In this document: positions 1 through 64,000 of the stretch, piece by piece | Numbering within the stretch: the first letter of the stretch is position 1 | Layout: every line of letters begins with the position of its first letter | Position numbers and translations under genes: made by a program | Origin: Aeromicrobium sp. Root472D3 | Lineage (GTDB): Bacteria; Actinomycetota; Actinomycetes; Propionibacteriales; Nocardioidaceae | Length of the DNA stretch: 64,000 bases | Assembly: GCF_001426485.1 (NCBI RefSeq) | Contig: NZ_LMET01000001.1 | Span: 1,510,363 to 1,574,362, forward strand | Direction: 5' to 3' | Notes under the pieces: generated by a model | Told to the model about the DNA's origin: nothing | What the model saw: the letters and a program-made list of their open reading frames with translations, nothing else | Database searches by the model: none

Positions 1-215
1 CCGACCGCCGCGACCCGCAGGCCGCCGGTGACGCGACGACGGTCCCGGGCGGTGGCCCGGGTTCCAGTGGTAGAGCTCTGCACGATTCCCCTGTCCGGCC
101 CGCGTCGCTCGTCGCGCGGGCACTCTCGTGAACAACCGCCGAGACGTGACGAAGTCACGCCCCGGTGCGGGGACATCGTACCTGCAATCGGTCGAGGAGA
201 CTGCCTGACCGGAAG
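1..215. other. window edge, no assignable gene
   Basis: Beyond the stop of the DUF1003 gene I find no coding sequence I can defend. The plus strand is open in one frame from base 3 to a TGA at 128-130, which could be the last ~42 codons of a gene entering from the left, but its Pro/Gly/Ala-rich translation matches nothing I recognise. Short hairpins (CCCGGGC at 44-50 against GCCCGGG at 55-61; a GTGAC/GTCAC pair near 145-159) could be terminators. Confidence 0.3.
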
Positions 216-722
216 TCAGCCCCGATCGTCCTCGTGATCGTCGTCGCGCTTGTCGAGCTCGCTGACCAGGGTGCGCAGCTCGCCGCGGATGAAGTCGCGG
301 GTCGCGACCTCGCCGATGCCGAGGCGCAGGCTCGCGACCTCGCGCGCCAGGAACTCCATGTCGGCCGTCGTCTGGGCCGCCGCGGCACGGTCCTGCTCCT
401 GCGTCACGCGGTCGCGGGCCTCCTGGCGGTTCTGGGCCAGCAGGATCAGCGGGGCCGCGTACGAGGCCTGCAGCGACAGGATCAGGGTCAGGAAGATGTA
501 GGGGTACTCGTCCCACCGGGGACGGTCGGGACCGTACGGCATGTTCCAGCCGATCCAGACCGCGACGAAGACCGTCATCCACGCGATGAACGTCGCGGTG
601 CCGAGGAAGCGGGCGGTCGACTCGGCGAAGCGTCCGAACCGCTCGGGGTCGACCTCGCCGCGGCGGGGCCGGAAGGTGCGCCGGACCTCGCGGGGCTGGT
701 CGAGACGTGCGCGCTCAGCCAT
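216..722 (-). CDS. DUF1003 family membrane protein
   Basis: A 168-residue protein with the DUF1003 pattern: a charged N-terminus, one hydrophobic segment starting FLGTATFIAWMTVFVAVWIG, a linker with Trp-Asp-Glu-Tyr-Pro-Tyr, a second hydrophobic stretch (IFLTLILSLQASYAAPLILL), then NRQEARDR leading into a long charged coiled-coil-like tail. Family function is not established. Its ATG overlaps the end of the upstream MgtE-like gene by 8 bases, so the two are almost certainly co-transcribed. DUF1003 and MgtE_N/CBS genes are often paired in actinobacteria, which hints at a role in divalent-cation handling or membrane stress; that is inference. Confidence 0.9.
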   Translation of the reverse strand: MAERARLDQPREVRRTFRPRRGEVDPERFGRFAESTARFLGTATFIAWMTVFVAVWIGWNMPYGPDRPRWDEYPYIFLTLILSLQASYAAPLILLAQNRQEARDRVTQEQDRAAAAQTTADMEFLAREVASLRLGIGEVATRDFIRGELRTLVSELDKRDDDHEDDRG

Positions 723-1977
723 GCGTGACCGCCTCCGCCTCGTCGGGGTCGCTCTCGCGCCACCCCTCGGGCAGCAGGTGGTCGAGGACGTCGTCGATGG
801 TCACCGCCCCGAGCAGGTGGGCGTTCTCGTCGACGACCGGCAGCGCGACCATGTTGTAGGCGGCCAGCAGGTTCGCGACGTGCTGGAGCGAGGCGGTGGG
901 GCGCGGCCAGTCGATGTCGTTGTCGACGATCGTGCCGACCAGGGTCGACGGCGGCTCGCGCAGCAGCGCCTGGAAGTGGACGATCCCGAGGAAGCGCCCG
1001 GTGGGGGTCTCGAGGGGCGAGCGGCACACGTAGACCATCGAGGCCAGCGCCGGGATGAGGTCGGAGTTGCGGACGCGCGCCAGGGCCTCGGCGATCGTGG
1101 CGTCGGCGGGCAGCACGACGGGCTCGGTCGTCATCATGCCGCCGGCGGTGCGCTCCTCGTAGGACAGCAGCCGGCGGACGCCCTCGGCGTCCTCGGGCTC
1201 CATCTGGGCCAGCAGCTGCTCGGCCGTGGCCGGGGGCAGCTCGCCGAGCAGGTCGGCCGCGTCGTCGGGGTCCATCTCGGTGAGCACGTCGACCGCGCGG
1301 CCCGGGTCGAGCACGCCCAGCACCTCGACCTGGTACTTCTCGGGCAGCTCCTCCAGGACGTCGGCGAGCCGCTCGTCGTCGAGCTCGGAGACGACCTCCA
1401 TGCGGCGCTTCGGCGGCAGGTCGCGCAGCGCGTTGGCGACGTCGGCGGCGCGCATCTCGTCCATCGTCGCGAGCAGGTGCGTCGCGCCCTGCGTCGTCTC
1501 GGCGCCGGTGAGGCCCTTGACCTCGTCCCACTCGAGCACCTGGTGCGGGCCGCGCCGTCCGAACCGCTTGCCCGCGGCCTGCACCGCGAGGGTCGAGATG
1601 TACCAGTCACGGCGGGGGTCCTGCTCCATCGCGAGGTCGTAGACCGTGCCCGGGGTGCCGTCGGGCAGCGTGACCGAGCGGTCGAGCAGCTGGTGGATCG
1701 CGAGCGTCTCGGTGCTGCGCTGCTCGAAGCGGCGGACGTTGAGCACGCCCGTCGTGATGATCTGCCCGGAGCCCAGCGACGTGACCCGCGTGATGGGCAG
1801 GAACACGCGGCGACGTCCGAGCACCTCGACGACGATGCCGAGCACGCGCGGACGCTGCGTCGCCGACCGCACCGCGACGACGACGTCGCGCAGCTTGCCG
1901 ACCTGGTCGCCCGCGGGGTCGAAGACGGCCTGCCCGACGATGCGGGACAGGAAGATCCGTCCGGGGGTTGCACTCAC
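715..1977 (-). CDS. MgtE N-domain / CBS-domain protein without transporter domain
   Basis: 420 residues with a GTG start. Order: a PRC-barrel-like N-terminus (IVGQAVFDPAGDQVGKLRDVVV), a second PRC-like stretch, an alpha-helical MgtE_N superhelix near residues 165-280 (repeats such as EVVSELDDERLADVLEELP and DPDDAADLLGELPP), then two CBS motifs near 285-400. The membrane domain of a true MgtE magnesium channel is missing: the protein ends after the CBS pair and has no long hydrophobic helix. It therefore looks like a soluble Mg2+/nucleotide sensor rather than a channel. It is translationally coupled to the DUF1003 gene downstream and divergent from the MFS gene. Confidence 0.9.
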   Translation of the reverse strand: MSATPGRIFLSRIVGQAVFDPAGDQVGKLRDVVVAVRSATQRPRVLGIVVEVLGRRRVFLPITRVTSLGSGQIITTGVLNVRRFEQRSTETLAIHQLLDRSVTLPDGTPGTVYDLAMEQDPRRDWYISTLAVQAAGKRFGRRGPHQVLEWDEVKGLTGAETTQGATHLLATMDEMRAADVANALRDLPPKRRMEVVSELDDERLADVLEELPEKYQVEVLGVLDPGRAVDVLTEMDPDDAADLLGELPPATAEQLLAQMEPEDAEGVRRLLSYEERTAGGMMTTEPVVLPADATIAEALARVRNSDLIPALASMVYVCRSPLETPTGRFLGIVHFQALLREPPSTLVGTIVDNDIDWPRPTASLQHVANLLAAYNMVALPVVDENAHLLGAVTIDDVLDHLLPEGWRESDPDEAEAVTHG

Positions 1978-2091
1978 AACCCGAACCCTACCGGGGCGTC
2001 GAGGTGCGCCACCCCGGTGACCGGCCTACGTTGAGGGGCGCATCACCCGTGTCCGAGGACGCGCCTGCACCTGCATCAACGAGGGGGAACC

Positions 2092-3612
2092 ATGTCACTT
2101 GCCATGCTCGATCGTCAGCGGACGGTCGCGAAACCGGGCTTCAACCGGTGGCTCATCCCGCCGGCGGCGCTGGCGGTGCACCTGTGCATCGGCCAGGCGT
2201 ACGCGACGAGCGTCTACAAGGCGTCGCTGGTCAAGAACTTCGACGCGAGCCTGACGCAGATCGGCATCATCTTCTCGATCGCGATCGTGATGCTCGGTCT
2301 CTCGGCCGCGGTCTTCGGCACGTGGGTCGACACCGGCGGACCGCGCCGGGCGATGTTCACGGCGGCGCTGTTCTGGTCCGGAGGGTTCCTGATCGGCTCG
2401 GCCGGCATCGCGACGGACCAGCTCTGGCTCGTGTACCTGGGCTACGGGTTCATCGGCGGCATCGGTCTCGGCATCGGCTACATCTCGCCGGTGTCGACGC
2501 TGATCAAGTGGTTCCCCGACCGTCCCGGCCTGGCCACCGGCATGGCGATCATGGGCTTCGGCGGCGGCGCGATGATCGCCAGCCCGCTGTCGGCCAAGCT
2601 GCTCGGCATCTACGACGACTCGTTCGACACCGCGACCGGCATCGCGTCCGGATCGGCGGTCGCCAAGCTGTTCGTGACGCTCGGTCTGGTCTACCTCGTG
2701 CTGATGCTGTTCGGTGCGTGGCTGATCCGCGTGCCGGCCGACGGCTGGAAGCCCGCGGGCTTCGACCCGTCGACCGTGAAGGCGAAGGCGCTCGTGACGA
2801 CCGACAACGTCTCGGCGGCCAACGCGATCCGCACGCCGCAGTTCTGGCTGCTGTGGGTCGTGCTGTTCTGCAACGTGACGGCCGGCATCGGCATCCTCGA
2901 GCAGGCCGCGCCGATGATCCAGGACTTCTTCCGTGACGGCGAGGCCTCGACCGTCACGGCCGCGTCCGCGGCCGGCTTCGTGGGGCTGCTGTCGCTGTTC
3001 AACCTGTCGGGCCGCTTCGTGTGGTCGTCGACGTCCGACGTCGTCGGGCGCAAGAACATCTACGTCGGCTACCTCGGCCTCGGCATCCTGCTGTACGCCT
3101 TCCTGGCGTTCCAGGGCTCGAGCTCGACGATCCTGTTCGCGCTCGTCGCGGGCGTCATCATCAGCTTCTACGGCGGCGGGTTCGCGACGGCCCCGGCCTA
3201 CCTGCGCGACCTGTTCGGCACCTACCAGGTCGGCGCGATCCACGGGCGACTGCTGACGGCGTGGGCCGCGGCGGGCGTCGTCGGACCGCTGATCATCAAC
3301 GGCTTCCTCGACGCCAAGGGCGAGCCGGGCCAGCTCAACGCGGGCGACTACCGTCCCGCGCTGCTGACGATGGTCGCGATCCTCGCGGTCGGCTTCGTGG
3401 CCAACCTCGCGATCCGTCCGGTCGCCTCGAAGTTCCACGAGGAGAAGAAGGCCGTCGCCGACTCGCCGGAGCAGACCGCGGGCGCGGCTGCGGGGCACGA
3501 CGTCGCGGTCGACAAGGCCGGCCCGCTGCTGGTCGTGGCCTGGGTCGTCGTGCTGATCCCGCTGGTCTACGGGATCTACGAGACCGTCGTGAAGGCCGCC
3601 AACCTGTTCTGA
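2092..3612 (+). CDS. OFA family MFS transporter
   Basis: 506 residues with about 12 hydrophobic helices, typical of the oxalate/formate-antiporter family of the major facilitator superfamily. Family hallmarks are the early FNRWLIPPAALAVHLCIGQAYATSVY segment (given in parts: FNRWLIPPA, then HLCIGQAYA), the GYGFIGGIGLGIGYISPV helix, KWFPDRPGLATG in loop 4-5, and GRFVWSSTSDVVGRKN in loop 8-9. It moves a small organic anion across the cytoplasmic membrane; the substrate cannot be read from sequence. The ATG follows a strong GAGGGGGAA ribosome site. The gene stands alone and is closed by the hairpin at 3631-3686. Confidence 0.92.
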   Translation: MSLAMLDRQRTVAKPGFNRWLIPPAALAVHLCIGQAYATSVYKASLVKNFDASLTQIGIIFSIAIVMLGLSAAVFGTWVDTGGPRRAMFTAALFWSGGFLIGSAGIATDQLWLVYLGYGFIGGIGLGIGYISPVSTLIKWFPDRPGLATGMAIMGFGGGAMIASPLSAKLLGIYDDSFDTATGIASGSAVAKLFVTLGLVYLVLMLFGAWLIRVPADGWKPAGFDPSTVKAKALVTTDNVSAANAIRTPQFWLLWVVLFCNVTAGIGILEQAAPMIQDFFRDGEASTVTAASAAGFVGLLSLFNLSGRFVWSSTSDVVGRKNIYVGYLGLGILLYAFLAFQGSSSTILFALVAGVIISFYGGGFATAPAYLRDLFGTYQVGAIHGRLLTAWAAAGVVGPLIINGFLDAKGEPGQLNAGDYRPALLTMVAILAVGFVANLAIRPVASKFHEEKKAVADSPEQTAGAAAGHDVAVDKAGPLLVVAWVVVLIPLVYGIYETVVKAANLF

Positions 3613-3630
3613 TCAGCAGGGGGCCCGCCC

Positions 3631-3686
3631 GAGGAGGTGGATCCGCGACGTTTCCGGTGCCGGGACGGTCGCGGATCCACCTCCTC
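3631..3686. repeat. long perfect hairpin, copy 1 (terminator-like)
   Basis: A 19-bp perfect inverted repeat: GAGGAGGTGGATCCGCGAC at 3631-3649 and its exact complement at 3668-3686, with an 18-base loop. It sits just after the MFS stop codon, where a terminator is expected, but no T-run follows. A close relative of the same stem occurs at 6853-6904 after the amidase gene. Confidence 0.8.
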
Positions 3687-3817
3687 GTGTTTCGTGCAGA
3701 CGACGCGTGTCGACTAGATCGTTACAGCGCCGACATGCGGCTGGATCGTCCGGTTCACGCGAGCCGCATAGAAACGGTGACATCCCGTCCCCCTCGGAGA
3801 AAGTCACCGGCACACCC

Positions 3818-6800
3818 ATGTCACACACCACCCCCGGGCGTCGTCTCACGCGCCTCGTCGCCGCCCCCGCGGCGACCGCCCTCGGCCTCGGCCTGCTGGT
3901 CTTCGCGCCGCCCGCGCAGGCGCTGACCGGCGTCGCGACCGGCAACGGCGCGACCGTCAACGTCAACGACGCGCGACGTCCCGGCCTCGACACCGGCTCG
4001 ATCCGCAACGTCTCCGGCTCCCGCATGGAGGGGTTCGGCAACATCTTCGTGCACGTCGACACGCCCGCCGGCGAGACGCCGCGCATGAACGACCAGATGA
4101 TGCGCGGCTTCGGCCTGACGGCCACCGCGCCCGGCTCGTACACGTCGACGAGGTCGGTCCGCCTCGACGACCTGCTGATGACCCGCAAGGTGCAGGTGCA
4201 GGCCTCGAGCAGCACGACGAGCTTCTTCGACACGTTCACCAACACGTCCGACGAGCCCCTGACGTTCGAGGTGTCGTTCGGCGGCTCGCTCGGATCGGGC
4301 TTCTCCGCCACCAGCCCCAACAAGGCGACGATCACGGCATCGAGCAGCGGTGACGCGGCGGTCGACACCGCCGACACCTGGATCGCCGCGACGACCCCCG
4401 GCAGCACCCGCCCGACCGGCGTGGTCGTCGGCTCGGACGTCACCGACCTCGGCGACCAGCAGTCGAACCCCTTCACGACCGCGTACGTGCCGACCGGCAG
4501 CCGTGCCAACGACCTCGGCTTCGTCCGCACGGTCACGGTCGAGCCGGGGCGGACGACGTCGCTGATGCAGTACGTCGTCGTGGGTGCCGTCGGCGACGCG
4601 CAGATCGCGGCGACCACCGCGAGCGCCGCCGCGAACCCCGACTTCAGCAACCTGACGCTCGACGAGCTGTGCACCGTGTCGAACTGGACGCTGCCCAGCG
4701 CGACCGAGGCGGCCTGTGCCGGCGCCGAGCCGCTCCAGGTGCCGGCCGCCCAGGCCGACGTCCAGCCCGTCACCGACGTCGCGTACGACGTGACCGGCAA
4801 GACCATCGCCGACCTGCAGGCCGACATGGTGGCCGGGAAGGTCACCTCGGTGCAGGTCACCAAGGCCTACCTCGACCGCATCGAGGCGTACGACGACGGA
4901 GCCCTCGGCTTCAAGGCGTTCATCACGGTCGCCCAGGACGCCGTCGCGCAGGCGATGGCGGCCGACGAGGCACGCGCCGCCGGCACGAAGGGCGACCTGC
5001 TCGGCGTGCCGATCGCGCTGAAGGACCTCTACGACACCAAGGACATGCCGACGTCCGGCGGCACCCTGGCCCTCGAGGACTGGGAGCCCGGCAAGGACGC
5101 CTGGCAGGTCGCCAAGCTGCGCGAGGCGGGTGCCGTGATCATCGGCAAGACCAACCTCTCGGAGTTCGCGAACTCGGGATCGTTCAGCGAGAGCGGCTTC
5201 CAGCAGACCTGGAACGCCCTGTACCCGTCCAAGACGTCGTTCGGCTCCAGCGGCGGCTCGGCCACGGCCGTCGGCACCGACATGGCGCCGGCCGCGATGG
5301 GCACCCAGACGGGCGTCTCGCTCTACGCCCCCTCGACCGGCGCGGGCCTGACGACGTTCCGTGGCACCGACGGCCTGACGAGCACCAACGGCGTCATGCC
5401 GCTCACGTGGGCGACCGACTACGCCGGACCGATCGCCAAGTCGGTCACCGACGTCGCGTCGATCCTCGACGCCACCGCGACGCAGTCGACCGGCAACGAC
5501 CCCGACGACCTGCTGACGTCACGCGTCGACAACGCCAAGCGCCCCGTGGAGTGGAAGTCGGCGCTGAGGGCCGACGCCCTGCAGGGGGCGGTCATCGGGT
5601 ACGTGCCGTCGGCGTTCGCGTCGACCGCGATCACCGACGACACGGCCGGGGCGGTCGCGCTGGCCAGGACCAAGGCGGCCGTGGAGGCCGCCGGCGGCAC
5701 GCTCGTCGCACTGCCGAGCGGCGCGGCCACGGCACCGACCAACCCGCCCGCGGCGAGCTACCCGACCTCGGGCAGCGCCGGCGCGGAGGGCTGGGAGCGC
5801 TACATCGCCGAGAAGCGCCCCGCGACCTTCCCGCTCACGACCAAGCAGCTCATGGAGAGCCCGAAGAACCTGCCCTACAACGTGTCGAGCGGCTACACGT
5901 CGCAGCCCATGGACGACACCAGCGTCGACAACCTGCTGAAGCGTCGCGACGCCTACAAGGTCAACGCCGCGAGCTGGATGGACACGGCCTTCGGCCAGAA
6001 GGTCGACGCGGTCGTCTACCCGGGCTTCCTGACCAGCGTCGGCAACAACGACGCCTCGTCGGCGATCTTCAGCTCCGACCGCGCCTCGGGCGTCATCACG
6101 CAGGGCGTCGGCCTGCCGACGGCGATCCTGCCGATCGGCGCGAACGACGAGGGCCAGTCGAACAACGTCCAGATCGTCGGACGCGCGTGGGACGACACCA
6201 CGGTGCTGGGTCTCGGCTACGCGCTCGAGCAGCAGGCCAAGGCCTCGGTCCGGACGCGCTTCGCCCCGGCCCTGGAGTGGAGCGGTCCGGCCGCCTCGGT
6301 CACCACGCTGACGCTGGGCACGACGGCCGCGACGTTCGGACGGTCCACGACGGCCACCGTGTCGGTCGAGGCCGATCCTGCCGCGGCCGGCACGGTGTCG
6401 GTCGAGGTCGCCGGCACGACCGTCCGGGGCACCCTGTCCGGGGGTCGGGCGACCGTCACGCTGCCGAAGGACGTCCCGGTCGGCACCCACCTGGTGACGG
6501 CGACCTACGGCGGGTCGGACCAGGTGGCAGGCAGCACCGCCACCGCGACCCTCAAGGTCGCCAAGACGGGTGCGTCGGCCCGCATCCGGTTGCAGAAGTC
6601 GACGGTCAGGAAGGGCCAGCGGGCCCTGCTGCGGGTCGAGGTCGACGCGCCGGTGCGCAGCACGGTGCTGATCTACGACGGGTCGAGGATCGTCCGCACC
6701 GTCACGGTCGACTCGCCCAGGTCGCTGCGGCTGCCCAAGCTGTCGCCGGGACGTCACGCGATCCGCGCGTACGTCGTCGCGGGCGACCAGTACACCCCGG

Positions 6801-6844
6801 CCTGGAGCAACAAGGTCAACCTGCGGGTGTCGAAGAAGAAGTAG
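3818..6844 (+). CDS. secreted amidase-signature enzyme with Ig-like C-terminus
   Basis: 1008 residues from an ATG that begins a clear signal peptide (twin-Arg GRRLTRLV, hydrophobic LGLGLLVFA, cleavage near AQA); a longer in-frame start at 3707 would bury the signal. After a beta-rich module of ~290 residues comes an amidase-signature domain (about 330-830). The Ser-cisSer-Lys triad is visible as Lys402 (PIALKDLYD), Ser477/478 (FGSSGGSAT) and candidate nucleophile Ser501, but the normally Gly-rich DTGGS loop reads QTGVS. A bacterial Ig-like repeat (about 830-910) and a beta-rich tail end the protein. It probably hydrolyses an extracellular amide; the substrate is unknown. Twin hairpins flank the gene. 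Confidence 0.88.
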   Translation: MSHTTPGRRLTRLVAAPAATALGLGLLVFAPPAQALTGVATGNGATVNVNDARRPGLDTGSIRNVSGSRMEGFGNIFVHVDTPAGETPRMNDQMMRGFGLTATAPGSYTSTRSVRLDDLLMTRKVQVQASSSTTSFFDTFTNTSDEPLTFEVSFGGSLGSGFSATSPNKATITASSSGDAAVDTADTWIAATTPGSTRPTGVVVGSDVTDLGDQQSNPFTTAYVPTGSRANDLGFVRTVTVEPGRTTSLMQYVVVGAVGDAQIAATTASAAANPDFSNLTLDELCTVSNWTLPSATEAACAGAEPLQVPAAQADVQPVTDVAYDVTGKTIADLQADMVAGKVTSVQVTKAYLDRIEAYDDGALGFKAFITVAQDAVAQAMAADEARAAGTKGDLLGVPIALKDLYDTKDMPTSGGTLALEDWEPGKDAWQVAKLREAGAVIIGKTNLSEFANSGSFSESGFQQTWNALYPSKTSFGSSGGSATAVGTDMAPAAMGTQTGVSLYAPSTGAGLTTFRGTDGLTSTNGVMPLTWATDYAGPIAKSVTDVASILDATATQSTGNDPDDLLTSRVDNAKRPVEWKSALRADALQGAVIGYVPSAFASTAITDDTAGAVALARTKAAVEAAGGTLVALPSGAATAPTNPPAASYPTSGSAGAEGWERYIAEKRPATFPLTTKQLMESPKNLPYNVSSGYTSQPMDDTSVDNLLKRRDAYKVNAASWMDTAFGQKVDAVVYPGFLTSVGNNDASSAIFSSDRASGVITQGVGLPTAILPIGANDEGQSNNVQIVGRAWDDTTVLGLGYALEQQAKASVRTRFAPALEWSGPAASVTTLTLGTTAATFGRSTTATVSVEADPAAAGTVSVEVAGTTVRGTLSGGRATVTLPKDVPVGTHLVTATYGGSDQVAGSTATATLKVAKTGASARIRLQKSTVRKGQRALLRVEVDAPVRSTVLIYDGSRIVRTVTVDSPRSLRLPKLSPGRHAIRAYVVAGDQYTPAWSNKVNLRVSKKK

Positions 6845-6852
6845 GCGCTACC

Positions 6853-6904
6853 GGAGGTGGATCCGCGACGTTCCCAGCGCTGGGAAGGTTGCGGGTCCAC
6901 CTCC
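6853..6904. repeat. long hairpin, copy 2 (terminator-like)
   Basis: Same outer stem as copy 1: GGAGGTGGATCCGCGAC at 6853-6869 pairs with 6888-6904, with two G-T wobbles. The former loop is itself an 8-bp palindrome (TTCCCAGC / GCTGGGAA), giving a nearly continuous 26-bp cruciform. It lies between the convergent amidase and DUF1810 genes and may terminate both. Confidence 0.8.
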
Positions 6905-6921
6905 GCCGCGTGGCGGCCCGG

Positions 6922-7350
6922 TCAGAGCAGCTCGAGCGTCGCCGGGTCGGGTCGACCGTCGAAGTGGCGGGCCAGCAGCATCTCGAACGTCGCGGTCGCC
7001 GGGGCGGCAGCACCGAACACCGTCAGCGACGAGTGCAGCTTCTGGGTGTCGACGCCGCCCAGCACGTCGACGACCGACACCTCGCCGAGGTCGAGCAGGG
7101 CCCGGCAGCACTCCTCGTACCGCGGGCCGAGCACGGGGTGCGCCCAGTACGCGGCGGCCTCGTCGACGCCCGACAGCGCGTAGCGCACCGACATCTCGCT
7201 GCGGCCGAGACCCGCGACCTGCGGGAAGACGAACCACATCCAGTGGCTCGTCTTCGCCCCGGTCGACAGCTCGCCGAGCGCCTGCTCGTACGTGCCGCCG
7301 TCCTGGGCGTCGACGAACCGCTGGAGGTCGTGCGGGTCGGCGTCGCTCAC
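6922..7350 (-). CDS. DUF1810 family protein
   Basis: 142 residues matching DUF1810: LQRFVDAQ near the N-terminus, the signature KTSHWMWFVFPQ, GRSEMSVRYAL, YWAHPVLGPRYEEC, and a C-terminal DTQKLHSSLTVF. Family role is unknown; it is a small cytosolic helical protein. The start is GTG at 7350, overlapping the stop of the upstream molybdoenzyme gene (GTGA), so translation is coupled. That linkage to an FdhF-type enzyme may be fortuitous packing. Confidence 0.9.
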   Translation of the reverse strand: MSDADPHDLQRFVDAQDGGTYEQALGELSTGAKTSHWMWFVFPQVAGLGRSEMSVRYALSGVDEAAAYWAHPVLGPRYEECCRALLDLGEVSVVDVLGGVDTQKLHSSLTVFGAAAPATATFEMLLARHFDGRPDPATLELL

Positions 7351-9737
7351 GACAGGTGCACGGGCTGCGGGTGCTCCTTGTGCCCCTCGTCGGACCCCTC
7401 GGCGTCCTGTCCGTCCTCGGCGACGTCGGGCTGCTGCGTGTCGTACGACCCGTGCCGGGTGCGACCCGTGTCGGCGGCCTTCATCGTGATGATGACGGCC
7501 TTCGACGTCGGCGTGTTGCTGCCCTCCGCGGTCGAGTCGAGCGGCACCAGCGGATTGGTCTCGGGGTAGTACGCCGCCGCCGTGCCGCGCGGCGTGTCGT
7601 ACGGCACGATCCGGAAGTCGGGCGCCATGCGGACGATGTCGTCGTCGTCCCAGCGTGCCGTCAGGTCGACGAGGTCGCCGGCCGAGAACCCCAGGTGGGC
7701 GATGTCGTCGGGGTGGACGAACACGACGCGTCGGCCGCCCTCGATTCCCCGGTAACGATCGCTCAGCCCGTAGATCGTGGTGTTGTACTGGTCGTGGCTG
7801 CGCAGGGTCTGCAGGAGCAGGTGGCCCTCCGGCACCTCGAGGACGTCGATCGGCGACGCCACGAACTCCGCGAGGCCCGACTTCGTCTGGAACGTGCGGG
7901 TGTCGCGCGGCGGGTGCGGCAGGACGAAGCCGCCGGGACGGTCGACCTTGGCGGTGTAGTCCTCGCAGCCGACGACGACGCGCGAGATGTGGTCGCGGAT
8001 GACGTCGTAGTCGTCGCGCATCGCCGACCAGCGGATGCCGTGCCGGTCGCCCAGCGTCGCCTCGGCGAAGCCGCACACGATCGCGGTCTCGGAGCGCAGG
8101 TGGGGGCTGGCCGGGTCGAGCACCCCGCGCGACGCGTGGACGGCGCAGACCGAGTCCTCGACGCTGATGAACTGCTCCTTGCCGCCGCGGACGTCCTTCT
8201 CGGTGCGCCCGAGGGTCGGCAGGATCAGCGCCGTGTCGCCGCAGCGCAGGTGTGAGCGGTTGAGCTTGGTCGAGATCTGGACGGTCAGGCGCGTCTTGGT
8301 CATCGCCTCGGCGGTGACGGCGGTGTCGGGCGAGGCGTGCACGAAGTTGCCGCCCAGGCCGATGAACACGTGCGCCTTGCCGTCGCGCATCGCGCGGATC
8401 GAGTCGACCGTGTCGAGACCGTGCTCGCGCGGCGGGTCGAAGCCGAACTCGGTCTGCAGCGAGTCGAGGAACGACTGCGGCGGACGCTCCCAGATGCCCA
8501 TCGTGCGGTCGCCCTGCACGTTGGAGTGGCCGCGGACGGGGAACAGCCCCGCGCCGGGCTTGCCGATGTCGCCGCGCGCGAACGCGACGTTGCAGACCTC
8601 CTTGATCGTGGCGACGGCGTTGCGGTGCTGCGTCAGGCCCATGGCCCAGCAGTAGATCGTCTTCTTCGAGGCGCGGATCATCTCGGCGGCCTGGGTGATC
8701 TGCTCGCGCGACAGGCCGGTCGCGTGCTCGACCGTGGCCCAGTCGACGGAGCGGACGTGCTCGGCCCACTGCTCGAAGCCCGTCGAGTGACGATCGATGA
8801 AGTCGTGGTCGAGCGCGTCCCACTCCACGAGGAGCGAGCCGATCGCCTGGAACAGCGCGAGGTCGCCGTTGATCTTGATCGGCAGGTGCAGATCGGCGAT
8901 GTCGGTGCCCTTGCCGACGATGCCGCGGGGCACCTGCGGGTTGCGGAAGTTGTGCAGGCCGGCCTCGCGCAGCGGGTTGACCGCGATGATCTTGGCGCCG
9001 CGACGCTTGGCGATCTCGAGCGCCGACAGCATGCGGGGGTGGTTCGTGCCGGGGTTCTGGCCGGCGATCAGGATGACGTCGGCCTGGTAGACGTCGTTCA
9101 TCGACACGCTGGCCTTGCCGATGCCGATCGACTCGGCCAGCGCGATGCTGGTCGACTCGTGGCACATGTTCGAGCAGTCGGGCATGTTGTTGGTGCCCAG
9201 GGCCCGCGCGAAGAGCTGGTAGGCGAAGGCGGCCTCGTTGGAGGCGCGGCCCGACGTGTAGAAGATGGCCTCGTCGGGGGAGTCGAGCGCCGTGATCTCG
9301 CGCGCGATGATCGCGTTGGCCTCGTCCCAGTCGATGGGCTCGTAGTGCGTGCCGCCGGGGCGCTTGACCATCGGGTGCGTGATGCGTCCCTGCTGGCCGA
9401 GCCAGTACTCGTCGTGGGCGTCGAGCTCGGCGATGCTGTGCCGCGCGAAGAACGCCGGGGTGGCGCGGTCCTTGGTGGCCTCCTCGGCGACGGCCTTCGC
9501 GCCGTTCTCGCAGAACTCCGCGGCGTGACGGTTCTCCGGGTCGGGATCCGGCCACGCGCAGCTCATGCAGTCGAACCCGTCGGCCTGGTTGAGCTTCAGC
9601 AGCGTCTTGGCGGTGTTCTTCACGCCCATGTGTCCGACGGCGCGCTTCATGGAGACGGCGACGGCCGTGACTCCGGCTGCGTGGTCCTCTGGCGCGGTGA
9701 CCCGCAGGTTCGCCTCGTCGATGGTGTCCTTGGCCAT
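7347..9737 (-). CDS. FdhF/YdeP-type molybdopterin oxidoreductase
   Basis: 796 residues of the bis-MGD oxidoreductase superfamily, FdhF/YdeP branch. The N-terminus holds only two cysteines (Cys57, Cys60 in DCMSCAW), not the four-Cys [4Fe-4S] motif of FdhF. Molybdopterin-site segments are IDWDEANAII, FYTSGRASNEAAF and NMCHESTS. Cys192 of that last segment lies where selenocysteine sits in E. coli FdhF and would be the molybdenum ligand. Further cofactor motifs are GQNPGTNHPRM and GVLFPVRGHSNVQGD-like FPVRGHSNVQGDRT. The substrate is unknown (YdeP is linked to acid resistance). The start has GGAGG upstream. It is upstream of, and coupled to, DUF1810; MoeZ and MoaE genes in the window may serve its cofactor. 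Confidence 0.9.
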   Translation of the reverse strand: MAKDTIDEANLRVTAPEDHAAGVTAVAVSMKRAVGHMGVKNTAKTLLKLNQADGFDCMSCAWPDPDPENRHAAEFCENGAKAVAEEATKDRATPAFFARHSIAELDAHDEYWLGQQGRITHPMVKRPGGTHYEPIDWDEANAIIAREITALDSPDEAIFYTSGRASNEAAFAYQLFARALGTNNMPDCSNMCHESTSIALAESIGIGKASVSMNDVYQADVILIAGQNPGTNHPRMLSALEIAKRRGAKIIAVNPLREAGLHNFRNPQVPRGIVGKGTDIADLHLPIKINGDLALFQAIGSLLVEWDALDHDFIDRHSTGFEQWAEHVRSVDWATVEHATGLSREQITQAAEMIRASKKTIYCWAMGLTQHRNAVATIKEVCNVAFARGDIGKPGAGLFPVRGHSNVQGDRTMGIWERPPQSFLDSLQTEFGFDPPREHGLDTVDSIRAMRDGKAHVFIGLGGNFVHASPDTAVTAEAMTKTRLTVQISTKLNRSHLRCGDTALILPTLGRTEKDVRGGKEQFISVEDSVCAVHASRGVLDPASPHLRSETAIVCGFAEATLGDRHGIRWSAMRDDYDVIRDHISRVVVGCEDYTAKVDRPGGFVLPHPPRDTRTFQTKSGLAEFVASPIDVLEVPEGHLLLQTLRSHDQYNTTIYGLSDRYRGIEGGRRVVFVHPDDIAHLGFSAGDLVDLTARWDDDDIVRMAPDFRIVPYDTPRGTAAAYYPETNPLVPLDSTAEGSNTPTSKAVIITMKAADTGRTRHGSYDTQQPDVAEDGQDAEGSDEGHKEHPQPVHLS

Positions 9738-9802
9738 GGTGGTCCTCCCGGTTGGTCTCCAGTGTCTCCCGCGCGGCGTGCTGGCGCACGCCGCCGACCG
9801 CG

Positions 9803-10240
9803 TCAGCGGCTGAGCAGGGGAGCGGTGCGGCTCAGGTCGTGCGCGATGGTGGACGGGGTCGAGGCGGGTGCGTCCGGCACGAGCCGGACGACGACGCTCT
9901 CGGCGGCCCAGCGGTCGACGGCCGTCGCGGTGTCGGCCAGGTTGAGCCGGCCGGCTCGCAGCGCCGTCGTGACGGTCTCCCAGTGCTCCGAACCGGGCGC
10001 GACGACCTCGACCCGCGCCTCGACGCGGGCCGCGAGCGCCCGCGTCGACTTGCTGCGCAGGCTGATCGTCACGACGTCCTGGTCGGCGACGTGCGGCAGC
10101 GACTGCTCGGAGCCTCCCGACACGACGCACACCGCGTCTCCGACCCACTCGTGCCAGACCGCGTGGTCACGGCCCCCGTACGTCACCCAGACGAGGCCGG
10201 ACTTCTTGGCCAGCTCGGCGACGAGATCGGTGGTGCTCAC
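9803..10240 (-). CDS. conserved small protein, possibly split-barrel flavin-binding-like
   Basis: 145 residues, GTG start. It has no signal or membrane segment. It begins with a helix (DLVAELAKKSGLVWVTY) then beta-rich sequence (HAVWHEWVGDAVCVVSGG), a run resembling pyridoxamine-phosphate-oxidase split barrels, and VVAPGSEHWETVTTALRAGRLNL. I cannot name the family with confidence. It lies between the molybdoenzyme and esterase genes on the same strand, with a 65-base gap before the molybdoenzyme start. Confidence 0.7.
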   Translation of the reverse strand: MSTTDLVAELAKKSGLVWVTYGGRDHAVWHEWVGDAVCVVSGGSEQSLPHVADQDVVTISLRSKSTRALAARVEARVEVVAPGSEHWETVTTALRAGRLNLADTATAVDRWAAESVVVRLVPDAPASTPSTIAHDLSRTAPLLSR

Positions 10241-10259
10241 CCCGCCAGCACATCACACG

Positions 10260-11309
10260 TCAGAGCCGGGCGACGCGTGCGGTGGGGGCGACCGGCGCCG
10301 CGGCGACCGGTGCGGGGACGACGGCGGGCACCTCGCGCTCGGCGAGCCCGCGCACGAAGGTGCCGATCTCGTCGATCGCCAGACGTGCCTCGGGCACCCA
10401 CGACGCGGCGGCCTGGAAGACGTGCACCTGCTTCTCCCAGACCTGCAGGTCGCAGGGGACGCCGGCCGAGACGAGCCGGTTGGCCATGAGCTCGGCGTCG
10501 GCCATCAGCACCTCGCGCGAGCCGACGTGGATCAGGGCGGGCGGCATGTCGGCCAGCGGCATGTTGACGGGGTCGACCCGCTTGGCCGTGACGCCGCGGC
10601 GCGTGTCGAGGCGCAGCGACACGTCGCCGAGCTTGGCGACGGCGTGGACCGGGAACGTCTGGCACCGGTTGGCGTTGCGGTGCGCCCGCTTGCCGGTGGG
10701 GTCGAAGTCGAGCAGGGGCGAGAGGGCCACGACGCCCGCGGGGCGTCCCCAGCCCTTGTCGATCACGGCACGCGCGACGCTGAACGCGAGGTAGCCGCCG
10801 GCGGAGTCGCCCGCGATCGTGATGTTCTCCGGCAGGTAGCCCTGGTCGAGCAGCCAGCGGAAGCCGTCGACGCCGTCGGCGACCGACTCGTTGATCGGCT
10901 CGTAGGGCATCTGGCGGTAGCCGACGTTGAGCACGGGCTGCTCGGCCGCGTACGAGATGCGCGAGACGAGGCGGCGGTGCGTGTTGAGGCCGCACGTCAG
11001 GAACGCGCCACCGTGGAAGTACAGGATCGCGCGGTCGTTGCCGCCGCCGATGTCGGCGACGCCCTTGGCCTGCAGCCACTCGCTGGTCGTGGTCGGCAGG
11101 TCGACCGGACGCCACATCGTGCCCTCGTGGACGGGCAGCAGCTTGGCCGCGTGCTCGACCAGGTTGGGTGGGAACACGTCGAACGGCAGATGGGTCCAGA
11201 GGCCCAGCAGGGGGCGGACGGTGTGGCGCAGCGTCAGGCCCAGCGCCCTCGATCGCAGGCTCTGGCCCCGGAAGTACTGGGGCTCGGCAGCCAGTGACAG
11301 GTGAGCCAT
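10260..11309 (-). CDS. alpha/beta hydrolase, hormone-sensitive-lipase family
   Basis: 349 residues. HSL-type marks are the oxyanion-hole HGG (99-101, ILYFHGGAF), the nucleophile elbow GDSAGG with Ser169, a likely acidic residue near DPTGKRAH or the later ADAELMA segment, and a C-terminal His in QVWEKQVHVFQ. It should cleave short/medium acyl esters in the cytosol or at the membrane. ATG start. It is divergent from the wax ester synthase gene, so both may answer to the palindromes in the shared 143-bp promoter region, which would fit a lipid-ester theme (inference). Confidence 0.9.
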   Translation of the reverse strand: MAHLSLAAEPQYFRGQSLRSRALGLTLRHTVRPLLGLWTHLPFDVFPPNLVEHAAKLLPVHEGTMWRPVDLPTTTSEWLQAKGVADIGGGNDRAILYFHGGAFLTCGLNTHRRLVSRISYAAEQPVLNVGYRQMPYEPINESVADGVDGFRWLLDQGYLPENITIAGDSAGGYLAFSVARAVIDKGWGRPAGVVALSPLLDFDPTGKRAHRNANRCQTFPVHAVAKLGDVSLRLDTRRGVTAKRVDPVNMPLADMPPALIHVGSREVLMADAELMANRLVSAGVPCDLQVWEKQVHVFQAAASWVPEARLAIDEIGTFVRGLAEREVPAVVPAPVAAAPVAPTARVARL

Positions 11310-11334
11310 GGATCCTCCTCGTGCGACCTCGTGG

Positions 11335-11389
11335 ACGTTCGCGATGCGTTCACGAACGTTTCACATAGAGTGACCTGCGCCACATGTGG
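11335..11389. promoter_or_regulatory. divergent promoter region with palindromes
   Basis: Between the divergent esterase and WS/DGAT genes: an inverted repeat ACGTTCG (11335-11341) / CGAACGT (11353-11359) and a 10-bp palindrome CCACATGTGG (11380-11389). These are candidate regulator sites; no regulator gene is adjacent. Confidence 0.35.
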
Positions 11390-11452
11390 CTGTCAGCGTA
11401 CTGCCGGTACGGGTACCCCGCAGCCGGTACTCCACTCCCGAAGGACCGTCGT

Positions 11453-12829
11453 ATGTCTTACATGCCGCCCACCGACTCGATGTTCCTGCTGGCCGAGTCG
11501 CGTGAGCACCCGATGCACGTCGGTGGGCTGCAGCTGTTCACGCCCCCCGCGGACGCCGGCCCCGACTTCGTCCGCGAGGTCATCGAGTCGTTTAGGAGCC
11601 ACGAGGTCTCGCCGCTGTTCCGCAAGCGTCCGGCCGAGCCCGTCGGATCGCTCGGCAACACGTGGTGGAAGGTCGACGACTCGATCGACTTCGAGTACCA
11701 CGTGCGGCACTCGGCCGTCCCGCAGCCGGGGCGCATCCGCGAGCTGCTGCAGCTGACGTCCCGGTGGCACGGCTCGCTGCTCGACCGGCACCGTCCCCTG
11801 TGGGAGGCGCACGTCGTCGAGGGCCTGGCCGACGGGCGGTTCGCGGTCTACAGCAAGGTGCACCACTCGATGGTCGACGGCGTGGGGGCCCTGCGGCTGA
11901 TGCAGCGGTCGCTGAGCGTCGACCCGGACGCCCGCGACTGCGTGCCCCCGTGGGCGCTGCCGAGCCGTGGCGGCGCGTCCGCGGCCCCGCGCAAGGGCCT
12001 CGACCCCACCGCCCTGCTGCGGGCGGGGGCCGACGTCGTGGGCGACGTCGCGGGTCTCGTGCCGGCGACCCTGCGCATCGCCCGCCAGGTCATCCGCGAC
12101 GGCGACGTGACGCTGCCGCGTGCGCCGAAGACGATCCTCAACGGCCCCGTCGGCGGGGCGCGACGGTTCGCGGCGCAGTCGTGGGAGATCGAGCGCATCC
12201 AACGGGTCGCGAAGTCGTCCGCCACGACGCTGAACGACGTCGTGCTGGCGATGGTGTCGGGCGCGCTGCGGCAGTACCTGCTCGACCAGCACGCCCTGCC
12301 GGACGACCCCATGACGGCGATGGTGCCGATCTCGCTGGCCCTGCGGGCCGATTCGGCCGGTGGGTCGGACGGCGGCAACTCGGTCGGCGCGATCGTCGTC
12401 AACCTGGCCACCGACCGCGAGCACGGCGCGACGCGTCTGGAGGAGATCGCGTACTCGTCGCGGCAGGCCAAGAAGATCATGGGCGACCTGACGCCGACGC
12501 AGATCCTGGCGTTCTCGGCCGTCCAGATGCTGCCCCTGGCGATGACGCCCGTGCCGGGGTTCGTGCGCTACACGCACCCGCCGTTCAACGTCATCATCTC
12601 GAACGTCCCCGGGCCGAAGGAGCAGATGTACTTCAACGGCGCGAAGCTCGAGGGGATGTATCCGGTGTCGATCGTGCTCGACGGTCAGGCGCTCAACATC
12701 ACGCTGACGAGCCGCGACAAGTACCTCGACTTCGGCCTGATCGGCTGCCGTCGCTCGGTGCCGTCGCTGCAGCGGCTGCTGGCGCACCTCGAGTCGTCCC
12801 TCGCCGAGCTCGAGCAGAGCTGGGGCTGA
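11453..12829 (+). CDS. wax ester synthase / diacylglycerol acyltransferase (WS/DGAT)
   Basis: 458 residues starting at MSYMPPTDSMF, preceded by GAAGGA; an upstream in-frame start would add unconserved sequence. It carries the acyltransferase active site HHSMVDG (HHxxxDG, near residue 137), the N-terminal PTDSMFLLAE...HPMHVGG signature, and the C-terminal NVIISNVPGP motif (consensus around ISNVPGP). It esterifies acyl-CoA to a long-chain alcohol or diacylglycerol, forming storage lipid at the membrane. It is monocistronic and divergent from an HSL-type esterase that might mobilise the same lipids (inference). Confidence 0.93.
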   Translation: MSYMPPTDSMFLLAESREHPMHVGGLQLFTPPADAGPDFVREVIESFRSHEVSPLFRKRPAEPVGSLGNTWWKVDDSIDFEYHVRHSAVPQPGRIRELLQLTSRWHGSLLDRHRPLWEAHVVEGLADGRFAVYSKVHHSMVDGVGALRLMQRSLSVDPDARDCVPPWALPSRGGASAAPRKGLDPTALLRAGADVVGDVAGLVPATLRIARQVIRDGDVTLPRAPKTILNGPVGGARRFAAQSWEIERIQRVAKSSATTLNDVVLAMVSGALRQYLLDQHALPDDPMTAMVPISLALRADSAGGSDGGNSVGAIVVNLATDREHGATRLEEIAYSSRQAKKIMGDLTPTQILAFSAVQMLPLAMTPVPGFVRYTHPPFNVIISNVPGPKEQMYFNGAKLEGMYPVSIVLDGQALNITLTSRDKYLDFGLIGCRRSVPSLQRLLAHLESSLAELEQSWG

Positions 12830-12859
12830 CCGCCCGCCCGGCCGGCCGCGGGGGATGGG

Positions 12860-13231
12860 TCAGAGGACGAGGATCAGGATGCCGACGACCGCGATCGCGT
12901 CGGCGATCGCGATGAGCACGAACACCTGGGTCAGGGGAGTCGCCGCGCGGGCGTTCGCCGGGTCCTCGGCGTCGTAGCGGACCTGCACGGGCCCGCCGAC
13001 GCCGGAGCCCGCGGTGGTCCCGTCGGGTGACCAGACCGTGTGCTCGGTGCCGTCGCCCGACGTGTACCGGAACGAGGCGCCCCGGTGCGGAGCCCACGCG
13101 GGTGCGCTGCTCGAGAGGCCGATGATCTCGCCCGTCGCACGGGCCCAACCGGTCGGGCGGACGATCAGGGACGTCGCGAAGAGGCTGAGCGCCGCTCCGA
13201 CGACGATGAGGACGATGGCCACGAGAGTCAT
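12860..13231 (-). CDS. DUF3592 domain membrane protein
   Basis: 123 residues starting at MTLVAIVLIVVG. A first transmembrane helix is followed by a beta-rich extracytoplasmic region (ATGEIIGLSSS, SFRYTSGDGTEHTVWS, GPVQVRYDAEDPANAR), then a second helix (VFVLIAIADAIAVVGILILVL in two parts). The QVRYDAEDP string is characteristic of DUF3592. Function unknown. It is divergent from the next membrane protein, and the twin operator at 13278-13325 lies between them. Confidence 0.85.
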   Translation of the reverse strand: MTLVAIVLIVVGAALSLFATSLIVRPTGWARATGEIIGLSSSAPAWAPHRGASFRYTSGDGTEHTVWSPDGTTAGSGVGGPVQVRYDAEDPANARAATPLTQVFVLIAIADAIAVVGILILVL

Positions 13232-13277
13232 GCGGACATCGTGGCACGTCGACGTCCCGCGGCCTCCGTGCCGCGTG

Positions 13278-13325
13278 TTGAACATGTTCAAGAAATGCTC
13301 TAGATTCAATCTTGAACGTGTTCAA
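13278..13325 (+). promoter_or_regulatory. twin palindromic operator overlapping a promoter
   Basis: TTGAACATGTTCAA at 13278-13291 is a perfect 14-bp palindrome; TTGAACGTGTTCAA at 13312-13325 is the same with one central change. Centres are 34 bp apart. TTGAAC (13278-13283) and TAGATT (13301-13306) make a plausible -35/-10 pair with 17-bp spacing, so the first site covers the -35 and the second the start point. The shape is that of a TetR-type repressor site. Confidence 0.7.
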
Positions 13326-13341
13326 CTATGAGGAGGTCGGC

Positions 13342-13770
13342 ATGGGCCCGGACGTCTACGCGCGGACGATCGGCTGGTCGGCGCTGATCGGGATGGTGGC
13401 CGGATCAGGGTGCGCGGTCCTGGTCGCCGCCCTCGTGCTGGTGGGCGAGGGGTTGGACGGCGAGGTCGCAGGGCTCGTCGTGGTCGCCGCGCTGTACGGC
13501 GTCGGCATTGGCTTCGCCGCCGGCTGGGTGATCGGCCTGCCCGCCGCCCTCGCCGCCGGCCTGGCCCGCCGACGCACGCGTCACTGGCGTGCGGTCGGCA
13601 CCGCCACCGCGGCCGTGGTCGCCGCCGTCCCCGGTGTGCTGATGACCGGTCCGTCGGGCGCGACCCTGGCCGTCCTGGCTGCGGGCTGCGCGTGGTGGGG
13701 CCTCGGTCGCGTGTTCGCGAACGACCCCGACGGCGTCGTGGGCCGGGAGGCCAGCACACTGTTCGGGTGA
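13342..13770 (+). CDS. small integral membrane protein of unknown function
   Basis: 142 residues starting MGPDVYARTIGW, with GAGGAGG six bases upstream. Four hydrophobic segments: two long ones joined by a short acidic loop, a third around AVGTATAAVVAAVPGVLMTG, and a fourth (ATLAVLAAGCAWWGLG). I recognise no family. It overlaps the EamA gene by GTGA and sits under the twin TTGAAC operator, so the two form a regulated membrane operon. Confidence 0.75.
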   Translation: MGPDVYARTIGWSALIGMVAGSGCAVLVAALVLVGEGLDGEVAGLVVVAALYGVGIGFAAGWVIGLPAALAAGLARRRTRHWRAVGTATAAVVAAVPGVLMTGPSGATLAVLAAGCAWWGLGRVFANDPDGVVGREASTLFG

Positions 13771-14639
13771 ACGCCCTCCTCGTCGTCGTCGCGATCCTCG
13801 GGGTCTCCGCCTCCGGCCCCCTGATGGCCGGGGCGTCGGCCCCCGCGCTGGCGATCGCGTTCTGGCGCAACGCGCTCGGCACGATCGCCATCGCGCCGGT
13901 CGTCGCACCCCGCGCCCGGCGCGAGCTGGCGACCCTCGGACGCGACCTCTGGCGCACGACGGTGTTCGCGGGCGTCATGCTCGCGGTGCACTTCGCCACG
14001 TGGGTCACGGCGCTCAAGATGACGTCGGTCGCGGCCGCGACCGCGATGGTCAGCATGCAGGTCGTGTTCGTCGTCGTGATCGACCGGTTCCGGGGCGAGC
14101 TCACGCCCCGCTCCGTGATCGGGGGCATCTCGCTGGCGATCGTCGGCGTCCTCGTCATCACCGGCGTCGACTTCTCGCTGTCGGCCCGCGCCCTGGTCGG
14201 CGACCTGCTCGCGCTGGTGGGCGGCCTGACCGCGGCCCTCTACATGATCGCGGGCAGCCGGGTGCGCGAGCGCCTCTCGACGGGCTCGTACACCGTCGCC
14301 TGCTACGGGATCTGCGCGGCGACGCTGCTGGTCGCGTGCGTCGTGGCGCAGGTCGAGATGGTCGACTTCAGCGGACGCACGTGGCTCGCGATCGTCGGCG
14401 TGACGATCTGCGCGCAGCTGCTGGGGCACTCGGTGCTCAACCACCTGCTGGCGGTCATGAGCCCCGGACTGATCTCGCTCCTGCTGCTCCTCGAGGTGCC
14501 CGGCGCCGCGATCCTGGCCGGCATCTTCCTCGACCAGACGCCGCCCGTGGGCGTCTACGCGGGGCTCGCGCTGATCCTCGCGGGGCTCGTGGTCGTGGTG
14601 CTGCGCCGTCCGCCGTCGGCCCCCGCGATCGCCGACTGA
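13767..14639 (+). CDS. EamA/DMT family transporter
   Basis: 290 residues with ten hydrophobic helices and the internal duplication of the drug/metabolite transporter superfamily: AFWRNALGT in helix 2, LKMTSVAAATAMVSMQVVFV in the first repeat, and the later LNHLLAVMSPGLISLLLLLE. Likely an exporter of a small metabolite. GTG start overlaps the previous stop. It is probably controlled by the operator at 13278-13325. Confidence 0.9.
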   Translation: MNALLVVVAILGVSASGPLMAGASAPALAIAFWRNALGTIAIAPVVAPRARRELATLGRDLWRTTVFAGVMLAVHFATWVTALKMTSVAAATAMVSMQVVFVVVIDRFRGELTPRSVIGGISLAIVGVLVITGVDFSLSARALVGDLLALVGGLTAALYMIAGSRVRERLSTGSYTVACYGICAATLLVACVVAQVEMVDFSGRTWLAIVGVTICAQLLGHSVLNHLLAVMSPGLISLLLLLEVPGAAILAGIFLDQTPPVGVYAGLALILAGLVVVVLRRPPSAPAIAD

Positions 14640-14761
14640 GCGGGCCCGCAGGTTAACGTCTTGTAACGCAGGTCACCTCGTCGTCGAGGGGACGTGCCCG
14701 TTACTTGTCGGTACATTCAGCAGGTCGTCGAAGGCCGCACGCCAACCGTTGGAGGAGCACG

Positions 14762-15955
14762 ATGGGTCGTCTTGTCAGCACCGAAGGTCTCACCGAGGAT
14801 CAGCAGGAGATCCTGAAGCTCGTCCGGCAGTTCGTCGAGAAGGAGATCATCCCGGTCGCGACCGAGCTGGAGCACAAGGACGAGTACCCCACCGAGATCG
14901 TCGAGGGGCTCAAGGAGCTCGGCATCTTCGGCCTGATGATCCCCGAGGAGTTCGGCGGGCTCGGCGAGTCGCTGCTGACGTACGCGCTGGTCGTCGAGGA
15001 GATCGCCCGCGGCTGGATGAGCGTCTCGGGCGTCATCAACACGCACTTCATCGTGGCGTACCTGCTGATGCACCACGGCACCGACGAGCAGAAGCAGAAG
15101 TACCTGCCGAAGATGGCCACCGGCGAGGTCCGCGGCGCCTTCTCGATGAGCGAGCCGAGCCTCGGGTCCGACGTCTCGGCCATCTCGACGAAGGCCACCC
15201 AGACCGACGACGGCGGCTACGAGATCACGGGCCAGAAGATGTGGCTGACCAACGGCGGCTCGTCCACGCTGGTCGCCGTCCTGGTCAAGACCGACGAGGG
15301 CGCCGAGAGCGTCTACAAGAACATGACGACGTTCCTGGTCGAGAAGGAGCCCGGCTTCGGCGAGACGGCCCAGGGCGTCACGGTGCCCGGCAAGATCGAC
15401 AAGATGGGCTACAAGGGCATCGACACGACCGAGATGATCTTCGAGAAGCACAAGATCTCGGCCGACCAGATCCTCGGCGGGGCGCCGGGGCAGGGCTTCT
15501 ACCAGATGATGGACGGTGTCGAGGTCGGCCGCGTCAACGTCGGCGCCCGCGCCGTCGGCATCGCCAACCGGGCCTTCGAGCTCGGCATCGCCTACGCGCA
15601 GCAGCGCGAGACGTTCGGCAAGCCGATCGCCCAGCACCAGGCGATCCTGTTCCGCCTGGCCGAGATGGCCACCAAGGTCGAGACCGCCCACGCGCTGGTC
15701 GTCAAGGCCGCCCGCCTGAAGGACGCCGGCAAGCGCAACGACGTCGAGGCCGGCATGGCCAAGTACGTCGCCAGCGAGTACTGCAACGAGGTGGTGCAGG
15801 ACTCGTTCCGCATCCACGGTGGCTACGGGTACTCCAAGGAGTACGAGATCGAGCGTCTCTACCGCGAGGCCGCGTTCATGCTGATCGGTGAGGGCACCTC
15901 CGACATCCAGAAGATGATCATCGGCCGGGCCCTCCTGAAGGACTACAAGATCTGA
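14762..15955 (+). CDS. acyl-CoA dehydrogenase
   Basis: 397 residues with all parts of the FAD-dependent acyl-CoA dehydrogenase fold: an N-terminal helical domain (GLMIPEEFGGLG), the beta domain (AFSMSEPSLGSDVSAI, then KMWLTNGG), and the C-terminal helical domain with RETFGKPIAQHQAI and RIHGGYGYSKEYEIERLYREA. The catalytic Glu position is occupied by the Glu-rich GGYGYSKEYEIER or the distal IGEGTSDIQK segment. It oxidises an acyl-CoA to the enoyl-CoA, passing electrons to ETF. Preceded by GGAGGAG. It is monocistronic, and its chain-length preference cannot be told. Confidence 0.95.
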   Translation: MGRLVSTEGLTEDQQEILKLVRQFVEKEIIPVATELEHKDEYPTEIVEGLKELGIFGLMIPEEFGGLGESLLTYALVVEEIARGWMSVSGVINTHFIVAYLLMHHGTDEQKQKYLPKMATGEVRGAFSMSEPSLGSDVSAISTKATQTDDGGYEITGQKMWLTNGGSSTLVAVLVKTDEGAESVYKNMTTFLVEKEPGFGETAQGVTVPGKIDKMGYKGIDTTEMIFEKHKISADQILGGAPGQGFYQMMDGVEVGRVNVGARAVGIANRAFELGIAYAQQRETFGKPIAQHQAILFRLAEMATKVETAHALVVKAARLKDAGKRNDVEAGMAKYVASEYCNEVVQDSFRIHGGYGYSKEYEIERLYREAAFMLIGEGTSDIQKMIIGRALLKDYKI

Positions 15956-16095
15956 GACCAACGAGTCATTTCGGGAGTCCATGTCGCGATGACACGCCGG
16001 GGACGGTCGGGGACGCCTAGGCTGGCCGGCGGCCTGACGGATGGTTGGGCCTGCTCCCACAGCGCGACGTCGGTCGCGAGTCCAGAGGTTTCCGA

Positions 16096-18174
16096 ATGTC
16101 CTTGTCCCGGCGCGTGCTCGCGTCCATCGTCTCGGCGGCCCTGGTCGCCGTCGTCCCCGTCGTCACGGCCCCGGCAGCGAGTGCTGCCGTGCCCGAGATC
16201 GCGACCTACTACCCGTCCGGACCGCAGAAGGACGTGCCGGTGTCGACCGTCACGGCCGGCGGCTGGACGCAGTGCGCGGTCAAGACCATGGCGGAGCCCG
16301 CCGGAGCTGCGGGTGAGAAGCTGCTCAGCACGTGCACCGGCAACTACATCATGCTGGCCGGACGGGCAGCGGGCAGCAACACGCTGTCGCTCCTCGCCGC
16401 CGCCCCCCGGGCGGACGCGACCTCCGCGACCGACGTCGAGAACAGCAGGACTCGGCTGTCCAACGGCTCCGAGTGGTACTTCGGCCCCGGCTACTCGTGG
16501 GGCTTCGCTCCCGCGGGCTCGTCGGTGTCCTTGAGCATCTGCGACGTCGACGACGGTGACCAGCGGCTGTGCGTGCACAACATCACGTACACCGGCGGGT
16601 ACCGCATCGGCAACCGCCTCGGTCTGAACGGAAGCACGGACTACGAAGTCGTCGTGTACCAGGCAGACAAGGTCAAGGAGAACCAGACCGTCACGATCAC
16701 GTCGACGCGTCCTGACCCCGCGTCGATCGGATCGACCTACACCGTCGCGGCGACCGCCAGCTCGACCCTGCCCGCGTCGTACTCGCTGACCGACACGAGC
16801 AAGGACGTCTGCTCGATCGACGGCGCGACGATCACCTTCGACCACGCGGGCTCCTGCACGGTGAACGCCGACCAGGCCGGCGACGACAGCTACAACGCCG
16901 CCCCGACGGCCACGGAGACGATCACGGTCGCCAAGACCGCGCAGACCGCGACGATCGACTCGACCCCGACGGCTGCGGTCGTCGGCGCGACCTACACGCC
17001 CACCACGAGCGGCAGCGCGGGCGGCTCGCCGACCGTGCTGGGCGTCGAGGGCGGCGCCTGCACGCTGGCCGACGGCACCGTGACCTTCACCCACGCGGGC
17101 CAGTGCACCGTGACGGCCGACCGCGCGGGCAGCGAGGACTTCTCGGCCGCCACGCAGGCGCGTCAGGAGCTCGTCGTCGACCGGGCGGCCACGAAGACGA
17201 CGTTGACGGTCGAGCCCGACCGGCTCGTCGCGACGGTCGCCGTCGAGGCGCCCGGCGCGGGCAACCCCGGCGGGAACGTCGACTTCCTGGTCGGTGGCAC
17301 GTCGGTCGGCACCGCGGAGGTCGAGGACGGCCGGGCCGTCCTGGCGTACGCCGTCCCGAGCGGCCAGTCGCGCCAGGTGGCGGCGAGCTTCGCCGGCACC
17401 GAGGACTTCGCCGGATCGTCGACGTCCGTGACGCGCAACGACCCGTCCATCACCGCCTCGATCAGCAGCCCGTCGGCGAAGTCGGCGGCGGGCTGGTACC
17501 GCGCCCCGGTCACGGTCAGCTTCACGTGCACGCCGAACGGCGCGCCGCTGGCATCGGCCTGCCCCGCGCCCGTCACGGTGGGTGCCGAGGGAGTGGCCCC
17601 GGCCATCACCCGATCGATCGCCGCGACCGACGGCGGCGTGGCGACGGTGAACGTCGACGGCATCGCGATCGACCGCTCGACGCCCCGCGCCAAGGTCACC
17701 GGCGTCAAGGCCGGCCGCAGCTACGCGGGCGCGGCGCCCAGGGCCCGGTGTGCCGCTCGGGACGCCGTGTCGGGCGTCGACTCCTGCACGGTGTCGCGCA
17801 AGACCAAGGGATCGCGCACGACGGTCACGGCTGTCGCCACGGACCGCGCAGGCAACACGTCGCGCGCCTCGGTGACCTACAGCACCCGCGCGGTCTACAT
17901 CGACGGCGCACGCTACTCGCGCGGCGTCTACTCGGTGAAGGCCGGGCGGGCCTACCGCCTGGTCGTCGTCGGACGCTCCGGCCGTCCCGTGTACTACGAC
18001 GCCGAGGTCTCGCCGCGCAAGCCGTTCAAGCGCGACCATGCCTTCAAGAGGGCCGGCAGGAACCGGTGGGCCCTGTCGGTGCTGATGGAGAACGGCATGC
18101 AGCGCCAGAAGCAGTGGAACCTGGGCGTCAAGACGGGCTCGACGATGAACGTCCTGAAGGTTCGCGCGAGGTAG
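16096..18174 (+). CDS. secreted multi-domain Ig-like protein
   Basis: 692 residues. MSLSRRVLASIVSAALVAVV is a signal peptide with likely cleavage after ASA. A unique N-terminal module (~180 residues with several Cys) is followed by two related beta-sandwich repeats (the phrases ITFDHAGSCTVNADQAG and VTFTHAGQCTVTADRAG recur ~85 residues apart), an Ig-like domain with a Gly-Asn-Pro-Gly-Gly turn, a further Cys-containing domain, and a Lys/Arg-rich C-terminus. No catalytic motif or cell-wall anchor is seen. It is probably a surface or exported binding protein. The start was chosen by the signal peptide. Confidence 0.85.
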   Translation: MSLSRRVLASIVSAALVAVVPVVTAPAASAAVPEIATYYPSGPQKDVPVSTVTAGGWTQCAVKTMAEPAGAAGEKLLSTCTGNYIMLAGRAAGSNTLSLLAAAPRADATSATDVENSRTRLSNGSEWYFGPGYSWGFAPAGSSVSLSICDVDDGDQRLCVHNITYTGGYRIGNRLGLNGSTDYEVVVYQADKVKENQTVTITSTRPDPASIGSTYTVAATASSTLPASYSLTDTSKDVCSIDGATITFDHAGSCTVNADQAGDDSYNAAPTATETITVAKTAQTATIDSTPTAAVVGATYTPTTSGSAGGSPTVLGVEGGACTLADGTVTFTHAGQCTVTADRAGSEDFSAATQARQELVVDRAATKTTLTVEPDRLVATVAVEAPGAGNPGGNVDFLVGGTSVGTAEVEDGRAVLAYAVPSGQSRQVAASFAGTEDFAGSSTSVTRNDPSITASISSPSAKSAAGWYRAPVTVSFTCTPNGAPLASACPAPVTVGAEGVAPAITRSIAATDGGVATVNVDGIAIDRSTPRAKVTGVKAGRSYAGAAPRARCAARDAVSGVDSCTVSRKTKGSRTTVTAVATDRAGNTSRASVTYSTRAVYIDGARYSRGVYSVKAGRAYRLVVVGRSGRPVYYDAEVSPRKPFKRDHAFKRAGRNRWALSVLMENGMQRQKQWNLGVKTGSTMNVLKVRAR

Positions 18175-18192
18175 CGCACGGCGCACGACCAC

Positions 18193-18220
18193 GGGGCCCC
18201 GGACGATCGTCCGGGGCCCC
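18193..18220. terminator. 28-bp perfect palindrome
   Basis: GGGGCCCCGGACGA (18193-18206) is followed directly by its exact complement (18207-18220), 18 bases after the Ig-like protein stop. It is GC-rich with no T-run, as common for actinobacterial terminators. Confidence 0.75.
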
Positions 18221-18237
18221 CGTCCGCGCGACCGGAC

Positions 18238-18249
18238 TACGCTGGAACC
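18238..18249 (+). promoter_or_regulatory. leaderless -10 box
   Basis: TACGCT at 18238-18243, six bases before the ATG at 18250. It fits the TANNNT -10 pattern with transcription starting at the start codon. Confidence 0.5.
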
Positions 18250-18744
18250 ATGCCTCCCCTCCAGAACGGGCTCTTCGAGCTCGAGTTCCCCCAGTCGCTC
18301 GGGGTGTACGACAAGTACGCCGACGCCCAGAAGGTCGTCGACCACCTCTCCGACCACGACTTCCCGGTGCAGAACGTGCTGATCGTCGGTACCGACCTGC
18401 GCCAGGTCGAGCGCGTCACGGGCCGCCTGACCTGGAGCAAGGTGCTCTCCGCCGGCGCCTGGTCGGGCATCGGCATGGGTCTGTTCGTGGGCGTCGTGCT
18501 GTCGGCGTTCTCCGACGGCAGCGGCTTCCTGGCGACGGTGGCCGGATGCGTGCTGCTCGGCATCGTGTTCGCGATGATCTTCTCGGCAGCGGGCTACGCC
18601 GCCACCCGTGGGCAGCGTGACTTCAGCTCGGTGCAGAGGGTCGTCGCCACCCGCTACGAGGTGCTGGTCGAGCACAAGCTGCTCGGACGGGCGCAGGAGC
18701 TGGTCGGCCAGCAGCCCGGGCTGCGCCCCGACCCCTTCGCCTGA
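18250..18744 (+). CDS. general stress protein, YflT/GSP17M-like domain
   Basis: 164 residues. The N-terminal half (YDKYADAQKVVDHLSDHDFPVQNVLIVG, as two shorter motifs YDKYADAQKVVDHLSDHDF and PVQNVLIVG) is the ferredoxin-like YflT/GSP17M fold. Two hydrophobic helices follow (SGIGMGLFVGVVLSAF and ATVAGCVLLGIVFAMIFSAA), then a cytosolic tail. Homologues are common in actinobacteria and often stress-induced; biochemical role is unknown. The upstream sequence lacks a ribosome site but has a -10 box six bases from ATG. Confidence 0.85.
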   Translation: MPPLQNGLFELEFPQSLGVYDKYADAQKVVDHLSDHDFPVQNVLIVGTDLRQVERVTGRLTWSKVLSAGAWSGIGMGLFVGVVLSAFSDGSGFLATVAGCVLLGIVFAMIFSAAGYAATRGQRDFSSVQRVVATRYEVLVEHKLLGRAQELVGQQPGLRPDPFA

Positions 18745-18773
18745 GACACCCGCAGATCGGGCATGCTGGGGCC

Positions 18774-19808
18774 GTGAACAAGACCAATCCCGGCAACTTC
18801 TTCGAGGACTTCGCGGTCGGCCAGGTCATCGACCACGCCACGCCCCGCACCGTCACCGAGGGCGATCGTGCGCTCTACCAGGCGCTGTACCCGACACGGT
18901 TCGCGATCCCGTCGTCGGCCGAGTTCGCCGCCTCGGTCGGTCTGACGCCGGCGCCGGTCGAGGACCTCGTGGCGTTCCACATCGCCTTCGGCAAGACCGT
19001 CCCGGACGTGTCGCTCAACGCCGTGGCCAACCTGGGCTACGCCGAGTGCCGGTTCCACCGGCCGGTCGTGCCGGGTGACACGCTGCGCACGTCCTCGGAG
19101 GTCATCGGCCTCAAGCAGAACTCGAACGGGAGGACCGGCGTCGTGTACGTCCGGTCGACCGCGACGAACCAGCGCGGCGAGACCGCCCTCGACTGGGCGC
19201 GCTGGGTCATGGTGCACAAGCGCGACGCCGCCGCACCGGCGCCCGAGACCGTGGTGCCCGAGCTGGCCGACGTCGTCGCGCCGGCCGACCTCGTCGTGCC
19301 CGACGGCCTCGACTTCAGCGCCTACGACGTCGTCGCGGCCGGCGAGCCCCACCGCCTCGGCGACTACGAGATCGGCGAGACGATCGACCACGTCGACGGC
19401 GTCACGCTCACCGATCCCGAGCACATGCTCGCGACCCGGCTGTGGCAGAACACCGCCAAGGTGCACTTCAACACCGAGGCGCGCCCCGACGGCACCCGGC
19501 TGATCTACGGGGGGCACGTCATCTCGATGGCGCGGGCGCTGTCGTTCAACGGCCTGGCCAACGCCCAGCTGATCGCCGCGATCAACGCGGGCGCGCACGT
19601 CGCACCGGCGTTCGCCGGCGACACGGTCTACGCGTGGTCGGAGGTGCTCGACACGGCCGAGACGTCCGCCCCCGGCGTCGGCGCGCTGCGGCTGCGACTC
19701 GTGGCCACGAAGGGTCGCGACGAGTCGACCACGCTGCGCGGAGACGACGGGAAGTACCGCGACGGGGTGCTGCTCGACCTCGACTACTGGGCGTTCGTCC
19801 CCCGATGA
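18774..19808 (+). CDS. double hot-dog MaoC-family dehydratase, mesaconyl-CoA-hydratase-like
   Basis: 344 residues with two MaoC-type hot-dog repeats: FFEDFAVGQVIDH opening the first and YEIGETIDHVDGVTLTD opening the second. LWQNTAKVHFNTE and LIYGGHVISMARALSFNGL in the second half are strong matches to the mesaconyl/2-methylfumaryl-CoA hydratase group. That enzyme hydrates the double bond of a C5-CoA thioester in the methylaspartate and ethylmalonyl-CoA pathways, but no other gene of those routes is nearby, so substrate is uncertain. GTG start; the next gene overlaps it by ATGA. Confidence 0.88.
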   Translation: MNKTNPGNFFEDFAVGQVIDHATPRTVTEGDRALYQALYPTRFAIPSSAEFAASVGLTPAPVEDLVAFHIAFGKTVPDVSLNAVANLGYAECRFHRPVVPGDTLRTSSEVIGLKQNSNGRTGVVYVRSTATNQRGETALDWARWVMVHKRDAAAPAPETVVPELADVVAPADLVVPDGLDFSAYDVVAAGEPHRLGDYEIGETIDHVDGVTLTDPEHMLATRLWQNTAKVHFNTEARPDGTRLIYGGHVISMARALSFNGLANAQLIAAINAGAHVAPAFAGDTVYAWSEVLDTAETSAPGVGALRLRLVATKGRDESTTLRGDDGKYRDGVLLDLDYWAFVPR

Positions 19809-20386
19809 GCGGCGACGCGACGCCCGTCGAGCTGTGGCTCGTCCGCCACGGCGAGACCGAGTGGAGCCGCTCGGGCCAGCACACGTCCGTCACCGACCTC
19901 GAGCTGACGCCCGACGGCGAGGCCGTCGCGGCGCGCCTGACGCACCCGCTGGCCGAGCACTCGTTCGGTCTGGTGCTCACGAGCCCGCGTCGCCGGGCCC
20001 GACGCACGGCCGAGCTCGCGGGCTTCGCGCACGCCGAGCCCGACGCCGACCTGGCCGAGTGGGCCTACGGCGACTACGAGGGCCTCACGACGCCGCAGAT
20101 CCACGAGTCCGACCCTGACTGGTCGATCTGGACGGGGTCGACGCCGGGCGGCGAGACGGCCGCGCAGGTCGGCGAGCGGCTCGACCGCGTGGTCGCCAGG
20201 GCGCGCGCGGCCGGCGGACGCACCCTGGTGTTCGCGCACGGCCACTCGCTGCGCGTCCTGGCGGCCCGGTGGCTGGGGCTCGAGGTGTCGGAGGGCCGGA
20301 TCTTCGACCTCGACACCGCGACGGTCTCGGTGCTCGGCGACGACCGGGGCACCCCCGTCGTCCGCCGCTGGAACGTCTCCGCCTGA
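19805..20386 (+). CDS. histidine phosphatase family protein
   Basis: 193 residues. The catalytic LVRHGETEW motif (phospho-acceptor His) stands at residues 12-20, the proton donor Glu in EWAYGDYEG, and the second His in VFAHGHSLRVLAARWLG. This is the phosphoglycerate-mutase-like phosphatase fold acting on small phosphorylated metabolites. It is translationally coupled to the hydratase gene through ATGA. Confidence 0.93.
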   Translation: MSGDATPVELWLVRHGETEWSRSGQHTSVTDLELTPDGEAVAARLTHPLAEHSFGLVLTSPRRRARRTAELAGFAHAEPDADLAEWAYGDYEGLTTPQIHESDPDWSIWTGSTPGGETAAQVGERLDRVVARARAAGGRTLVFAHGHSLRVLAARWLGLEVSEGRIFDLDTATVSVLGDDRGTPVVRRWNVSA

Positions 20387-20435
20387 CGGTCGTCCGTCTG
20401 TGGCAGGCTGTCGGCCAACACATCGGGGGACGATC

Positions 20436-21173
20436 ATGCTGAGAACCGTCGCGACCACCGCGCTGGCGTCGTTGCTGCTGCTGACTGCCTGCGGCGGTGG
20501 CTCCGACGAGCCGTCCGGCACGGCGCCGAAGCCGACGGCGGGGGCGGGGGCGGCCGCGAGCAGCAGCCCGACGCCGGAGCGCGTCCGGACCGTCGCGGAG
20601 CTGACGGCCGCGTTGCCACGCAGCAGCCAGGTGCCCACAGGAGACCGGAAGATCGGGTCGTGCCCCGGGGACGACTCCTGCCAGGCCGACACGGCCTCGG
20701 TGACGATCGAGCTGACGCGGCCCGTCGGCGCCCAGGAGCAGGAGAGGCTGGCGGCCGAGGAGTTCTCCAGGGACTTCGTCCAGGTCACCGCCACCGCCGG
20801 CACCGACGAGGCGGCACCGCAGACGACGCTCGCGACGATCCGCGACCGTGCGGCGCGCTACGTCGGCGCGTTCGACCTGCCGGCCACGAAGACGTCCGAC
20901 ACGACGTACACGCCGGCCGAGAAGGGCGAGGGGACGCTCGACGACGTCACGCTCGAGGGGTGGAAGGGCTTCGTCTCCGCGCGGGACGTGACGTTCGCAG
21001 ACCCCGAGGGCGAGGGCGCGACGCACCCGTACCAGTCGACGCAGGTGCACCTCGTCAAGGGCACCACCTTGATCTCCTGCTACGTCACGGTGATGACCGG
21101 GCCGCGGGGCGCGGGCGCGGCGACCGAGATGGCCCGGCAGCTGGCCACCGACTACATCCAGCGGCTGGGCTAG
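20436..21173 (+). CDS. lipoprotein of unknown function
   Basis: 245 residues. Lipobox LLLTAC places the lipidated Cys at about residue 19, followed by a Gly/Ser/Ala/Pro-rich linker. The folded part contains one Cys pair (GSCPGDDSCQ) and later a lone Cys in LISCYVTVMTG. I recognise no family; the pattern of short strands ending in KGTTLISCYVTV and a helix resembles many actinobacterial surface lipoproteins. A GGGGA ribosome site precedes the ATG. Confidence 0.82.
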   Translation: MLRTVATTALASLLLLTACGGGSDEPSGTAPKPTAGAGAAASSSPTPERVRTVAELTAALPRSSQVPTGDRKIGSCPGDDSCQADTASVTIELTRPVGAQEQERLAAEEFSRDFVQVTATAGTDEAAPQTTLATIRDRAARYVGAFDLPATKTSDTTYTPAEKGEGTLDDVTLEGWKGFVSARDVTFADPEGEGATHPYQSTQVHLVKGTTLISCYVTVMTGPRGAGAATEMARQLATDYIQRLG

Positions 21174-21187
21174 CGCGAGCGCCTCGA

Positions 21188-21199
21188 TAGCCTGAGGCC
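21188..21199 (+). promoter_or_regulatory. leaderless -10 box
   Basis: TAGCCT at 21188-21193, six bases before the GTG at 21200. Confidence 0.5.
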
Positions 21200-22027
21200 G
21201 TGCGCATCGACCTCCACACCCACTCGAACCGATCCGACGGCACCGACACGCCCCGCGAGCTGGTCGAGAAGGCGGCGGCCCAGGGGCTCGACGTCGTGGC
21301 CCTGACCGATCACGACTCGACCGCCGGCTGGGCCGAGGCGCGTGCCGCCGCCGAGCGGGCCGGCATCGAGCTGGTCGGCGGCATCGAGATCTCGACGATG
21401 CTCGACGGCGTCAGCATCCACCTGCTGGGCTACGGCTTCGACCCCGACGACCCCGCGCTGCTGGCCGAGCTCGGACGCGTCCTCGGCGGGCGCGACGACC
21501 GGCTGCCGGCGCTGCTGGACCAGCTCGCCGGCCACGGCATGCCCCTGACGGTCGACGACGTCGTCGCCCAATCGGGCGCCGCGGCGGCGTCCGGCCGCCC
21601 CCACGTGGCCGATGCCATGGTCGCGGCGGGCTACGTCCGCGACCGCGACGAGGCGTTCCGCGACTGGCTCTACGACGACGGGCCGGTCTACGTCGCCCGC
21701 TACGGCACCCCGCTGCGCGACGCGATCGACCTGGTCGCCGCGGCGGGGGGCGTCTCGGTCGTGGCCCACCCGTGGGCCCGCAAGGCGCGACGGGTGCTGA
21801 CGCCCGACGTCATCTCGGCCCTCGCGGCGCAGGGGCTCGGCGGGGTCGAGGTCGACCACCTCAACCACTCCGACGAGGCGCGCACCGAGCTGCGGGGTCT
21901 GGCTCGCGACCTCGACCTCGTCGTGACGGGCTCGAGCGACTACCACGGTGCCGGCAAGGGGCCCGAGTTCCACCTCGGGGCGCACACGACGGCCCCCGAG
22001 GAGCTCGAGCGCCTTCTCGGTCGCTGA
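21200..22027 (+). CDS. PHP domain phosphoesterase
   Basis: 275 residues, GTG start. Metal-binding PHP motifs appear in order: DLHTHSNRSDG (His/His/Asp), ALTDHDS, a Glu in GGIEIST, VVAHPWA and the final GSSDYHG. The layout matches the RNase AM / YciV-type 5'-3' nuclease and 3',5'-nucleoside bisphosphate phosphatase group, which trims short RNA 5' ends or clears pAp. A catalytic role is very likely; the exact substrate is inferred. Confidence 0.92.
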   Translation: MRIDLHTHSNRSDGTDTPRELVEKAAAQGLDVVALTDHDSTAGWAEARAAAERAGIELVGGIEISTMLDGVSIHLLGYGFDPDDPALLAELGRVLGGRDDRLPALLDQLAGHGMPLTVDDVVAQSGAAAASGRPHVADAMVAAGYVRDRDEAFRDWLYDDGPVYVARYGTPLRDAIDLVAAAGGVSVVAHPWARKARRVLTPDVISALAAQGLGGVEVDHLNHSDEARTELRGLARDLDLVVTGSSDYHGAGKGPEFHLGAHTTAPEELERLLGR

Positions 22028-22050
22028 TCCGCCCGCGGCAGGGGGCCGGC

Positions 22051-22788
22051 TCAGCCGGTGGGGCCGAACTGCTCGACGCGCACGGCGTCGCTGCGCACGC
22101 CGGCCTCACCGAGGATGCGGCCGACGAAGCTCACGAAGCCCACCGACCCGCACACGTACGCCCGCTCGATCCCGTCGGCCAGCGGCACGAGCTCGTCGGG
22201 GTAGATGTGCGCCGCGACTCGCTCGGGCCCGTCGGCCTGCGGCTGGTTCTCGCGGGTCAGTGCGATGAACGCCCCGTACTCCTCGAGCTCGTCGGCGTAC
22301 GGCAGACGGTCACGCGTCTGCGCCGAGGCCACGACGCGCAGCAGCGGCTCGGTGCCCGTGCGGCGCGCGTGCCGCATCATCGAGACGAACGGGACGACGC
22401 CCGAGCCTCCCGCGACGCACAGCGACGGCGTGGTGCCGCCCCACACGAACCAGCGTCCGATCGGGCCGCGCACCTCGAGCTCGTCGCCGACCTCGACGAC
22501 CTCGTGCAGGAAGCCCGAGACCTCGCCGCGGGGCATGCGCTCGACCATGATCTCGACCAGCGGATCGGCCGGGTCGGACGCGATCGAGTACGACCGCTGG
22601 GCCGTGTAGTCGTCGGGGGCCCGCAGGCGGACGACGTAGTGCTGGCCGGGCACGTGGTCGTGCCGGTCGACGACCTCCAGGCGCAGCTTCACGAACGACG
22701 AGCCGACGTGCTCGACCTCGCGCACCGTGGCGGTCGTCCACGAGCTCGCGACCGGCTCGGGGAGCACCTCGTCGGCGGAGGCCGTCAT
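22051..22788 (-). CDS. ferredoxin/flavodoxin reductase-like FAD enzyme
   Basis: 245 residues. The FAD-binding barrel has RSYSIASDP (RxYS motif); the NAD(P) domain has CVAGGSGVVPFVSMMRH and a C-terminal YVCGSVGFV, the canonical CGP/S-x-GF ending. No [2Fe-2S] domain is present. It moves electrons from NAD(P)H to a partner. It overlaps the sulfite-oxidase-like gene by ATGA, and such pairs recur in actinobacteria, so that protein is the likely partner. Confidence 0.9.
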   Translation of the reverse strand: MTASADEVLPEPVASSWTTATVREVEHVGSSFVKLRLEVVDRHDHVPGQHYVVRLRAPDDYTAQRSYSIASDPADPLVEIMVERMPRGEVSGFLHEVVEVGDELEVRGPIGRWFVWGGTTPSLCVAGGSGVVPFVSMMRHARRTGTEPLLRVVASAQTRDRLPYADELEEYGAFIALTRENQPQADGPERVAAHIYPDELVPLADGIERAYVCGSVGFVSFVGRILGEAGVRSDAVRVEQFGPTG

Positions 22789-23396
22789 GCATCGCCCTGG
22801 TAGCGCTGCTCGAGCCACGGGTCGCCGCGGTCGTGGTAGCCGTTGCGCTCCCAGAACCCCTGCTCGTCGTGGTCGCGCAGCTCGATGCGGGTGATCCACT
22901 TGGCGGACTTCCAGAAGTACAGGTGCGGCACGAGCAGCCGGACCGGGCCGCCGTGCTCGGGCGTCAGCGGCTTGCCGTCGAACTCCCACACGAGCCAGGC
23001 CTTGCCGCCCGTGATGTCGGCGAGCGGCAGGTTCGTCGTGTAGCCCGTCGTGGCCGTCGCGAAGACGTGGGTCGCCTCGGGCCGCACGCCGGTGACCTCG
23101 AGGAGCGTGTCGACGCTGACGCCGGTGAACGTCGTGTCGAACTTGGTCCACGTCGTGACGCAGTGGATGTCGCCGAAGTACGTCGAGCCGGGCAGGGCGT
23201 GGACGCCCCGCCAGTCCCACGTCGTCGGGGTGTCGACGAGGCCGTCGACCGTCATGGTCCACGTGTCGACGTCGACCTGCGGCGTGAGCTCGGCCGTCAG
23301 CGTCGGCCATCCCGCGCCGGTGTCGTACTGGCCCGGCGGCAGGCGGTCGTCACCGCCCCGGCGGTCGCGTCCGGTGAATCCTCGTGTGACGGCCAT
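22785..23396 (-). CDS. sulfite-oxidase-like molybdopterin protein
   Basis: 203 residues, a compact SUOX-fold protein. The molybdenum ligand Cys79 sits in DIHCVTTW; fold motifs are LTVDGLV-like WTMTVDGLV, GYTTNLPL and HGGPVRLLVPHLYFWKSAKW. It is close in size to the YedY/MsrP catalytic domain but has no Tat signal, so it appears cytosolic. Substrate is unknown. ATG start. It is coupled to the reductase downstream (ATGA) and shares one base with the hydrolase stop upstream. Confidence 0.92.
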   Translation of the reverse strand: MAVTRGFTGRDRRGGDDRLPPGQYDTGAGWPTLTAELTPQVDVDTWTMTVDGLVDTPTTWDWRGVHALPGSTYFGDIHCVTTWTKFDTTFTGVSVDTLLEVTGVRPEATHVFATATTGYTTNLPLADITGGKAWLVWEFDGKPLTPEHGGPVRLLVPHLYFWKSAKWITRIELRDHDEQGFWERNGYHDRGDPWLEQRYQGDA

Positions 23397-24232
23397 CAGA
23401 TCGTCTCCTCGTGCTGGGTCTGCAGGAAGGGCAGCCACGCGTCCATCAGGGCTGCGGGGTTCTCGACGGCGGGGGAGTGCGCCGAGTCGGGCACGACGTG
23501 GACCGTGGTGCCGAGCCGCTCGGCCAACGTGTCCTGGACGTCGTGCGGCCACGCGTCGTCGTCCGCGCCGCGGCCCACCCACGTCGGCACGCCGGTGGCG
23601 AGCACGTCGTCGACGACGTCGGGGGCGTCGATCAGGTGCTGGGTGATGGCGCGCAGCGAGCGGGGGTCGTTGGACGTGAACCGCTTGGCCAGGAACCGCG
23701 TGATCTGCGCGGGGCGCTTGATGCCCTGCTCGCGCAGCTCGTGGATGTCGAGCAGCGGCACCTTGCCGATCGCCGAGACGAGCTTGTGGAGCGGACGCCG
23801 GTCGGAGTCGCCGAGCGCCCCGGGGCCGGTGCACAGCAGGCTGAGGCTGCCCACCTGTGACGGCGCCAGGACCGTGGCGACCTGCGCGACCAGACCGCCG
23901 AACGAGTGGCCGAGCAGGTGCGTTCCGGCGCCGGTCGCGTGGGCCAGGTGCAGGGCGTCGCGGGCGAAGGCCTCGAGGGAGTAGTCGTCGCTGGGGGCGC
24001 TCTCGTACTGGCCCGCCTGGTCGTACGTGCGCGCGTCGTAGCCGCTCGCGGCGAGCAGGGGCAGCAGCGGCAGCAGGTCCTCCTTGCTGCCGGTCCAGCC
24101 CGGGACGAGCAGCACGGCGCCCCGGCTGGGGCCCACGGCGTCCGCCGACAGCACCGCGAGCTCGCCGTGCAGGCCGGCCTCGGTGGTGCGGACGACGCCG
24201 GGCGGCAGCTCGAGGAACTTGGGGACGCTCAC
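23396..24232 (-). CDS. alpha/beta hydrolase
   Basis: 278 residues, GTG start. Nucleophile elbow GHSFGG, oxyanion LLVPGWTGSKED, acidic residue in VGRGADDDAWP and terminal His in PDSAHSPAVEN form a complete triad. It is a lipase/thioesterase-like enzyme without signal peptide. First gene of the minus-strand set with the sulfite-oxidase-like and reductase genes; a functional link is not evident. Confidence 0.9.
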   Translation of the reverse strand: MSVPKFLELPPGVVRTTEAGLHGELAVLSADAVGPSRGAVLLVPGWTGSKEDLLPLLPLLAASGYDARTYDQAGQYESAPSDDYSLEAFARDALHLAHATGAGTHLLGHSFGGLVAQVATVLAPSQVGSLSLLCTGPGALGDSDRRPLHKLVSAIGKVPLLDIHELREQGIKRPAQITRFLAKRFTSNDPRSLRAITQHLIDAPDVVDDVLATGVPTWVGRGADDDAWPHDVQDTLAERLGTTVHVVPDSAHSPAVENPAALMDAWLPFLQTQHEETI

Positions 24233-24259
24233 GACGGCTCGCCCACGCGACCGCTCACC

Positions 24260-25018
24260 TCAGCGGCCACGCTTGGCCATCCGGGTGACGAACGGGGCCG
24301 GCAGGTGACGGGCGAGGCCGGCGAGCACCTGGTAGCGCAGGCTCGGGATCGAGACCGCCTTGTCGCGCGCGAGGTCGGACAGCGACGCCGCGACGACCTT
24401 GTCGGCCTTGAGCCACATCCACCGCGGGACGCCCGAGACGTCCATCTCGCCGCGCTGGTGGAACTCGGTGCGCACGAAGCCGGGGCACAGGGCCTGCACC
24501 GAGATGTTGACGTCGTCGTAGTGCACGTCGGCCCACCGCGACAGGTTGACGAGCCACGCCTTGTGGGCCGAGTAGACGCCGCGCGGCGTGAAGGCCGCGA
24601 CGCTCGCGACGTTGATGATCTGGCCCCCGCCGCGCCCGGCCATGGTCTTGATCGCGGCGTCCATGAGGTGCATCGGGGCGCGGACCAGCAGGTCGAGCTG
24701 ACGGTCCTCGTCGGCGATGTCGGTGGTGCCGAACCAGCCCGCCAGCGACGCGCCCGCGTTGTTGACCAGCAGGTCGACCGGACGGGTCGTGTCGGTCAGG
24801 GCGTTGGACGCCAGCTGCATGCCCTGCTCGGTCGACAGATCGGCCGTGACGACGTCGACGCGGACCCCCGAACGGTCGCGGATGTCGGCGGCGACGGACT
24901 CGAGGCGGTCGGTCGTGCGGGCCACGATCACGAGGTCGTGGCCACGTCGCGCGAGCTCCTGCGCGAACGCGAGGCCGATGCCTGATGTCGCCCCGGTCAC
25001 CAGTGCTCGACGTGTCAT
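24260..25018 (-). CDS. short-chain dehydrogenase/reductase
   Basis: 252 residues, classical SDR. Cofactor motif TGATSGIG at residues 8-15, NNAGASLAG, and the catalytic triad with Ser in NVASVAAF and Tyr/Lys in YSAHK. It is similar to the DltE/YqjQ group of actinobacterial SDRs. Substrate unknown. It is divergent from the ParA-like gene across 67 bp. Confidence 0.92.
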   Translation of the reverse strand: MTRRALVTGATSGIGLAFAQELARRGHDLVIVARTTDRLESVAADIRDRSGVRVDVVTADLSTEQGMQLASNALTDTTRPVDLLVNNAGASLAGWFGTTDIADEDRQLDLLVRAPMHLMDAAIKTMAGRGGGQIINVASVAAFTPRGVYSAHKAWLVNLSRWADVHYDDVNISVQALCPGFVRTEFHQRGEMDVSGVPRWMWLKADKVVAASLSDLARDKAVSIPSLRYQVLAGLARHLPAPFVTRMAKRGR

Positions 25019-25085
25019 GCACCCAGCATGCCAAACCCTCGCGCGAGCGCCCCCTCTGCGGTCGCATTACTGACACAATGGGCGC

Positions 25086-25901
25086 GTGACGACGACGATC
25101 GCGGTGGCCAACCAGAAGGGCGGGGTCGCCAAGACGACCACGGTGGTGTCCCTCGGGGCGGCGCTCGCCGAGCTCGGGCAGCGCGTGCTGCTGGTCGACA
25201 TCGACCCGCAGGGCAGCCTGACGTTCTCGCTCGGCATCGACCCGGAGGACCTCGAGCTCACGGTCGCCCAGGTGCTGCTGGGCACCCAGCTGGCCGACGA
25301 CGCGATCGTCGTGACCGACGACGGCATGCACCTGCTGCCGGCGAACATCACGCTGACGCAGGCCGAGGAGAGCCTCGTGGGCCGCACCGGACGCGAGCAG
25401 CGTCTGCGCGTCGCGCTCGACAAGGTCGTCGACGACTACGACTACATCCTGATCGACTGCCCGCCGACGCTGGGCGTGCTGACCGTCGGCGCCCTCTCGG
25501 CGGCGCAGCAGGTGTTGATCCCGCTGCAGGCCGAGACGTTGTCGCACCGCGGCGTCGGCCAGCTGCTCGACACGATCCACGACGTCCGGCAGTTCATCAA
25601 CCCCAAGCTCGAGATCATGGGCGTCCTGCCGACGATGTACGACGGCCGCACGACGCACGCCCGCAACGTCCTCGAGGCGATCGGCGAGACGTACGACCTG
25701 CCGGTCGTCCTGCCGCCGATCCCCAAGACCATCCGGTTCGCCGAGGCCCCCGCGATCGGTCGGTCGGTGCTGTCGACGGCCAAGAACCACAAGGGGGCCG
25801 AGGCGTACCGCGAGGTCGCGGCCGGCATCCTGGCGGCCGCGGGTGCGGCGACGGGCCCGAAGGGGCCCCGCTCGCGCAAGCGCTCCGACTCCCCGGACTG
25901 A
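25086..25901 (+). CDS. orphan ParA/Soj-like ATPase
   Basis: 271 residues, GTG start. Deviant Walker A KGGVAKTT at residues 11-18 with both signature lysines, switch I DIDPQGSLT, and Walker B YILIDCPPTLG. The partner ParB is absent, so it is not the chromosome partition pair. It matches the Soj/ParA-related protein that stands upstream of an RhlE-type helicase gene in mycobacteria. A CACAAT hexamer lies six bases before GTG, suggesting a leaderless start. Probably it positions a cellular cargo; unproven. Confidence 0.92.
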   Translation: MTTTIAVANQKGGVAKTTTVVSLGAALAELGQRVLLVDIDPQGSLTFSLGIDPEDLELTVAQVLLGTQLADDAIVVTDDGMHLLPANITLTQAEESLVGRTGREQRLRVALDKVVDDYDYILIDCPPTLGVLTVGALSAAQQVLIPLQAETLSHRGVGQLLDTIHDVRQFINPKLEIMGVLPTMYDGRTTHARNVLEAIGETYDLPVVLPPIPKTIRFAEAPAIGRSVLSTAKNHKGAEAYREVAAGILAAAGAATGPKGPRSRKRSDSPD

Positions 25902-25917
25902 GCCGTCGACCCGGGGC

Positions 25918-25929
25918 TAGGATGACGGG
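25918..25929 (+). promoter_or_regulatory. leaderless -10 box
   Basis: TAGGAT at 25918-25923, six bases before the GTG at 25930. Confidence 0.5.
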
Positions 25930-26610
25930 GTGTCCAAGCACCGCGCCGAACGTCGCCCTGCCCGCCGGGCAGCCCTCGCCGTGGCCGCGCTGGGGCTCAC
26001 GGCCGTCGTGGGTGCCGCCGCAGCGGTGGTGCCGCAGCTCGGCACGGACGCGGCCGACGCCCGGCAGGCGGTCGCCGCACCCGGTGGCCCGACGCCCGCG
26101 GTGACGCAGGCCGCGCCGGTCGAGCAGGCCGCGCCGTCGACCGCCGTCACCGAGCCGGAGGTCGACGTCGACGTCGACGCCGTCGCGCTGGCCGTCGACG
26201 ATCCCGCCGTGCCGGCCGACTCCGGCGAGGGCCGGCGCATCGTGTTCTCCGAGACCGAGCAGCGGGTGTGGCTGGTCGACGCCGACGAGACCGTCGAGCG
26301 CACCTACCCCGTCTCGGGCAGCCGCTTCGACAACCTCGACCCGGGCACGTACCGCGTCCAGTCCAAGACGCGCGACGCGACGGCCTTCGACGCGAGCGGC
26401 ACGATGGAGTACTTCGTCCGCTTCGCGACGGGCTTCAGCGAGCCGATCGGCTTCCACTCCGTGCCCCGCGACAACGACGGCGTCCTCGAGCAGACCAAGG
26501 CCCAGCTCGGCACGCCGCTGTCGGCCGGCTGCGTGCGGCAGTGGAAGCCCGACGCGATCGCCCTGTGGGAGTTCGCCCCCGTCGGCACCGCCGTCGTCGT
26601 CACCCCCTGA
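25930..26610 (+). CDS. L,D-transpeptidase family protein
   Basis: 226 residues, GTG start. A positively charged N-terminus and hydrophobic AALAVAALGLTAVVGAAAAV make a signal/anchor, followed by a long Ala/Pro/Val linker. The C-terminal YkuD-type domain has IVFSETEQRVWLVD, His176 (GFHSVPRD) and catalytic Cys201 in LSAGCVRQ. It would form or exchange 3-3 peptidoglycan crosslinks outside the membrane. Domain is small but complete. Convergent with the helicase gene. Confidence 0.9.
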   Translation: MSKHRAERRPARRAALAVAALGLTAVVGAAAAVVPQLGTDAADARQAVAAPGGPTPAVTQAAPVEQAAPSTAVTEPEVDVDVDAVALAVDDPAVPADSGEGRRIVFSETEQRVWLVDADETVERTYPVSGSRFDNLDPGTYRVQSKTRDATAFDASGTMEYFVRFATGFSEPIGFHSVPRDNDGVLEQTKAQLGTPLSAGCVRQWKPDAIALWEFAPVGTAVVVTP

Positions 26611-26614
26611 CGCC

Positions 26615-26734
26615 GACGAGTCGCGCACGCCCGCCGACGAGTCGCGCACGCTCGCCGACGAGTCGCGAAGGCCCGACCACGAGTGACTCGTGGCCGGGCC
26701 TGTGCGACTCGCGAGCGGGCGCCAGCGACTCGCG
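26615..26734. repeat. 21-bp phased repeat array around a hairpin
   Basis: GACGAGTCGCG occurs at 26615, 26636 and 26657 (21-bp period). A 15-bp stem (26670-26684 with 26686-26700, one mismatch) follows, and then the complementary core GCGACTCGCG at 26704 and 26725 (again 21 bp). The array fills the gap between the convergent transpeptidase and helicase genes and is roughly symmetric about the hairpin, which can serve as a two-way terminator. Confidence 0.8.
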
Positions 26735-26742
26735 GGCGGGTG

Positions 26743-28218
26743 CTACTCGGGGTTGGTCGAGCGCTGACCGCTGCGGGTACGGGTGCGGCTGCGCTTGCGG
26801 ATGCGGGGCGCGTCCTCGCCGGTCGGCAGGGGAGCCGGGGCATCGGGAGCGGCCTGCGGACGGCCACCGCCCGACGACTGCTGACGTCCGCCGCGGTCTC
26901 CGCCGCCACGGCTGCCGCCGTCACGACCACCGCCGCCACCGCCACCGCCGCGGTTGCCGCCCTCGCGACCACCGCCGCGGTTGCCGCCGCGACCGCCACG
27001 GTCGTCGTCCTTCTTCGGCTCGCGCGGCGACGCGGCCTTGAGGCGTCCCTTGACGTTCGGGTCGATGCCGAGGTCGTGGAACAGGTGCTCGGACGTCGAG
27101 TACGTCTCCTGCGGCTCGTCGAACGGCAGACCCAGGGCCTTGTTGATGAGCTTCCAGCGCGTGATGTCGGCCCAGTCGACGAACGTCACCGCGATGCCCG
27201 AGGCGCCGGCGCGACCCGTGCGGCCGATGCGGTGCACGTAGGTCTTGTCGTCCTCGGGGCAGTTGTAGTTGATGACGTGCGTGATGCCGGCGACGTCGAT
27301 GCCGCGGGCCGCGACGTCGGTCGCCACGAGGATGTCGATCTTGCCCTCGCGGAACCGGGCGAGCGCCTTCTCGCGGGCCGGCTGCGCCATGTCGCCGTGC
27401 AGCGGCGAGGCCGGGAAGCCCCGGTCGATCAGCTCGTCGGCCACCCGCTGCGCCGTGCGCTTGGTGCGGGTGAAGATGATGACGCGTCCGACGTCCTCGG
27501 CCTGCAGGATGCGCCCGACGATCTCGGGCTTGTCCATGTCGTGGGCCTGCCAGACGAACTGCGCCGTCGCCGGCACCATCTGGCTGTCGTCGTCACCGGA
27601 CTCGGCGCGGATGTTCATCGGGTGGCGCATGTGCTTGCGGGCCAGCCCGACGATCGCGCCCGGCATGGTCGCCGAGAACAGCATCGTCTGACGCGACTCG
27701 GGCGTCTTGGCCAGCAGCGACTCGACGTCGGGCAGGAAGCCCAGGTCGAGCATCTCGTCGGCCTCGTCGAGCACCAGCGTGCGGATGTGCGACAGGTCGA
27801 GCGCGCCCCGGTTGGCCAGGTCGAGCAGACGTCCGGGCGTGCCGACGACGATGTCGACGCCGGCGGTCAGCGCGTCGAGCTGCGACTCGTAGGGGACGCC
27901 GCCGTAGATCGTCAGGTTGCGGGTGCCGCGCCCCTTCGAGGCGACGGCGACGTCGCTGGCGACCTGGATCGCGAGCTCGCGCGTCGGCGCGACGATGAGG
28001 GCCTGCGGCTTGCCGGCGAGCTCCTCGTCGAAGTCGGCGTCGGCCGGCAGCGAGATGCGCTGGATGACCGGGATGCTGAAGGCCAGCGTCTTGCCGGTTC
28101 CGGTGCGCGCCTGGCCGATGAGGTCGGTGCCCTGGAGGGCGACGCCGAGCGTCATCTCCTGGATCGGGAAAGCTTCTTCGATGCCGACGGCGATGAGCGC
28201 GTCGGCGATCTCGGGCAT
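26743..28218 (-). CDS. DEAD-box RNA helicase, RhlE-like
   Basis: From the first in-frame ATG the protein has 491 residues: Q motif (GIEEAFPIQ), ARTGTGKT, PTRELAIQV, DEAD (LVLDEADEM), SAT, then the helicase C domain with ARGIDV and HRIGRTGRAG, and a long Gly/Arg-rich RNA-binding tail rich in GGGRGG-like runs. It unwinds RNA in degradation or ribosome assembly. The sequence just upstream of ATG reads TTFKDLGV in frame, which is the conserved N-terminus with the Q-motif Phe, but the only possible start there is CTG at 28245. The true 5' end may therefore be 28245. Confidence 0.93.
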   Translation of the reverse strand: MPEIADALIAVGIEEAFPIQEMTLGVALQGTDLIGQARTGTGKTLAFSIPVIQRISLPADADFDEELAGKPQALIVAPTRELAIQVASDVAVASKGRGTRNLTIYGGVPYESQLDALTAGVDIVVGTPGRLLDLANRGALDLSHIRTLVLDEADEMLDLGFLPDVESLLAKTPESRQTMLFSATMPGAIVGLARKHMRHPMNIRAESGDDDSQMVPATAQFVWQAHDMDKPEIVGRILQAEDVGRVIIFTRTKRTAQRVADELIDRGFPASPLHGDMAQPAREKALARFREGKIDILVATDVAARGIDVAGITHVINYNCPEDDKTYVHRIGRTGRAGASGIAVTFVDWADITRWKLINKALGLPFDEPQETYSTSEHLFHDLGIDPNVKGRLKAASPREPKKDDDRGGRGGNRGGGREGGNRGGGGGGGGRDGGSRGGGDRGGRQQSSGGGRPQAAPDAPAPLPTGEDAPRIRKRSRTRTRSGQRSTNPE

Positions 28219-28354
28219 GACGCCCAGATCTTTGAACGTAGTCAGGGTCTTCTCGAATTCTTCAGATTCGTGGGATTTCCACCGTCAGTCTAACGTCTGC
28301 GAGCCCTGTGGTTCGTGAGCCCGCCGCCGCGGGCGCACGCTACGCTCCATCGTC

Positions 28355-29053
28355 ATGGCCTCCCTCGACGATCCGACCCCCTCCACGATCGACGATCCGG
28401 TGTACCGCACCGGCGTCCTGGAGCTGCTGGGGCTGCTCGCCTACGGCGAGATCAGCGCGTGCGAGCGACTCGCCGAGGACGCCAAGATGGCGCCCGACCT
28501 GCGCAACAAGGTCGAGATCGCCGCGATGGCGACGGCCGAGTTCGGGCACTTCGAGAAGCTGCGCGACCACCTCGTCGCGATGGGGGAGGACCCCTTCGAG
28601 GTCATGCTGCCGTTCGCGGCCACGTTCGAGCGGTTCCACCGGCAGACCAAGCCGTCCGACTGGCTCGAGGGCCTGGTCAAGGCCTACGTCGGCGACGGCC
28701 TGGCCGCCGACTTCTACCGCGAGATCGCGGCGTACCTCGACGCCGACACCCGCGAGCTCGTCCTCGACACGCTCAGCGGCACGGGCCACTCCGACTTCGT
28801 GATCGACGCGATCCGCGGCGCGATCGACGACGACCACCGCGTCGGCGGACGTCTCGCGCTGTGGGGGCGCCGGCTCATGGGCGAGGCGCTGAGCCAGGCG
28901 CAGATGGTCGTCGCGGAGCGCGACGCGCTGAGCACCGTCCTGGTGGGCGGCGTCGACCACCCGGGCATGGACCTGGCCGGCATCGGACGCATGTTCACGC
29001 GCCTGACCGAGGCCCACGCCGCCCGCATGGACAAGCTGGGCCTGGCTGCCTAG
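28355..29053 (+). CDS. ferritin-like (MiaE-type fold) protein
   Basis: 232 residues. Helical diiron-like fold: YGEISACERLAEDAK in helix 1, ATAEFGHFEKLRDHL in helix 2 (ExxH-like), and later FYREIAAYLD and LALWGRRLMGEAL. It matches the conserved actinobacterial ferritin-like protein next to the RhlE/DUF3107 genes (Rv3210c type). Metal binding and activity are inferred. A TACGCT box eight bases before the ATG hints at a very short leader. Divergent from the helicase gene. Confidence 0.88.
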   Translation: MASLDDPTPSTIDDPVYRTGVLELLGLLAYGEISACERLAEDAKMAPDLRNKVEIAAMATAEFGHFEKLRDHLVAMGEDPFEVMLPFAATFERFHRQTKPSDWLEGLVKAYVGDGLAADFYREIAAYLDADTRELVLDTLSGTGHSDFVIDAIRGAIDDDHRVGGRLALWGRRLMGEALSQAQMVVAERDALSTVLVGGVDHPGMDLAGIGRMFTRLTEAHAARMDKLGLAA

Positions 29054-29125
29054 AGGCGCTCACCGTCCCGGTGACCCGGCGACCCGTCCGGTCGCAGGAC
29101 ACGTCGCCAGGTCACCGCCCAGCGG

Positions 29126-29383
29126 TCAGGCTCCCGCGGTGACGGCTTCGCTGGCGGCGAGGCCGAAGCCGACCTTGCGCCCGGCGTCCGACGTGAAGTC
29201 GAGGTAGGCGACCTTCGCGGCCGGGACGGCCACGGTGCGGCCCTTGTCGTCGGTCAGCGTGAAGACGCTGTCGTTCTTGAGAGCCTCGTCGAGCGCGGCC
29301 AGGACGTCCTTCGGCGCGTCCTCGGTCGACACGGACAGCTCACGGGGCGCGTACTGCACGCCGATCTTGACCTCCACGGTCAC
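29126..29383 (-). CDS. DUF3107 family protein
   Basis: 85 residues matching DUF3107: VEVKIGVQYAPRELSVST, a middle DDKGRTVAVPAAKVAYLDF, and VGFG near the end. The family is small, acidic, cytosolic and restricted to actinobacteria (TB9.4 type in mycobacteria); function unknown. It overlaps the TetR gene by four bases, an arrangement kept across the phylum. Confidence 0.93.
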   Translation of the reverse strand: MTVEVKIGVQYAPRELSVSTEDAPKDVLAALDEALKNDSVFTLTDDKGRTVAVPAAKVAYLDFTSDAGRKVGFGLAASEAVTAGA

Positions 29384-30024
29384 TCAACTCCTTGGATGTT
29401 GTCGTCTTCGTTGCGGGGAAAGGCTCCGATGCCGCGCCACGCGAGGGCTGCGACGAGCTGGACGGCCTCGTCGCGCGACAGGCTCGAGTCGTGCGACAGC
29501 CAGTTGCGCGCGCCGACGTGGCCCATGCCGACGAGGCTGACCGCCAGCAGGTGGGAGGCGGCCGGCGGCAGGCCGGTGTCGTCGCTGATGACCTCGGCCA
29601 CGAGGGCCGCGGACTCCTCGACGACCCGGTCGACCTGCGCGCGGACGGCGGGGTCGCTGGTCAGGTCGGACTCGAACACGAGGCGGAACGCGGCGCCCTG
29701 GTCGGCGACGTAGTCGTACCACAGCTCCATCGTGGCCTTGACGCGTCGGCGGTTGTCCTGCGTCGACGCCAGGGCGTCCTTGACGCCCTCGACGACCGTG
29801 TCGCACGACGTCTCGAGCAGGGCGAGGTACAGGTCGAGCTTGCCGGGGAAGTGCTGGTAGAGCACGGGCTTGGACACGCCGGCGCGGTCGGCGATCTCGT
29901 CCATCGACGCCGAGTGGTAGCCCTGCTCGACGAACACCTCGAGCGCGACCTCGAGCAGCTGGGCCCTGCGCGCGGTGCGCGGCAGTCGGCTCGTGCGCTG
30001 ACGCATCGGGATGGCTTCGGTCAC
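29380..30024 (-). CDS. TetR family regulator of the DUF3107 pair
   Basis: 214 residues. Helix-turn-helix near residues 25-65: RRAQLLEVALEVFVEQGY, DEIADRAGVSKPVLYQHFPGKLDLY (shown in pieces of the classical TetR_N). The C-terminal half is an all-helical ligand domain. Same-strand neighbour of DUF3107 and divergent from moeZ, so it may regulate either or itself. I see no clean palindrome in the 128-bp gap. Confidence 0.92.
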   Translation of the reverse strand: MTEAIPMRQRTSRLPRTARRAQLLEVALEVFVEQGYHSASMDEIADRAGVSKPVLYQHFPGKLDLYLALLETSCDTVVEGVKDALASTQDNRRRVKATMELWYDYVADQGAAFRLVFESDLTSDPAVRAQVDRVVEESAALVAEVISDDTGLPPAASHLLAVSLVGMGHVGARNWLSHDSSLSRDEAVQLVAALAWRGIGAFPRNEDDNIQGVE

Positions 30025-30152
30025 CAGCCCAGCCTACTGGGGGCGCCCACGATCCGGACGGGCGGAGCGGGCCCGTGCCCCGACCGGGAACAATGGGGAA
30101 CTGATGCGACGTTGTGCCTGAAGTCGTCGTACGTGCCATCGAAGGAGAACCC

Positions 30153-31325
30153 GTGGTCGCCCCACTCGTCGAACCAGCAAGCGAGCTCACGATCGACGAG
30201 GTGCGCCGCTACAGCCGCCACCTCATCATCCCGGACGTCGGCATGACCGGCCAGAAGCGTCTGAAGAACGCCAAGGTGCTGGTCATCGGCGCCGGCGGCC
30301 TCGGCAGCCCCGCGCTGCTGTACCTGGCCGCGGCGGGCGTCGGCACGCTCGGCATCATCGACGACGACGTCGTCGACGAGTCGAACCTGCAGCGCCAGAT
30401 CATCCACGGCCAGTCCGACATCGACAGGCCGAAGGCCGAGTCGGCCGCCGCGTCGGTCGCCGAGACCAACCCGTACGTGACGACCATCGTCCACAACGAG
30501 CGTCTCGACAACGACAACGTGCTGGAGATCTTCGCCCAGTACGACCTGATCGTCGACGGCACCGACAACTTCGCGACGCGCTACCTCGTCAACGACGCCG
30601 CGGTCATCCTCGGCAAGCCGTACGTGTGGGGCTCGATCTACCGCTTCGAGGGTCAGGTCAGCGTCTTCTGGGCCCAGGAGGGACCGCAGTACCGCGACCT
30701 CTACCCCGAGCCGCCGCCGCCGGGCATGGTCCCGTCGTGCGCCGAGGGCGGCGTGCTGGGCGTCCTGTGCGCCTCGATCGGCTCGATCATGGTCACCGAG
30801 GCGATCAAGCTCATCACCGGCATCGGCGACCCGCTGATCGGCCGCCTGATGGTCTACGACGCGCTCGAGATGCGGTACTCGACGCTCAAGATCCGTCGCG
30901 ACCCCGACGGCGTCCTGCCCACCGAGCTGCTGAGCGACTACGAGGCGTTCTGCGGTGCGATCAGCGAGGAGGCCGCCGACGCGGCCGCCGACTCGACGAT
31001 CTCGGTCGCGACGCTCGACGGCTGGCTCAAGGAGCGCAACGACGGCGGCCGCGACTTCGTCCTGGTCGACGTGCGCGAGCCGGGCGAGTACGAGATCAAC
31101 AAGATCCCGGGCTCGATCCTGATCCCGAAGGGCGAGTTCCTCAACGGCAAGGCGCTCGAGCAGCTGCCGAGCGACCAGCAGATCGTCCTGCACTGCAAGT
31201 CGGGCGTCCGCTCGGCCGAGGCGCTGGCGGTGCTGAAGGGTGCCGGCTACAAGGACTCCGTCCACGTAGGCGGCGGCGTCGTGGCGTGGGTCAACCAGAT
31301 CGACCCCAGCCAGCCGACGTACTGA
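30153..31325 (+). CDS. moeZ: MoeZ-type adenylyltransferase/sulfurtransferase
   Basis: 390 residues from a GTG preceded by GAAGGAG. N-terminal ThiF/E1-like domain: GAGGLGS near 47-53, RYSRHLIIPDVG, GTDNFATRYLVND and Cys196 (PSCAEGG). C-terminal rhodanese domain: FVLVDVREPGEYE and catalytic Cys348 in HCKSGVRS. It adenylates the C-terminal Gly of MoaD/ThiS-like carriers and hands them sulfur, feeding molybdopterin and related pathways. MoaE at 46.8 kb is a later user of the same carrier. Same position as moeZ/moeB in mycobacteria. Confidence 0.95.
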   Translation: MVAPLVEPASELTIDEVRRYSRHLIIPDVGMTGQKRLKNAKVLVIGAGGLGSPALLYLAAAGVGTLGIIDDDVVDESNLQRQIIHGQSDIDRPKAESAAASVAETNPYVTTIVHNERLDNDNVLEIFAQYDLIVDGTDNFATRYLVNDAAVILGKPYVWGSIYRFEGQVSVFWAQEGPQYRDLYPEPPPPGMVPSCAEGGVLGVLCASIGSIMVTEAIKLITGIGDPLIGRLMVYDALEMRYSTLKIRRDPDGVLPTELLSDYEAFCGAISEEAADAAADSTISVATLDGWLKERNDGGRDFVLVDVREPGEYEINKIPGSILIPKGEFLNGKALEQLPSDQQIVLHCKSGVRSAEALAVLKGAGYKDSVHVGGGVVAWVNQIDPSQPTY

Positions 31326-31335
31326 GCGAACCGAC

Positions 31336-31635
31336 GTGGACGACGGTTACACCGATCGCGTCCTGGACCTGGTCGAGCGGATCCCGCCCGGCCAGGTCCT
31401 GTCGTACGGGGCGATCGCGGAGATCCTGGGCGAGGGCGGCCCGCGCCAGGTGGGTCGTGTCATGGCGATGGACGGTGGCGCGGTCGCATGGTGGCGCGTC
31501 GTGCGGGCCGACGGCAGCCTCACCGCGGCGCACGGCATGGGTGCCCAGGAGCACTACGCCGAGGAGGGCACGCCGATGCGTGCCAGCGGCCACGCGGTCG
31601 ACATGTCGCGGGCACTCTGGCAGTACCGCGACTGA
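31336..31635 (+). CDS. alkyltransferase-like protein (MGMT family), copy 1
   Basis: 99 residues, GTG start. MGMT-family DNA-binding domain with IPPGQVLSYGAIAEILG and GRVMAMDGG. The PCHRV active site of true O6-methylguanine methyltransferase is replaced by AWWRV, so no acceptor Cys exists. Such ATL proteins flag O6-alkylguanine for nucleotide excision repair. Placed just before adnAB, in keeping with a DNA-repair neighbourhood. Confidence 0.9.
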   Translation: MDDGYTDRVLDLVERIPPGQVLSYGAIAEILGEGGPRQVGRVMAMDGGAVAWWRVVRADGSLTAAHGMGAQEHYAEEGTPMRASGHAVDMSRALWQYRD

Positions 31636-31664
31636 CTGTCGGCCCCGTCTGGTGGGATGGGGTC

Positions 31665-34600
31665 ATGCCGATCGAGTACGTGCTCCAGACGCCTGACGTC
31701 GAGCCCGCGCTCGTGCCGACGCTCGACGCCGAGCAGCGAGCCGTCGTCGACCACCCCGGTGGGCCGTTGCTGGTGCTCGCCGGCCCCGGCGCGGGCAAGA
31801 CGTCCACGCTCGTCGAGGTCGTGGCCGACCGGGTCGACCGGGGCCTCGCGCCCGACGAGATCCTGGTGCTGACGTTCAGCCGCAAGGCCGCCGACGAGCT
31901 CAAGTCGCGCATCGCGCGCCGGCTCGCCCGCACCACCGCGTCCACGCCGGCCATGACGTTCCACTCCTTCTGCTACGCCCTGGTGCGGCAGCTGCAGGAC
32001 CCGGACGACTTCGTGCGTCCCCTCCAGCTGCTCAGCGCGCCCGAGCAGGACGCCGTGATCCAGCGGCTCCTGGCCGAGGGCGACGCCGAGGAGTGGCCGG
32101 CGATCATCCGCCCGTCGCTGCGCACGCGCGGTCTGGCGGCCGAGATGCAGCGGCTGCTGTCCACGGCCCGCGGGCGCGACATGGACGCGCTCGACCTGCT
32201 GCGCCTGGGCGAGTCGACCGGACGCGAGGAGTGGAAGGCCGCCGCGCGGTTCTTCGACGACTACACCGGGGTCGCCGCCCTGCAGAACACGATCGACTAC
32301 TCCGACCTGGTCTTCCAGGCCGTCCAGATGCTGCGCGACCCGGCCCGGCGCGACCGCGTCCGCGCCGCCTACCGCCTAGTGGTCGTCGACGAGTACCAGG
32401 ACACCGACCCGCTGCAGGTCGAGCTGCTGCGGGCACTGGCCGGCGACGGGAGGGACGTCATCGTCGTCGGCGACCCGTACCAGTCGATCTACGGGTTCCG
32501 CGGCGCCGACGTGCGCGGCATCCTCGACTTCCGCACGCAGTTCCCCCGGTCGGACGGCTCGCCGGCCGATCTCGTGGTCCTCGGCCGCACCAGTCGCTAC
32601 GGCGCGACGATCTCGTCGGCCGCCGCGTCGATCGTGTCCAACCGCGGTGTGCTCGGGGCGGTCGACGGCCCCGACTTCGACGGTCTGCGGCACCTGACGC
32701 CGCGTCGCCACCTCGAGGGCGACGTGCACGTCGAGACGTTCGCGACGCCCACCGCCGAGGCCGAGCACATCGCCCTGATCCTGCGCGAGCAGCGCCTGGC
32801 CCGCGAGGTGCCGTGGGGGCAGATGGCCGTGCTGGTGCGGTCGGGCGCCGACATCGCCCGCTACCAGCGGTCGCTCAGTGCGGCCGGCGTGCCGGTCGTC
32901 GTGGCCGGCGACGAGCTGCCGCTGGCGTCCGAGCCCTCGGTCCGCTCGCTGCTTGCGGCGCTGCGGGCCGCCGACGACATCGCGCACGACCGCCCCCTCG
33001 ACCCGGCGGCCGCCGACTCCCTGCTCTCGGGACCGCTGTGCGGGCTCGACGCACCGGCCCTCCGGCGCGTCGGGCGTGCCCTGCGCACCGCCGACCGCAC
33101 CGACGAGCGGGGTCCACGGGCCTCGCGGCTGCTGCTGGCCGAGGCGCTCGGTCAACCCGCCGTCCTGCTGACGCTCGCGCGACCCGACGAGCCGCTGGGC
33201 CACTCGGCGGCCAAGGCCTCGCGGCTGGCCTCGTTGCTGCGTCGCGCCGCCGACCAGATCCTGGGGGGGCAGTCGGCCGAGCGCGTGCTCTGGACGCTGT
33301 GGTCGGGCACCCCGTGGCGCGACCGCCTGCGGGCCGAGGCGCTCGGCGACGGCGAGGGCTCGGCCCGCGCCGACCACGACCTCGACGTCCTGGTGGCGCT
33401 GTTCGCGCAGGCGGCCCGCGCCGAGGAGCAGCAGCAGCGTCGTGGCCTGGCGACCTTCGTGGCCGAGCTCGAGGCGCAGCAGATCCCGGCCGACACGCTG
33501 GCCCAGGGGGCGATCGCCCCCGACGCCGTCCAGCTCATGACGGCGCACCGGTCCAAGGGGCTCGAGTGGCGCACCGTCGTCGTCGCCGGCGTGCAGGACG
33601 GCACCTGGCCCGACGTGCGGCACCGCGGCAGCTTCCTGCGCGCCGAGCGGCTCGGCCCGCACGGCGAGGTGTCGCCCCCGACGGCGCGCGAGGCGCTGCG
33701 CGAGGAGCGACGACTGTTCTACGTGGCGTGCACGCGGGCCCGGCAGCACCTGGTCGTCACGGCGGTCGAGAGCGGCCGCGAGGACGGCGACCAGCCGTCG
33801 TTGTTCGTCTCCGAGCTGTGGGACCACCTGCACCGGCACGCCGACGGCTCGGTGCCCGAGCGGCAGCCCCGGCGCCGCCCCGACCGCCCGCTGTCGCTGC
33901 GCGGGTCCATCGCCGCGCTCCGGCGCCTCGGCGAGACCACCGACAGCGACGTCGTCCGCGACCGGGTGGCCCGCTCGCTCGCGCTGCTGGCCGAACGCCC
34001 GGGCGGTGCCACGCGACCGGCCCGTCCCGAGCGGTGGTGGGGCATGGCGGCGATCACCCGCAGCGAGCTGCCGATGCGCGATCCCGAGGCGACGATCCGC
34101 CTGTCGGGCAGCTCGGTCAGCTCGATCGTCGAGTGCCCGCTCAAGTGGTTCTACGACCACGAGGTCAAGGCCTCCACCGCCACCACCACGGCCCAGGGCT
34201 TCGGATCGGTCGTCCACGCCGTCGCGGCCGAGGTCGCCGAGCAGCGCCTCCCGGCCGACGCCGAGGCGCTCGGGGTCTACGTCGACTCCGTCTGGGACCA
34301 GCTGGCCTTCGCCGCCGACTGGATCGGCGGCCGCGAGCGCGCCGAGGCGCGCGACGCGCTGGTGCGCTTCGTGTCGTGGCACCTGCGGCACGGCCGCACG
34401 ACGCTGGCGGCCGAGCACGAGTTCTCGGTGACGACCACGATCGACGGGCGCGAGGTCACCCTCGACGGCTCGATGGACCGGGTCGAGATCGACGCGGACG
34501 GCGTCCACGTCGTCGACCTCAAGACCAGCAAGTCGGTGGCCGACCGCAAGGACCTCGCCGAGCACCCGCAGCTGGGCTTCTACCAGCTGGCGGTCGACCT

Positions 34601-34892
34601 CGGCGCGACGTCCGGGCTGGCCGAGGGCATCCGGGCGGCCGGTGCCGAGCTCGTCCAGCTGCGCAACGGCGAGAAGAAGCTGCCCGACTACCCGGTCGTC
34701 CAGCCGCAGGACGCGCCACCGGCCGACCAGCCGTTCTTCGCGCTCGAGCAGCTGACCCGATCGGTGCACGTCATCGCCGACGAGAGCTTCGACGCGACCC
34801 CCAGCGAGAAGTCGTGCCGCTACTGCGAGTTCCAGCGAGCCTGCCCCGCCCAGCCGGAGGGCGCCAGCATCCTCGGAGGTGGGCAGGCATGA
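31665..34892 (+). CDS. adnA: AdnA, helicase-nuclease subunit
   Basis: 1075 residues. UvrD-like motor: Walker A GPGAGKT (about 40-46), LTFSRKAADELKSR, DEYQDTDP, GDPYQSIYGFRG, and motif VI SKGLEWR...VACTRARQHL. The C-terminal RecB-type nuclease has LDGSMDRVEIDADG and HVVDLKTSK, and four cysteines for a [4Fe-4S] cluster (one near 823, ECPLKW, and CRYCEFQRAC near 1050). AdnAB is the actinobacterial dimeric end-resection machine for double-strand breaks. ATGA overlap with adnB. Preceded by the ATL gene; order adnA-adnB-nudC matches mycobacteria. Confidence 0.93.
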   Translation: MPIEYVLQTPDVEPALVPTLDAEQRAVVDHPGGPLLVLAGPGAGKTSTLVEVVADRVDRGLAPDEILVLTFSRKAADELKSRIARRLARTTASTPAMTFHSFCYALVRQLQDPDDFVRPLQLLSAPEQDAVIQRLLAEGDAEEWPAIIRPSLRTRGLAAEMQRLLSTARGRDMDALDLLRLGESTGREEWKAAARFFDDYTGVAALQNTIDYSDLVFQAVQMLRDPARRDRVRAAYRLVVVDEYQDTDPLQVELLRALAGDGRDVIVVGDPYQSIYGFRGADVRGILDFRTQFPRSDGSPADLVVLGRTSRYGATISSAAASIVSNRGVLGAVDGPDFDGLRHLTPRRHLEGDVHVETFATPTAEAEHIALILREQRLAREVPWGQMAVLVRSGADIARYQRSLSAAGVPVVVAGDELPLASEPSVRSLLAALRAADDIAHDRPLDPAAADSLLSGPLCGLDAPALRRVGRALRTADRTDERGPRASRLLLAEALGQPAVLLTLARPDEPLGHSAAKASRLASLLRRAADQILGGQSAERVLWTLWSGTPWRDRLRAEALGDGEGSARADHDLDVLVALFAQAARAEEQQQRRGLATFVAELEAQQIPADTLAQGAIAPDAVQLMTAHRSKGLEWRTVVVAGVQDGTWPDVRHRGSFLRAERLGPHGEVSPPTAREALREERRLFYVACTRARQHLVVTAVESGREDGDQPSLFVSELWDHLHRHADGSVPERQPRRRPDRPLSLRGSIAALRRLGETTDSDVVRDRVARSLALLAERPGGATRPARPERWWGMAAITRSELPMRDPEATIRLSGSSVSSIVECPLKWFYDHEVKASTATTTAQGFGSVVHAVAAEVAEQRLPADAEALGVYVDSVWDQLAFAADWIGGRERAEARDALVRFVSWHLRHGRTTLAAEHEFSVTTTIDGREVTLDGSMDRVEIDADGVHVVDLKTSKSVADRKDLAEHPQLGFYQLAVDLGATSGLAEGIRAAGAELVQLRNGEKKLPDYPVVQPQDAPPADQPFFALEQLTRSVHVIADESFDATPSEKSCRYCEFQRACPAQPEGASILGGGQA

Positions 34893-37800
34893 CGCGGCTC
34901 CCCACGACCGACGCGCTCGACCGCGTCTTCCAGGGCCTGTACCCGGCAGCGCCCGGGCGGCCGCCGTTCCGCTTCTCCGAGCCCCAGCTGGCCGCCATCA
35001 CGGCTCCCGTCGACCGACCCAGCGTCATCATCGCGGGCGCCGGGTCGGGCAAGACGACCGTCATGGCCGCGCGCGTGGTGTGGCTCGTGGGCCACCACGG
35101 GGTCGCGCCCGAGCGCATCCTCGGCCTGACCTTCACCAACAAGGCCGCCGCCGAGCTCGGCGTCCGCATCCGGCGGTCGCTGGCCGCCCTCGAGGTCGAG
35201 GCCGACGGCGAGCCCACGACGTCGACGTACCACGCCTTCGCGGGCACGCTGATCGCCGAGCACGGCCTGCGGCTCGGCATCGAGCCCGATCTGCGCATCC
35301 TCTCGGACGCGTCGCGCTTCCAGCGGGTCGCGCAGGCCATCGAGTCGTACGACGGCGAGCTGGTCGAGGTCTCGACCAACGTGCCGCGGCTCGTCGGCGA
35401 CGTTATGGCCCTCGACGGCCAGCTGTCCGAGCACCTCGTCACGACCGACGAGCTGCGCGCCTTCGACGTCGACCTCATCGCCCGGCTCGAGGGTGAGGAG
35501 AAGCGGTACGCGGTGCACGACAGCGGCATCGCGGCAGCCCGCAAGCGCATCGAGCTGACGCGCCTGGTCGACCGTTACCGCCGCGCCAAGGCGACCGCCG
35601 GCGTCATGGACTTCTCCGACCAGATGGCGTGGGGCGCCGAGCTGTCGGCCGTCCCCGAGGTCGCCGAGTCGCTGCGCGAGCGGTTCGACGTCGTCCTGCT
35701 CGACGAGTACCAGGACACCTCGGTGGCCCAGCGCGACCTGCTCAAGAACCTGTTCTCGGGCGACGACGCCGAGCACGGGCTCGGGCACCCCGTCATGGCG
35801 GTGGGCGACCCGGCACAGGGCATCTACGGGTGGCGCGGAGCCGCGGCGGGCAACCTGATCGAGTTCCTCGACCAGTTCCCGACGTCCGACGGCGGCCGCG
35901 GGGCACAGTTCTCGCTGGTCGAGACGCGGCGCTGCGGCCGCAGCATCATCGGCGCGGCCAACGAGCTGGCCGCCGAGTTCTACGCGACGTCCGACGTCGT
36001 GCAGCCCCTGCAGGCGCACCCCGAGAACGTCGAGGGCGAGGTGACGGTGGCGCTGCACCCGACGGTCGCCGACGAGGTCGCCTCGGTCGTGGCGGGGGTC
36101 CGTGCGGCGATCGACGCCGGCCACCCGCTGTCCGAGATCGCGATCCTCGTGCGCGTCGGCGGCGAGAACGGCGAGATCGTCGCGGGGCTGCGGGCCGCCG
36201 GCATCCCGTTCGAGGTCGTCGGGCTCACCGGGCTGCTGTCGCAGCCCGAGGTGCTCGACCTCGTGTCGGTGCTCGAGGTCGTCGACGACGTCACGGCCAA
36301 CCCCGCGATGCTGCGCCTGCTCACGGGGCCGCGATGGCACATCGGGCCGCGCGACCTCGCGCTCCTGGGCCGGCGTGCGGCGTCGCTGAGCGGCCGGACG
36401 TTCGGCCGTGAGGGCGACCTGTCGCTGGAGGAGCAGCTCGCCAAGGCCGTCGAGGGCGCCGACCCCACCGAGATCGTGTCGCTCGCCGACGCCGTCGAGG
36501 ACCCGGGCGACCTGCCCTACTCGCCCGAGGCGCGCGTCCGGTTCCAGTCGCTGGCCGGCCTGCTGTCGGGCCTGCGCTCGCACGTCGGCGAGCCGCTGTA
36601 CGACTTCGCCCGCCGGGTCATGCACGCCCTCGACCTCGACGTCGAGCTCGAGGCGGCCGGGGCGCCGTCCGGCCTCGACAACATCGCCCTGCTGCTCGAC
36701 GCCGTCGCGGCCTACTCCTCCGACGACTCCTACGCCTCGCTCGCGGGTCTGCTGGCGTACCTCGAGGCCGAGGAGCGCTACAACGACGGCATGGAGGTCT
36801 CCACCCCGTCCGACGCCGACTCGGTCAAGCTGCTGACGGCGCACAAGGCCAAGGGCCTGGAGTGGCGCGTCGTGTTCGTGCCCTTCATGGCCAAGGGCGT
36901 CTTCCCGCACTCGCGGGGGCGCTCGCGGTGGGTCGGCAGCGCCACGACCCTGCCGGTCGCGCTGCGCGGCGACGCCGACCAGCTGCCCGACATCGAGGCG
37001 TGGACGTACGCCGGCGACAAGGAGTACCGGGCGCTGAACTCCGCCGACGCCCTGCAGGAGGAGCGTCGCCTCGGCTACGTCGCCTACACGCGGGCCAAGC
37101 TCGAGCTGCACGTCTCGGGGCACTGGTGGGGTCGCACGGCGACCAGGCCGCGGGGTCCCTCGCCGTTCCTCGACAACACCCGGGCCTGGCTGGCGGCGCG
37201 CGGGGTCGAGCCGCTGCTGTGGACGCCCGAGCCCGACGCCGACGACCGCAATCCCCTGGCCGAGCAGCGACTCGCCGTGGCCTGGCCCGCCTCGACGGCC
37301 GACCTCACGGCCCGCCACCGGCTCGCCGCCCTGGTCGACGCCCACATCGACGACCCCGGCTCGCCCGACCTGCCCGAGTTCGGCACGGCCGACGAGCAGG
37401 CCGAGCTCGAGCTCGTCCGGCAGATCGAGGACGAGCTCGAGCTGCTGATCGCCGAGGCCGACCGGGCCGCCGACCCCGTGCGCACGATCGAGCTGCCGTC
37501 GACGCTGTCGGCCACGACGGCCCTGCGGCTCGCGCAGGAGCGCGACGAGCTGCTGGCCGAGCTCGCCCGCCCGATGCCGCGCGAGCCCGTGCCCGGCGCG
37601 CGGTTCGGCACCCGCTTCCACGCCTGGGTCGAGGCGCAGCTCGAGGGCGGTCAGCAGTCGCTGCTCGACCCTGCCGACCTGCCCGGGCGGGGCGACGCCC
37701 ACATCGGCGACGACGACGAGCTCGACGAGATGACCGCGAAGTTCCTCGCGGGCCCCTACGGCGGCAGCACGCCCCACGCGATCGAGGCGCCGTTCTCGAT

Positions 37801-38068
37801 CATGCTGGGCGGGCAGCAGGTCATCGGTCGCATCGATGCGGTCTACCGCACCGAGAAGGGCTTCGACGTCGTCGACTGGAAGACCAACCGGCAGCCGACG
37901 TCCGATCCGCTGCAGCTCGCGATCTACCGGCTCGCGTGGGCCGAGCTGCAGGGCATCGACCCGTCCACGGTCGATGGGGTCTTCTACTACGTGCGGCTCG
38001 ACGAGGTCCGCCGGTACTCCGACCTGCCCGGCCGGGCCGACCTGGAGGAGCAGCTCGGGCTAACGTGA
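34889..38068 (+). CDS. adnB: AdnB, helicase-nuclease subunit
   Basis: 1059 residues from ATG overlapping the adnA stop. Walker A GAGSGKT near residue 50, LGLTFTNKAAAELG, DEYQDTSVAQRD, GDPAQGIYGWRG, KLLTAHKAKGLEW and VAYTRAKLEL are the SF1A motor motifs. The C-terminal nuclease carries GRIDAVY and VVDWKTNRQ with a following LQLAIYRLAW (residues about 980-1020). In the mycobacterial complex AdnB is the leading motor, with its nuclease cutting one strand. The extended upstream open frame in this register is an adnA shadow, not coding. Confidence 0.93.
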   Translation: MTRLPTTDALDRVFQGLYPAAPGRPPFRFSEPQLAAITAPVDRPSVIIAGAGSGKTTVMAARVVWLVGHHGVAPERILGLTFTNKAAAELGVRIRRSLAALEVEADGEPTTSTYHAFAGTLIAEHGLRLGIEPDLRILSDASRFQRVAQAIESYDGELVEVSTNVPRLVGDVMALDGQLSEHLVTTDELRAFDVDLIARLEGEEKRYAVHDSGIAAARKRIELTRLVDRYRRAKATAGVMDFSDQMAWGAELSAVPEVAESLRERFDVVLLDEYQDTSVAQRDLLKNLFSGDDAEHGLGHPVMAVGDPAQGIYGWRGAAAGNLIEFLDQFPTSDGGRGAQFSLVETRRCGRSIIGAANELAAEFYATSDVVQPLQAHPENVEGEVTVALHPTVADEVASVVAGVRAAIDAGHPLSEIAILVRVGGENGEIVAGLRAAGIPFEVVGLTGLLSQPEVLDLVSVLEVVDDVTANPAMLRLLTGPRWHIGPRDLALLGRRAASLSGRTFGREGDLSLEEQLAKAVEGADPTEIVSLADAVEDPGDLPYSPEARVRFQSLAGLLSGLRSHVGEPLYDFARRVMHALDLDVELEAAGAPSGLDNIALLLDAVAAYSSDDSYASLAGLLAYLEAEERYNDGMEVSTPSDADSVKLLTAHKAKGLEWRVVFVPFMAKGVFPHSRGRSRWVGSATTLPVALRGDADQLPDIEAWTYAGDKEYRALNSADALQEERRLGYVAYTRAKLELHVSGHWWGRTATRPRGPSPFLDNTRAWLAARGVEPLLWTPEPDADDRNPLAEQRLAVAWPASTADLTARHRLAALVDAHIDDPGSPDLPEFGTADEQAELELVRQIEDELELLIAEADRAADPVRTIELPSTLSATTALRLAQERDELLAELARPMPREPVPGARFGTRFHAWVEAQLEGGQQSLLDPADLPGRGDAHIGDDDELDEMTAKFLAGPYGGSTPHAIEAPFSIMLGGQQVIGRIDAVYRTEKGFDVVDWKTNRQPTSDPLQLAIYRLAWAELQGIDPSTVDGVFYYVRLDEVRRYSDLPGRADLEEQLGLT

Positions 38069-38072
38069 TGGG

Positions 38073-38948
38073 GTGGACTTCGCCTTCGATCACGCCCAGC
38101 ACGACCGCGCCGGACATCTCCGCAAGGACGACGCCTGGCGGCGCGTGCCGGTCGGCGACCCGGACGTCAAGGTGCTGGTCATCGGTGGCGAGCACGTCCC
38201 CACGACCGGTGGCTCGGGCCTGCGCTGGGTCTCGCTCGACGAGGCCCCCGACGGTGAGTGGATCTTCCTGGGCCTGAAGGGCGACCAGCGCTACGCCGCC
38301 GTGATGGTCGAGCGCGTCCCGGACGAGCTCGAGCCCGCCAGCCTGCGGATGATCGGGCCGAGCGTCGACGCCGGCGAGGCCTCGCTGGCCGTGCACGCCG
38401 TCGGCATCGCGCGATGGCACCAGACGCACCGCTTCTGCGCGCGCTGCGGCGCCCCGACCGACGTCGCGGACGCGGGCCACGTCCGCGTGTGCCCGGTGTG
38501 CTCGGCCCACCACTTCCCCCGCACCGACCCGGCCGTCATCATGCTGATCACCGACGACCAGGACCGTGCCCTGCTCGGACGTCAGCCGGTGTGGCCCGAG
38601 GGCCGCTTCTCGACGCTCGCGGGCTTCGTCGAGCCGGGGGAGACCCTCGGCGACGCCGTGCGCCGCGAGGTCATGGAGGAGGTCGGCGTGCCGGTCGGCG
38701 ACGTCACGTACGCCGCGAGCCAGCCGTGGCCGTTCCCGTCGAGCCTGATGCTCGGGTTCTTCGGCCGGGCCCTGTCGTACGACATCAGGGTCGACGAGAA
38801 CGAGATCGCCGAGGCCCGCTGGTTCACCCGCGACGAGGTCACCGAGATGACGGCCTCGAGCGAGCTGCTGCTGCCGCCCAACGTCTCGATCTCGCGCTGG
38901 CTCCTGCAGCAGTGGCACGGCGGCACGATCCACGGGAAGTGGGCCTGA
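38073..38948 (+). CDS. nudC: NUDIX NAD(H) pyrophosphatase NudC
   Basis: 291 residues, GTG start four bases after adnB. N-terminal NUDIX-like domain, zinc ribbon with CARCG (from residue 122) and CPVC (near 140), Nudix box GFVEPGETLGDAVRREVMEE-VGV (from 184), and the NADH-pyrophosphatase signature SQPWPFPSSLMLGF. It splits NADH/NAD into NMN and AMP and can de-cap NAD-RNA. Fixed neighbour of adnAB in actinobacteria. Confidence 0.95.
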   Translation: MDFAFDHAQHDRAGHLRKDDAWRRVPVGDPDVKVLVIGGEHVPTTGGSGLRWVSLDEAPDGEWIFLGLKGDQRYAAVMVERVPDELEPASLRMIGPSVDAGEASLAVHAVGIARWHQTHRFCARCGAPTDVADAGHVRVCPVCSAHHFPRTDPAVIMLITDDQDRALLGRQPVWPEGRFSTLAGFVEPGETLGDAVRREVMEEVGVPVGDVTYAASQPWPFPSSLMLGFFGRALSYDIRVDENEIAEARWFTRDEVTEMTASSELLLPPNVSISRWLLQQWHGGTIHGKWA

Positions 38949-39125
38949 CCGGTCGGCTCAACCGCGATCCCGGTCGCCAGAAAGGCCGCTCTCGGCCGAC
39001 CGTGAGCGCAGCGAGGCGACATCAATCGAGCTCGACCGCTCGCCACGCCTCGCAGGCGGGCGGCTCCGCCGCGCGGCGCTCACGCTTCGCTGGCGCACAG
39101 CCGGCCGTTCGCGCGCGGGGCGCGC
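38949..39125. other. GC-rich spacer with inverted short repeats
   Basis: 177 bp between convergent nudC and mycoredoxin genes. No gene is seen. GTGAGCGC (near 39002) and GCGCTCAC (near 39076) are an inverted 8-mer, and CGCCTCGCAGGCG (near 39048) is a short hairpin. Likely the termination region for both genes. Confidence 0.45.
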
Positions 39126-39365
39126 TCAGGCCAGCTGTGCCTTGATCTGGGCGAGGCTGGGGTTGGTCAGCGCGGTGCCGTCGGCGAAGACGAGCGTCGG
39201 CACGGTCTGGTTGCCGTTGTTGGCCTTCTCGACGATCAGGGCGGCATCGGGCTGCTGCTCGATGTCGACCTCGTCGAAGTCGATGCCCTCGCGCTTGAGC
39301 TGGCCCTTCAGGCGGTGGCAGTAGCCGCACCACGGGGTGGAGTACATCGTGAACGTGCCGGACAT
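39126..39365 (-). CDS. mycoredoxin-like glutaredoxin
   Basis: 79 residues starting MSGTFTMYS behind GAAGGAG. Thioredoxin fold with CGYC active site (Cys13, Cys16), QTVPTLVFADG (cis-Pro) and TNPSLAQIKAQL. Mycoredoxin-1 type: reduces mycothiol mixed disulfides. Divergent from uvrD2 exactly as in mycobacteria. Confidence 0.93.
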   Translation of the reverse strand: MSGTFTMYSTPWCGYCHRLKGQLKREGIDFDEVDIEQQPDAALIVEKANNGNQTVPTLVFADGTALTNPSLAQIKAQLA

Positions 39366-39502
39366 GGAAGGTCTCCTTCGACGACTGGTGTCCATCATGT
39401 CAACAGGAGGGACGCCCGTGTCATTCCGGGGCCCCGTGTGAGCCACCGCTCGGCGCTCCACACCCCGTGACCCGGAGGGCCGGGGGTGTCGGCGGCGCCG
39501 AC

Positions 39503-39514
39503 TAGTCTTGACGC
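39503..39514 (+). promoter_or_regulatory. leaderless -10 box of uvrD2
   Basis: TAGTCT at 39503-39508, six bases before ATG at 39515; no Shine-Dalgarno. Confidence 0.5.
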
Positions 39515-41563
39515 ATGCCCGACGCCGACGACCTGCTGACCGGCCTCGATCCCGAGCAGCGCGAGGTCGCGCTCGCGCTCCGCGGCCCCGTCAGCGTCGT
39601 GGCCGGAGCCGGCACCGGCAAGACCCGCGCGATCACGCACCGCATGGCGTACGGCGTCGCGACGGGCGTCTACAAGCCCACCGAGGTCCTGGCCGTCACG
39701 TTCACGACCAAGGCCGCCAACGAGATGCGCGTGCGGCTGCGCGACCTCGGCGCCGAGGGCGTCCAGGCGCGCACGTTCCACTCCGCGGCCCTGCGCCAGG
39801 CGCGCTACTTCTGGCCGCACGTCTACGGGGGCGAGTTCCCCGAGGTCACGCAGTCCAAGTTCTCGCTCGTCGCCGAGGCCGTGCGCCGGCTCGGTCAGCG
39901 CGCCGACACCCCGCTGCTGCGCGACCTGTCGTCCGAGATCGAGTGGGCCAAGGTCTCCAACATCGCCCCGACGGCCTACGCCGCCGCCGCGGGCCCCGCG
40001 CGGCGCGAGGTCGCCAACCTCGACCCGGGGCAGGTCGCCAACGTGCTGGCCGCCTACGAGGAGGTCAAGCGCGAGCGCGGGCGCATCGACATGGAGGACA
40101 TCCTGCTCGTCACGGCCGCGATCCTGGCCGACGACGAGCGCATCGCGGCGACGGTCCGCCAGCAGTACCGCTGGTTCGTGGTCGACGAGTTCCAGGACGT
40201 CAACCCGCTCCAGTCGACGCTGCTCGACCTGTGGCTGGGCGGGCGCAACGACATCTGCGTCGTCGGCGACCCCCGTCAGACGATCTACTCGTTCGCGGGA
40301 GCCTCACCGCGCATCCTGACGTCGTTCGCCCGCCGGCACGAGGGCGCCGAGCGCATCGAGCTGGTCCGCAACTACCGGTCGACGCCGCAGATCGTCGCGG
40401 CCGCCAACGCGGTCTTCGCGCGGGCCGCCACCACCGACGACATCCGCCTGCAGTCGCAGCAGGAGCCCGGCGACCCCGTCAGCTACATCGGCTACCCCGA
40501 CGAGCTCGCCGAGGCCAATGCCGTCGCCAGCGAGATCTCCCTGCTGCACCGTCGCGGCGTGCCGTACCGCGAGATGGCGATCCTGTTCCGCATCAACGCG
40601 CAGTCCGAGGCCTTCGAGGAGGCGCTCGGCGAGCACGGCATCCCGTACGTCATGCGCGGTGCGACGGGCTTCTTCAACCGTGCCGAGGTGCGGCAGGCCG
40701 TCACGCTGCTGCGGGGGTCGGCCCGCGGGGGAGAGGCCGAGGGTCACCACCTCGTCGACGACGTGCGCGCCGTCCTCTCGACCATGGGGCACACCGACGA
40801 TCCGCCGACCGGCGCCGGAGCCGTGCGCGACCGGTGGGAGTCGTTGCACGCGATCGTGTCGATGGCGTCCGACCTCGCCGAGAGCAACCCCTCGGCCGGC
40901 ATGACGGCCCTCGTGGCCGATCTCGACCGGCGCATCGAGCAGGCGCACGCGCCGGCCGCCGACGGCGTCACGCTGGCGACGCTGCACTCGGCCAAGGGCC
41001 TGGAGTGGGACGCCGTGTTCTGCGTCGGCATGCACGAGGGCATGATGCCGAGCGTCCACGCCGACACCCCCGAGATGGTCGAGGAGGAGCGCCGGCTGTT
41101 CTACGTCGGCGTCACCCGCGCCCGTCACGACCTCATGATCTCGTGGGCCGCGACCCGCAAGGCCGGAGGGCGCGGCAACCGCCAGCCGACCCGCTTCCTC
41201 GACACGCTGCTGCCCGCGGGGCACGCGGCGCGTCAGGTGTCGTCGCAGGCGCGCCAGCGCAAGGTGGCCAAGTGCCGTGTGTGCAACACGGTGCTGGCCG
41301 TGGCCGACCGCAAGCTCGGCCGGTGCGCCGACTGCCCGGCGACATACGACGAGGAGCTCTACGAGACGTTGCGCACGTGGCGCAAGGAGCAGTCGACCGA
41401 GCAGGGCAAGCCCGCGTACGTCGTGTTCACCGATGCCACGCTGCAGGCGATCGCGGAGTCGAAGCCGTCCGACGCCGATGCACTGGCCAAGGTCCCGGGG
41501 GTCGGGCCCGCCAAGATCGAGCAGTACGGCGAGGCCGTGCTCGACCTGGTGCAGCAGGCCTGA
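39515..41563 (+). CDS. uvrD2: DNA helicase UvrD2
   Basis: 682 residues. SF1A motifs: Walker A GAGTGKT (31-37), VTFTTKAANEMR, DEFQDVNP, GDPRQTIYSFAG, LATLHSAKGLEWD and VGVTRARHDL. A tetracysteine module (CRVCNTV and CADCPATYDEE, about 587-610) links to a C-terminal HRDC domain with KVPGVGPAKIEQYG. This tail defines UvrD2, essential in mycobacteria; the Cys module is needed for helicase activity there. Starts at ATG with no leader. Confidence 0.95.
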   Translation: MPDADDLLTGLDPEQREVALALRGPVSVVAGAGTGKTRAITHRMAYGVATGVYKPTEVLAVTFTTKAANEMRVRLRDLGAEGVQARTFHSAALRQARYFWPHVYGGEFPEVTQSKFSLVAEAVRRLGQRADTPLLRDLSSEIEWAKVSNIAPTAYAAAAGPARREVANLDPGQVANVLAAYEEVKRERGRIDMEDILLVTAAILADDERIAATVRQQYRWFVVDEFQDVNPLQSTLLDLWLGGRNDICVVGDPRQTIYSFAGASPRILTSFARRHEGAERIELVRNYRSTPQIVAAANAVFARAATTDDIRLQSQQEPGDPVSYIGYPDELAEANAVASEISLLHRRGVPYREMAILFRINAQSEAFEEALGEHGIPYVMRGATGFFNRAEVRQAVTLLRGSARGGEAEGHHLVDDVRAVLSTMGHTDDPPTGAGAVRDRWESLHAIVSMASDLAESNPSAGMTALVADLDRRIEQAHAPAADGVTLATLHSAKGLEWDAVFCVGMHEGMMPSVHADTPEMVEEERRLFYVGVTRARHDLMISWAATRKAGGRGNRQPTRFLDTLLPAGHAARQVSSQARQRKVAKCRVCNTVLAVADRKLGRCADCPATYDEELYETLRTWRKEQSTEQGKPAYVVFTDATLQAIAESKPSDADALAKVPGVGPAKIEQYGEAVLDLVQQA

Positions 41564-41579
41564 CCGGCGCGCAGCACCC

Positions 41580-42944
41580 TCAGCCGTCGGCGAACCCCGG
41601 GAGCGACTCCTCGAGGATCGCGCGGAACGGCGCCGTCGCACCGAGCTGGCTCAGCACGCCGATGCCACCGATCCACACCCGGTGGATCAGCAGGTACTGC
41701 GGGGGCAGGTTGATCTTCATCGCCGTTCCCATGCCCTCGGCCGTGGGCGCACTGACGCGCAACGTCTGCTCGCGCATCCACTCGCGGCTGAAGGTGAACC
41801 GCTCGACCCGCGCCGGCTCGACGAAGGGCCCGATGTAGCGCGCGATCGTGTCGGCGTCGAGATCGGTCTTGCTCTTGAGGAAGCCCTCGTCGCGCAGGCC
41901 CTCGAGCACGCCGTCGTAGTCGCCGTCGACGGCGTGACGCAGGAGGCGCCCCATCGAGGCCGGGAGCCCCTCGGGCAGGCGCGCGACGGCGCCGAAGTCG
42001 ACGACGCCGAGCCGGCCGTCGGGCATGATGCGGAAGTTGCCGGGGTGCGGGTCGGCGTGCAGCATGCCGGCGCGGCGGGGCCCGGCGAACAGGAACCGCA
42101 CGTAGGCCTCGCCGTAGCGGTCTCGCTCGTCCTGGGTTCCCGACGTGATGACCTGCGCGAGCGACGAGTCGCTCTCGAGCCACGTCGACACCAGTGCGCG
42201 CTCGGTGTGGGCCAGCGGCTCGGGCACGACGATGTCGGAGTCGCCGTTGAACTCGGCCGCGAAGACCCCTTGGGCGCCGGCCTCGAGGCTGTAGTCGAGC
42301 TCCTCGGCGACGCGATCCTGCAGCTCCTTGACGAGTGGCTTGACGTCGAGCCCGGGTGCGATGACGCCGAAGAGGCGGGCGAGCCGCGAGATCTGCTTGA
42401 GGTCGGAGATGAGGGCCTTCGCGGCTCCCGGGTACTGCAGCTTGACCGCCACGTCGACGGGATCGGCGTCGTCGTCACCGGACCACGTGGCGCGATGGAC
42501 CTGTCCGATCGAGGCCGAGGCGGCGGGCCGGTCGTCGAAGGTCGGGAACCGGTCGCGCCAGGCGGGGCCGAACTCCTCGGCCATGACGCGGTGGACGGTG
42601 CCGGGTGGCATGGGCGGCGCGGAGTCCTGCAGCTTGACGAGGGTCTCGCGGTAGGGCCCGATGAACTCCTCGGGCAGGGCGGCCTCGAAGATGCTCATGG
42701 CCTGGCCGAACTTCATGGCCCCGCCCTTGAGCTGGCCGAGCACGCTGAAGATCTGGTCGGCCGTGCGTCGCTGCACCTCGTCGAGGACGAGGTTCGCCGG
42801 CGTGCCGACGATGCGCTTGCCGAGGCCGAGGGTCGTGCGCCCGGCGAATCCGACCGGCAACGACGCGAGTCGTGCCGTGCGGGCAAAGGTGCTGCCGTTG
42901 ATCGGACGGCTCCTGCTGGGATCCTTCGCGGGCTTGTCGGACAC
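41580..42944 (-). CDS. ABC1/AarF/UbiB-family kinase-like protein
   Basis: 454 residues; GTG start chosen at VSDKPAKD after a GACGAG site. Family motifs: KxGQ (MKFGQAMS), ASASIGQVHRA, VAVKLQYPG (ATP Lys), LLHADPHPGNFRI (catalytic loop, here GMLHADPHPGNF) and VVDFGAV. An atypical kinase/ATPase linked to lipid or quinone metabolism. In mycobacteria the same gene (Rv3197 type) lies next to whiB7 and has been tied to drug tolerance; no whiB7 is present here. Convergent with uvrD2 by 16 bp. Confidence 0.92.
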   Translation of the reverse strand: MSDKPAKDPSRSRPINGSTFARTARLASLPVGFAGRTTLGLGKRIVGTPANLVLDEVQRRTADQIFSVLGQLKGGAMKFGQAMSIFEAALPEEFIGPYRETLVKLQDSAPPMPPGTVHRVMAEEFGPAWRDRFPTFDDRPAASASIGQVHRATWSGDDDADPVDVAVKLQYPGAAKALISDLKQISRLARLFGVIAPGLDVKPLVKELQDRVAEELDYSLEAGAQGVFAAEFNGDSDIVVPEPLAHTERALVSTWLESDSSLAQVITSGTQDERDRYGEAYVRFLFAGPRRAGMLHADPHPGNFRIMPDGRLGVVDFGAVARLPEGLPASMGRLLRHAVDGDYDGVLEGLRDEGFLKSKTDLDADTIARYIGPFVEPARVERFTFSREWMREQTLRVSAPTAEGMGTAMKINLPPQYLLIHRVWIGGIGVLSQLGATAPFRAILEESLPGFADG

Positions 42945-43023
42945 CTCGTCAGGATAGTCCCCAGCCGGTCGCTCCGCCCCGTCAGCGATCGGGCCCGGTC
43001 GGCGGGGCCCCACGCTCCCGCGA

Positions 43024-43848
43024 CTATGCCGCGGTGAGCAGATCACAGGCGCAGCGGTGGTGGAACGCGACGGGCCACGACGCGCGGTCGTCGTGCCGGG
43101 GGCCGACGACCAGGCAGTGCCCGGCGGTGCGGAGCGTGTCGTCGTCCAGCAGCGCCACGACCTCGGCCGCGACCTCGACGGCGGCGGCGTGCAGCGCGAG
43201 GCCGTCGAGGGCGGCGGGCCGGACGAGCGGTGGCCGGCTGCCCAGCTGCGGCACGATCGCGGTCCAGGCGGGGTCCCAGTCGGCCCGGTGCAGGTCGTGG
43301 CACGTGACGCACGGGGTGCGTCCGGGACGGACGAGGGGCCCGATGCGCACGCGGTCCTCGTCGACGACGACCGGCAGGTGGTCGAGGCCTCTCGTCGACG
43401 CCAGCTCGTAGACCGACCGCTCCACCTCGCCGTGCGACACGATGACCAGCAGCTCGGGATCGGACGAGGTGAGGTCGTGCAGGCCCGCCGACACGAGGGC
43501 GGCTCGCGTCGTCGCGACGAGACCGGCGGCGCCGGGGGTCACGACGAACCCGACACGTCGTCGGTCGAACCGCCGGCGGACGGCCTCGGCGGCGTCGGCG
43601 TCGACGACCGCCCCGACGGCCCGCAGCTCGGCGAGTGTCGATGCGACGTCGGCGTGCAGCTCGGGGACGTCACGGGCGACGAGCTGCTGGAGGCGCTCGG
43701 TGTCGCGGACGCCGTCGAGCAGGCGCAGGAGGGCCCCGAGCCCCGGACGATCGGGGATCACGATGCCCGGGGAGGTGCCGATCTGCAGGTGTGTCGCGTC
43801 GCGTCGCAGCAGCGGAGCGCCGGGTCGCAGGGCGGGTCGGAAGGCCAT
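43024..43848 (-). CDS. TOMM-cyclodehydratase-like (E1-like) protein
   Basis: 274 residues from ATG at 43848; an upstream GTG at 43896 would add 16 residues. The N-terminus (MAFRPALRPGAPLLRRD, IGTSPGIVI, LLRLLDGVRD) is a peptide-binding winged-helix style; the middle is a degenerate E1/Rossmann domain (PELLVIVSHGEVE), and GRTPCVTCHDLHR.D resembles the zinc-Cys part of TOMM leader-peptide-binding proteins. No precursor peptide, YcaO or oxidase gene is nearby. It is a stand-alone conserved actinobacterial protein, function unknown. Confidence 0.75.
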   Translation of the reverse strand: MAFRPALRPGAPLLRRDATHLQIGTSPGIVIPDRPGLGALLRLLDGVRDTERLQQLVARDVPELHADVASTLAELRAVGAVVDADAAEAVRRRFDRRRVGFVVTPGAAGLVATTRAALVSAGLHDLTSSDPELLVIVSHGEVERSVYELASTRGLDHLPVVVDEDRVRIGPLVRPGRTPCVTCHDLHRADWDPAWTAIVPQLGSRPPLVRPAALDGLALHAAAVEVAAEVVALLDDDTLRTAGHCLVVGPRHDDRASWPVAFHHRCACDLLTAA

Positions 43849-43961
43849 GGCGCCAGCGTCGTCCCGCGGCGGGCTCCAGGCCAGCCGGTCGTCCACAGGA
43901 GGACACGGAGGCGGCGACGCGAGGGCGACGCACGGTGCGACCGATCACGGCTACCCTGACA

Positions 43962-43975
43962 GTGATCCACATCAC
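43962..43975. promoter_or_regulatory. CRP-like inverted repeat
   Basis: GTGATCCACATCAC: GTGAT/ATCAC arms with 4-base spacer, of the CRP/FNR site type, ending 18 bases before the DUF5679 start. Confidence 0.35.
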
Positions 43976-43993
43976 AACTTCTAGGAGGCAGCC

Positions 43994-44152
43994 ATGGCGG
44001 AGACCTGGAGTGGCGAGTTCTACTGCGTCAAGTGCAAGGAGAAGCGCGAGACCACCGGAGAGGTGCAGGTCAGCGAGAAGGGCACCCGGATGGCCAAGGG
44101 CATCTGCCCGGTGTGCAGCACCAAGCTCAACCGCATCCTCGGCAAGGCCTGA
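43994..44152 (+). CDS. DUF5679 zinc-ribbon protein
   Basis: A 52-residue protein starting MAETWSGEFYC. Two CxxC pairs (Cys11/Cys14 in CVKC and Cys38/Cys41 in CPVC) make a zinc ribbon. Between them come Lys/Arg-rich charged strands. The sequence is the DUF5679 pattern found next to ABC1/TOMM-like genes in actinobacteria. A strong TAGGAGGC site lies upstream. Function unknown; nucleic-acid binding is possible. Confidence 0.9.
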   Translation: MAETWSGEFYCVKCKEKRETTGEVQVSEKGTRMAKGICPVCSTKLNRILGKA

Positions 44153-44229
44153 CGACCGTCCGACCGGGACCTCGGCGGCGTGACCGTAGGGGTCCCGGGA
44201 GGGTCCCGTCAAGCGACTTCTCCGAACTG

Positions 44230-44381
44230 TTGTCCACGCTTGTGGATAAGACTGGGGACAAGCTGTGGGGAACGCCGAGCGAGCGTGTGGACGGGGCCGT
44301 GCACAACATGTGGACAGCCTGGGGACGAATGCATCGAAGGTCCTCTGACCAGCGCTGATGCCTGCATGAGCCTGTGGACAA
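44230..44381. promoter_or_regulatory. cluster of DnaA-box-like sites
   Basis: In 152 bp of gene-free DNA I count: TTGTCCACG (44230-44238), TTATCCACA reverse (44241-44249, perfect), TTGTCCCCA reverse (44253-44261), TTCCCCACA reverse (44264-44272), CCGTCCACA reverse (44286-44294), CTGTCCACA reverse (44309-44317), TCGTCCCCA reverse (from 44320) and TTGTCCACA reverse (44373-44381, perfect actinobacterial box). Four are 0-1 mismatches from the consensus. No dnaA or dnaN is nearby. Confidence 0.65.
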
Positions 44382-44401
44382 CATCAGCTCGACCGGACCG
44401 G

Positions 44402-44413
44402 TAGATTGCTGGT
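44402..44413 (+). promoter_or_regulatory. leaderless -10 box
   Basis: TAGATT at 44402-44407, six bases before GTG at 44414 and just downstream of the DnaA-box cluster. Confidence 0.5.
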
Positions 44414-44905
44414 GTGGGAGACATCGAGATCCGTCGAAGCGCCCGTCGCAAGCGCACCGTGCGCGCGTACCGCGACGGTGACACGACCATCGTCCTGATG
44501 CCGGCGAATCTGCCCCGGGCGGTCGAGGAGGAGCACGTGCGCACCCTCGTGGCCCGGCTCGAACGACGCGAGCAGCGGGTGCGGCCCGGCGACGACGAGC
44601 TCCTCGAGCGTGCTGCCGTGCTGTCGCGGAAGTGGCTCGGTGGCGAGGCCGTCCCGGCGTCGGTGCGGTGGGTCACCACGATGGAGAAGCGCTGGGGGTC
44701 GTGCACGAGCGACGACCGCACGATCCGTCTGTCGCACCGTCTCCAGGGCATGCCGACCTACGTCGTGGACTACGTGCTGCTGCACGAGCTGGCGCACCTG
44801 ATCGAGCCGAACCACGGCGCACGGTTCTGGTCGCTCGTCGACGCCCACCCGGAGGCGACGAAGGCTAAGGGATTTCTCGAAGGCGTCTCGTGGCAGCAGC
44901 GATGA
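44414..44905 (+). CDS. YgjP-like M48-type metallopeptidase
   Basis: 163 residues, GTG start. Zincin site HELAH (His124, Glu125, His128) with a third ligand at His134 (EPNHGARFW), preceded by the family string TMEKRWGSCTSDDRTIRLSHRL (split as KRWGSCTSDD and TIRLSHRL). This is the YgjP/DUF45 (WLM-like) group. Role unknown. The gene lies downstream of the DnaA-box cluster and overlaps the convergent NUDIX gene by 41 bases. Confidence 0.9.
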   Translation: MGDIEIRRSARRKRTVRAYRDGDTTIVLMPANLPRAVEEEHVRTLVARLERREQRVRPGDDELLERAAVLSRKWLGGEAVPASVRWVTTMEKRWGSCTSDDRTIRLSHRLQGMPTYVVDYVLLHELAHLIEPNHGARFWSLVDAHPEATKAKGFLEGVSWQQR

Positions 44906-45419
44906 GGTCGCGCACCGACTGATCCACGCCGTCGGGCAGGTCGTGGACCCCGAACCAGCCCAGGTCGTCCGACTCGTCGCTGATGACCTCGCGCGCGCCC
45001 TCGGGGGCGACCGCGACGTACTGCACGTCGAGGTGGTGGGACGGCCGGACGGGCCCGCAGCCGGGCACCTCGTGCAGCGACAGCAGCACCGGGTCGGGAT
45101 CGACGGCGAGGTCGTCGATGCCGCTCTCCTCGCGCCCCTCGCGGGTCGCGGCCTGCGCCAGGGAGGCGTCGGACGACTCGCAGTGCCCGCCGGTCTGCAG
45201 CCAGCGCCCCAGGCGTCGGTGCAGGGTCAGCAGGACCCGCGTGTGGTCGGCCGAGACGATCAACGCGCTGGCGGTGAGGTGGTCGGGGTGGCACTCGCGG
45301 CTCAGGGCGTCGTCGTGACGCTCGACGTGGTCGAGGTAGAGCGACCGCAGGCGATCCTGCTCGTCGTCGGGTGCCGACCAGTGGGTCAGGACGTCGCGAG
45401 CATCCTCGCGCAGCGTCAC
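44865..45419 (-). CDS. NUDIX hydrolase
   Basis: 184 residues, GTG start. Nudix box GGHCESSDASLAQAATREGREE (read as GGHCESSDASLAQAA then TREGREESG), preserving the REx2EE core; the leading HRRLGRWLQTGG is typical of the ADP-ribose/MutT-like group. Substrate unknown. GTGA overlap with the DUF2342 gene on the same strand and 41-base convergent overlap with the metallopeptidase gene. Confidence 0.9.
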   Translation of the reverse strand: MTLREDARDVLTHWSAPDDEQDRLRSLYLDHVERHDDALSRECHPDHLTASALIVSADHTRVLLTLHRRLGRWLQTGGHCESSDASLAQAATREGREESGIDDLAVDPDPVLLSLHEVPGCGPVRPSHHLDVQYVAVAPEGAREVISDESDDLGWFGVHDLPDGVDQSVRDLIAAATRRLREIP

Positions 45420-46735
45420 CCGGTGGGGCCCTTGTCGTCGGGGGAGTCGGGCGACTCCGGCGACTCGGGTGCCGTGCCGTCGAGCAGCTCACCCAGCGCG
45501 GCGTCGAAGTCGTCGTCGCTCTGCGACCGCTTCTCGCCCTGCGCGAAGCCCAGGGGGTCGTCGAGGTCGGAGGCGTCGGGCATCAGGTCGGGGTGGCTCC
45601 ACACGGCGTCGCGCGCCTCGGCGCCCTGCCGGTCGCGGATGGCCGCCCACAGCGACGTCGCCTCGCGCAGCTTGCGGGGGCGCAGCTCGAGCCCGACGAG
45701 CGCGGCGAACGTCTGCTCGGCCGGCCCACCGGTCGCGCGGCGCCGACGCATCGCCTCGGCCAGCGGGGTCGCGGCGGGCATGCGTCCGGCGGTGGCCTGG
45801 GCGACGACCTCGTCGACCCAGCCCTCGATGAACGCCAGCAGGGTCTCGAGCCGGTCGAGCGCCCGCTGCTGCTCGGGGGTGCGCTCGGGCTCGAACAGGC
45901 CGCCGGCGAGCGCCTCCTGGATGTCCTCGGGGCGCGACGGGTCGAGACCGCGCATCTGCGACTCGATCGCCGCGACGTCGATGCGCGTGCCGCGTCCGTA
46001 CTCCTCGATCGCGCCGACGAGCGCGGACCGCAGCCACGGGGAGTGCTGGAACAGGCGGTGGTGCGCGCACTCGCGCAGCACGACGTAGAGCAGGACGTCG
46101 GAGGCGGGGTGCTCGAGCCCCTCGCCGAACGCGGCGACGCCCGACGGGATGACCGCGGCGACGCGCTCGCGCCCGAGCGGCAGCCCGATGTCGGTCGACG
46201 AGACGACCTCGCCGGCGAGCCCACCGAGGGCCTGGCCGACCTGCTGGCCGAACATCGCCCCGCCGGCCTGCGACAGCATGCCCATGAGCGGACCGGCCAT
46301 CGCCTTGGCCTCGTCGGGCAGCGCCTCGCTCATGGCCGTGACGACGTGCTGGGCGATCGGCTCGACGAGCTGCTGCCACGTCGCGGCGGTGGCCTCGATC
46401 CACTCGGCCTTGCTCCACGCGGTGGCCGTGGTGGCGCCCGCGGGGAACGAGGTCGCGGTGTCGAGCCACAGCTCGGCCAGGCGCGCGGCGTCGTCGACGG
46501 CGTTCTGCTGGTGGGACGTGGGGCTCGGATCGGGACCGGCGGCGGCCAGCGTCTGGCGCGCGACGTCCTTGGCGAGATCGAAGTTGACGCTGCCCTCGTG
46601 CGGCGCGAACATCTTCTGCATCTGCCCCATGATCTGGTTCATGTCGATCTGACCACTCGAGAACGCGCCGAAGATCTGCTCCATCGGCGTGCCCTTGAAG
46701 GGGTTCTGCGCGTCGTCCCTGTCGTCATCGGCCAT
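45416..46735 (-). CDS. DUF2342 zincin-like protein
   Basis: 439 residues. N-terminal NPFKGTPMEQIFGAFSSG and middle LPLGRERVAAVIPSGVAAF are DUF2342/coenzyme-F420-associated zincin marks. The expected HExxH helix reads VVLRECAHHRLFQHSPWL, so the first His is Arg and protease activity is uncertain. Long acidic Ser/Pro tail. Same position as Rv3195 in mycobacteria. Upstream gene of the NUDIX pair; divergent from moaE. Confidence 0.9.
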   Translation of the reverse strand: MADDDRDDAQNPFKGTPMEQIFGAFSSGQIDMNQIMGQMQKMFAPHEGSVNFDLAKDVARQTLAAAGPDPSPTSHQQNAVDDAARLAELWLDTATSFPAGATTATAWSKAEWIEATAATWQQLVEPIAQHVVTAMSEALPDEAKAMAGPLMGMLSQAGGAMFGQQVGQALGGLAGEVVSSTDIGLPLGRERVAAVIPSGVAAFGEGLEHPASDVLLYVVLRECAHHRLFQHSPWLRSALVGAIEEYGRGTRIDVAAIESQMRGLDPSRPEDIQEALAGGLFEPERTPEQQRALDRLETLLAFIEGWVDEVVAQATAGRMPAATPLAEAMRRRRATGGPAEQTFAALVGLELRPRKLREATSLWAAIRDRQGAEARDAVWSHPDLMPDASDLDDPLGFAQGEKRSQSDDDFDAALGELLDGTAPESPESPDSPDDKGPTG

Positions 46736-46835
46736 GCGTCCACAGTACCGAGTGGTCCCGCCGGATCCCCGCCCTCGCTGTTCGCCCTACGATGAATTCC
46801 CGCCCCCAGGGCAGCCACCACCCCGAAAGGTCGCC

Positions 46836-47267
46836 GTGACCGCCGTACGCCTCGTCGACATCCGCGAGACCCCGCTGAGCCTCGACGAGGTCTACGCCGC
46901 CGTGGGCGACCCCGCAGCCGGGGGCATCTGCCTGTTCGTCGGCACGGTCCGCGACCACGACGGGGGCCAGGCCGTCGCGGGCCTCGGCTACTCGTCGCAC
47001 CCGACGGCGGTCGACCGTCTGCGCGAGGTGGCCGAGCGCATCGCGGGGGAGTGCGACGTCGTGGCGCTCGCCGGCGTCCACCGCGTCGGTGACCTGCGGA
47101 TCGGCGACCTGGCGGTCGTCGTCGCGGCGTCGGCCGCCCACCGCGCCGACGCCTTCGAGGCGTGCCGCCGGCTGATCGACGAGCTCAAGGCCGACGTCCC
47201 GGTGTGGAAGCACCAGACGTTCGTCTCCGGCGACGCCGAGTGGGTGCGCCCGGACCACGGCGGGTAG
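46836..47267 (+). CDS. moaE: molybdopterin synthase large subunit MoaE
   Basis: 143 residues from GTG (VTAVRLVDI) with GAAAGG upstream. MoaE motifs: FVGTVRDHDGGQAV, HPTAVDRL, VHRVGDLRIGD, and the active-site Lys in VPVWKHQTF. With thiocarboxylated MoaD it makes molybdopterin from cPMP. MoaD is not in this window. Adjacent to the S16 protease gene and divergent from DUF2342. Confidence 0.93.
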   Translation: MTAVRLVDIRETPLSLDEVYAAVGDPAAGGICLFVGTVRDHDGGQAVAGLGYSSHPTAVDRLREVAERIAGECDVVALAGVHRVGDLRIGDLAVVVAASAAHRADAFEACRRLIDELKADVPVWKHQTFVSGDAEWVRPDHGG

Positions 47268-47304
47268 CGCCGGACCACGTGCCCGTCGAGTTGGGGCGAT
47301 TCAC

Positions 47305-47317
47305 TAGGATTCACCCC
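47305..47317 (+). promoter_or_regulatory. leaderless -10 box
   Basis: TAGGAT at 47305-47310, seven bases before the GTG at 47318. Confidence 0.5.
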
Positions 47318-48388
47318 GTGTCCGACCCCACACGGCTGAGCCGTCGCTACTCGACGATGGTCGTGGCGACGATCTCGTTGATCGTGCTGACGTGTGCGGC
47401 GTACCTCATCCCGATGCCCTACGTGACGATGCGTCCGGGGCCGGCCTTCGACACGCTCGGCTCGTTCGACGACCAGCCGATGTTCACGTTCGGCGAGGAC
47501 GTCAAGACCTACCCGACCTCGGGCTCTCTCGACTTCACGACGGTGTCGGTGACGCGCGCCGACGCCCGGCTCTCGCTCGCCGACGCCGTGCGCGCCTACT
47601 TCTCGGGCGACGTCGCGGTCGTGCCGAAGTCGCTGGTCTACCCCGACAACCAGACGGCGCAGCAGTCGACCGCGGTCTCGGCGGCCCAGCTCGACGGCTC
47701 GAAGGACTCCTCGCGCGTCGCCGCCCTGCGCGCCGCCGGGTACACCGTGACGGGACGCCCGCAGGTCGCCGGTCTGACGCCTGGTGGGGCGGCTGCGAAG
47801 CTGCTGAAGGTCGGCGACGTCATCACGTCCGTCGGCGGCACGAAGGTCGCGAGCTCGCAGGAGGCCGTCGCCGCGATCGGCGAGACCACCCCGGGCGAGT
47901 CCGTCGCGGTGACCGTCGAGCGCAAGGGTGCCGAGCGCACGGTCGACGTCACGACCCGCCCCGACGCCGACGACCCGTCGGTGCCCCGCATCGGCGTCTC
48001 GCTCGGCACCGACTACACGTTCCCGTTCGAGATCGACAACAACGTCGGACGCGAGATCGGCGGGCCCAGCGCCGGCACGATGTTCGCCCTGGCCATCTAC
48101 GACAAGCTGACCCCCGGCGAGCTGACGGGCGGCCGGAAGATCGCCGGCACGGGCGAGATCGACGCCGACGGCGTCGTCGGCGCGATCGGCGGCATCCGCC
48201 AGAAGATGCGCGGGGCGGCGAACGCCGACGCCTCGATCTTCCTGGTGCCCCAGGCCAACTGCTCCGAGGCGACCGACGGCGACGACGACGGCCTCAAGCT
48301 CGTCAAGATCACCAAGCTCGACGACGCGATCTCCTCGCTCGAGGCGCTCGCCCAGGATCCAGACGCGAAGGTCCCCTCATGCAGCTGA
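47318..48388 (+). CDS. PDZ / Lon (S16) membrane protease
   Basis: 356 residues, GTG start. One N-terminal membrane helix (VVATISLIVLTCAAYLI), then an extracytoplasmic beta region, a PDZ domain (GGAAAKLLKVGDVITSVGG) and a Lon-type proteolytic domain: catalytic Ser in GGPSAGTMFAL and Lys in GGIRQKMRGA. Family Rv3194c. It is probably involved in envelope protein quality control. Followed by the PPA1309-like gene with a ten-base overlap. Confidence 0.92.
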   Translation: MSDPTRLSRRYSTMVVATISLIVLTCAAYLIPMPYVTMRPGPAFDTLGSFDDQPMFTFGEDVKTYPTSGSLDFTTVSVTRADARLSLADAVRAYFSGDVAVVPKSLVYPDNQTAQQSTAVSAAQLDGSKDSSRVAALRAAGYTVTGRPQVAGLTPGGAAAKLLKVGDVITSVGGTKVASSQEAVAAIGETTPGESVAVTVERKGAERTVDVTTRPDADDPSVPRIGVSLGTDYTFPFEIDNNVGREIGGPSAGTMFALAIYDKLTPGELTGGRKIAGTGEIDADGVVGAIGGIRQKMRGAANADASIFLVPQANCSEATDGDDDGLKLVKITKLDDAISSLEALAQDPDAKVPSCS

Positions 48389-48897
48389 TGCCCGACTCAC
48401 CCCTGCGCCGCGCCGCCCTCGAGGTCGAGGCGCACGTCGCGGCCGAGGGCTGGGACCAGTCGCCGCGGCTGTTCGCGCTCGTGCCGACCGCCGACCTGAT
48501 CGCGCACGAGCCCGCGCTCGCCGACCAGCTGTCGTCCGACCCCGACGGCATCACGCCGGTCGAGCAGGAGCTCGACCACTCCCGCGAGCTCGAGGACCTG
48601 CTCACCGAGATCGAGTGGCCCGAGGCCGTGATCGGGTGCGCCGCCGTCATCGAGCGCATCATGCTGCCGCCGGAGGCCGAGGAGTCCCTGCCCGACGATC
48701 CCGAGGCACTCGTCGCCGCGGCCGCCGCCCACCCCGACCGCCAGGAGGTGCGCCTCGTCGCCGCGGTCGTCCGCGAGGGCCAGTCGCACAGCGCCGTCCG
48801 GGCCCGCGAGCCCCTCGAGGCCGAGCTGCTCGAGGGCCCCGACCTCGTGCCCGGCCTGATCGAGCACCTGCGCAGCACGCTGACCGCAGCACCCTGA
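48379..48897 (+). CDS. PPA1309-like family protein
   Basis: 172 residues. It starts at ATG 48379 with GAAGG seven bases upstream; an alternative ATG at 48388 exactly at the S16 stop (TGATG) would cut three residues. Signature stretches: EGWDQSPRLFALVPT, GITPVEQELD, and WPEAVIGCAAVIERIMLPPEAE. The family is small, acidic and cytosolic, found upstream of UPF0182 genes in actinobacteria. Function unknown. Confidence 0.9.
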   Translation: MQLMPDSPLRRAALEVEAHVAAEGWDQSPRLFALVPTADLIAHEPALADQLSSDPDGITPVEQELDHSRELEDLLTEIEWPEAVIGCAAVIERIMLPPEAEESLPDDPEALVAAAAAHPDRQEVRLVAAVVREGQSHSAVRAREPLEAELLEGPDLVPGLIEHLRSTLTAAP

Positions 48898-48932
48898 CAT
48901 AGAGTCATGAACCACCCCTACCCAGGAGACCC

Positions 48933-51866
48933 GTGAGCGACATCTTCGGAACGCCCCGACCTCGACAGCCGAGCCCACCGGCCGGCCGCCGCCAGAAGGT
49001 CCTGGTGCCGACCCTGATCACTCTGGCCGTGCTGCTGTTCCTCGGCTCGATCTTCACGAGCGTGTGGACCGACCGGCTGTGGTTCAAGTCCGTCGGCTAC
49101 AGCGACGTGTTCCGGAGCATCCTGTTCACGCGCATCTCGCTGTTCGTCGCGATGGGGCTGATCTTCGGCCTGTTCGTGATGGTCAACCTCTACATCGCGT
49201 ACCGCACCCGTCCCGCGACGGTGCCGGTGCGCCGTGACGACCCCGCCTACCGCTACCGCCTCGCGCTGACCCCGATCCTCAAGCCCATCGGCATCGGCGT
49301 GTTCGTCGTCCTGACGGCGTTCAGCGGATCGGTCGGCGCGAGCCACTGGGACACGTTCAAGGTCTGGCGCAACGGCACGTCGTTCGGCATCAAGGACCCG
49401 CAGTTCGGCAAGGACGTCGGGTTCTACACGTTCGACTACCCGTGGTGGCGCTTCATCACGTCGTTCTCGTTCGCGATGATCATCGTGACGGTGCTGGCGG
49501 TCGTGTTCGTCAACTACGTCTACGGCGGCATCCGCATCGCGGGTCGCGGACCCAAGCTCACGCGGGCGGCGCAGATCCACCTGTCGGTGCTGGTCGGCAT
49601 CGGCATCCTGACGCGTGCCGTCTCGTACTACCTCGACCGCTTCGGCCTGCTGGTCGCCAACGGCGGTCTGGTCGACGGCGGCACGTTCACCGACATCAAC
49701 GCGCGCATCCCCGCCAAGAACATCCTGATCTGGGTCGCGATCGCGTGCGCCGTGCTGTTCTTCGCCTCGGTCCTGATCCGGTCGTGGGCCCTCCCGGCGA
49801 TCGGCCTGGGTCTGCTCGCGGTCTCGTCGATCCTGCTCGGGGCGATCTGGCCCGCCATCATGCAGGGATTCCAGGTCAAGCCGTCGGAGCCCGACAAGGA
49901 GGCGCCGTACATCGCGCGCAACATCGAGGCGACGAGGCAGGCCTACGACGTGGCCGACACCGAGGTCGAGTCGTACAGCGCGACGACCGACCTGACGCCC
50001 GAGGCCCTCGCGGCGTCCGCCGAGTCTCGGGTCAGCACCCGCCTGCTCGACCCGACCCTGATCTCCGACGCGTTCGAGCAGCTGCAGCAGGTGCGTGGCT
50101 ACTACTCCGTGCCGCAGACGCTCGACGTCGACCGCTACACGCTGCCGGGCGAGACCCAGCCGCAGGACACGATCATCGCCGCGCGCGAGCTCAACCTGAG
50201 CGGTCTGCAGTCGAACCAGCGCAACTGGGCCAACGACCACACGGTCTACACGCACGGCTACGGCATCATCGCCGCGCGCGGCAACCAGCGTGGCCCCAAC
50301 GGCGAGCCGGTCTTCACGGCCAGCGACATCCCGCAGGCGGGCGAGATCGAGACCACGGTCCCGCCGCGCATCTACTTCGGCGAGCAGTCGCCGTCGTACT
50401 CGATCGTGGGTCGCCCCGAGGGCGCGGCACCGATCGAGGTCGACATCCCGCGCGGCGGATCGGCCTCCAGCTCGGCCGACACCGACAGCGAGAACGTCAC
50501 GCAGAACACGTACGACGGCAAGGGCGGCGTCCCGGTCGGCAACCTGTTCCACAAGGTGCTGTACGCGTTCAAGTTCGCCGAGCCCAACATCGTCCTGTCG
50601 GGTCGCGTCAACTCCGAGTCGAAGATCCTCTACGACCGTGAGCCGCGCGACCGCGTCAAGAAGGTCGCCCCGTGGCTGACGGTCGACGGCGACACCTACC
50701 CGGCCGTCGTCGACGGTCGCGTCGTGTGGATCGTCGACGGCTACACCACGAGCAACTCGTACCCGTACTCCGAGCACCGCTCGCTGCGCGAGGCCACGGC
50801 CGACACCCTGACCGACGGCAACGCCCAGGCGGCGCTGCCGACCGACCAGGTCAACTACATGCGCAACTCGGTCAAGGCCGTCGTCGACGCGTACGACGGC
50901 ACGGTCAAGCTGTACGAGTGGGACAGCAAGGACCCCGTGCTGAAGACGTGGAAGAAGGTCTTCCCGGGCGTCGTCGAGCCCAAGTCGTCGATCGACCAGG
51001 GTCTGCTCGAGCACCTGCGCTACCCGGTCGACCTGTTCAAGGTGCAGCGCGACGTGCTGCAGCGCTACCACGTGACCGACGCGCAGACGTTCTACGAGGA
51101 CGGCGAGCGCTGGAAGGTCCCCGAGGACCCGACGGCTCCCGCCAGCTCGCGAGCCCTGCAGCCGCCGTACTACCTGTCGACGGCGCGTCCGGGCGAGACC
51201 GATCCCAAGTTCTCGGTCACCAGCGTCTACCTGCCCAACAGCCGGCAGAACCTGGCGGCGTTCGTCTCGGTCAACTCCGAGGCGACCGACACCGAGAACT
51301 TCGGCAAGATGCAGATCCTGCAGCTGCCGAGCGAGACCCAGATCCCGGGTCCGAGCCAGATCGCCAACTCGTTCCAGACCGACCGAGGGGTCACCCAGGC
51401 GCTGCTGCAGTTCGAGCAGTCACGGGAGGCGCGGATCCTGCGCGGCAACCTGCTGACCCTGCCCGTCGGCGGCTCGCTGCTGTACGTCCAGCCGGTGTAC
51501 ATCCAGCGCAGCGCGTCCGAGGGAAGCTTCCCGGTGCTGCAGTTCGTCGCGGCGACGTTCGGCGAGTCGGTGGGCTTCGGCACGACGCTCGACGAGGCGC
51601 TGCGCGTCGCGCTGGGCATCGAGGAGGGCACCTCGCCCCCTGCCACCGACGGTGAGGGCGACACGCCGGCCGACGGCGACACCGGTGGCGGTGGAGACAC
51701 GCCGACCACCAAGACGACGTCGCAGTGGCTGGCCGAGGCATCGGCGGCGTACAACGACGCGCAGCAGGCGCTGGAGGACGGCGACCTCGCCGGCTACCAG
51801 AGCAAGATCAACGACATGAACACCGCGATCGAGGGTGCGCAGAACAGCCTGACGCCCGCGGAGTAG
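48933..51866 (+). CDS. UPF0182 family integral membrane protein
   Basis: 977 residues, GTG start after CAGGAGACC. About seven transmembrane helices in the first 310 residues, with DRLWFKSVGYSDVF, RRDDPAYRYRLALTP and FDYPWWRFI as UPF0182 landmarks; then a very large extracytoplasmic domain (NIEATRQAYD, PYSEHRSLREATADTL, HLRYPVDLFKVQRDVL) and an acidic Gly/Thr tail ending with a coiled-coil segment. Function unknown, present in nearly all actinobacteria. Last gene of the conserved block. Confidence 0.95.
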   Translation: MSDIFGTPRPRQPSPPAGRRQKVLVPTLITLAVLLFLGSIFTSVWTDRLWFKSVGYSDVFRSILFTRISLFVAMGLIFGLFVMVNLYIAYRTRPATVPVRRDDPAYRYRLALTPILKPIGIGVFVVLTAFSGSVGASHWDTFKVWRNGTSFGIKDPQFGKDVGFYTFDYPWWRFITSFSFAMIIVTVLAVVFVNYVYGGIRIAGRGPKLTRAAQIHLSVLVGIGILTRAVSYYLDRFGLLVANGGLVDGGTFTDINARIPAKNILIWVAIACAVLFFASVLIRSWALPAIGLGLLAVSSILLGAIWPAIMQGFQVKPSEPDKEAPYIARNIEATRQAYDVADTEVESYSATTDLTPEALAASAESRVSTRLLDPTLISDAFEQLQQVRGYYSVPQTLDVDRYTLPGETQPQDTIIAARELNLSGLQSNQRNWANDHTVYTHGYGIIAARGNQRGPNGEPVFTASDIPQAGEIETTVPPRIYFGEQSPSYSIVGRPEGAAPIEVDIPRGGSASSSADTDSENVTQNTYDGKGGVPVGNLFHKVLYAFKFAEPNIVLSGRVNSESKILYDREPRDRVKKVAPWLTVDGDTYPAVVDGRVVWIVDGYTTSNSYPYSEHRSLREATADTLTDGNAQAALPTDQVNYMRNSVKAVVDAYDGTVKLYEWDSKDPVLKTWKKVFPGVVEPKSSIDQGLLEHLRYPVDLFKVQRDVLQRYHVTDAQTFYEDGERWKVPEDPTAPASSRALQPPYYLSTARPGETDPKFSVTSVYLPNSRQNLAAFVSVNSEATDTENFGKMQILQLPSETQIPGPSQIANSFQTDRGVTQALLQFEQSREARILRGNLLTLPVGGSLLYVQPVYIQRSASEGSFPVLQFVAATFGESVGFGTTLDEALRVALGIEEGTSPPATDGEGDTPADGDTGGGGDTPTTKTTSQWLAEASAAYNDAQQALEDGDLAGYQSKINDMNTAIEGAQNSLTPAE

Positions 51867-51881
51867 CACCGGCACGACGAT

Positions 51882-51916
51882 GCGAGGCCGGGATCCCCAC
51901 GGGGTCCCGGCCTCGC
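51882..51916. terminator. hairpin terminator
   Basis: GCGAGGCCGGGATCCCC (51882-51898) pairs with 51901-51916, one bulged T. Between the convergent UPF0182 and threonine ammonia-lyase genes. Confidence 0.8.
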
Positions 51917-51924
51917 GTCACGTC

Positions 51925-53190
51925 TCAGAGCAGGTAGTGGAACAGCGGGCTGCCGGGCGGGATCTGCTCGACGCCGAGCGGGCTGTCGTCGAGGCGTCCG
52001 AGCAGGCCCGGGAGGTCGTCGCGGTCGGCCAGCTCGATGCCGATCAGCGCGGGCCCGTTCTCGCGATTGTTGCGCTTGACGTAGTCGAACAGCGTGATGT
52101 CGTCGTCGGGGCCGAGGATCTCGTCGAGGAAGCGACGCAGGGCACCCGGCTCCTGCGGGAAGCTGACCAGGAAGTAGTGCTTGAGCCCCCGGTGGATCAG
52201 CGATCGTTCGAGGATCTCGCCGTAGCGGCTGACGTCGTTGTTGCCGCCCGAGACGACGCACACGACGGTGCTGCCGGGCTCGATGCGCAGGCCGTCGTCC
52301 AGCACCGCCGTGGCGAGGGCGCCCGCAGGCTCGGCGATGATGCCGTCGGACTGGTAGAGGCGCAGCATCTCGGTGCAGATGTGGCCCTCGTCGACCGTCC
52401 GCATCTCGACGCCGGCGTCGCGCACGAGCGGGAAGGTGTGGGCGCCGACGGTGCCGACCGCGGCGCCGTCGACGAAGGGGTCGACGGCGTCGACCGCGAC
52501 GGGCTGGCCGGCCGCCAGGGCGGCGGTCATCGACGCGGCGCCGGCGGGCTCGACGCCGACGATGCGCGTCGACGGGTGGCGCTCGTGCATCCACGTCGAG
52601 ATGCCGGCGACGAGCCCGCCACCGCCGACCGGCAGCACCAGCAGGTCGGGGGCCGAGCCGAGCTGGTCGACGACCTCGCTCGCCACGGTGCCCTGGCCGC
52701 TGATCGTGCGCGGGTCGTCGAACGCGGGCACGAGCACGGCGCCGGTCTCGGCCGAGTGGGCCTGTGCCGCGCGGAACGCGTCCTCGTAGGAGTCGCCGAC
52801 CACGACGACCTCGACGTTGCTGCCCCCGAGCGTCACGATGCGCTCACGCTTCTGCCGCGGGGTCGTGCCGGGGACGACGATGCGTCCCTGCACGCCGAGA
52901 CGCCGACAGGCCAGTGCGACGCCTTGGGCGTGGTTGCCGGCGCTCGCGCACACGACGCCCTTGGCGCGTGACTCGTGGTCGAGCTGGACGATCAGGTTGT
53001 AGGCGCCGCGGATCTTGTACGACCGGACGGGCTGCAGGTCTTCGCGCTTGAGCCACACCTGCGCGCCCGTCGCCTCCGACAGCCGCGCACTGAGCTCGAG
53101 CGGGGTCCGGCTGACGACCTCGGCCACGCGCACGGCGGCCTCGTCGATCGTGGCGGCGGTGACGGGCGAGGGGAAGGGGGTGGGACTCAC
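51925..53190 (-). CDS. ilvA: threonine ammonia-lyase
   Basis: 421 residues from GTG at 53190. PLP-binding Lys in RSYKIRGAYN, SAGNHAQGVALACR, phosphate-binding loop PVGGGGLVAGIS and Ser-Gly-Gly-Asn near SGGNNDVSRYG. The C-terminus (LVSFPQEPGALRRFLDEIL, then a single ACT-like unit) suggests allosteric control. It deaminates threonine to 2-oxobutanoate, first step to isoleucine. An upstream start at 53256 lacks support. Confidence 0.93.
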   Translation of the reverse strand: MSPTPFPSPVTAATIDEAAVRVAEVVSRTPLELSARLSEATGAQVWLKREDLQPVRSYKIRGAYNLIVQLDHESRAKGVVCASAGNHAQGVALACRRLGVQGRIVVPGTTPRQKRERIVTLGGSNVEVVVVGDSYEDAFRAAQAHSAETGAVLVPAFDDPRTISGQGTVASEVVDQLGSAPDLLVLPVGGGGLVAGISTWMHERHPSTRIVGVEPAGAASMTAALAAGQPVAVDAVDPFVDGAAVGTVGAHTFPLVRDAGVEMRTVDEGHICTEMLRLYQSDGIIAEPAGALATAVLDDGLRIEPGSTVVCVVSGGNNDVSRYGEILERSLIHRGLKHYFLVSFPQEPGALRRFLDEILGPDDDITLFDYVKRNNRENGPALIGIELADRDDLPGLLGRLDDSPLGVEQIPPGSPLFHYLL

Positions 53191-53272
53191 GTGGACCCAC
53201 GCTAGTCCTGCCCCGTCCGCCCCGGGATCGCAGTGTCGGACCGCGGACGTCCGCACGTCCGCCCACCCCGAT

Positions 53273-53301
53273 TTGGTCTGCCGGACACCGACCTGTAAAG
53301 T
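53273..53301 (+). promoter_or_regulatory. promoter of tRNA-fMet
   Basis: TTGGTC (53273-53278) and TAAAGT (53296-53301) with 17-bp spacing, 12 bases before the tRNA. Confidence 0.65.
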
Positions 53302-53313
53302 TGTCTTCAGCGA

Positions 53314-53390
53314 CGCGGGGTGGAGCAGCTCGGTAGCTCGCTGGGCTCATAACCCAGAGGTCACAGGTTCAAATCCTGTCCCCGCTACCA
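53314..53390 (+). tRNA. initiator tRNA-Met (CAT anticodon), CCA encoded
   Basis: A 77-base cloverleaf. Acceptor strand CGCGGGG pairs with CCCCGCT except C1-U72, the unpaired 1-72 end typical of initiators. Anticodon stem CTGGG/CCCAG shows the three G-C pairs of initiator tRNA, loop CTCATAA, anticodon CAT at 53348-53350, T-arm ACAGGTTCAAATCCTGT, and encoded CCA at the end. D-arm GAGCAGCTCGGTAGCTC. Confidence 0.96.
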
Positions 53391-53393
53391 CCA

Positions 53394-53429
53394 CGAAGGC
53401 CCTCACAGGATTGACTGTGAGGGCCTTCG
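53394..53429. terminator. hairpin terminator of the tRNA
   Basis: CGAAGGCCCTCACAG (53394-53408) and its perfect complement (53415-53429), loop GATTGA. Confidence 0.85.
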
Positions 53430-53478
53430 TCATGTGTGCGGCCTCCTGGCCGACCAAGCACGTCGCAGCGGGTTGGCC

Positions 53479-53640
53479 GGTCATCGCGGCGAGGGGACGC
53501 AGCGGTGGCCGGCCGTCCACGCCCTGCGCGCCGCCGTCCTGTTCCGCCTCGCGCTCGAGTCGGCGCCGGCCGGCACGACGGGGCGGGCAGTTGCCGACGA
53601 GGTGACCAGGTCCGCGACATCGTCGCGATGGACCACGGAT
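53479..53640 (+). pseudogene. fragment of an NAD(P)-dependent SDR/epimerase-like gene
   Basis: In one frame: GEGTQRWPAVHALRAAVLF then RLALESAPAGTTGRAVADE, which resemble the RWPAVH-D-A--LFRLALE...AVADEGV stretch of extended-SDR/NmrA-like proteins; the continuing motif VRDI appears two bases later in another frame. Neither the start nor the Rossmann half is present. It is a remnant just downstream of the tRNA, with at least one frameshift. Confidence 0.55.
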
Positions 53641-53760
53641 GCTGGGCTGCGCTTCGTCCTCGGGGTGCTCCGCGGGTCTGCATGCTGGCTAGGCGGGTTG
53701 GGTCGTCAGCGACCTTGAGGGCACGGTCGTTGGCGTGCTCGCGTGTGGGACGCTGGCTCG

Positions 53761-54372
53761 GTGACCCCTTCAGCGGACCGTTCGGCTCCCGTCGCCCTGC
53801 ACTGGCGGTCCGGCTCGTGGACGACGCCACCGCCGTCGGCCGTGGAGCGCGGCACGAGCCTGCTGGTGACGGCCGCCGAGGGTAGTGACGCGTGGCGTTA
53901 CACGTCCTACGGATTCGTCCACGCCAGCGAGCACGCGCTGCTGGCGGGGATGCCACCGAGCTCGAGCGTCGAGGTCACGTTCGTCGCGGATCTGCCGGAG
54001 CAGTTCGACCAGGCCGGTGTCTTCCTGAAGGTGGACGAGACCCGGTGGATCAAGGCGGGCGTGGAGCGCTCCGACGGCGTCCTCCAGCTGGGGGCCGTCG
54101 TGACCGATGGGTGGTCGGACTGGTCGGTCGCACCCGTCCCGGACTGGGCGGGCGGTCGGGTCACGATCCGGGTGAGCCGGACCGCCGAGTCCGTGACGAT
54201 CCGGGCCCGGCTGGACGATCAGCCCTTTCAGCTCGTGCGGGTGGCACCGCTGCGCACCGAGGACGAGATCGGCGCCGGGCCCTACGTCTGCGCTCCGACA
54301 CGCGACGGGCTGACGACCGAGTTCCTGTCGTGGACGGCCGGACCGCCTGACGCCGACCTCCATCCCGACTGA
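53761..54372 (+). CDS. DUF1349 concanavalin-like protein
   Basis: 203 residues from GTG at 53761. Beta-sandwich lectin-like fold of DUF1349: LHWRSGSWTTPPP, DQAGVFLKVDETRWIKAGVER, LGAVVTDGWSDWSVAP and FLSWTAGPP. It probably binds sugar; catalysis is not evident. No signal peptide. A start at 53743 is possible. Confidence 0.85.
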   Translation: MTPSADRSAPVALHWRSGSWTTPPPSAVERGTSLLVTAAEGSDAWRYTSYGFVHASEHALLAGMPPSSSVEVTFVADLPEQFDQAGVFLKVDETRWIKAGVERSDGVLQLGAVVTDGWSDWSVAPVPDWAGGRVTIRVSRTAESVTIRARLDDQPFQLVRVAPLRTEDEIGAGPYVCAPTRDGLTTEFLSWTAGPPDADLHPD

Positions 54373-54396
54373 GAGGAGCTCGTCTACCCGCGGCGA

Positions 54397-54408
54397 TAGG
54401 CTGGGCCG
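54397..54408 (+). promoter_or_regulatory. leaderless -10 box
   Basis: TAGGCT at 54397-54402, six bases before the ATG at 54409. Confidence 0.5.
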
Positions 54409-55017
54409 ATGGTGTCACCACCCGGGTCGACCGGCGAGAGCTCGCTACGGGCAGATGCCGCGCGCAACCGCGAGCGCATCGCCGAGGCGGCACGATCCGC
54501 GTTCGCCGAGCTGGGAGCCGATGCCCCGATTGCGGAGATCGCGCGGCGTGCCGGCGTGGGTTCGGCGACGCTGTACCGGCGGTTCCCGACCAGGGACGAC
54601 CTGCTCGAGCTGGTGTTCGCCGACCAGATCGTGCGGTGCGCTGACGAGGTCGAGGGCCTCGTCGACCGCGCTGACCCGTGGGAGGCCTTCGCGGAGTACC
54701 TGACGTTCCTGTTCGAGCTGCAGCGCGAGGACCGGGCCTTCACCACCGCCCTGCTCCGGTCCTTCCCCGAGGGTGGTCGCCTGGCCCGCGAGCATCGACG
54801 AGCCGACGACGGTCTCGAGCTGCTCGTGGATCGGGCGCGTGCCGCCGGGGTGCTGCGCGCCGACTTCACAGGCGTCGACGTGGTGATGCTCCTCCAGGCG
54901 CACGAGGGCGTCATCGCCGGCTTCGACGCGGCGGATCGGGACGGTGCCGAGGCGGCGTCGGCCCGCGTGGCCGCCATCCTGCTGGACGGTTGCCGTCCGC
55001 GCGGGGCAGGAACCTGA
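54409..55017 (+). CDS. TetR family regulator of the adjacent SDR
   Basis: 202 residues. N-terminal helix-turn-helix: RERIAEAARSAFAELG, IAEIARRAGVGSATLYRRFPTRDDL (in part). The C-terminal helical domain is the common TetR_C type (TTALLRSFPEGG, VVMLLQAHEGVI). It lies upstream of the SDR gene with a clear inverted repeat between, so it most likely represses that gene. Confidence 0.92.
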   Translation: MVSPPGSTGESSLRADAARNRERIAEAARSAFAELGADAPIAEIARRAGVGSATLYRRFPTRDDLLELVFADQIVRCADEVEGLVDRADPWEAFAEYLTFLFELQREDRAFTTALLRSFPEGGRLAREHRRADDGLELLVDRARAAGVLRADFTGVDVVMLLQAHEGVIAGFDAADRDGAEAASARVAAILLDGCRPRGAGT

Positions 55018-55060
55018 GCGCACACGACTAAGTGGAGAGCAGTCCCCGCTTACGTGTAGG

Positions 55061-55092
55061 CTCCTAAGTGAACGCACATCCTCACTTAGGAG
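55061..55092. promoter_or_regulatory. TetR-type operator before the SDR gene
   Basis: CTCCTAAGTGA (55061-55071) and TCACTTAGGAG (55082-55092) are perfect inverted arms, 10-base spacer. A further half-site CTAAGTG is at 55028-55034. The right arm contains the TAGGAG ribosome site of the SDR, so binding would block both promoter and start. Confidence 0.75.
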
Positions 55093-55098
55093 CATGCC

Positions 55099-55776
55099 AT
55101 GAGCACGATCGCCATCGTCGGAGCCGGACCGGGTCTGGGACTCGCCATCGCCCGCGTCTTCGGAGAGCAGGGATTCTCCGTGGCACTCATCTCCCGGACG
55201 CAGAGCCGCCTCGACGAGCTCGCCGAGACGCTGGGCGACGAGGGCATCGAGGCGCGCGGCTTCGCCAGCGACGTGATGGACCGCGACAGCCTCGCGGCCG
55301 CCCTGGCTTCGGCCAAGGAGAGCTTCGGCTCGATCGACGTGCTCGAGTTCTCGCCGGCACCGCACTCGCCGGTTCCGGGACTCGAGATGGTCGGAGCGCT
55401 GGACCTCACCGTCGACTCCATGGCACCCCAGCTGGAGTTCTACCTGTACTCGGCCATCGCGGCGGTCCGCGAGGTGCTGCCCGAGATGCTGGAACGCCGC
55501 TCGGGGACGCTGCTGTTCACGACGGGCGGCGGCTCGATCAGCCCGATCCCGATGATGGGCAACATCAATGCCGCCTCGGCGGCTCTGCGCAACTGGGCCG
55601 TCAACCTGAACGGCGCACTCGCCGGCTCCGGCGTGCACGCCGCCTACGTCGCGATCAACCTGCTGATCGACTCCGGACCCGAGGAGGCGTCCGCGGCCGC
55701 CATCGCGCCGCTGTACTGGACGGCCTACGAGGCGCGCGACACCGCCGAATACCTCTACGCGCTCGACTCCGACTGA
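55099..55776 (+). CDS. SDR-like Rossmann protein without the YxxxK motif
   Basis: 225 residues. GAGPGLGLAIAR replaces TGxxxGIG; SRTQSRLDEL and the DVMDRDSL stretch are SDR-like, as is Ser/Gly-rich FTTGGGSISP. Where Tyr and Lys should stand the sequence reads INAASAALRNW, so both catalytic residues are lost (Tyr to Ile, Lys to Ser). It may be an NAD(P)-binding protein of the atypical SDR class without classical reductase action. Directly under the TetR operator. Confidence 0.88.
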   Translation: MSTIAIVGAGPGLGLAIARVFGEQGFSVALISRTQSRLDELAETLGDEGIEARGFASDVMDRDSLAAALASAKESFGSIDVLEFSPAPHSPVPGLEMVGALDLTVDSMAPQLEFYLYSAIAAVREVLPEMLERRSGTLLFTTGGGSISPIPMMGNINAASAALRNWAVNLNGALAGSGVHAAYVAINLLIDSGPEEASAAAIAPLYWTAYEARDTAEYLYALDSD

Positions 55777-56038
55777 GTGCGGCACCAGGGGCAGCGTCAT
55801 TGGTTCTGCTCGAAGCACGTCTCGTCCCGCTTCGACAGGTCATGCACCCGTTGCCGACCCCGCCCCGAGAGGTCCAGATAGGCGACGCCGCGGCCTTCGT
55901 CGGCATCGCCCTCGACGACGTCCGTGACGCCTTCGGCGGCGCCGCACCCGGATCGGCAGTGATGCGGATCGGGCGCTCGTGCCCGGCCGTTGGCGCATCG
56001 GGACCTGATCGCGCCATGCGGGCACCCGACGACGTGGG

Positions 56039-56050
56039 TACCGTCGAAGC
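56039..56050 (+). promoter_or_regulatory. leaderless -10 box
   Basis: TACCGT at 56039-56044, six bases before the ATG at 56051. The 260 bp further upstream (from 55777) hold no recognisable gene. Confidence 0.45.
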
Positions 56051-56638
56051 ATGACGAAACTCGCGATCATCTACTACTCCAGCTATGGAACGATCCACTC
56101 GATGGCGTCTCGCCTCGCGGCCACCGCCGAGAGCAGTGGAGCCGAGGTGCGCCTGCGCCGGGTGCGTGAGACCGCTCCCGACGACGTCGTGAAGAGCGTC
56201 GAGCCGTGGGCGGCGCACGCCGAGTCGGTGGCCGACCAGCCCGTGGCCGAGCCCGCCGACATCGACTGGGCCGACGCGGTCATCTTCGGGTCGGGGACGC
56301 GCTACGGCCACGTGACCAGCCAGCTGCAGTCGTTCATCGACACCCTGGGCCCGCTGTGGCAGGAGGGGAAGCTCGCCGACAAGGTGTACGCCGCCATCAC
56401 CTCGGCCTCCACCCAGCACGGCGGCCACGAGACGACCCTCGAGGCGATGAACACGACGTTCGCGCACTTCGGCGGCATCATCGTCCCGCCCGGCTACACC
56501 GACCAGGTCAAGTTCAACGACGGCAACCCCTACGGTGTCAGCAAGGTGGCGGGCAGCGACCTGGACGACGCCGACACGGCCGCGCTCGACCACCTGGTCA
56601 CCCGGGTGCTCACCGTGGCCGGCAAGCTGAACAGCTGA
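56051..56638 (+). CDS. wrbA: NAD(P)H:quinone oxidoreductase, WrbA family
   Basis: 195 residues, flavodoxin-like WrbA: FMN loop IIYYSSYGTIHSMA, GSGTRYGHVTSQLQSFID, TSASTQHGGHETTL and a C-terminal PYGVSKVAG. It reduces quinones by two electrons using NAD(P)H and FMN, protecting against redox cycling. Monocistronic, ended by the hairpin at 56653-56687. Confidence 0.95.
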   Translation: MTKLAIIYYSSYGTIHSMASRLAATAESSGAEVRLRRVRETAPDDVVKSVEPWAAHAESVADQPVAEPADIDWADAVIFGSGTRYGHVTSQLQSFIDTLGPLWQEGKLADKVYAAITSASTQHGGHETTLEAMNTTFAHFGGIIVPPGYTDQVKFNDGNPYGVSKVAGSDLDDADTAALDHLVTRVLTVAGKLNS

Positions 56639-56652
56639 ATCCACGCGAGCTC

Positions 56653-56687
56653 CGGAGGGACGACCGCCATGTGCGGTCGTCCCTCCG
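56653..56687. terminator. hairpin terminator of wrbA
   Basis: 15-bp stem CGGAGGGACGACCGC (56653-56667) with its complement at 56673-56687, loop CATGT. Confidence 0.85.
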
Positions 56688-56847
56688 TCGTGTGCGGCAG
56701 GTCGTGCAGAGGGACTTCTTCGACGCGCCCAGGGACCTTCGACCCTGCTGACGGGTCGCGTCGTGGGGTCGAGTGATGGATAGACGAAGGGGCGTCCAGT
56801 CGTCGGCCCGCGACGACGACAACTGCTCGTGGAGAGGTGGCAGTCCC

Positions 56848-58320
56848 GTGACCGCATCCAGCTCCCGTACCTGGCCCCGCAGGGCTGCCGCGATCGTGAC
56901 GCTGTCCGTGGTGGTGACGCTGGGAGCGCCGGCCGTCGCGCCTGCAGCGACCGGTGCCGAGACGAACGCGTCGTCGGCGCGGCAGCTGGAGGCGCAGCGG
57001 GCGTCGGCCGACACCACGTTGAACTCGGTCGGTGCGCGCTACGTCGGCGCGCGGATCCCGATCAAGGGCTACACCTCGGGGCTGGGCTCGGGCAGGCACA
57101 AGCTCGTCCTGCAGCGCCGCAAGCCCGGCACGCGCCGATGGGTCACGCGCGCCGTCAAGCACGTGCGCAACGGCGCCTACCGGTTCAGCTCCCAGACGTG
57201 GAGGACTGCGGGGCGCGTGAAGTTCCGCACGGTGCTGTACTCACGCGGCCGCAAGGCCGATGTCTCGAACGTCATCACGGTCAGGGTGCTGGCCACGCCG
57301 CAGGTCACCTGCGCGAACGCCCCCAGCCCGAGCACGTGCCCGAGGCCCGCCTCGATCGTCGAGCAACGCGTCGTCGAGATCCCCAGCTGCCCCCAGCTGA
57401 CCGTGACCCGGCGCGACGAGACGCGCGTCGTGTCGTGGGCCTGGGACGCCGGCCGCCTCGAGTGGGTGCAGAGCCCGCAGGCCTGGGTGCAGGTGGGGGC
57501 CGAGACGTCGCGGGCCGCGGGTGCGGCCGACTGCATCAAGGTCGTCGACCGGGCACCTGCGGGTGCGGCCCTCCCGGACCTGCGGATTAAGGACCTGACG
57601 AAGTGCGGTCTCGGCGACTCCGCGGCGACGGGGGGAACCTGCTTCATGATCGTCCCCGAGGCGCCGTTCAACGCCTCCTTCCCGGCGTTGGCGGGCAGGA
57701 AGCTGCTGAAGTTCGGCGTGATCACGATGAACGTCGGCGACGGACCGGGGGAGATCGTCGCCGATCGTTCCAGCCCCGACGCCGCCTCGTGGCGGGCGTT
57801 CCAGAGCTTCTACGACCCGAGCGGCGCGCTGCTGGGCTCCGTGGCCAAGCCGGAGGTGCAGTTCTACTTCGCCGGTGACGGCCACGACCACTGGCACGTG
57901 CGCGACTTCGACACCTACGAGCTCCTCGACGCGACCGGGGCCGTGGCGGCACGTGCGGAGAAGCACGGCTACTGCATGCAGGACAACACCTCGTACGAGC
58001 CGTTCAGGGCGCAACCCCGTGTACCGGCCGCTCCCGTCTACACCGATGCGACCTCGTGCGGGAAGGGCCTGCCTGACGCCCTGACGATCATCCACGGCCT
58101 CAGCAGGGGATGGGGCGACACGTACCCGACCACCCTCCCGGACCAGGCCATCGACGTCACGGACCTCGCCGACGGCGAGTACACGGTGCGCGTGCACGCC
58201 GACGCGGTGGGCGCCGTCACCGAGTCCGACGAGAGCAACAACACCACCGAGGTCAGGATCTCGATCGCCGGGAACGCGGTGACCGTCGTCCCCGGCACGT
58301 CGTCGGGCGGGCTCTCCTGA
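56848..58320 (+). CDS. secreted lysyl-oxidase-like copper protein
   Basis: 490 residues from GTG at 56848 with GGAGAGG upstream; an earlier ATG at 56773 would add a non-signal leader. Signal peptide with RRAAAIVTLSVVVTLGAP. The middle is Arg/Lys-rich Ig-like. The C-terminal lysyl oxidase domain has the copper site DGHDHWHVRDF (HDHWH) and KHGYCMQD, then YTDATSCG and LPDQAIDVTDLADGEYTV, with a SDESNNTTEV end. It would oxidise primary amines of proteins or peptides outside the cell; the LTQ tyrosine cannot be assigned. Odd for bacteria but known in actinobacteria. Confidence 0.88.
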   Translation: MTASSSRTWPRRAAAIVTLSVVVTLGAPAVAPAATGAETNASSARQLEAQRASADTTLNSVGARYVGARIPIKGYTSGLGSGRHKLVLQRRKPGTRRWVTRAVKHVRNGAYRFSSQTWRTAGRVKFRTVLYSRGRKADVSNVITVRVLATPQVTCANAPSPSTCPRPASIVEQRVVEIPSCPQLTVTRRDETRVVSWAWDAGRLEWVQSPQAWVQVGAETSRAAGAADCIKVVDRAPAGAALPDLRIKDLTKCGLGDSAATGGTCFMIVPEAPFNASFPALAGRKLLKFGVITMNVGDGPGEIVADRSSPDAASWRAFQSFYDPSGALLGSVAKPEVQFYFAGDGHDHWHVRDFDTYELLDATGAVAARAEKHGYCMQDNTSYEPFRAQPRVPAAPVYTDATSCGKGLPDALTIIHGLSRGWGDTYPTTLPDQAIDVTDLADGEYTVRVHADAVGAVTESDESNNTTEVRISIAGNAVTVVPGTSSGGLS

Positions 58321-58376
58321 GGCGTCTGACGGCGTTCGCGCACCCGCACCGACGGCGGCTCGTCGCGCGAGCCTGA

Positions 58377-59552
58377 TCAACCCCCGACAATTGCGAAGGC
58401 GCCACCGTCGCCGAAGGCCGTCGCGGCGAAGCGATCGCCGATGAGCCGGTGCGTCGCCGCGTCCGGGTGCAGGGCGTCGGGCAGGGGGTGGTCGACGGCG
58501 TCCGCCTCGCCGTAGAGGGCCAGTCCGTCGAGGTGGTGCAAGTGGGGATCGGTCGCCGAGCGCTGCTCGACGATGCGGGACAGCTCGCTGCGGATCACGC
58601 CCAGCGTGAGCTTGCCCGCCGCCCGCTCGGACGGGTCGCCGGTGGCGACGAACCGCACCTGCCCGTCACTCATCTCGACGGCACCCGGCCCGGGGGTCTC
58701 CTCGTGGATCGGGCACCAGAGGGGGGAGATCACCAGCAGGGGGACGTCGGGGTGACCGTCCCGGATCGTGTCGAGGAACCCGTGCACGGCCGGCCTGAAC
58801 GCCCGCAGCCGCATGAGGTCGAGGTTGACCAGGTTGATGCCCATCTTGACGCTGACGAGATCGGCCGGCGTGTCCCGCATGGTGCGGGCCGTGAACGGGT
58901 CGAGCAGGGCGCTGCCGCCCATGCCCAGGTTCGTCAGGGCGACCCCTCCACGAGCCGCCGCGAGAGCGGGCCACGTGGTGCTGGGGCTGGCGGCGTTCGA
59001 GCCGTGACTGATCGAGCTGCCGTGGTGCAGCCACGCGCGGCGGGCGTCGTCGGCGGCCGGGGCGATCGAGGCGTCGGAGCGGATCGCCACGAGCTCGGTG
59101 GTCTCGGTGTGCGGCAGCCAGATCTCGACGTCCTTGGCCCGCGCGGGCAGGCCCTCGAAGCGGACGGTGGCGGCCTGCCCGGGACGGGTGGCGGCCGACC
59201 CGGTCGCCAGGTCGATCTCGAGCACGTTGCCGCCCGCGACGACACCCTGGTCGAGGAGCACGCCGTCGACCACCACGTCGTAGACGCCGTCCGGACGCGG
59301 AGGAGCCCCTCGGTACGAGACCTTGGTCGGCCGGGTCCGCAGCTCGACGACCGTCGCGTCGGTGCGGAACGCCAGACGGACGCCCGACGGTTGCGACTCG
59401 GCCATGAGCAGCTGGCCGTCGCCGCTCTGTCGACGGGCCCAGGCGGGCAACCGATGCGGGATCACGCCGTCCGTGGTCTGCTCGAACTCGATGGCGCCGC
59501 GCACCAGGTCGGCCGTGATCGGTGTCGTCCGCAGGGGGTTCGTGGCGCTCAT
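58377..59552 (-). CDS. SGNH/GDSL hydrolase
   Basis: 391 residues. N-terminal beta-sandwich (RTDATVVELRTRPTKVSYRG, FEGLPARAKDVEIWLP) like carbohydrate-esterase family 2/3 modules, then SGNH domain with HHGSSISHG (nucleophile Ser), NLGMGGSALL (block II Gly), MGINLVN (block III Asn), and final DALHPDAATH (Asp/His). Probably an ester hydrolase acting on acyl-sugars; substrate unknown. It has no signal peptide. ATGA overlap with the TetR gene upstream. Confidence 0.9.
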   Translation of the reverse strand: MSATNPLRTTPITADLVRGAIEFEQTTDGVIPHRLPAWARRQSGDGQLLMAESQPSGVRLAFRTDATVVELRTRPTKVSYRGAPPRPDGVYDVVVDGVLLDQGVVAGGNVLEIDLATGSAATRPGQAATVRFEGLPARAKDVEIWLPHTETTELVAIRSDASIAPAADDARRAWLHHGSSISHGSNAASPSTTWPALAAARGGVALTNLGMGGSALLDPFTARTMRDTPADLVSVKMGINLVNLDLMRLRAFRPAVHGFLDTIRDGHPDVPLLVISPLWCPIHEETPGPGAVEMSDGQVRFVATGDPSERAAGKLTLGVIRSELSRIVEQRSATDPHLHHLDGLALYGEADAVDHPLPDALHPDAATHRLIGDRFAATAFGDGGAFAIVGG

Positions 59553-60118
59553 GAGGTGGGCCAGCCGAGCAGGAGGGCGTGCAGGGACTCGAGGATCTTC
59601 TCCCACGACTGCTGGGCGTCGGGACTGCTGTGGCTGAACCCGCCGCCCCGCTCGAGGCTGACGTACCCGTGGAAGACGCTCCCGAGGAGCCGGACGGCGT
59701 GGGTCTGGTCGGCCTCCGTCAGGTCGTAGCCCCGCAGCACCGCTCGCATCATGGCCGAGTGCCGGGGGCCCGCGCTGGCCGCGGCCGTCGCGGCGTCCAG
59801 CGGCAGTCGCGCGGCGTCGTACCGGCCGGGGTGGTGGTGGCCGTAGTCCCGGTAGACGTTGCCGAGTGCCGCCAGCGCGTCCGCGCCCGCCCGACCGGCC
59901 AGCGCGTCGGCGCCGTGGTCGGCCATCTCCTGGAGGGCGAGGAGGGCGATCCGGGTGCGCAGGTCGTCCGAGCTCGCGACGTGGGCGTACAGGCTCGGTG
60001 CCTTGACGCCGAGTCGTCGAGCCACCTCGGAGACCGTCACCCGGTCGAGCCCGACCTCGTCCGCGAGCTCGGCGCCCGCTTCGGATATCCGTGCGGACGT
60101 GAGTCCTGCTCGTGCCAT
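59549..60118 (-). CDS. TetR/AcrR regulator with WHG-type C-domain
   Basis: 189 residues. N-terminal HTH: ARISEAGAELADEVGLDRVTVSEVARRLGVK (in part) and APSLYAHVASSDDL. The C-terminal SVFHGYVSLERGGGF is the WHG-domain signature of one TetR subgroup. It overlaps the SGNH hydrolase gene, so it most likely regulates itself and that gene through 60166-60198. Confidence 0.9.
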   Translation of the reverse strand: MARAGLTSARISEAGAELADEVGLDRVTVSEVARRLGVKAPSLYAHVASSDDLRTRIALLALQEMADHGADALAGRAGADALAALGNVYRDYGHHHPGRYDAARLPLDAATAAASAGPRHSAMMRAVLRGYDLTEADQTHAVRLLGSVFHGYVSLERGGGFSHSSPDAQQSWEKILESLHALLLGWPTS

Positions 60119-60165
60119 CGTGTGCTCCTCGTCGTGGACGACCGTGCGGTCGACCGGTCAACTAC

Positions 60166-60198
60166 AGACTATAGGCAGAACATGAATAGTCATAGTCT
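60166..60198 (-). promoter_or_regulatory. operator/promoter of the TetR-SGNH operon
   Basis: AGACTAT (60166-60172) and ATAGTCT (60192-60198) form an inverted repeat 48 bases upstream of the TetR start. TATAGT on the minus strand (60168-60173) is a good -10. ATAGTC is also directly repeated just inside. Confidence 0.55.
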
Positions 60199-60213
60199 CG
60201 TGCGCGGCACCGG

Positions 60214-61143
60214 CTACCGCAGCGCGTCGACGGCGATGCGGGTCGCCGCGGCGACGACGGCGTCGTCGGAGGGGCGTCGACGTCGTCACGGCTCGTCATG
60301 ACGGCGATCAGCACGGCTGCACGCCCGGGCGGGAACGCGACGGCCACGTCGTTGCGGACGCCGTGGTCGGCGCTGCCCGTCTTGTCGGCCACGACCCACC
60401 CGTCGGGGACGCCGGCGCGGATCAGCTCGTCGCCGGTCGTGCTGCCGACCATCAGCGTCCGCAGCAGGTCGCGATCGCTCGGGGGCAGGGTGTCGCCCAG
60501 GACGTAGGCGCCGACGGTCGTCGCGATCGCCCGCGGGGTGGTCGTGTCGCGGACCTCGCCCGGCACGGCGGAGTTGAGGTCGGGCTCGATGCGCACCGGC
60601 CGGGTGACGCGGTCGCCGAGACGCTCGAGCGCGCGGTCGAGGCCCGAGGGCCCGCCGACCTCCTCGAACAACAGGTTGGCCGCGGTGTTGTCGCTGAAGC
60701 GCAGCGCCGCGTCCATGACGTCCCGCAGGGGCATCCCGGTGCCGACGTGCTGCTCGGTGACGGGGGAAGTACGGCACCAGGTCCCCGGCGTCGAAGCGGA
60801 TGACGCGCGACAGGTCCTCGGACGGGACGAGGTCGAGGACCGCGGCCGCGAGCGGAGCCTTGATCGTCGAGGCGAAGGCGAACCGTTCGCCGCTGCGCCA
60901 GGAAACGGAGCGTCCTGAAGCGGTGTCCAGGACGAAGACCCCGACGCGGGCGTCGTGCCTCTCCTCGAGCGCGGAGAAGGCCTGGTCGGTAGACGCCGAG
61001 ACGTCGGCGACGTCGGACGGTCGCGCGCCGGCGTCCCGCCCGGGACGGTCGGGACGGTCGGCGGGCGTGCTCGCGCACGCGGCCACCAGGGCGACCACCG
61101 CGACCACGGCGGCCCGGAGCGCGATGCGGTCCGTGAGCCTCAC
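60214..61143 (-). pseudogene. class A beta-lactamase, two frameshifts
   Basis: From GTG at 61143 the protein begins with a lipobox-like signal (VVALVAAC), then [13 protein letters not shown] (S-x-x-K). At the G5 run 60762-60766 (+1) the frame shifts and continues with [23 protein letters not shown] (SDN) and [12 protein letters not shown] (KTG). Near 60268-60274 (-1) it shifts back, giving [17 protein letters not shown] and a stop at 60214. Joining the frames gives a normal-length enzyme, so gene content is complete but interrupted. Confidence 0.85.
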
Positions 61144-61207
61144 GGCATCGTCCCGGTGTGCTGCCTGCTGCCTGCTGCGCCGGTCGCCGGCCGCGGGCGA
61201 CGGTCGG

Positions 61208-61531
61208 CTAGGTGGCATCGGACCCGTTGATCGTGGCCATGAGGCGGTCGACGAGCTCATCGAGGCGGTTGACGAGGAACTTCGCCTCGGCCCCGCTGCT
61301 GGTCGTGACCAAGAGGCACCTTCTGGGGGAGAAGGTGCGGGGATTCCAGCTACGGTCCGTCCGCTCGACCGCCGTGATCGAGCGGAGGTCGACGGTGAAG
61401 GGCTTCCCGCCGGTGCGGCGGTCCAGCACGTGCGGCACGAACTCGAATCGTCCGCGGCCGACCTCGATGCGTCCGCCGATCGCGCGGCGGCCTTGGTAGA
61501 GGCTCGCTCCGTGCTTGCATGAGGTCGTCAT
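61208..61531 (-). CDS. PH/GRAM-like domain protein
   Basis: 107 residues from ATG at 61531. Beta-rich: GRFEFVPHVLDRRTGGKPF, then TVDLRSITAVERTDRSW and the arginine-rich RTFSPRRCLLVTTSSG, ending in a helix DELVDRLMAT. That strand order plus C-terminal helix resembles PH/GRAM folds. Function unknown. Lies just upstream of the broken beta-lactamase with 64 bases between. Confidence 0.75.
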   Translation of the reverse strand: MTTSCKHGASLYQGRRAIGGRIEVGRGRFEFVPHVLDRRTGGKPFTVDLRSITAVERTDRSWNPRTFSPRRCLLVTTSSGAEAKFLVNRLDELVDRLMATINGSDAT

Positions 61532-61600
61532 GCGTTCATCCTGACCCACGGACTCCCGAAACCTCACCGGGCGCACCCGGCTCCCACCGCGCCGGGGACC

Positions 61601-61768
61601 TCAGTGCGACCGGACCGACAGCACCTGCCAACCGTCGGGGACGCGGTCGTCGAGGGCGTCGCGCGCGGTGTCGTAGTCGTCGGCGCGAGCCGTGATGACG
61701 TCCATCACGAGGTCGTCGAGGGGTGTTCCGGGTCGGGGACGGGTGCGGATCGTGGCCGTGAGCTGCAT
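61601..61768 (-). CDS. small protein, 55 residues, unknown
   Basis: ATG at 61768, TGA at 61601. Sequence runs MQLTATIRTRPRPGTPLDD, then LVMDVITARADDYDTARDAL and DDRVPDGWQVLSVRSH. Codon third positions are strongly G/C, as in neighbours, and the acidic helix plus WQVLSV end look folded. No clear ribosome site. I know of no family name. Confidence 0.65.
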   Translation of the reverse strand: MQLTATIRTRPRPGTPLDDLVMDVITARADDYDTARDALDDRVPDGWQVLSVRSH

Positions 61769-61805
61769 CCGTCCGACGGTAGCCGCGGGGCCTGACAGAA
61801 CCGTC

Positions 61806-62753
61806 CTACGCGGTGCCGGCGAACCGGCGACGGTACGACGTGGGCGTCGTGCCGTAGGCGTCGCCGAAGCGCTGGCGGAACGTCACGACGCTGCCGAAGC
61901 CGGTGCGGGCGGCGATCGCCTCGATCGGCAGCGACGTGCGCTCGAGCAGGCGACGGGACTCGTCGAGCCGCCGTGTCACGAGCCAGCGGGCGGGCGTCGA
62001 CCCCGTCATCTCGGCGAAGCGCCGGGTGAAGTTGCGTCTGCTCATCCGCGCGTGCGCCGCCATCGTCTCCACGGACATCTGCTCGTCGAGGTGCGACAGG
62101 ACCCAGTCGATCGTGGGGCCCAGCTGCCCCGTGCCGTCCGGCTCGGGCATCGGCCGCGCGATGTACTGGGCCTGGCCACCGTCGCGGTGGGGTGCGACGA
62201 CGAGGTACCGCGCGAGGGTGGCCGCCGTCTCGGACCCGAGCTCGCGCCGCACGACGTGCAGGCACGCGTCGATCGCCGAGGCGGTGCCGGCCGAGGTCAG
62301 CACGTCGCCGTGGTCGACGTAGATCGCATCGGCGGTGACCGTCACCGCGGGATGCCTGGCCGAGAGCTCGTCGGCCGCGTCCCAGTGCGTCACGACCGTC
62401 CTGCCGTCGAGGACCCCCGAGCCGGCCAGGGGGAACGCGCCGAGGCACAGGCCCACGAGGCCGACGTCCCGCCGCGCGGCGACGTCGATCGCGGACGCGA
62501 CGTCGGCATCGGCCGGGCGCAGGTCGGCATGCCACGACGGGAAGACCAGCAGATCGGCGTCGAGGACGGTGTCGGGCCCGGCGAGGTCGTCCAGCGTGAC
62601 GCCCTCGGCCGTCGTGACCCGCGGCGCGCTGCTCCAGACCACGGTCGACCAGTCCGGCGCGAGGCCGAGGTGGTCGACCTCGCCGAAGACCGTCGTGGGC
62701 ACCGCGAGGTGGAACAGGCTGATGCCGTCGAAGGCGTGGATCGCGATGCGCAT
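61806..62753 (-). CDS. GlxA-type AraC regulator with DJ-1/PfpI domain
   Basis: 315 residues from ATG at 62753 (AGGACAG upstream). N-terminal DJ-1/PfpI domain: IAIHAFDGISLFHLAVPTTVF and the nucleophile-elbow VGLCLGAFPLAG, then HWDAADEL. C-terminal AraC double HTH: VETMAAHARMSRRNFTRRFAEMTG (in part) and GFGSVVTFRQRFGDAYGTTPTSYRRRF. GlxA/FtrA subfamily. Divergent from the isochorismatase-like gene, which it likely regulates. Confidence 0.93.
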   Translation of the reverse strand: MRIAIHAFDGISLFHLAVPTTVFGEVDHLGLAPDWSTVVWSSAPRVTTAEGVTLDDLAGPDTVLDADLLVFPSWHADLRPADADVASAIDVAARRDVGLVGLCLGAFPLAGSGVLDGRTVVTHWDAADELSARHPAVTVTADAIYVDHGDVLTSAGTASAIDACLHVVRRELGSETAATLARYLVVAPHRDGGQAQYIARPMPEPDGTGQLGPTIDWVLSHLDEQMSVETMAAHARMSRRNFTRRFAEMTGSTPARWLVTRRLDESRRLLERTSLPIEAIAARTGFGSVVTFRQRFGDAYGTTPTSYRRRFAGTA

Positions 62754-62851
62754 GGTCTGTCCTGAATCCATCGGTAGTCGGCTTCTGCGCCACTCACGAT
62801 AGCGCCGCCGGGCGGCGAGCATGGAGGTCCACCACCCCCGAGGAGACCATC

Positions 62852-63484
62852 GTGACCACCACCCGCGCGCTCATCGTCGTCGACGTCCAGAACGAGTACT
62901 TCGACGGCATCCTGCAGGTCCAGTACCCGCCCCGCGACGAGACGCTGGCCAACATCGCCCGTGCGATTGACACCGCCGTCGAGCTCGACCTGCCCGTCGT
63001 GGTGCTGCAGCACGAGGCGCCTGAGGGGTCGCCCGTGTTCGCCGTCGGCTCGTCGAGCTGGTCGCTGCACCCCGAGATCGAGCGTCGCCTGGCGCCCGGC
63101 TTCCACCGCGCCTCGAAGGTGCTGGGAAGCGCTTTCACCGGTGAGGGCGTCGCCGAGTTCCTGGCCGAGCGGCACGTCGACACCGTCACGATCGTCGGCT
63201 ACATGACGAACAACTGCGACATCGCGACGGCCGTCGACGCCGAGATCCGCGGCATCGACGCCGAGGTGCTGTCGGACGCGTCGGGGGCCATCCACCTGTC
63301 GAACGACGCCGGCGAGGTCTCGGCCGAGCAGGTGCACCAGACGCTCATGGTGCTCCTGAACTCGAACTTCGCGGCGGTCGGCAGCACGGACGACTGGATC
63401 GAGGCCGCCCGCACGGGCGCCGCGCTGCCGAAGAGCGACCTGGGATCGTCTGCCGTGCAGGGACGCGAGCGCTTCGGCGCCTGA
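62852..63484 (+). CDS. isochorismatase-like cysteine hydrolase
   Basis: 210 residues, GTG start after GAGGAGACC. Catalytic triad visible: Asp11 (VVDVQNEYF), Lys89 (RASKVLGSAF) and Cys122 (GYMTNNCD), with the preceding cis-peptide stretch. Hydrolyses an amide or related bond; substrate unknown. GlxA-type regulators commonly sit divergent from such hydrolases. Two bases to the convergent ATL gene. Confidence 0.92.
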   Translation: MTTTRALIVVDVQNEYFDGILQVQYPPRDETLANIARAIDTAVELDLPVVVLQHEAPEGSPVFAVGSSSWSLHPEIERRLAPGFHRASKVLGSAFTGEGVAEFLAERHVDTVTIVGYMTNNCDIATAVDAEIRGIDAEVLSDASGAIHLSNDAGEVSAEQVHQTLMVLLNSNFAAVGSTDDWIEAARTGAALPKSDLGSSAVQGRERFGA

Positions 63485-63486
63485 CG

Positions 63487-63822
63487 TCAGGGCGCCGGGT
63501 GCACCCGGCCCGTCTCGTCGACCCGGTGTCCCTCGGCGACGAGCAGGGGTGTCGCGACCTCGCGGTGCTGGCGGTACAGGCGTCCGTCCATCGGCAGCAC
63601 ACGCCACCACGGCAGCCCCGGCACGCGCCGCAGGACGTTCGCGACGGCCTGCCCCGCGCCCGGGTGGCCGGCTTCGAGGGCCACCTCGCCGTAGGTCACG
63701 AGATCGCCCGGCTCGAGCGTCGACACGACCGCGACGACGTGCTGCTGAAACGGGCTGAGCCGCTCGGGCGGATCGGCGTGACCGCCTCCGGGGAGCGGCA
63801 TCACCGCGTCGTCCGAGCTCAT
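63487..63822 (-). CDS. alkyltransferase-like protein (MGMT family), copy 2
   Basis: 111 residues from ATG at 63822. MGMT DNA-binding fold: SPFQQHVVAVVSTL, GDLVTYGEVALEAGHPGAGQAVANVL, and PWWRVLPMDGRLYRQH. The methyl-acceptor Cys of PCHRV is Trp (PWWRV), so like the copy at 31336 it cannot repair directly and should flag lesions. Upstream starts (to 63933) would add unconserved sequence. Confidence 0.9.
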   Translation of the reverse strand: MSSDDAVMPLPGGGHADPPERLSPFQQHVVAVVSTLEPGDLVTYGEVALEAGHPGAGQAVANVLRRVPGLPWWRVLPMDGRLYRQHREVATPLLVAEGHRVDETGRVHPAP

Positions 63823-63901
63823 GGGGCCAGTGAACCAGCAGCCGGTGTGAGTCGCGTCATTCCACCCGGCCGACCGCGGCACCGGCCCGCACACTGGATC
63901 C

Positions 63902-64000
63902 ATGATCACCTCGCGGCTGCCGATGACGACCACCGCCTGGCGACCGCTGCTCGTGCCGGTGGCCGTGCTGCTGGCGTGGGACGTCGGCGTGACGATCGCC
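63902..64000 (+). CDS. membrane protein N-terminus, cut by window edge
   Basis: The first 33 codons, MITSRLPMTTTAWRPL then LVPVAVLLAWDVGVTIA, continue beyond the window. A basic lead followed by one hydrophobic helix. The WDVGVTIA ending resembles the first helix of bestrophin-like (DUF/RFE) channel proteins, but this is a guess from very little sequence. Confidence 0.5.
   Translation, partial: MITSRLPMTTTAWRPLLVPVAVLLAWDVGVTIA

Follow-up and report, generated by a model that had tools for sequence, protein, structure and literature searches.

The locus between DUF5679 and ygjP

The window, a stretch of 64,000 nucleotides (C1:1510363-1574362), comes from the 3.71-Mb, four-contig genome of an Aeromicrobium of the family Nocardioidaceae. 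A cluster of DnaA-box-like nonamers at 44230-44381 is located between a DUF5679 gene and a YgjP-like metallopeptidase gene, upstream of the latter, in agreement with the gene-free interval described in the first-pass annotation; the two mechanical open reading frames that cross 44230-44381 carry no Pfam family. The nearest named relative of the window YgjP is that of Aeromicrobium endophyticum (81% identity). Of the other neighbours that had been named, the window encodes UvrD2, with UvrD and HRDC domains, and a UvrD/PD-(D/E)XK frame that fits one AdnAB subunit. dnaA, reported as absent from the vicinity, is indeed remote, at C1:509 kb, approximately 1.05 Mb from the cluster. A tRNA gene (Rfam RF00005) is found at 53314-53387 of the window.

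Specifically, nine nonamers in the cluster match TTRTCCACA with at most two mismatches, two of them perfect, three with one mismatch and four with two. The cluster had been recognised correctly but with eight boxes; the two perfect boxes, at 44241 and 44373, hold with zero mismatches, whereas three boxes (44230, 44253 and 44309) rather than two differ by a single base. Eight of the nine boxes point in the same direction (minus strand), and the box at 44230, on the plus strand, stands head-to-head with the one at 44241. The start-to-start spacings are 11, 12, 11, 22, 12, 11, 11 and 53 bp, and the starts follow a register of approximately 11 bp (44241, 44253, 44264, a gap, 44286, 44298, 44309 and 44320), with the box at 44373 detached. 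The features are listed below; slots are numbered relative to TGACC, and fill counts refer to the ygjP-side or dnaB-side copies described further on.

43994-44152, plus strand: DUF5679 gene, flanking the array side (PF18930, E 1.9e-15)
44230-44238, plus strand: DnaA box TTGTCCACG, slot -116, one mismatch, head-to-head partner of the 44241 box
44241-44249, minus strand: DnaA box TTATCCACA, slot -105, perfect; slot filled in 44/45 ygjP copies
44253-44261, minus strand: DnaA box TTGTCCCCA, slot -93, one mismatch; slot filled in 32/45 ygjP copies
44264-44272, minus strand: weak DnaA box TTCCCCACA, slot -82, two mismatches; slot filled in 22/45 ygjP copies
44273-44285, no strand: empty slot at about -71; a box in only 6/45 ygjP and 4/28 dnaB copies
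44282-44389, plus strand: match to sequence model R1, 61.9 bits, this copy being itself among the 34 training sequences
44286-44294, minus strand: weak DnaA box CCGTCCACA, slot -60, two mismatches; slot filled in 37/45 ygjP copies
44298-44306, minus strand: weak DnaA box TTGTGCACG, slot -48/-49, two mismatches; slot filled in 24/45 ygjP copies
44309-44317, minus strand: DnaA box CTGTCCACA, slot -37, one mismatch; slot filled in 27/45 ygjP copies
44320-44328, minus strand: weak DnaA box TCGTCCCCA, slot -26, two mismatches; slot filled in only 8/45 ygjP copies
44346-44353, plus strand: TGACCAGC (consensus TGACCTGC), site of a putative factor, register position 0, 19 bp before the last box core
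44373-44381, minus strand: detached DnaA box TTGTCCACA, slot +27, perfect; conserved, yet part of the alignment anchor
44402-44407, plus strand: probable -10 element TAGATT of ygjP, as read from the sequence, 6 bases before GTG
44414-44905, plus strand: YgjP-like metallopeptidase gene, flanking the module side (PF01863, E 1.1e-24; SprT-like PF10263, E 2.1e-6)

Perfect TTRTCCACA sites are rare, with only eight in the whole 3.71-Mb genome, two of which fall within 44230-44381. Nine boxes fall within the densest 152-base stretch of the window, against a maximum of five in 400 simulated sequences (200 first-order and 200 third-order Markov). Across the whole window, the eight boxes with at most one mismatch compare with 5.58 expected, a number that 19 of 100 shuffles reached and that is not unusual. 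Because the total for the window is ordinary and the 152-base density extreme, the clustering is the non-random part.

Conservation of the array upstream of ygjP

YgjP was detected in 42 of the 49 genomes of the same genus. In all 30 Aeromicrobium loci examined, the window's own included, at least five boxes lie in the 330 bases upstream of ygjP, which answers the question whether relatives keep the cluster at the same gene junction. The array usually starts with TTGTCCAC-GCC-TGTGGATAAC or a close variant, and it is kept in some loci where the DUF5679 gene is inverted. The first-pass annotation had been prepared to give up its reading for boxes that were unconserved and at chance density; they are conserved in relatives and denser than in the simulations.

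Outside the genus the distribution is patchy. A first distant set gave an array at ygjP in a Propionibacteriales MAG and in Geodermatophilus, and none at ygjP in Embleya (two), Knoellia, Phycicoccus and Yinghuangia. Among 80 further ygjP regions from the family and the class, the array occurs in more than ten families and is missing in others. A second motif, TGACCTGC, precedes the last TGTGGA by 19 bp and is often followed by an A-rich stretch. The composite motif scores at least 12 of 14 in 44 of 118 ygjP-upstream regions (a set in which L010 and L062 are the same species), and the best of 118 mononucleotide-shuffled regions scores 11. In family f15, a TGACC module lies close to ygjP without a box array (L159, L136, L223 and L225); L138 and L140 resemble these loci but score 11, equal to the best shuffled region. 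Additionally, a recurrent hairpin-like sequence of the CGCCTTCCCCTTGCG / CCCGGGGGCTTCG type, for which no Rfam family was found, is seen upstream of the array in L141, L145, L150 and L161, from several families.

A second copy upstream of dnaB

The same genome contains a second copy at C1:466555-466664 (L092:1056-1165). It lies upstream of dnaB, 42 kb from dnaA, and has a divergent MATE-like gene as its neighbour; DnaB was read from the open reading frame and borne out by a protein match. The bare pattern TGACCWGC-N19-TGTGGA has matches in 87 of 295 genomes of the class, at 106 places against approximately 75 for the reversed control (counted by eye), a modest enrichment. Many single matches are accordingly due to chance. 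Among 20 places picked for their likeness to the consensus, 14 are upstream of dnaB, four beside ygjP and two beside DUF5679.

Specificity resides in the whole of a sequence-only model, R1, rather than in this bare pattern. R1 was built from 34 ygjP-side copies, taken among the best-scoring of the 118 upstream regions, and its E-values come from a shortened calibration. At E ≤ 0.01, R1 has a match in 244 of 295 Actinomycetes genomes and none in the other 51, about a sixth. The best 150 places (E ≤ 5.7e-8) come from 131 of the 295 genomes and fall into two sites: 95 are upstream of dnaB, none of which was used in training, 51 are near and upstream of ygjP, including 16 training copies, and four are in the ygjP neighbourhood of genomes without a detectable ygjP. 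None of these 150 lies outside the dnaB site and the ygjP site or its neighbourhood. Places were sorted by dnaB and ygjP coordinates, those for dnaB being part of the listed dnaB rows and those for ygjP in G345 and G381 being derived from fetched regions; the 34 places left after this sorting were settled from fetched sequence in groups of 8, 16, 4 and 6. Distances to dnaB start at the aligned start of the DnaB fragment, not at the start codon.

Nineteen genomes carry one dnaB and one ygjP place among the best 150, and they span nine families (f1, f10, f12, f15, f19, f20, f29, f32 and f34). Genomes of g38, which we take to be Streptomyces, carry the dnaB copy. Approximately 24-35% of the chromosome length separates ygjP from the dnaB copy in five genomes of the family that consist of a single contig (G007, G011, G017, G019 and G071).

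In a sample of the phylum, R1 matches 23 of 246 genomes at E ≤ 1e-4; together with the 51 class genomes that lack a match, this means that not every genome has the element. Beyond the class, eight genomes from families f51, f62 and f78 carry an R1 match (E 1.8e-9 to 5.5e-5), next to Zincin_2 in six of them and next to ygjP in two. Family f5, which we take to be Mycobacteriaceae, gives only weak R1 matches (best 2.0e-5), and its YgjP matches have E-values of 4.5e-4 or more. Of four f5 stretches read upstream of dnaB, three keep box intervals of 76, 33 and 11 bp, equivalent to +27, -49, -82 and -93, without TGACCTGC, and the fourth (L293), which was anchored manually, agrees with the register in part only.

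A rigid register common to both loci

The dnaB and ygjP copies share one register. Slots -105, -93, -82, -60, -49 and -37 are filled in 12, 11, 18, 14, 18 and 23 of 28 dnaB copies and in 44, 32, 22, 37, 24 and 27 of 45 ygjP copies, respectively, when boxes with up to two mismatches are counted within 1 bp of the slot. At 5 bp off the register, no box occurs at any slot in these 28 dnaB and 45 ygjP copies. At both loci, few copies have a box at slot -71. Aeromicrobium is strongly represented in these sets, which were chosen to contain the element, such that the counts describe the register and not its prevalence; L264, L266, L267, L268 and L271 (dnaB) and L063 and L067 (ygjP), with anchor scores below 12, were left out.

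Inverted boxes recur at two positions in a minority of copies, again with up to two mismatches allowed. The partner at -116 is present in 11/45 ygjP and 8/28 dnaB copies and recurs as a head-to-head start in Aeromicrobium relatives, and a partner at +15, absent from the window copy, is present in 13/45 ygjP and 8/28 dnaB copies. Exact TGACC occurs in 36/45 ygjP and 23/28 dnaB copies, although it helped to anchor the alignment. The +27 box and TGACC together defined the anchor, and conservation at +27 is therefore not independent evidence. The mean A+T content is 0.64-0.65 in the stretch after the detached box versus 0.37-0.38 over the element.

Relation to neighbouring genes

Among the best 150 places, the element points away from dnaB in 70 of 70 and toward ygjP in 46 of 46 that were classified by coordinates. 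The distance between the R1 match and ygjP ranges from 25 to 1163 bp. In five genomes of g7 (Nocardioides-like), a long frame separates the element from ygjP, at a distance of 1.06-1.16 kb; in the one identified case it encodes a PHP-domain protein, and three other frames, probably not the true ones, gave no family. Four f28 genomes keep the element without a detectable YgjP (best E 0.047); its neighbours are NUDIX, Zincin_2 and PDZ genes in L263 and L273 and Zincin_2 in L277, and in L261 only the PDZ gene of this neighbourhood was matched. In the six Zincin_2-side copies outside the class, the module faces the 3' end of that gene, and copies whose module adjoins the 3' end of NUDIX also occur. 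With distance, orientation and neighbours all variable, no gene keeps a constant promoter-like relation to the element of the kind expected of a DnaA-regulated promoter, which would hold a fixed position to the gene that it controls.

These data bear on the proposal that the locus is a DnaA-controlled promoter, in which the array and the detached box would allow DnaA to turn ygjP, and dnaB at the second locus, up or down, thereby tying a SprT-like protease and a helicase to the replication cycle. A -10 similar to TAGATT is found in many Aeromicrobium relatives, and the ygjP transcript is probably leaderless with TAGATT as its -10; the detached box at 44373-44381 overlaps the corresponding inferred -35. 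The stable neighbourhoods at both loci also speak for such a promoter, as does the f15 module that sits close to ygjP without an array. In fact, since both loci stay linked to particular neighbourhoods, cis-regulation would explain this linkage more simply than a free-standing locus. The opposite orientations toward ygjP and dnaB and the wide range of distances to ygjP argue against it. As a general explanation the ygjP promoter, which the first-pass annotation had suggested, fails, because the element is kept without ygjP, with another gene in between, or abutting the 3' end of a neighbour; surviving a change of neighbour and reaching beyond the class, it is not simply a ygjP promoter. We therefore regard the promoter proposal as possible but rather unlikely as the main function, and retain it as a possible added role, given the detached box over the inferred -35. 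Control of DnaA and an effect on ygjP or dnaB transcription may also go together.

Comparison with the origin and with RNA elements

The dnaA-dnaN stretch of the same genome contains oriC (L091:3239-3321), with DnaA boxes and, after them, a DnaA-trio-like run, TACTACGACTACTACTC. R1 lists no match in this stretch, even up to E 10, and no trio-like run was seen when the element at 44230-44381 was inspected by eye. The GC skew profiled over 18 kb (36-54 kb of the window) has no clear switch. The phased DnaA boxes, the A+T-rich stretch after the detached box and the position of one copy beside dnaB would be in keeping with a secondary, backup or ancestral replication origin, or with a helicase-loading or restart site. 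The trio-like run seen only at oriC and the lack of an R1 match in the dnaA-dnaN stretch speak against this, and the local skew lends it no support; the suggestion of an integrated or ancestral origin is not supported, and we consider any origin-like function very unlikely.

RNA elements were considered separately. In eight loci and in the window array alike, every Rfam family stays below its gathering score, and a permissive search of six loci returned a single miRNA match at chance level.

Other box groups and known DnaA-binding loci

Further groups of boxes were noted. Those at L002:1478-1530 and L093:1023-1150 have in common a ACACCCGTGTA-like string, which one of them carries the other way round; the L002 group adjoins an open reading frame that we read as CrgA, and the M. 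tuberculosis DnaA site at Rv0010c-Rv0011c is likewise adjacent to crgA. Five boxes lie within approximately 70 bp at L094:812-884 (C1:2525.3 kb), beside a DivIVA-like open reading frame. The arrangement of the groups in the window genome (L093 and L094) is unlike that of the element.

The dnaB copy lies at the same gene junction as a mapped DnaA site of M. tuberculosis and M. smegmatis (Hicks et al. 2020, PMC7738170). In the parts of that report drawn on here, in vitro binding of mycobacterial DnaA upstream of dnaB is reported, M. smegmatis has the homologous site by ChIP-seq, and the five DnaA sites have homologues in M. smegmatis, with no ygjP-side site among the five peaks. At this very junction, three f5 genomes have retained the spacing +27/-49/-82/-93. 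The same parts of PMC7738170 give a peak, and describe no phased architecture, TGACCTGC module or ygjP-side twin.

This junction also weighs on whether the 9-mers are sites of another protein with a DnaA-box-like motif. Four boxes out of nine depart from TTRTCCACA at two positions, and several of these may be weak; TGACCTGC, moreover, suggests a further factor at the locus. Set against this, two of the only eight perfect TTRTCCACA sites of the genome are found here, and the twin occupies the junction of the mycobacterial DnaA site upstream of dnaB. We hence judge a different binding protein very unlikely.

Among characterised loci, datA and DARS of E. coli are the closest in design. At datA, as the sections of PMC5742627 used here describe it, the essential boxes share one direction and bind ATP-DnaA head-to-tail, and spacing matters. 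The E. coli locus promotes hydrolysis of DnaA-bound ATP, and the DARS loci promote release of ADP from DnaA. The present element is likewise a non-coding cluster with boxes in one direction (eight of nine here, with the same register in other copies), but it has more boxes, phased at approximately 11 bp, and occurs at two loci; datA has an IHF site between its boxes, whereas here another conserved motif, TGACCTGC, is found. The DARS1 and DARS2 cores have a fixed common spacing and one inverted box (PMC5742627 and PMC4585315, in the portions relied on). Similarly, the dnaB and ygjP copies are two loci that share one register. The DARS core consists of three boxes, of which box I faces the other way from II and III, whereas the window element is a longer array; an inverted pair occupies -116/-105 in the window copy, and a minority of copies has one at +15/+27. 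Same-direction phased boxes fit head-to-tail DnaA assembly as described for datA, and the inverted pair fits head-to-head contact as described for DARS.

Extra-oriC clusters of DnaA boxes in S. coelicolor (Smulczyk-Krawczyszyn 2006) and B. subtilis, which restrain initiation and whose deletion causes early or additional initiation, resemble the element in being dense and away from oriC, but the portions of PMC4585315 and PMC5295017 on which we draw describe no conserved register for them. In the mainly open-access literature that we searched, no description of a phased array common to dnaB and ygjP was found.

A proposed DnaA-assembly locus

Taken together, the conserved architecture, its recurrence upstream of dnaB, and the persistence of the element across changes of neighbour lead us to favour, with somewhat better than even confidence, the interpretation that 44230-44381 is a non-coding DnaA-assembly locus that controls DnaA availability or nucleotide state and is one of two copies in the genome. 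In our best reading, the locus would combine datA-like same-direction boxes and DARS-like inverted pairs with a putative TGACCTGC-binding factor. The datA/DARS-like part of the first-pass annotation is therefore the best supported as a way of working, and its activity is predicted from the sequence. What the sequences show is the architecture, its rigid register, the confinement of the strong matches to two sites and the survival of the element when neighbours change; the mycobacterial work shows DnaA binding upstream of dnaB; and we infer DnaA binding at the window copy, the additional factor and the feedback function.

In the proposed mechanism, DnaA would load side by side and in one direction onto the boxes phased at approximately 11 bp, and an inverted head-to-head pair would close off the oligomer at one end or at both. 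A partner that acts by bending or bridging is suggested by the conservation of TGACCTGC and by the A+T-rich stretch: a putative TGACCTGC-binding protein, together with the A+T-rich stretch after the last box, would position the detached box against the array, by analogy with IHF or Fis at datA and DARS2. The resulting complex may control the amount or the nucleotide form of DnaA that is free for oriC, and because the two loci would be copied at different times, they could exert feedback on initiation.

A more far-reaching version, tentative and in our view unlikely to hold in full, is that Actinomycetota possess a two-locus DnaA switch on one ancient nucleoprotein scaffold, with an architectural protein bound at TGACCTGC, which times initiation. 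If so, the dnaB copy near the origin would be duplicated soon after initiation and the DUF5679/ygjP/Zincin_2 copy, farther along the arm, later, and the switch would tune DnaA nucleotide state or availability, possibly in place of control of the Hda or SeqA type. Actinobacteria are not known to have a recognised Hda.

The restraint and reactivation of DnaA are poorly understood in actinobacteria, which include antibiotic producers, soil bacteria and mycobacteria. The element looks like an overlooked replication control element that has the same layout at two sites in many of them. Its fixed DnaA register of approximately 11 bp at two sites, across the class and partly beyond, names two concrete loci, predicts a partner protein with a stated site, TGACCTGC, and offers a framework for the mycobacterial DnaA peak upstream of dnaB.
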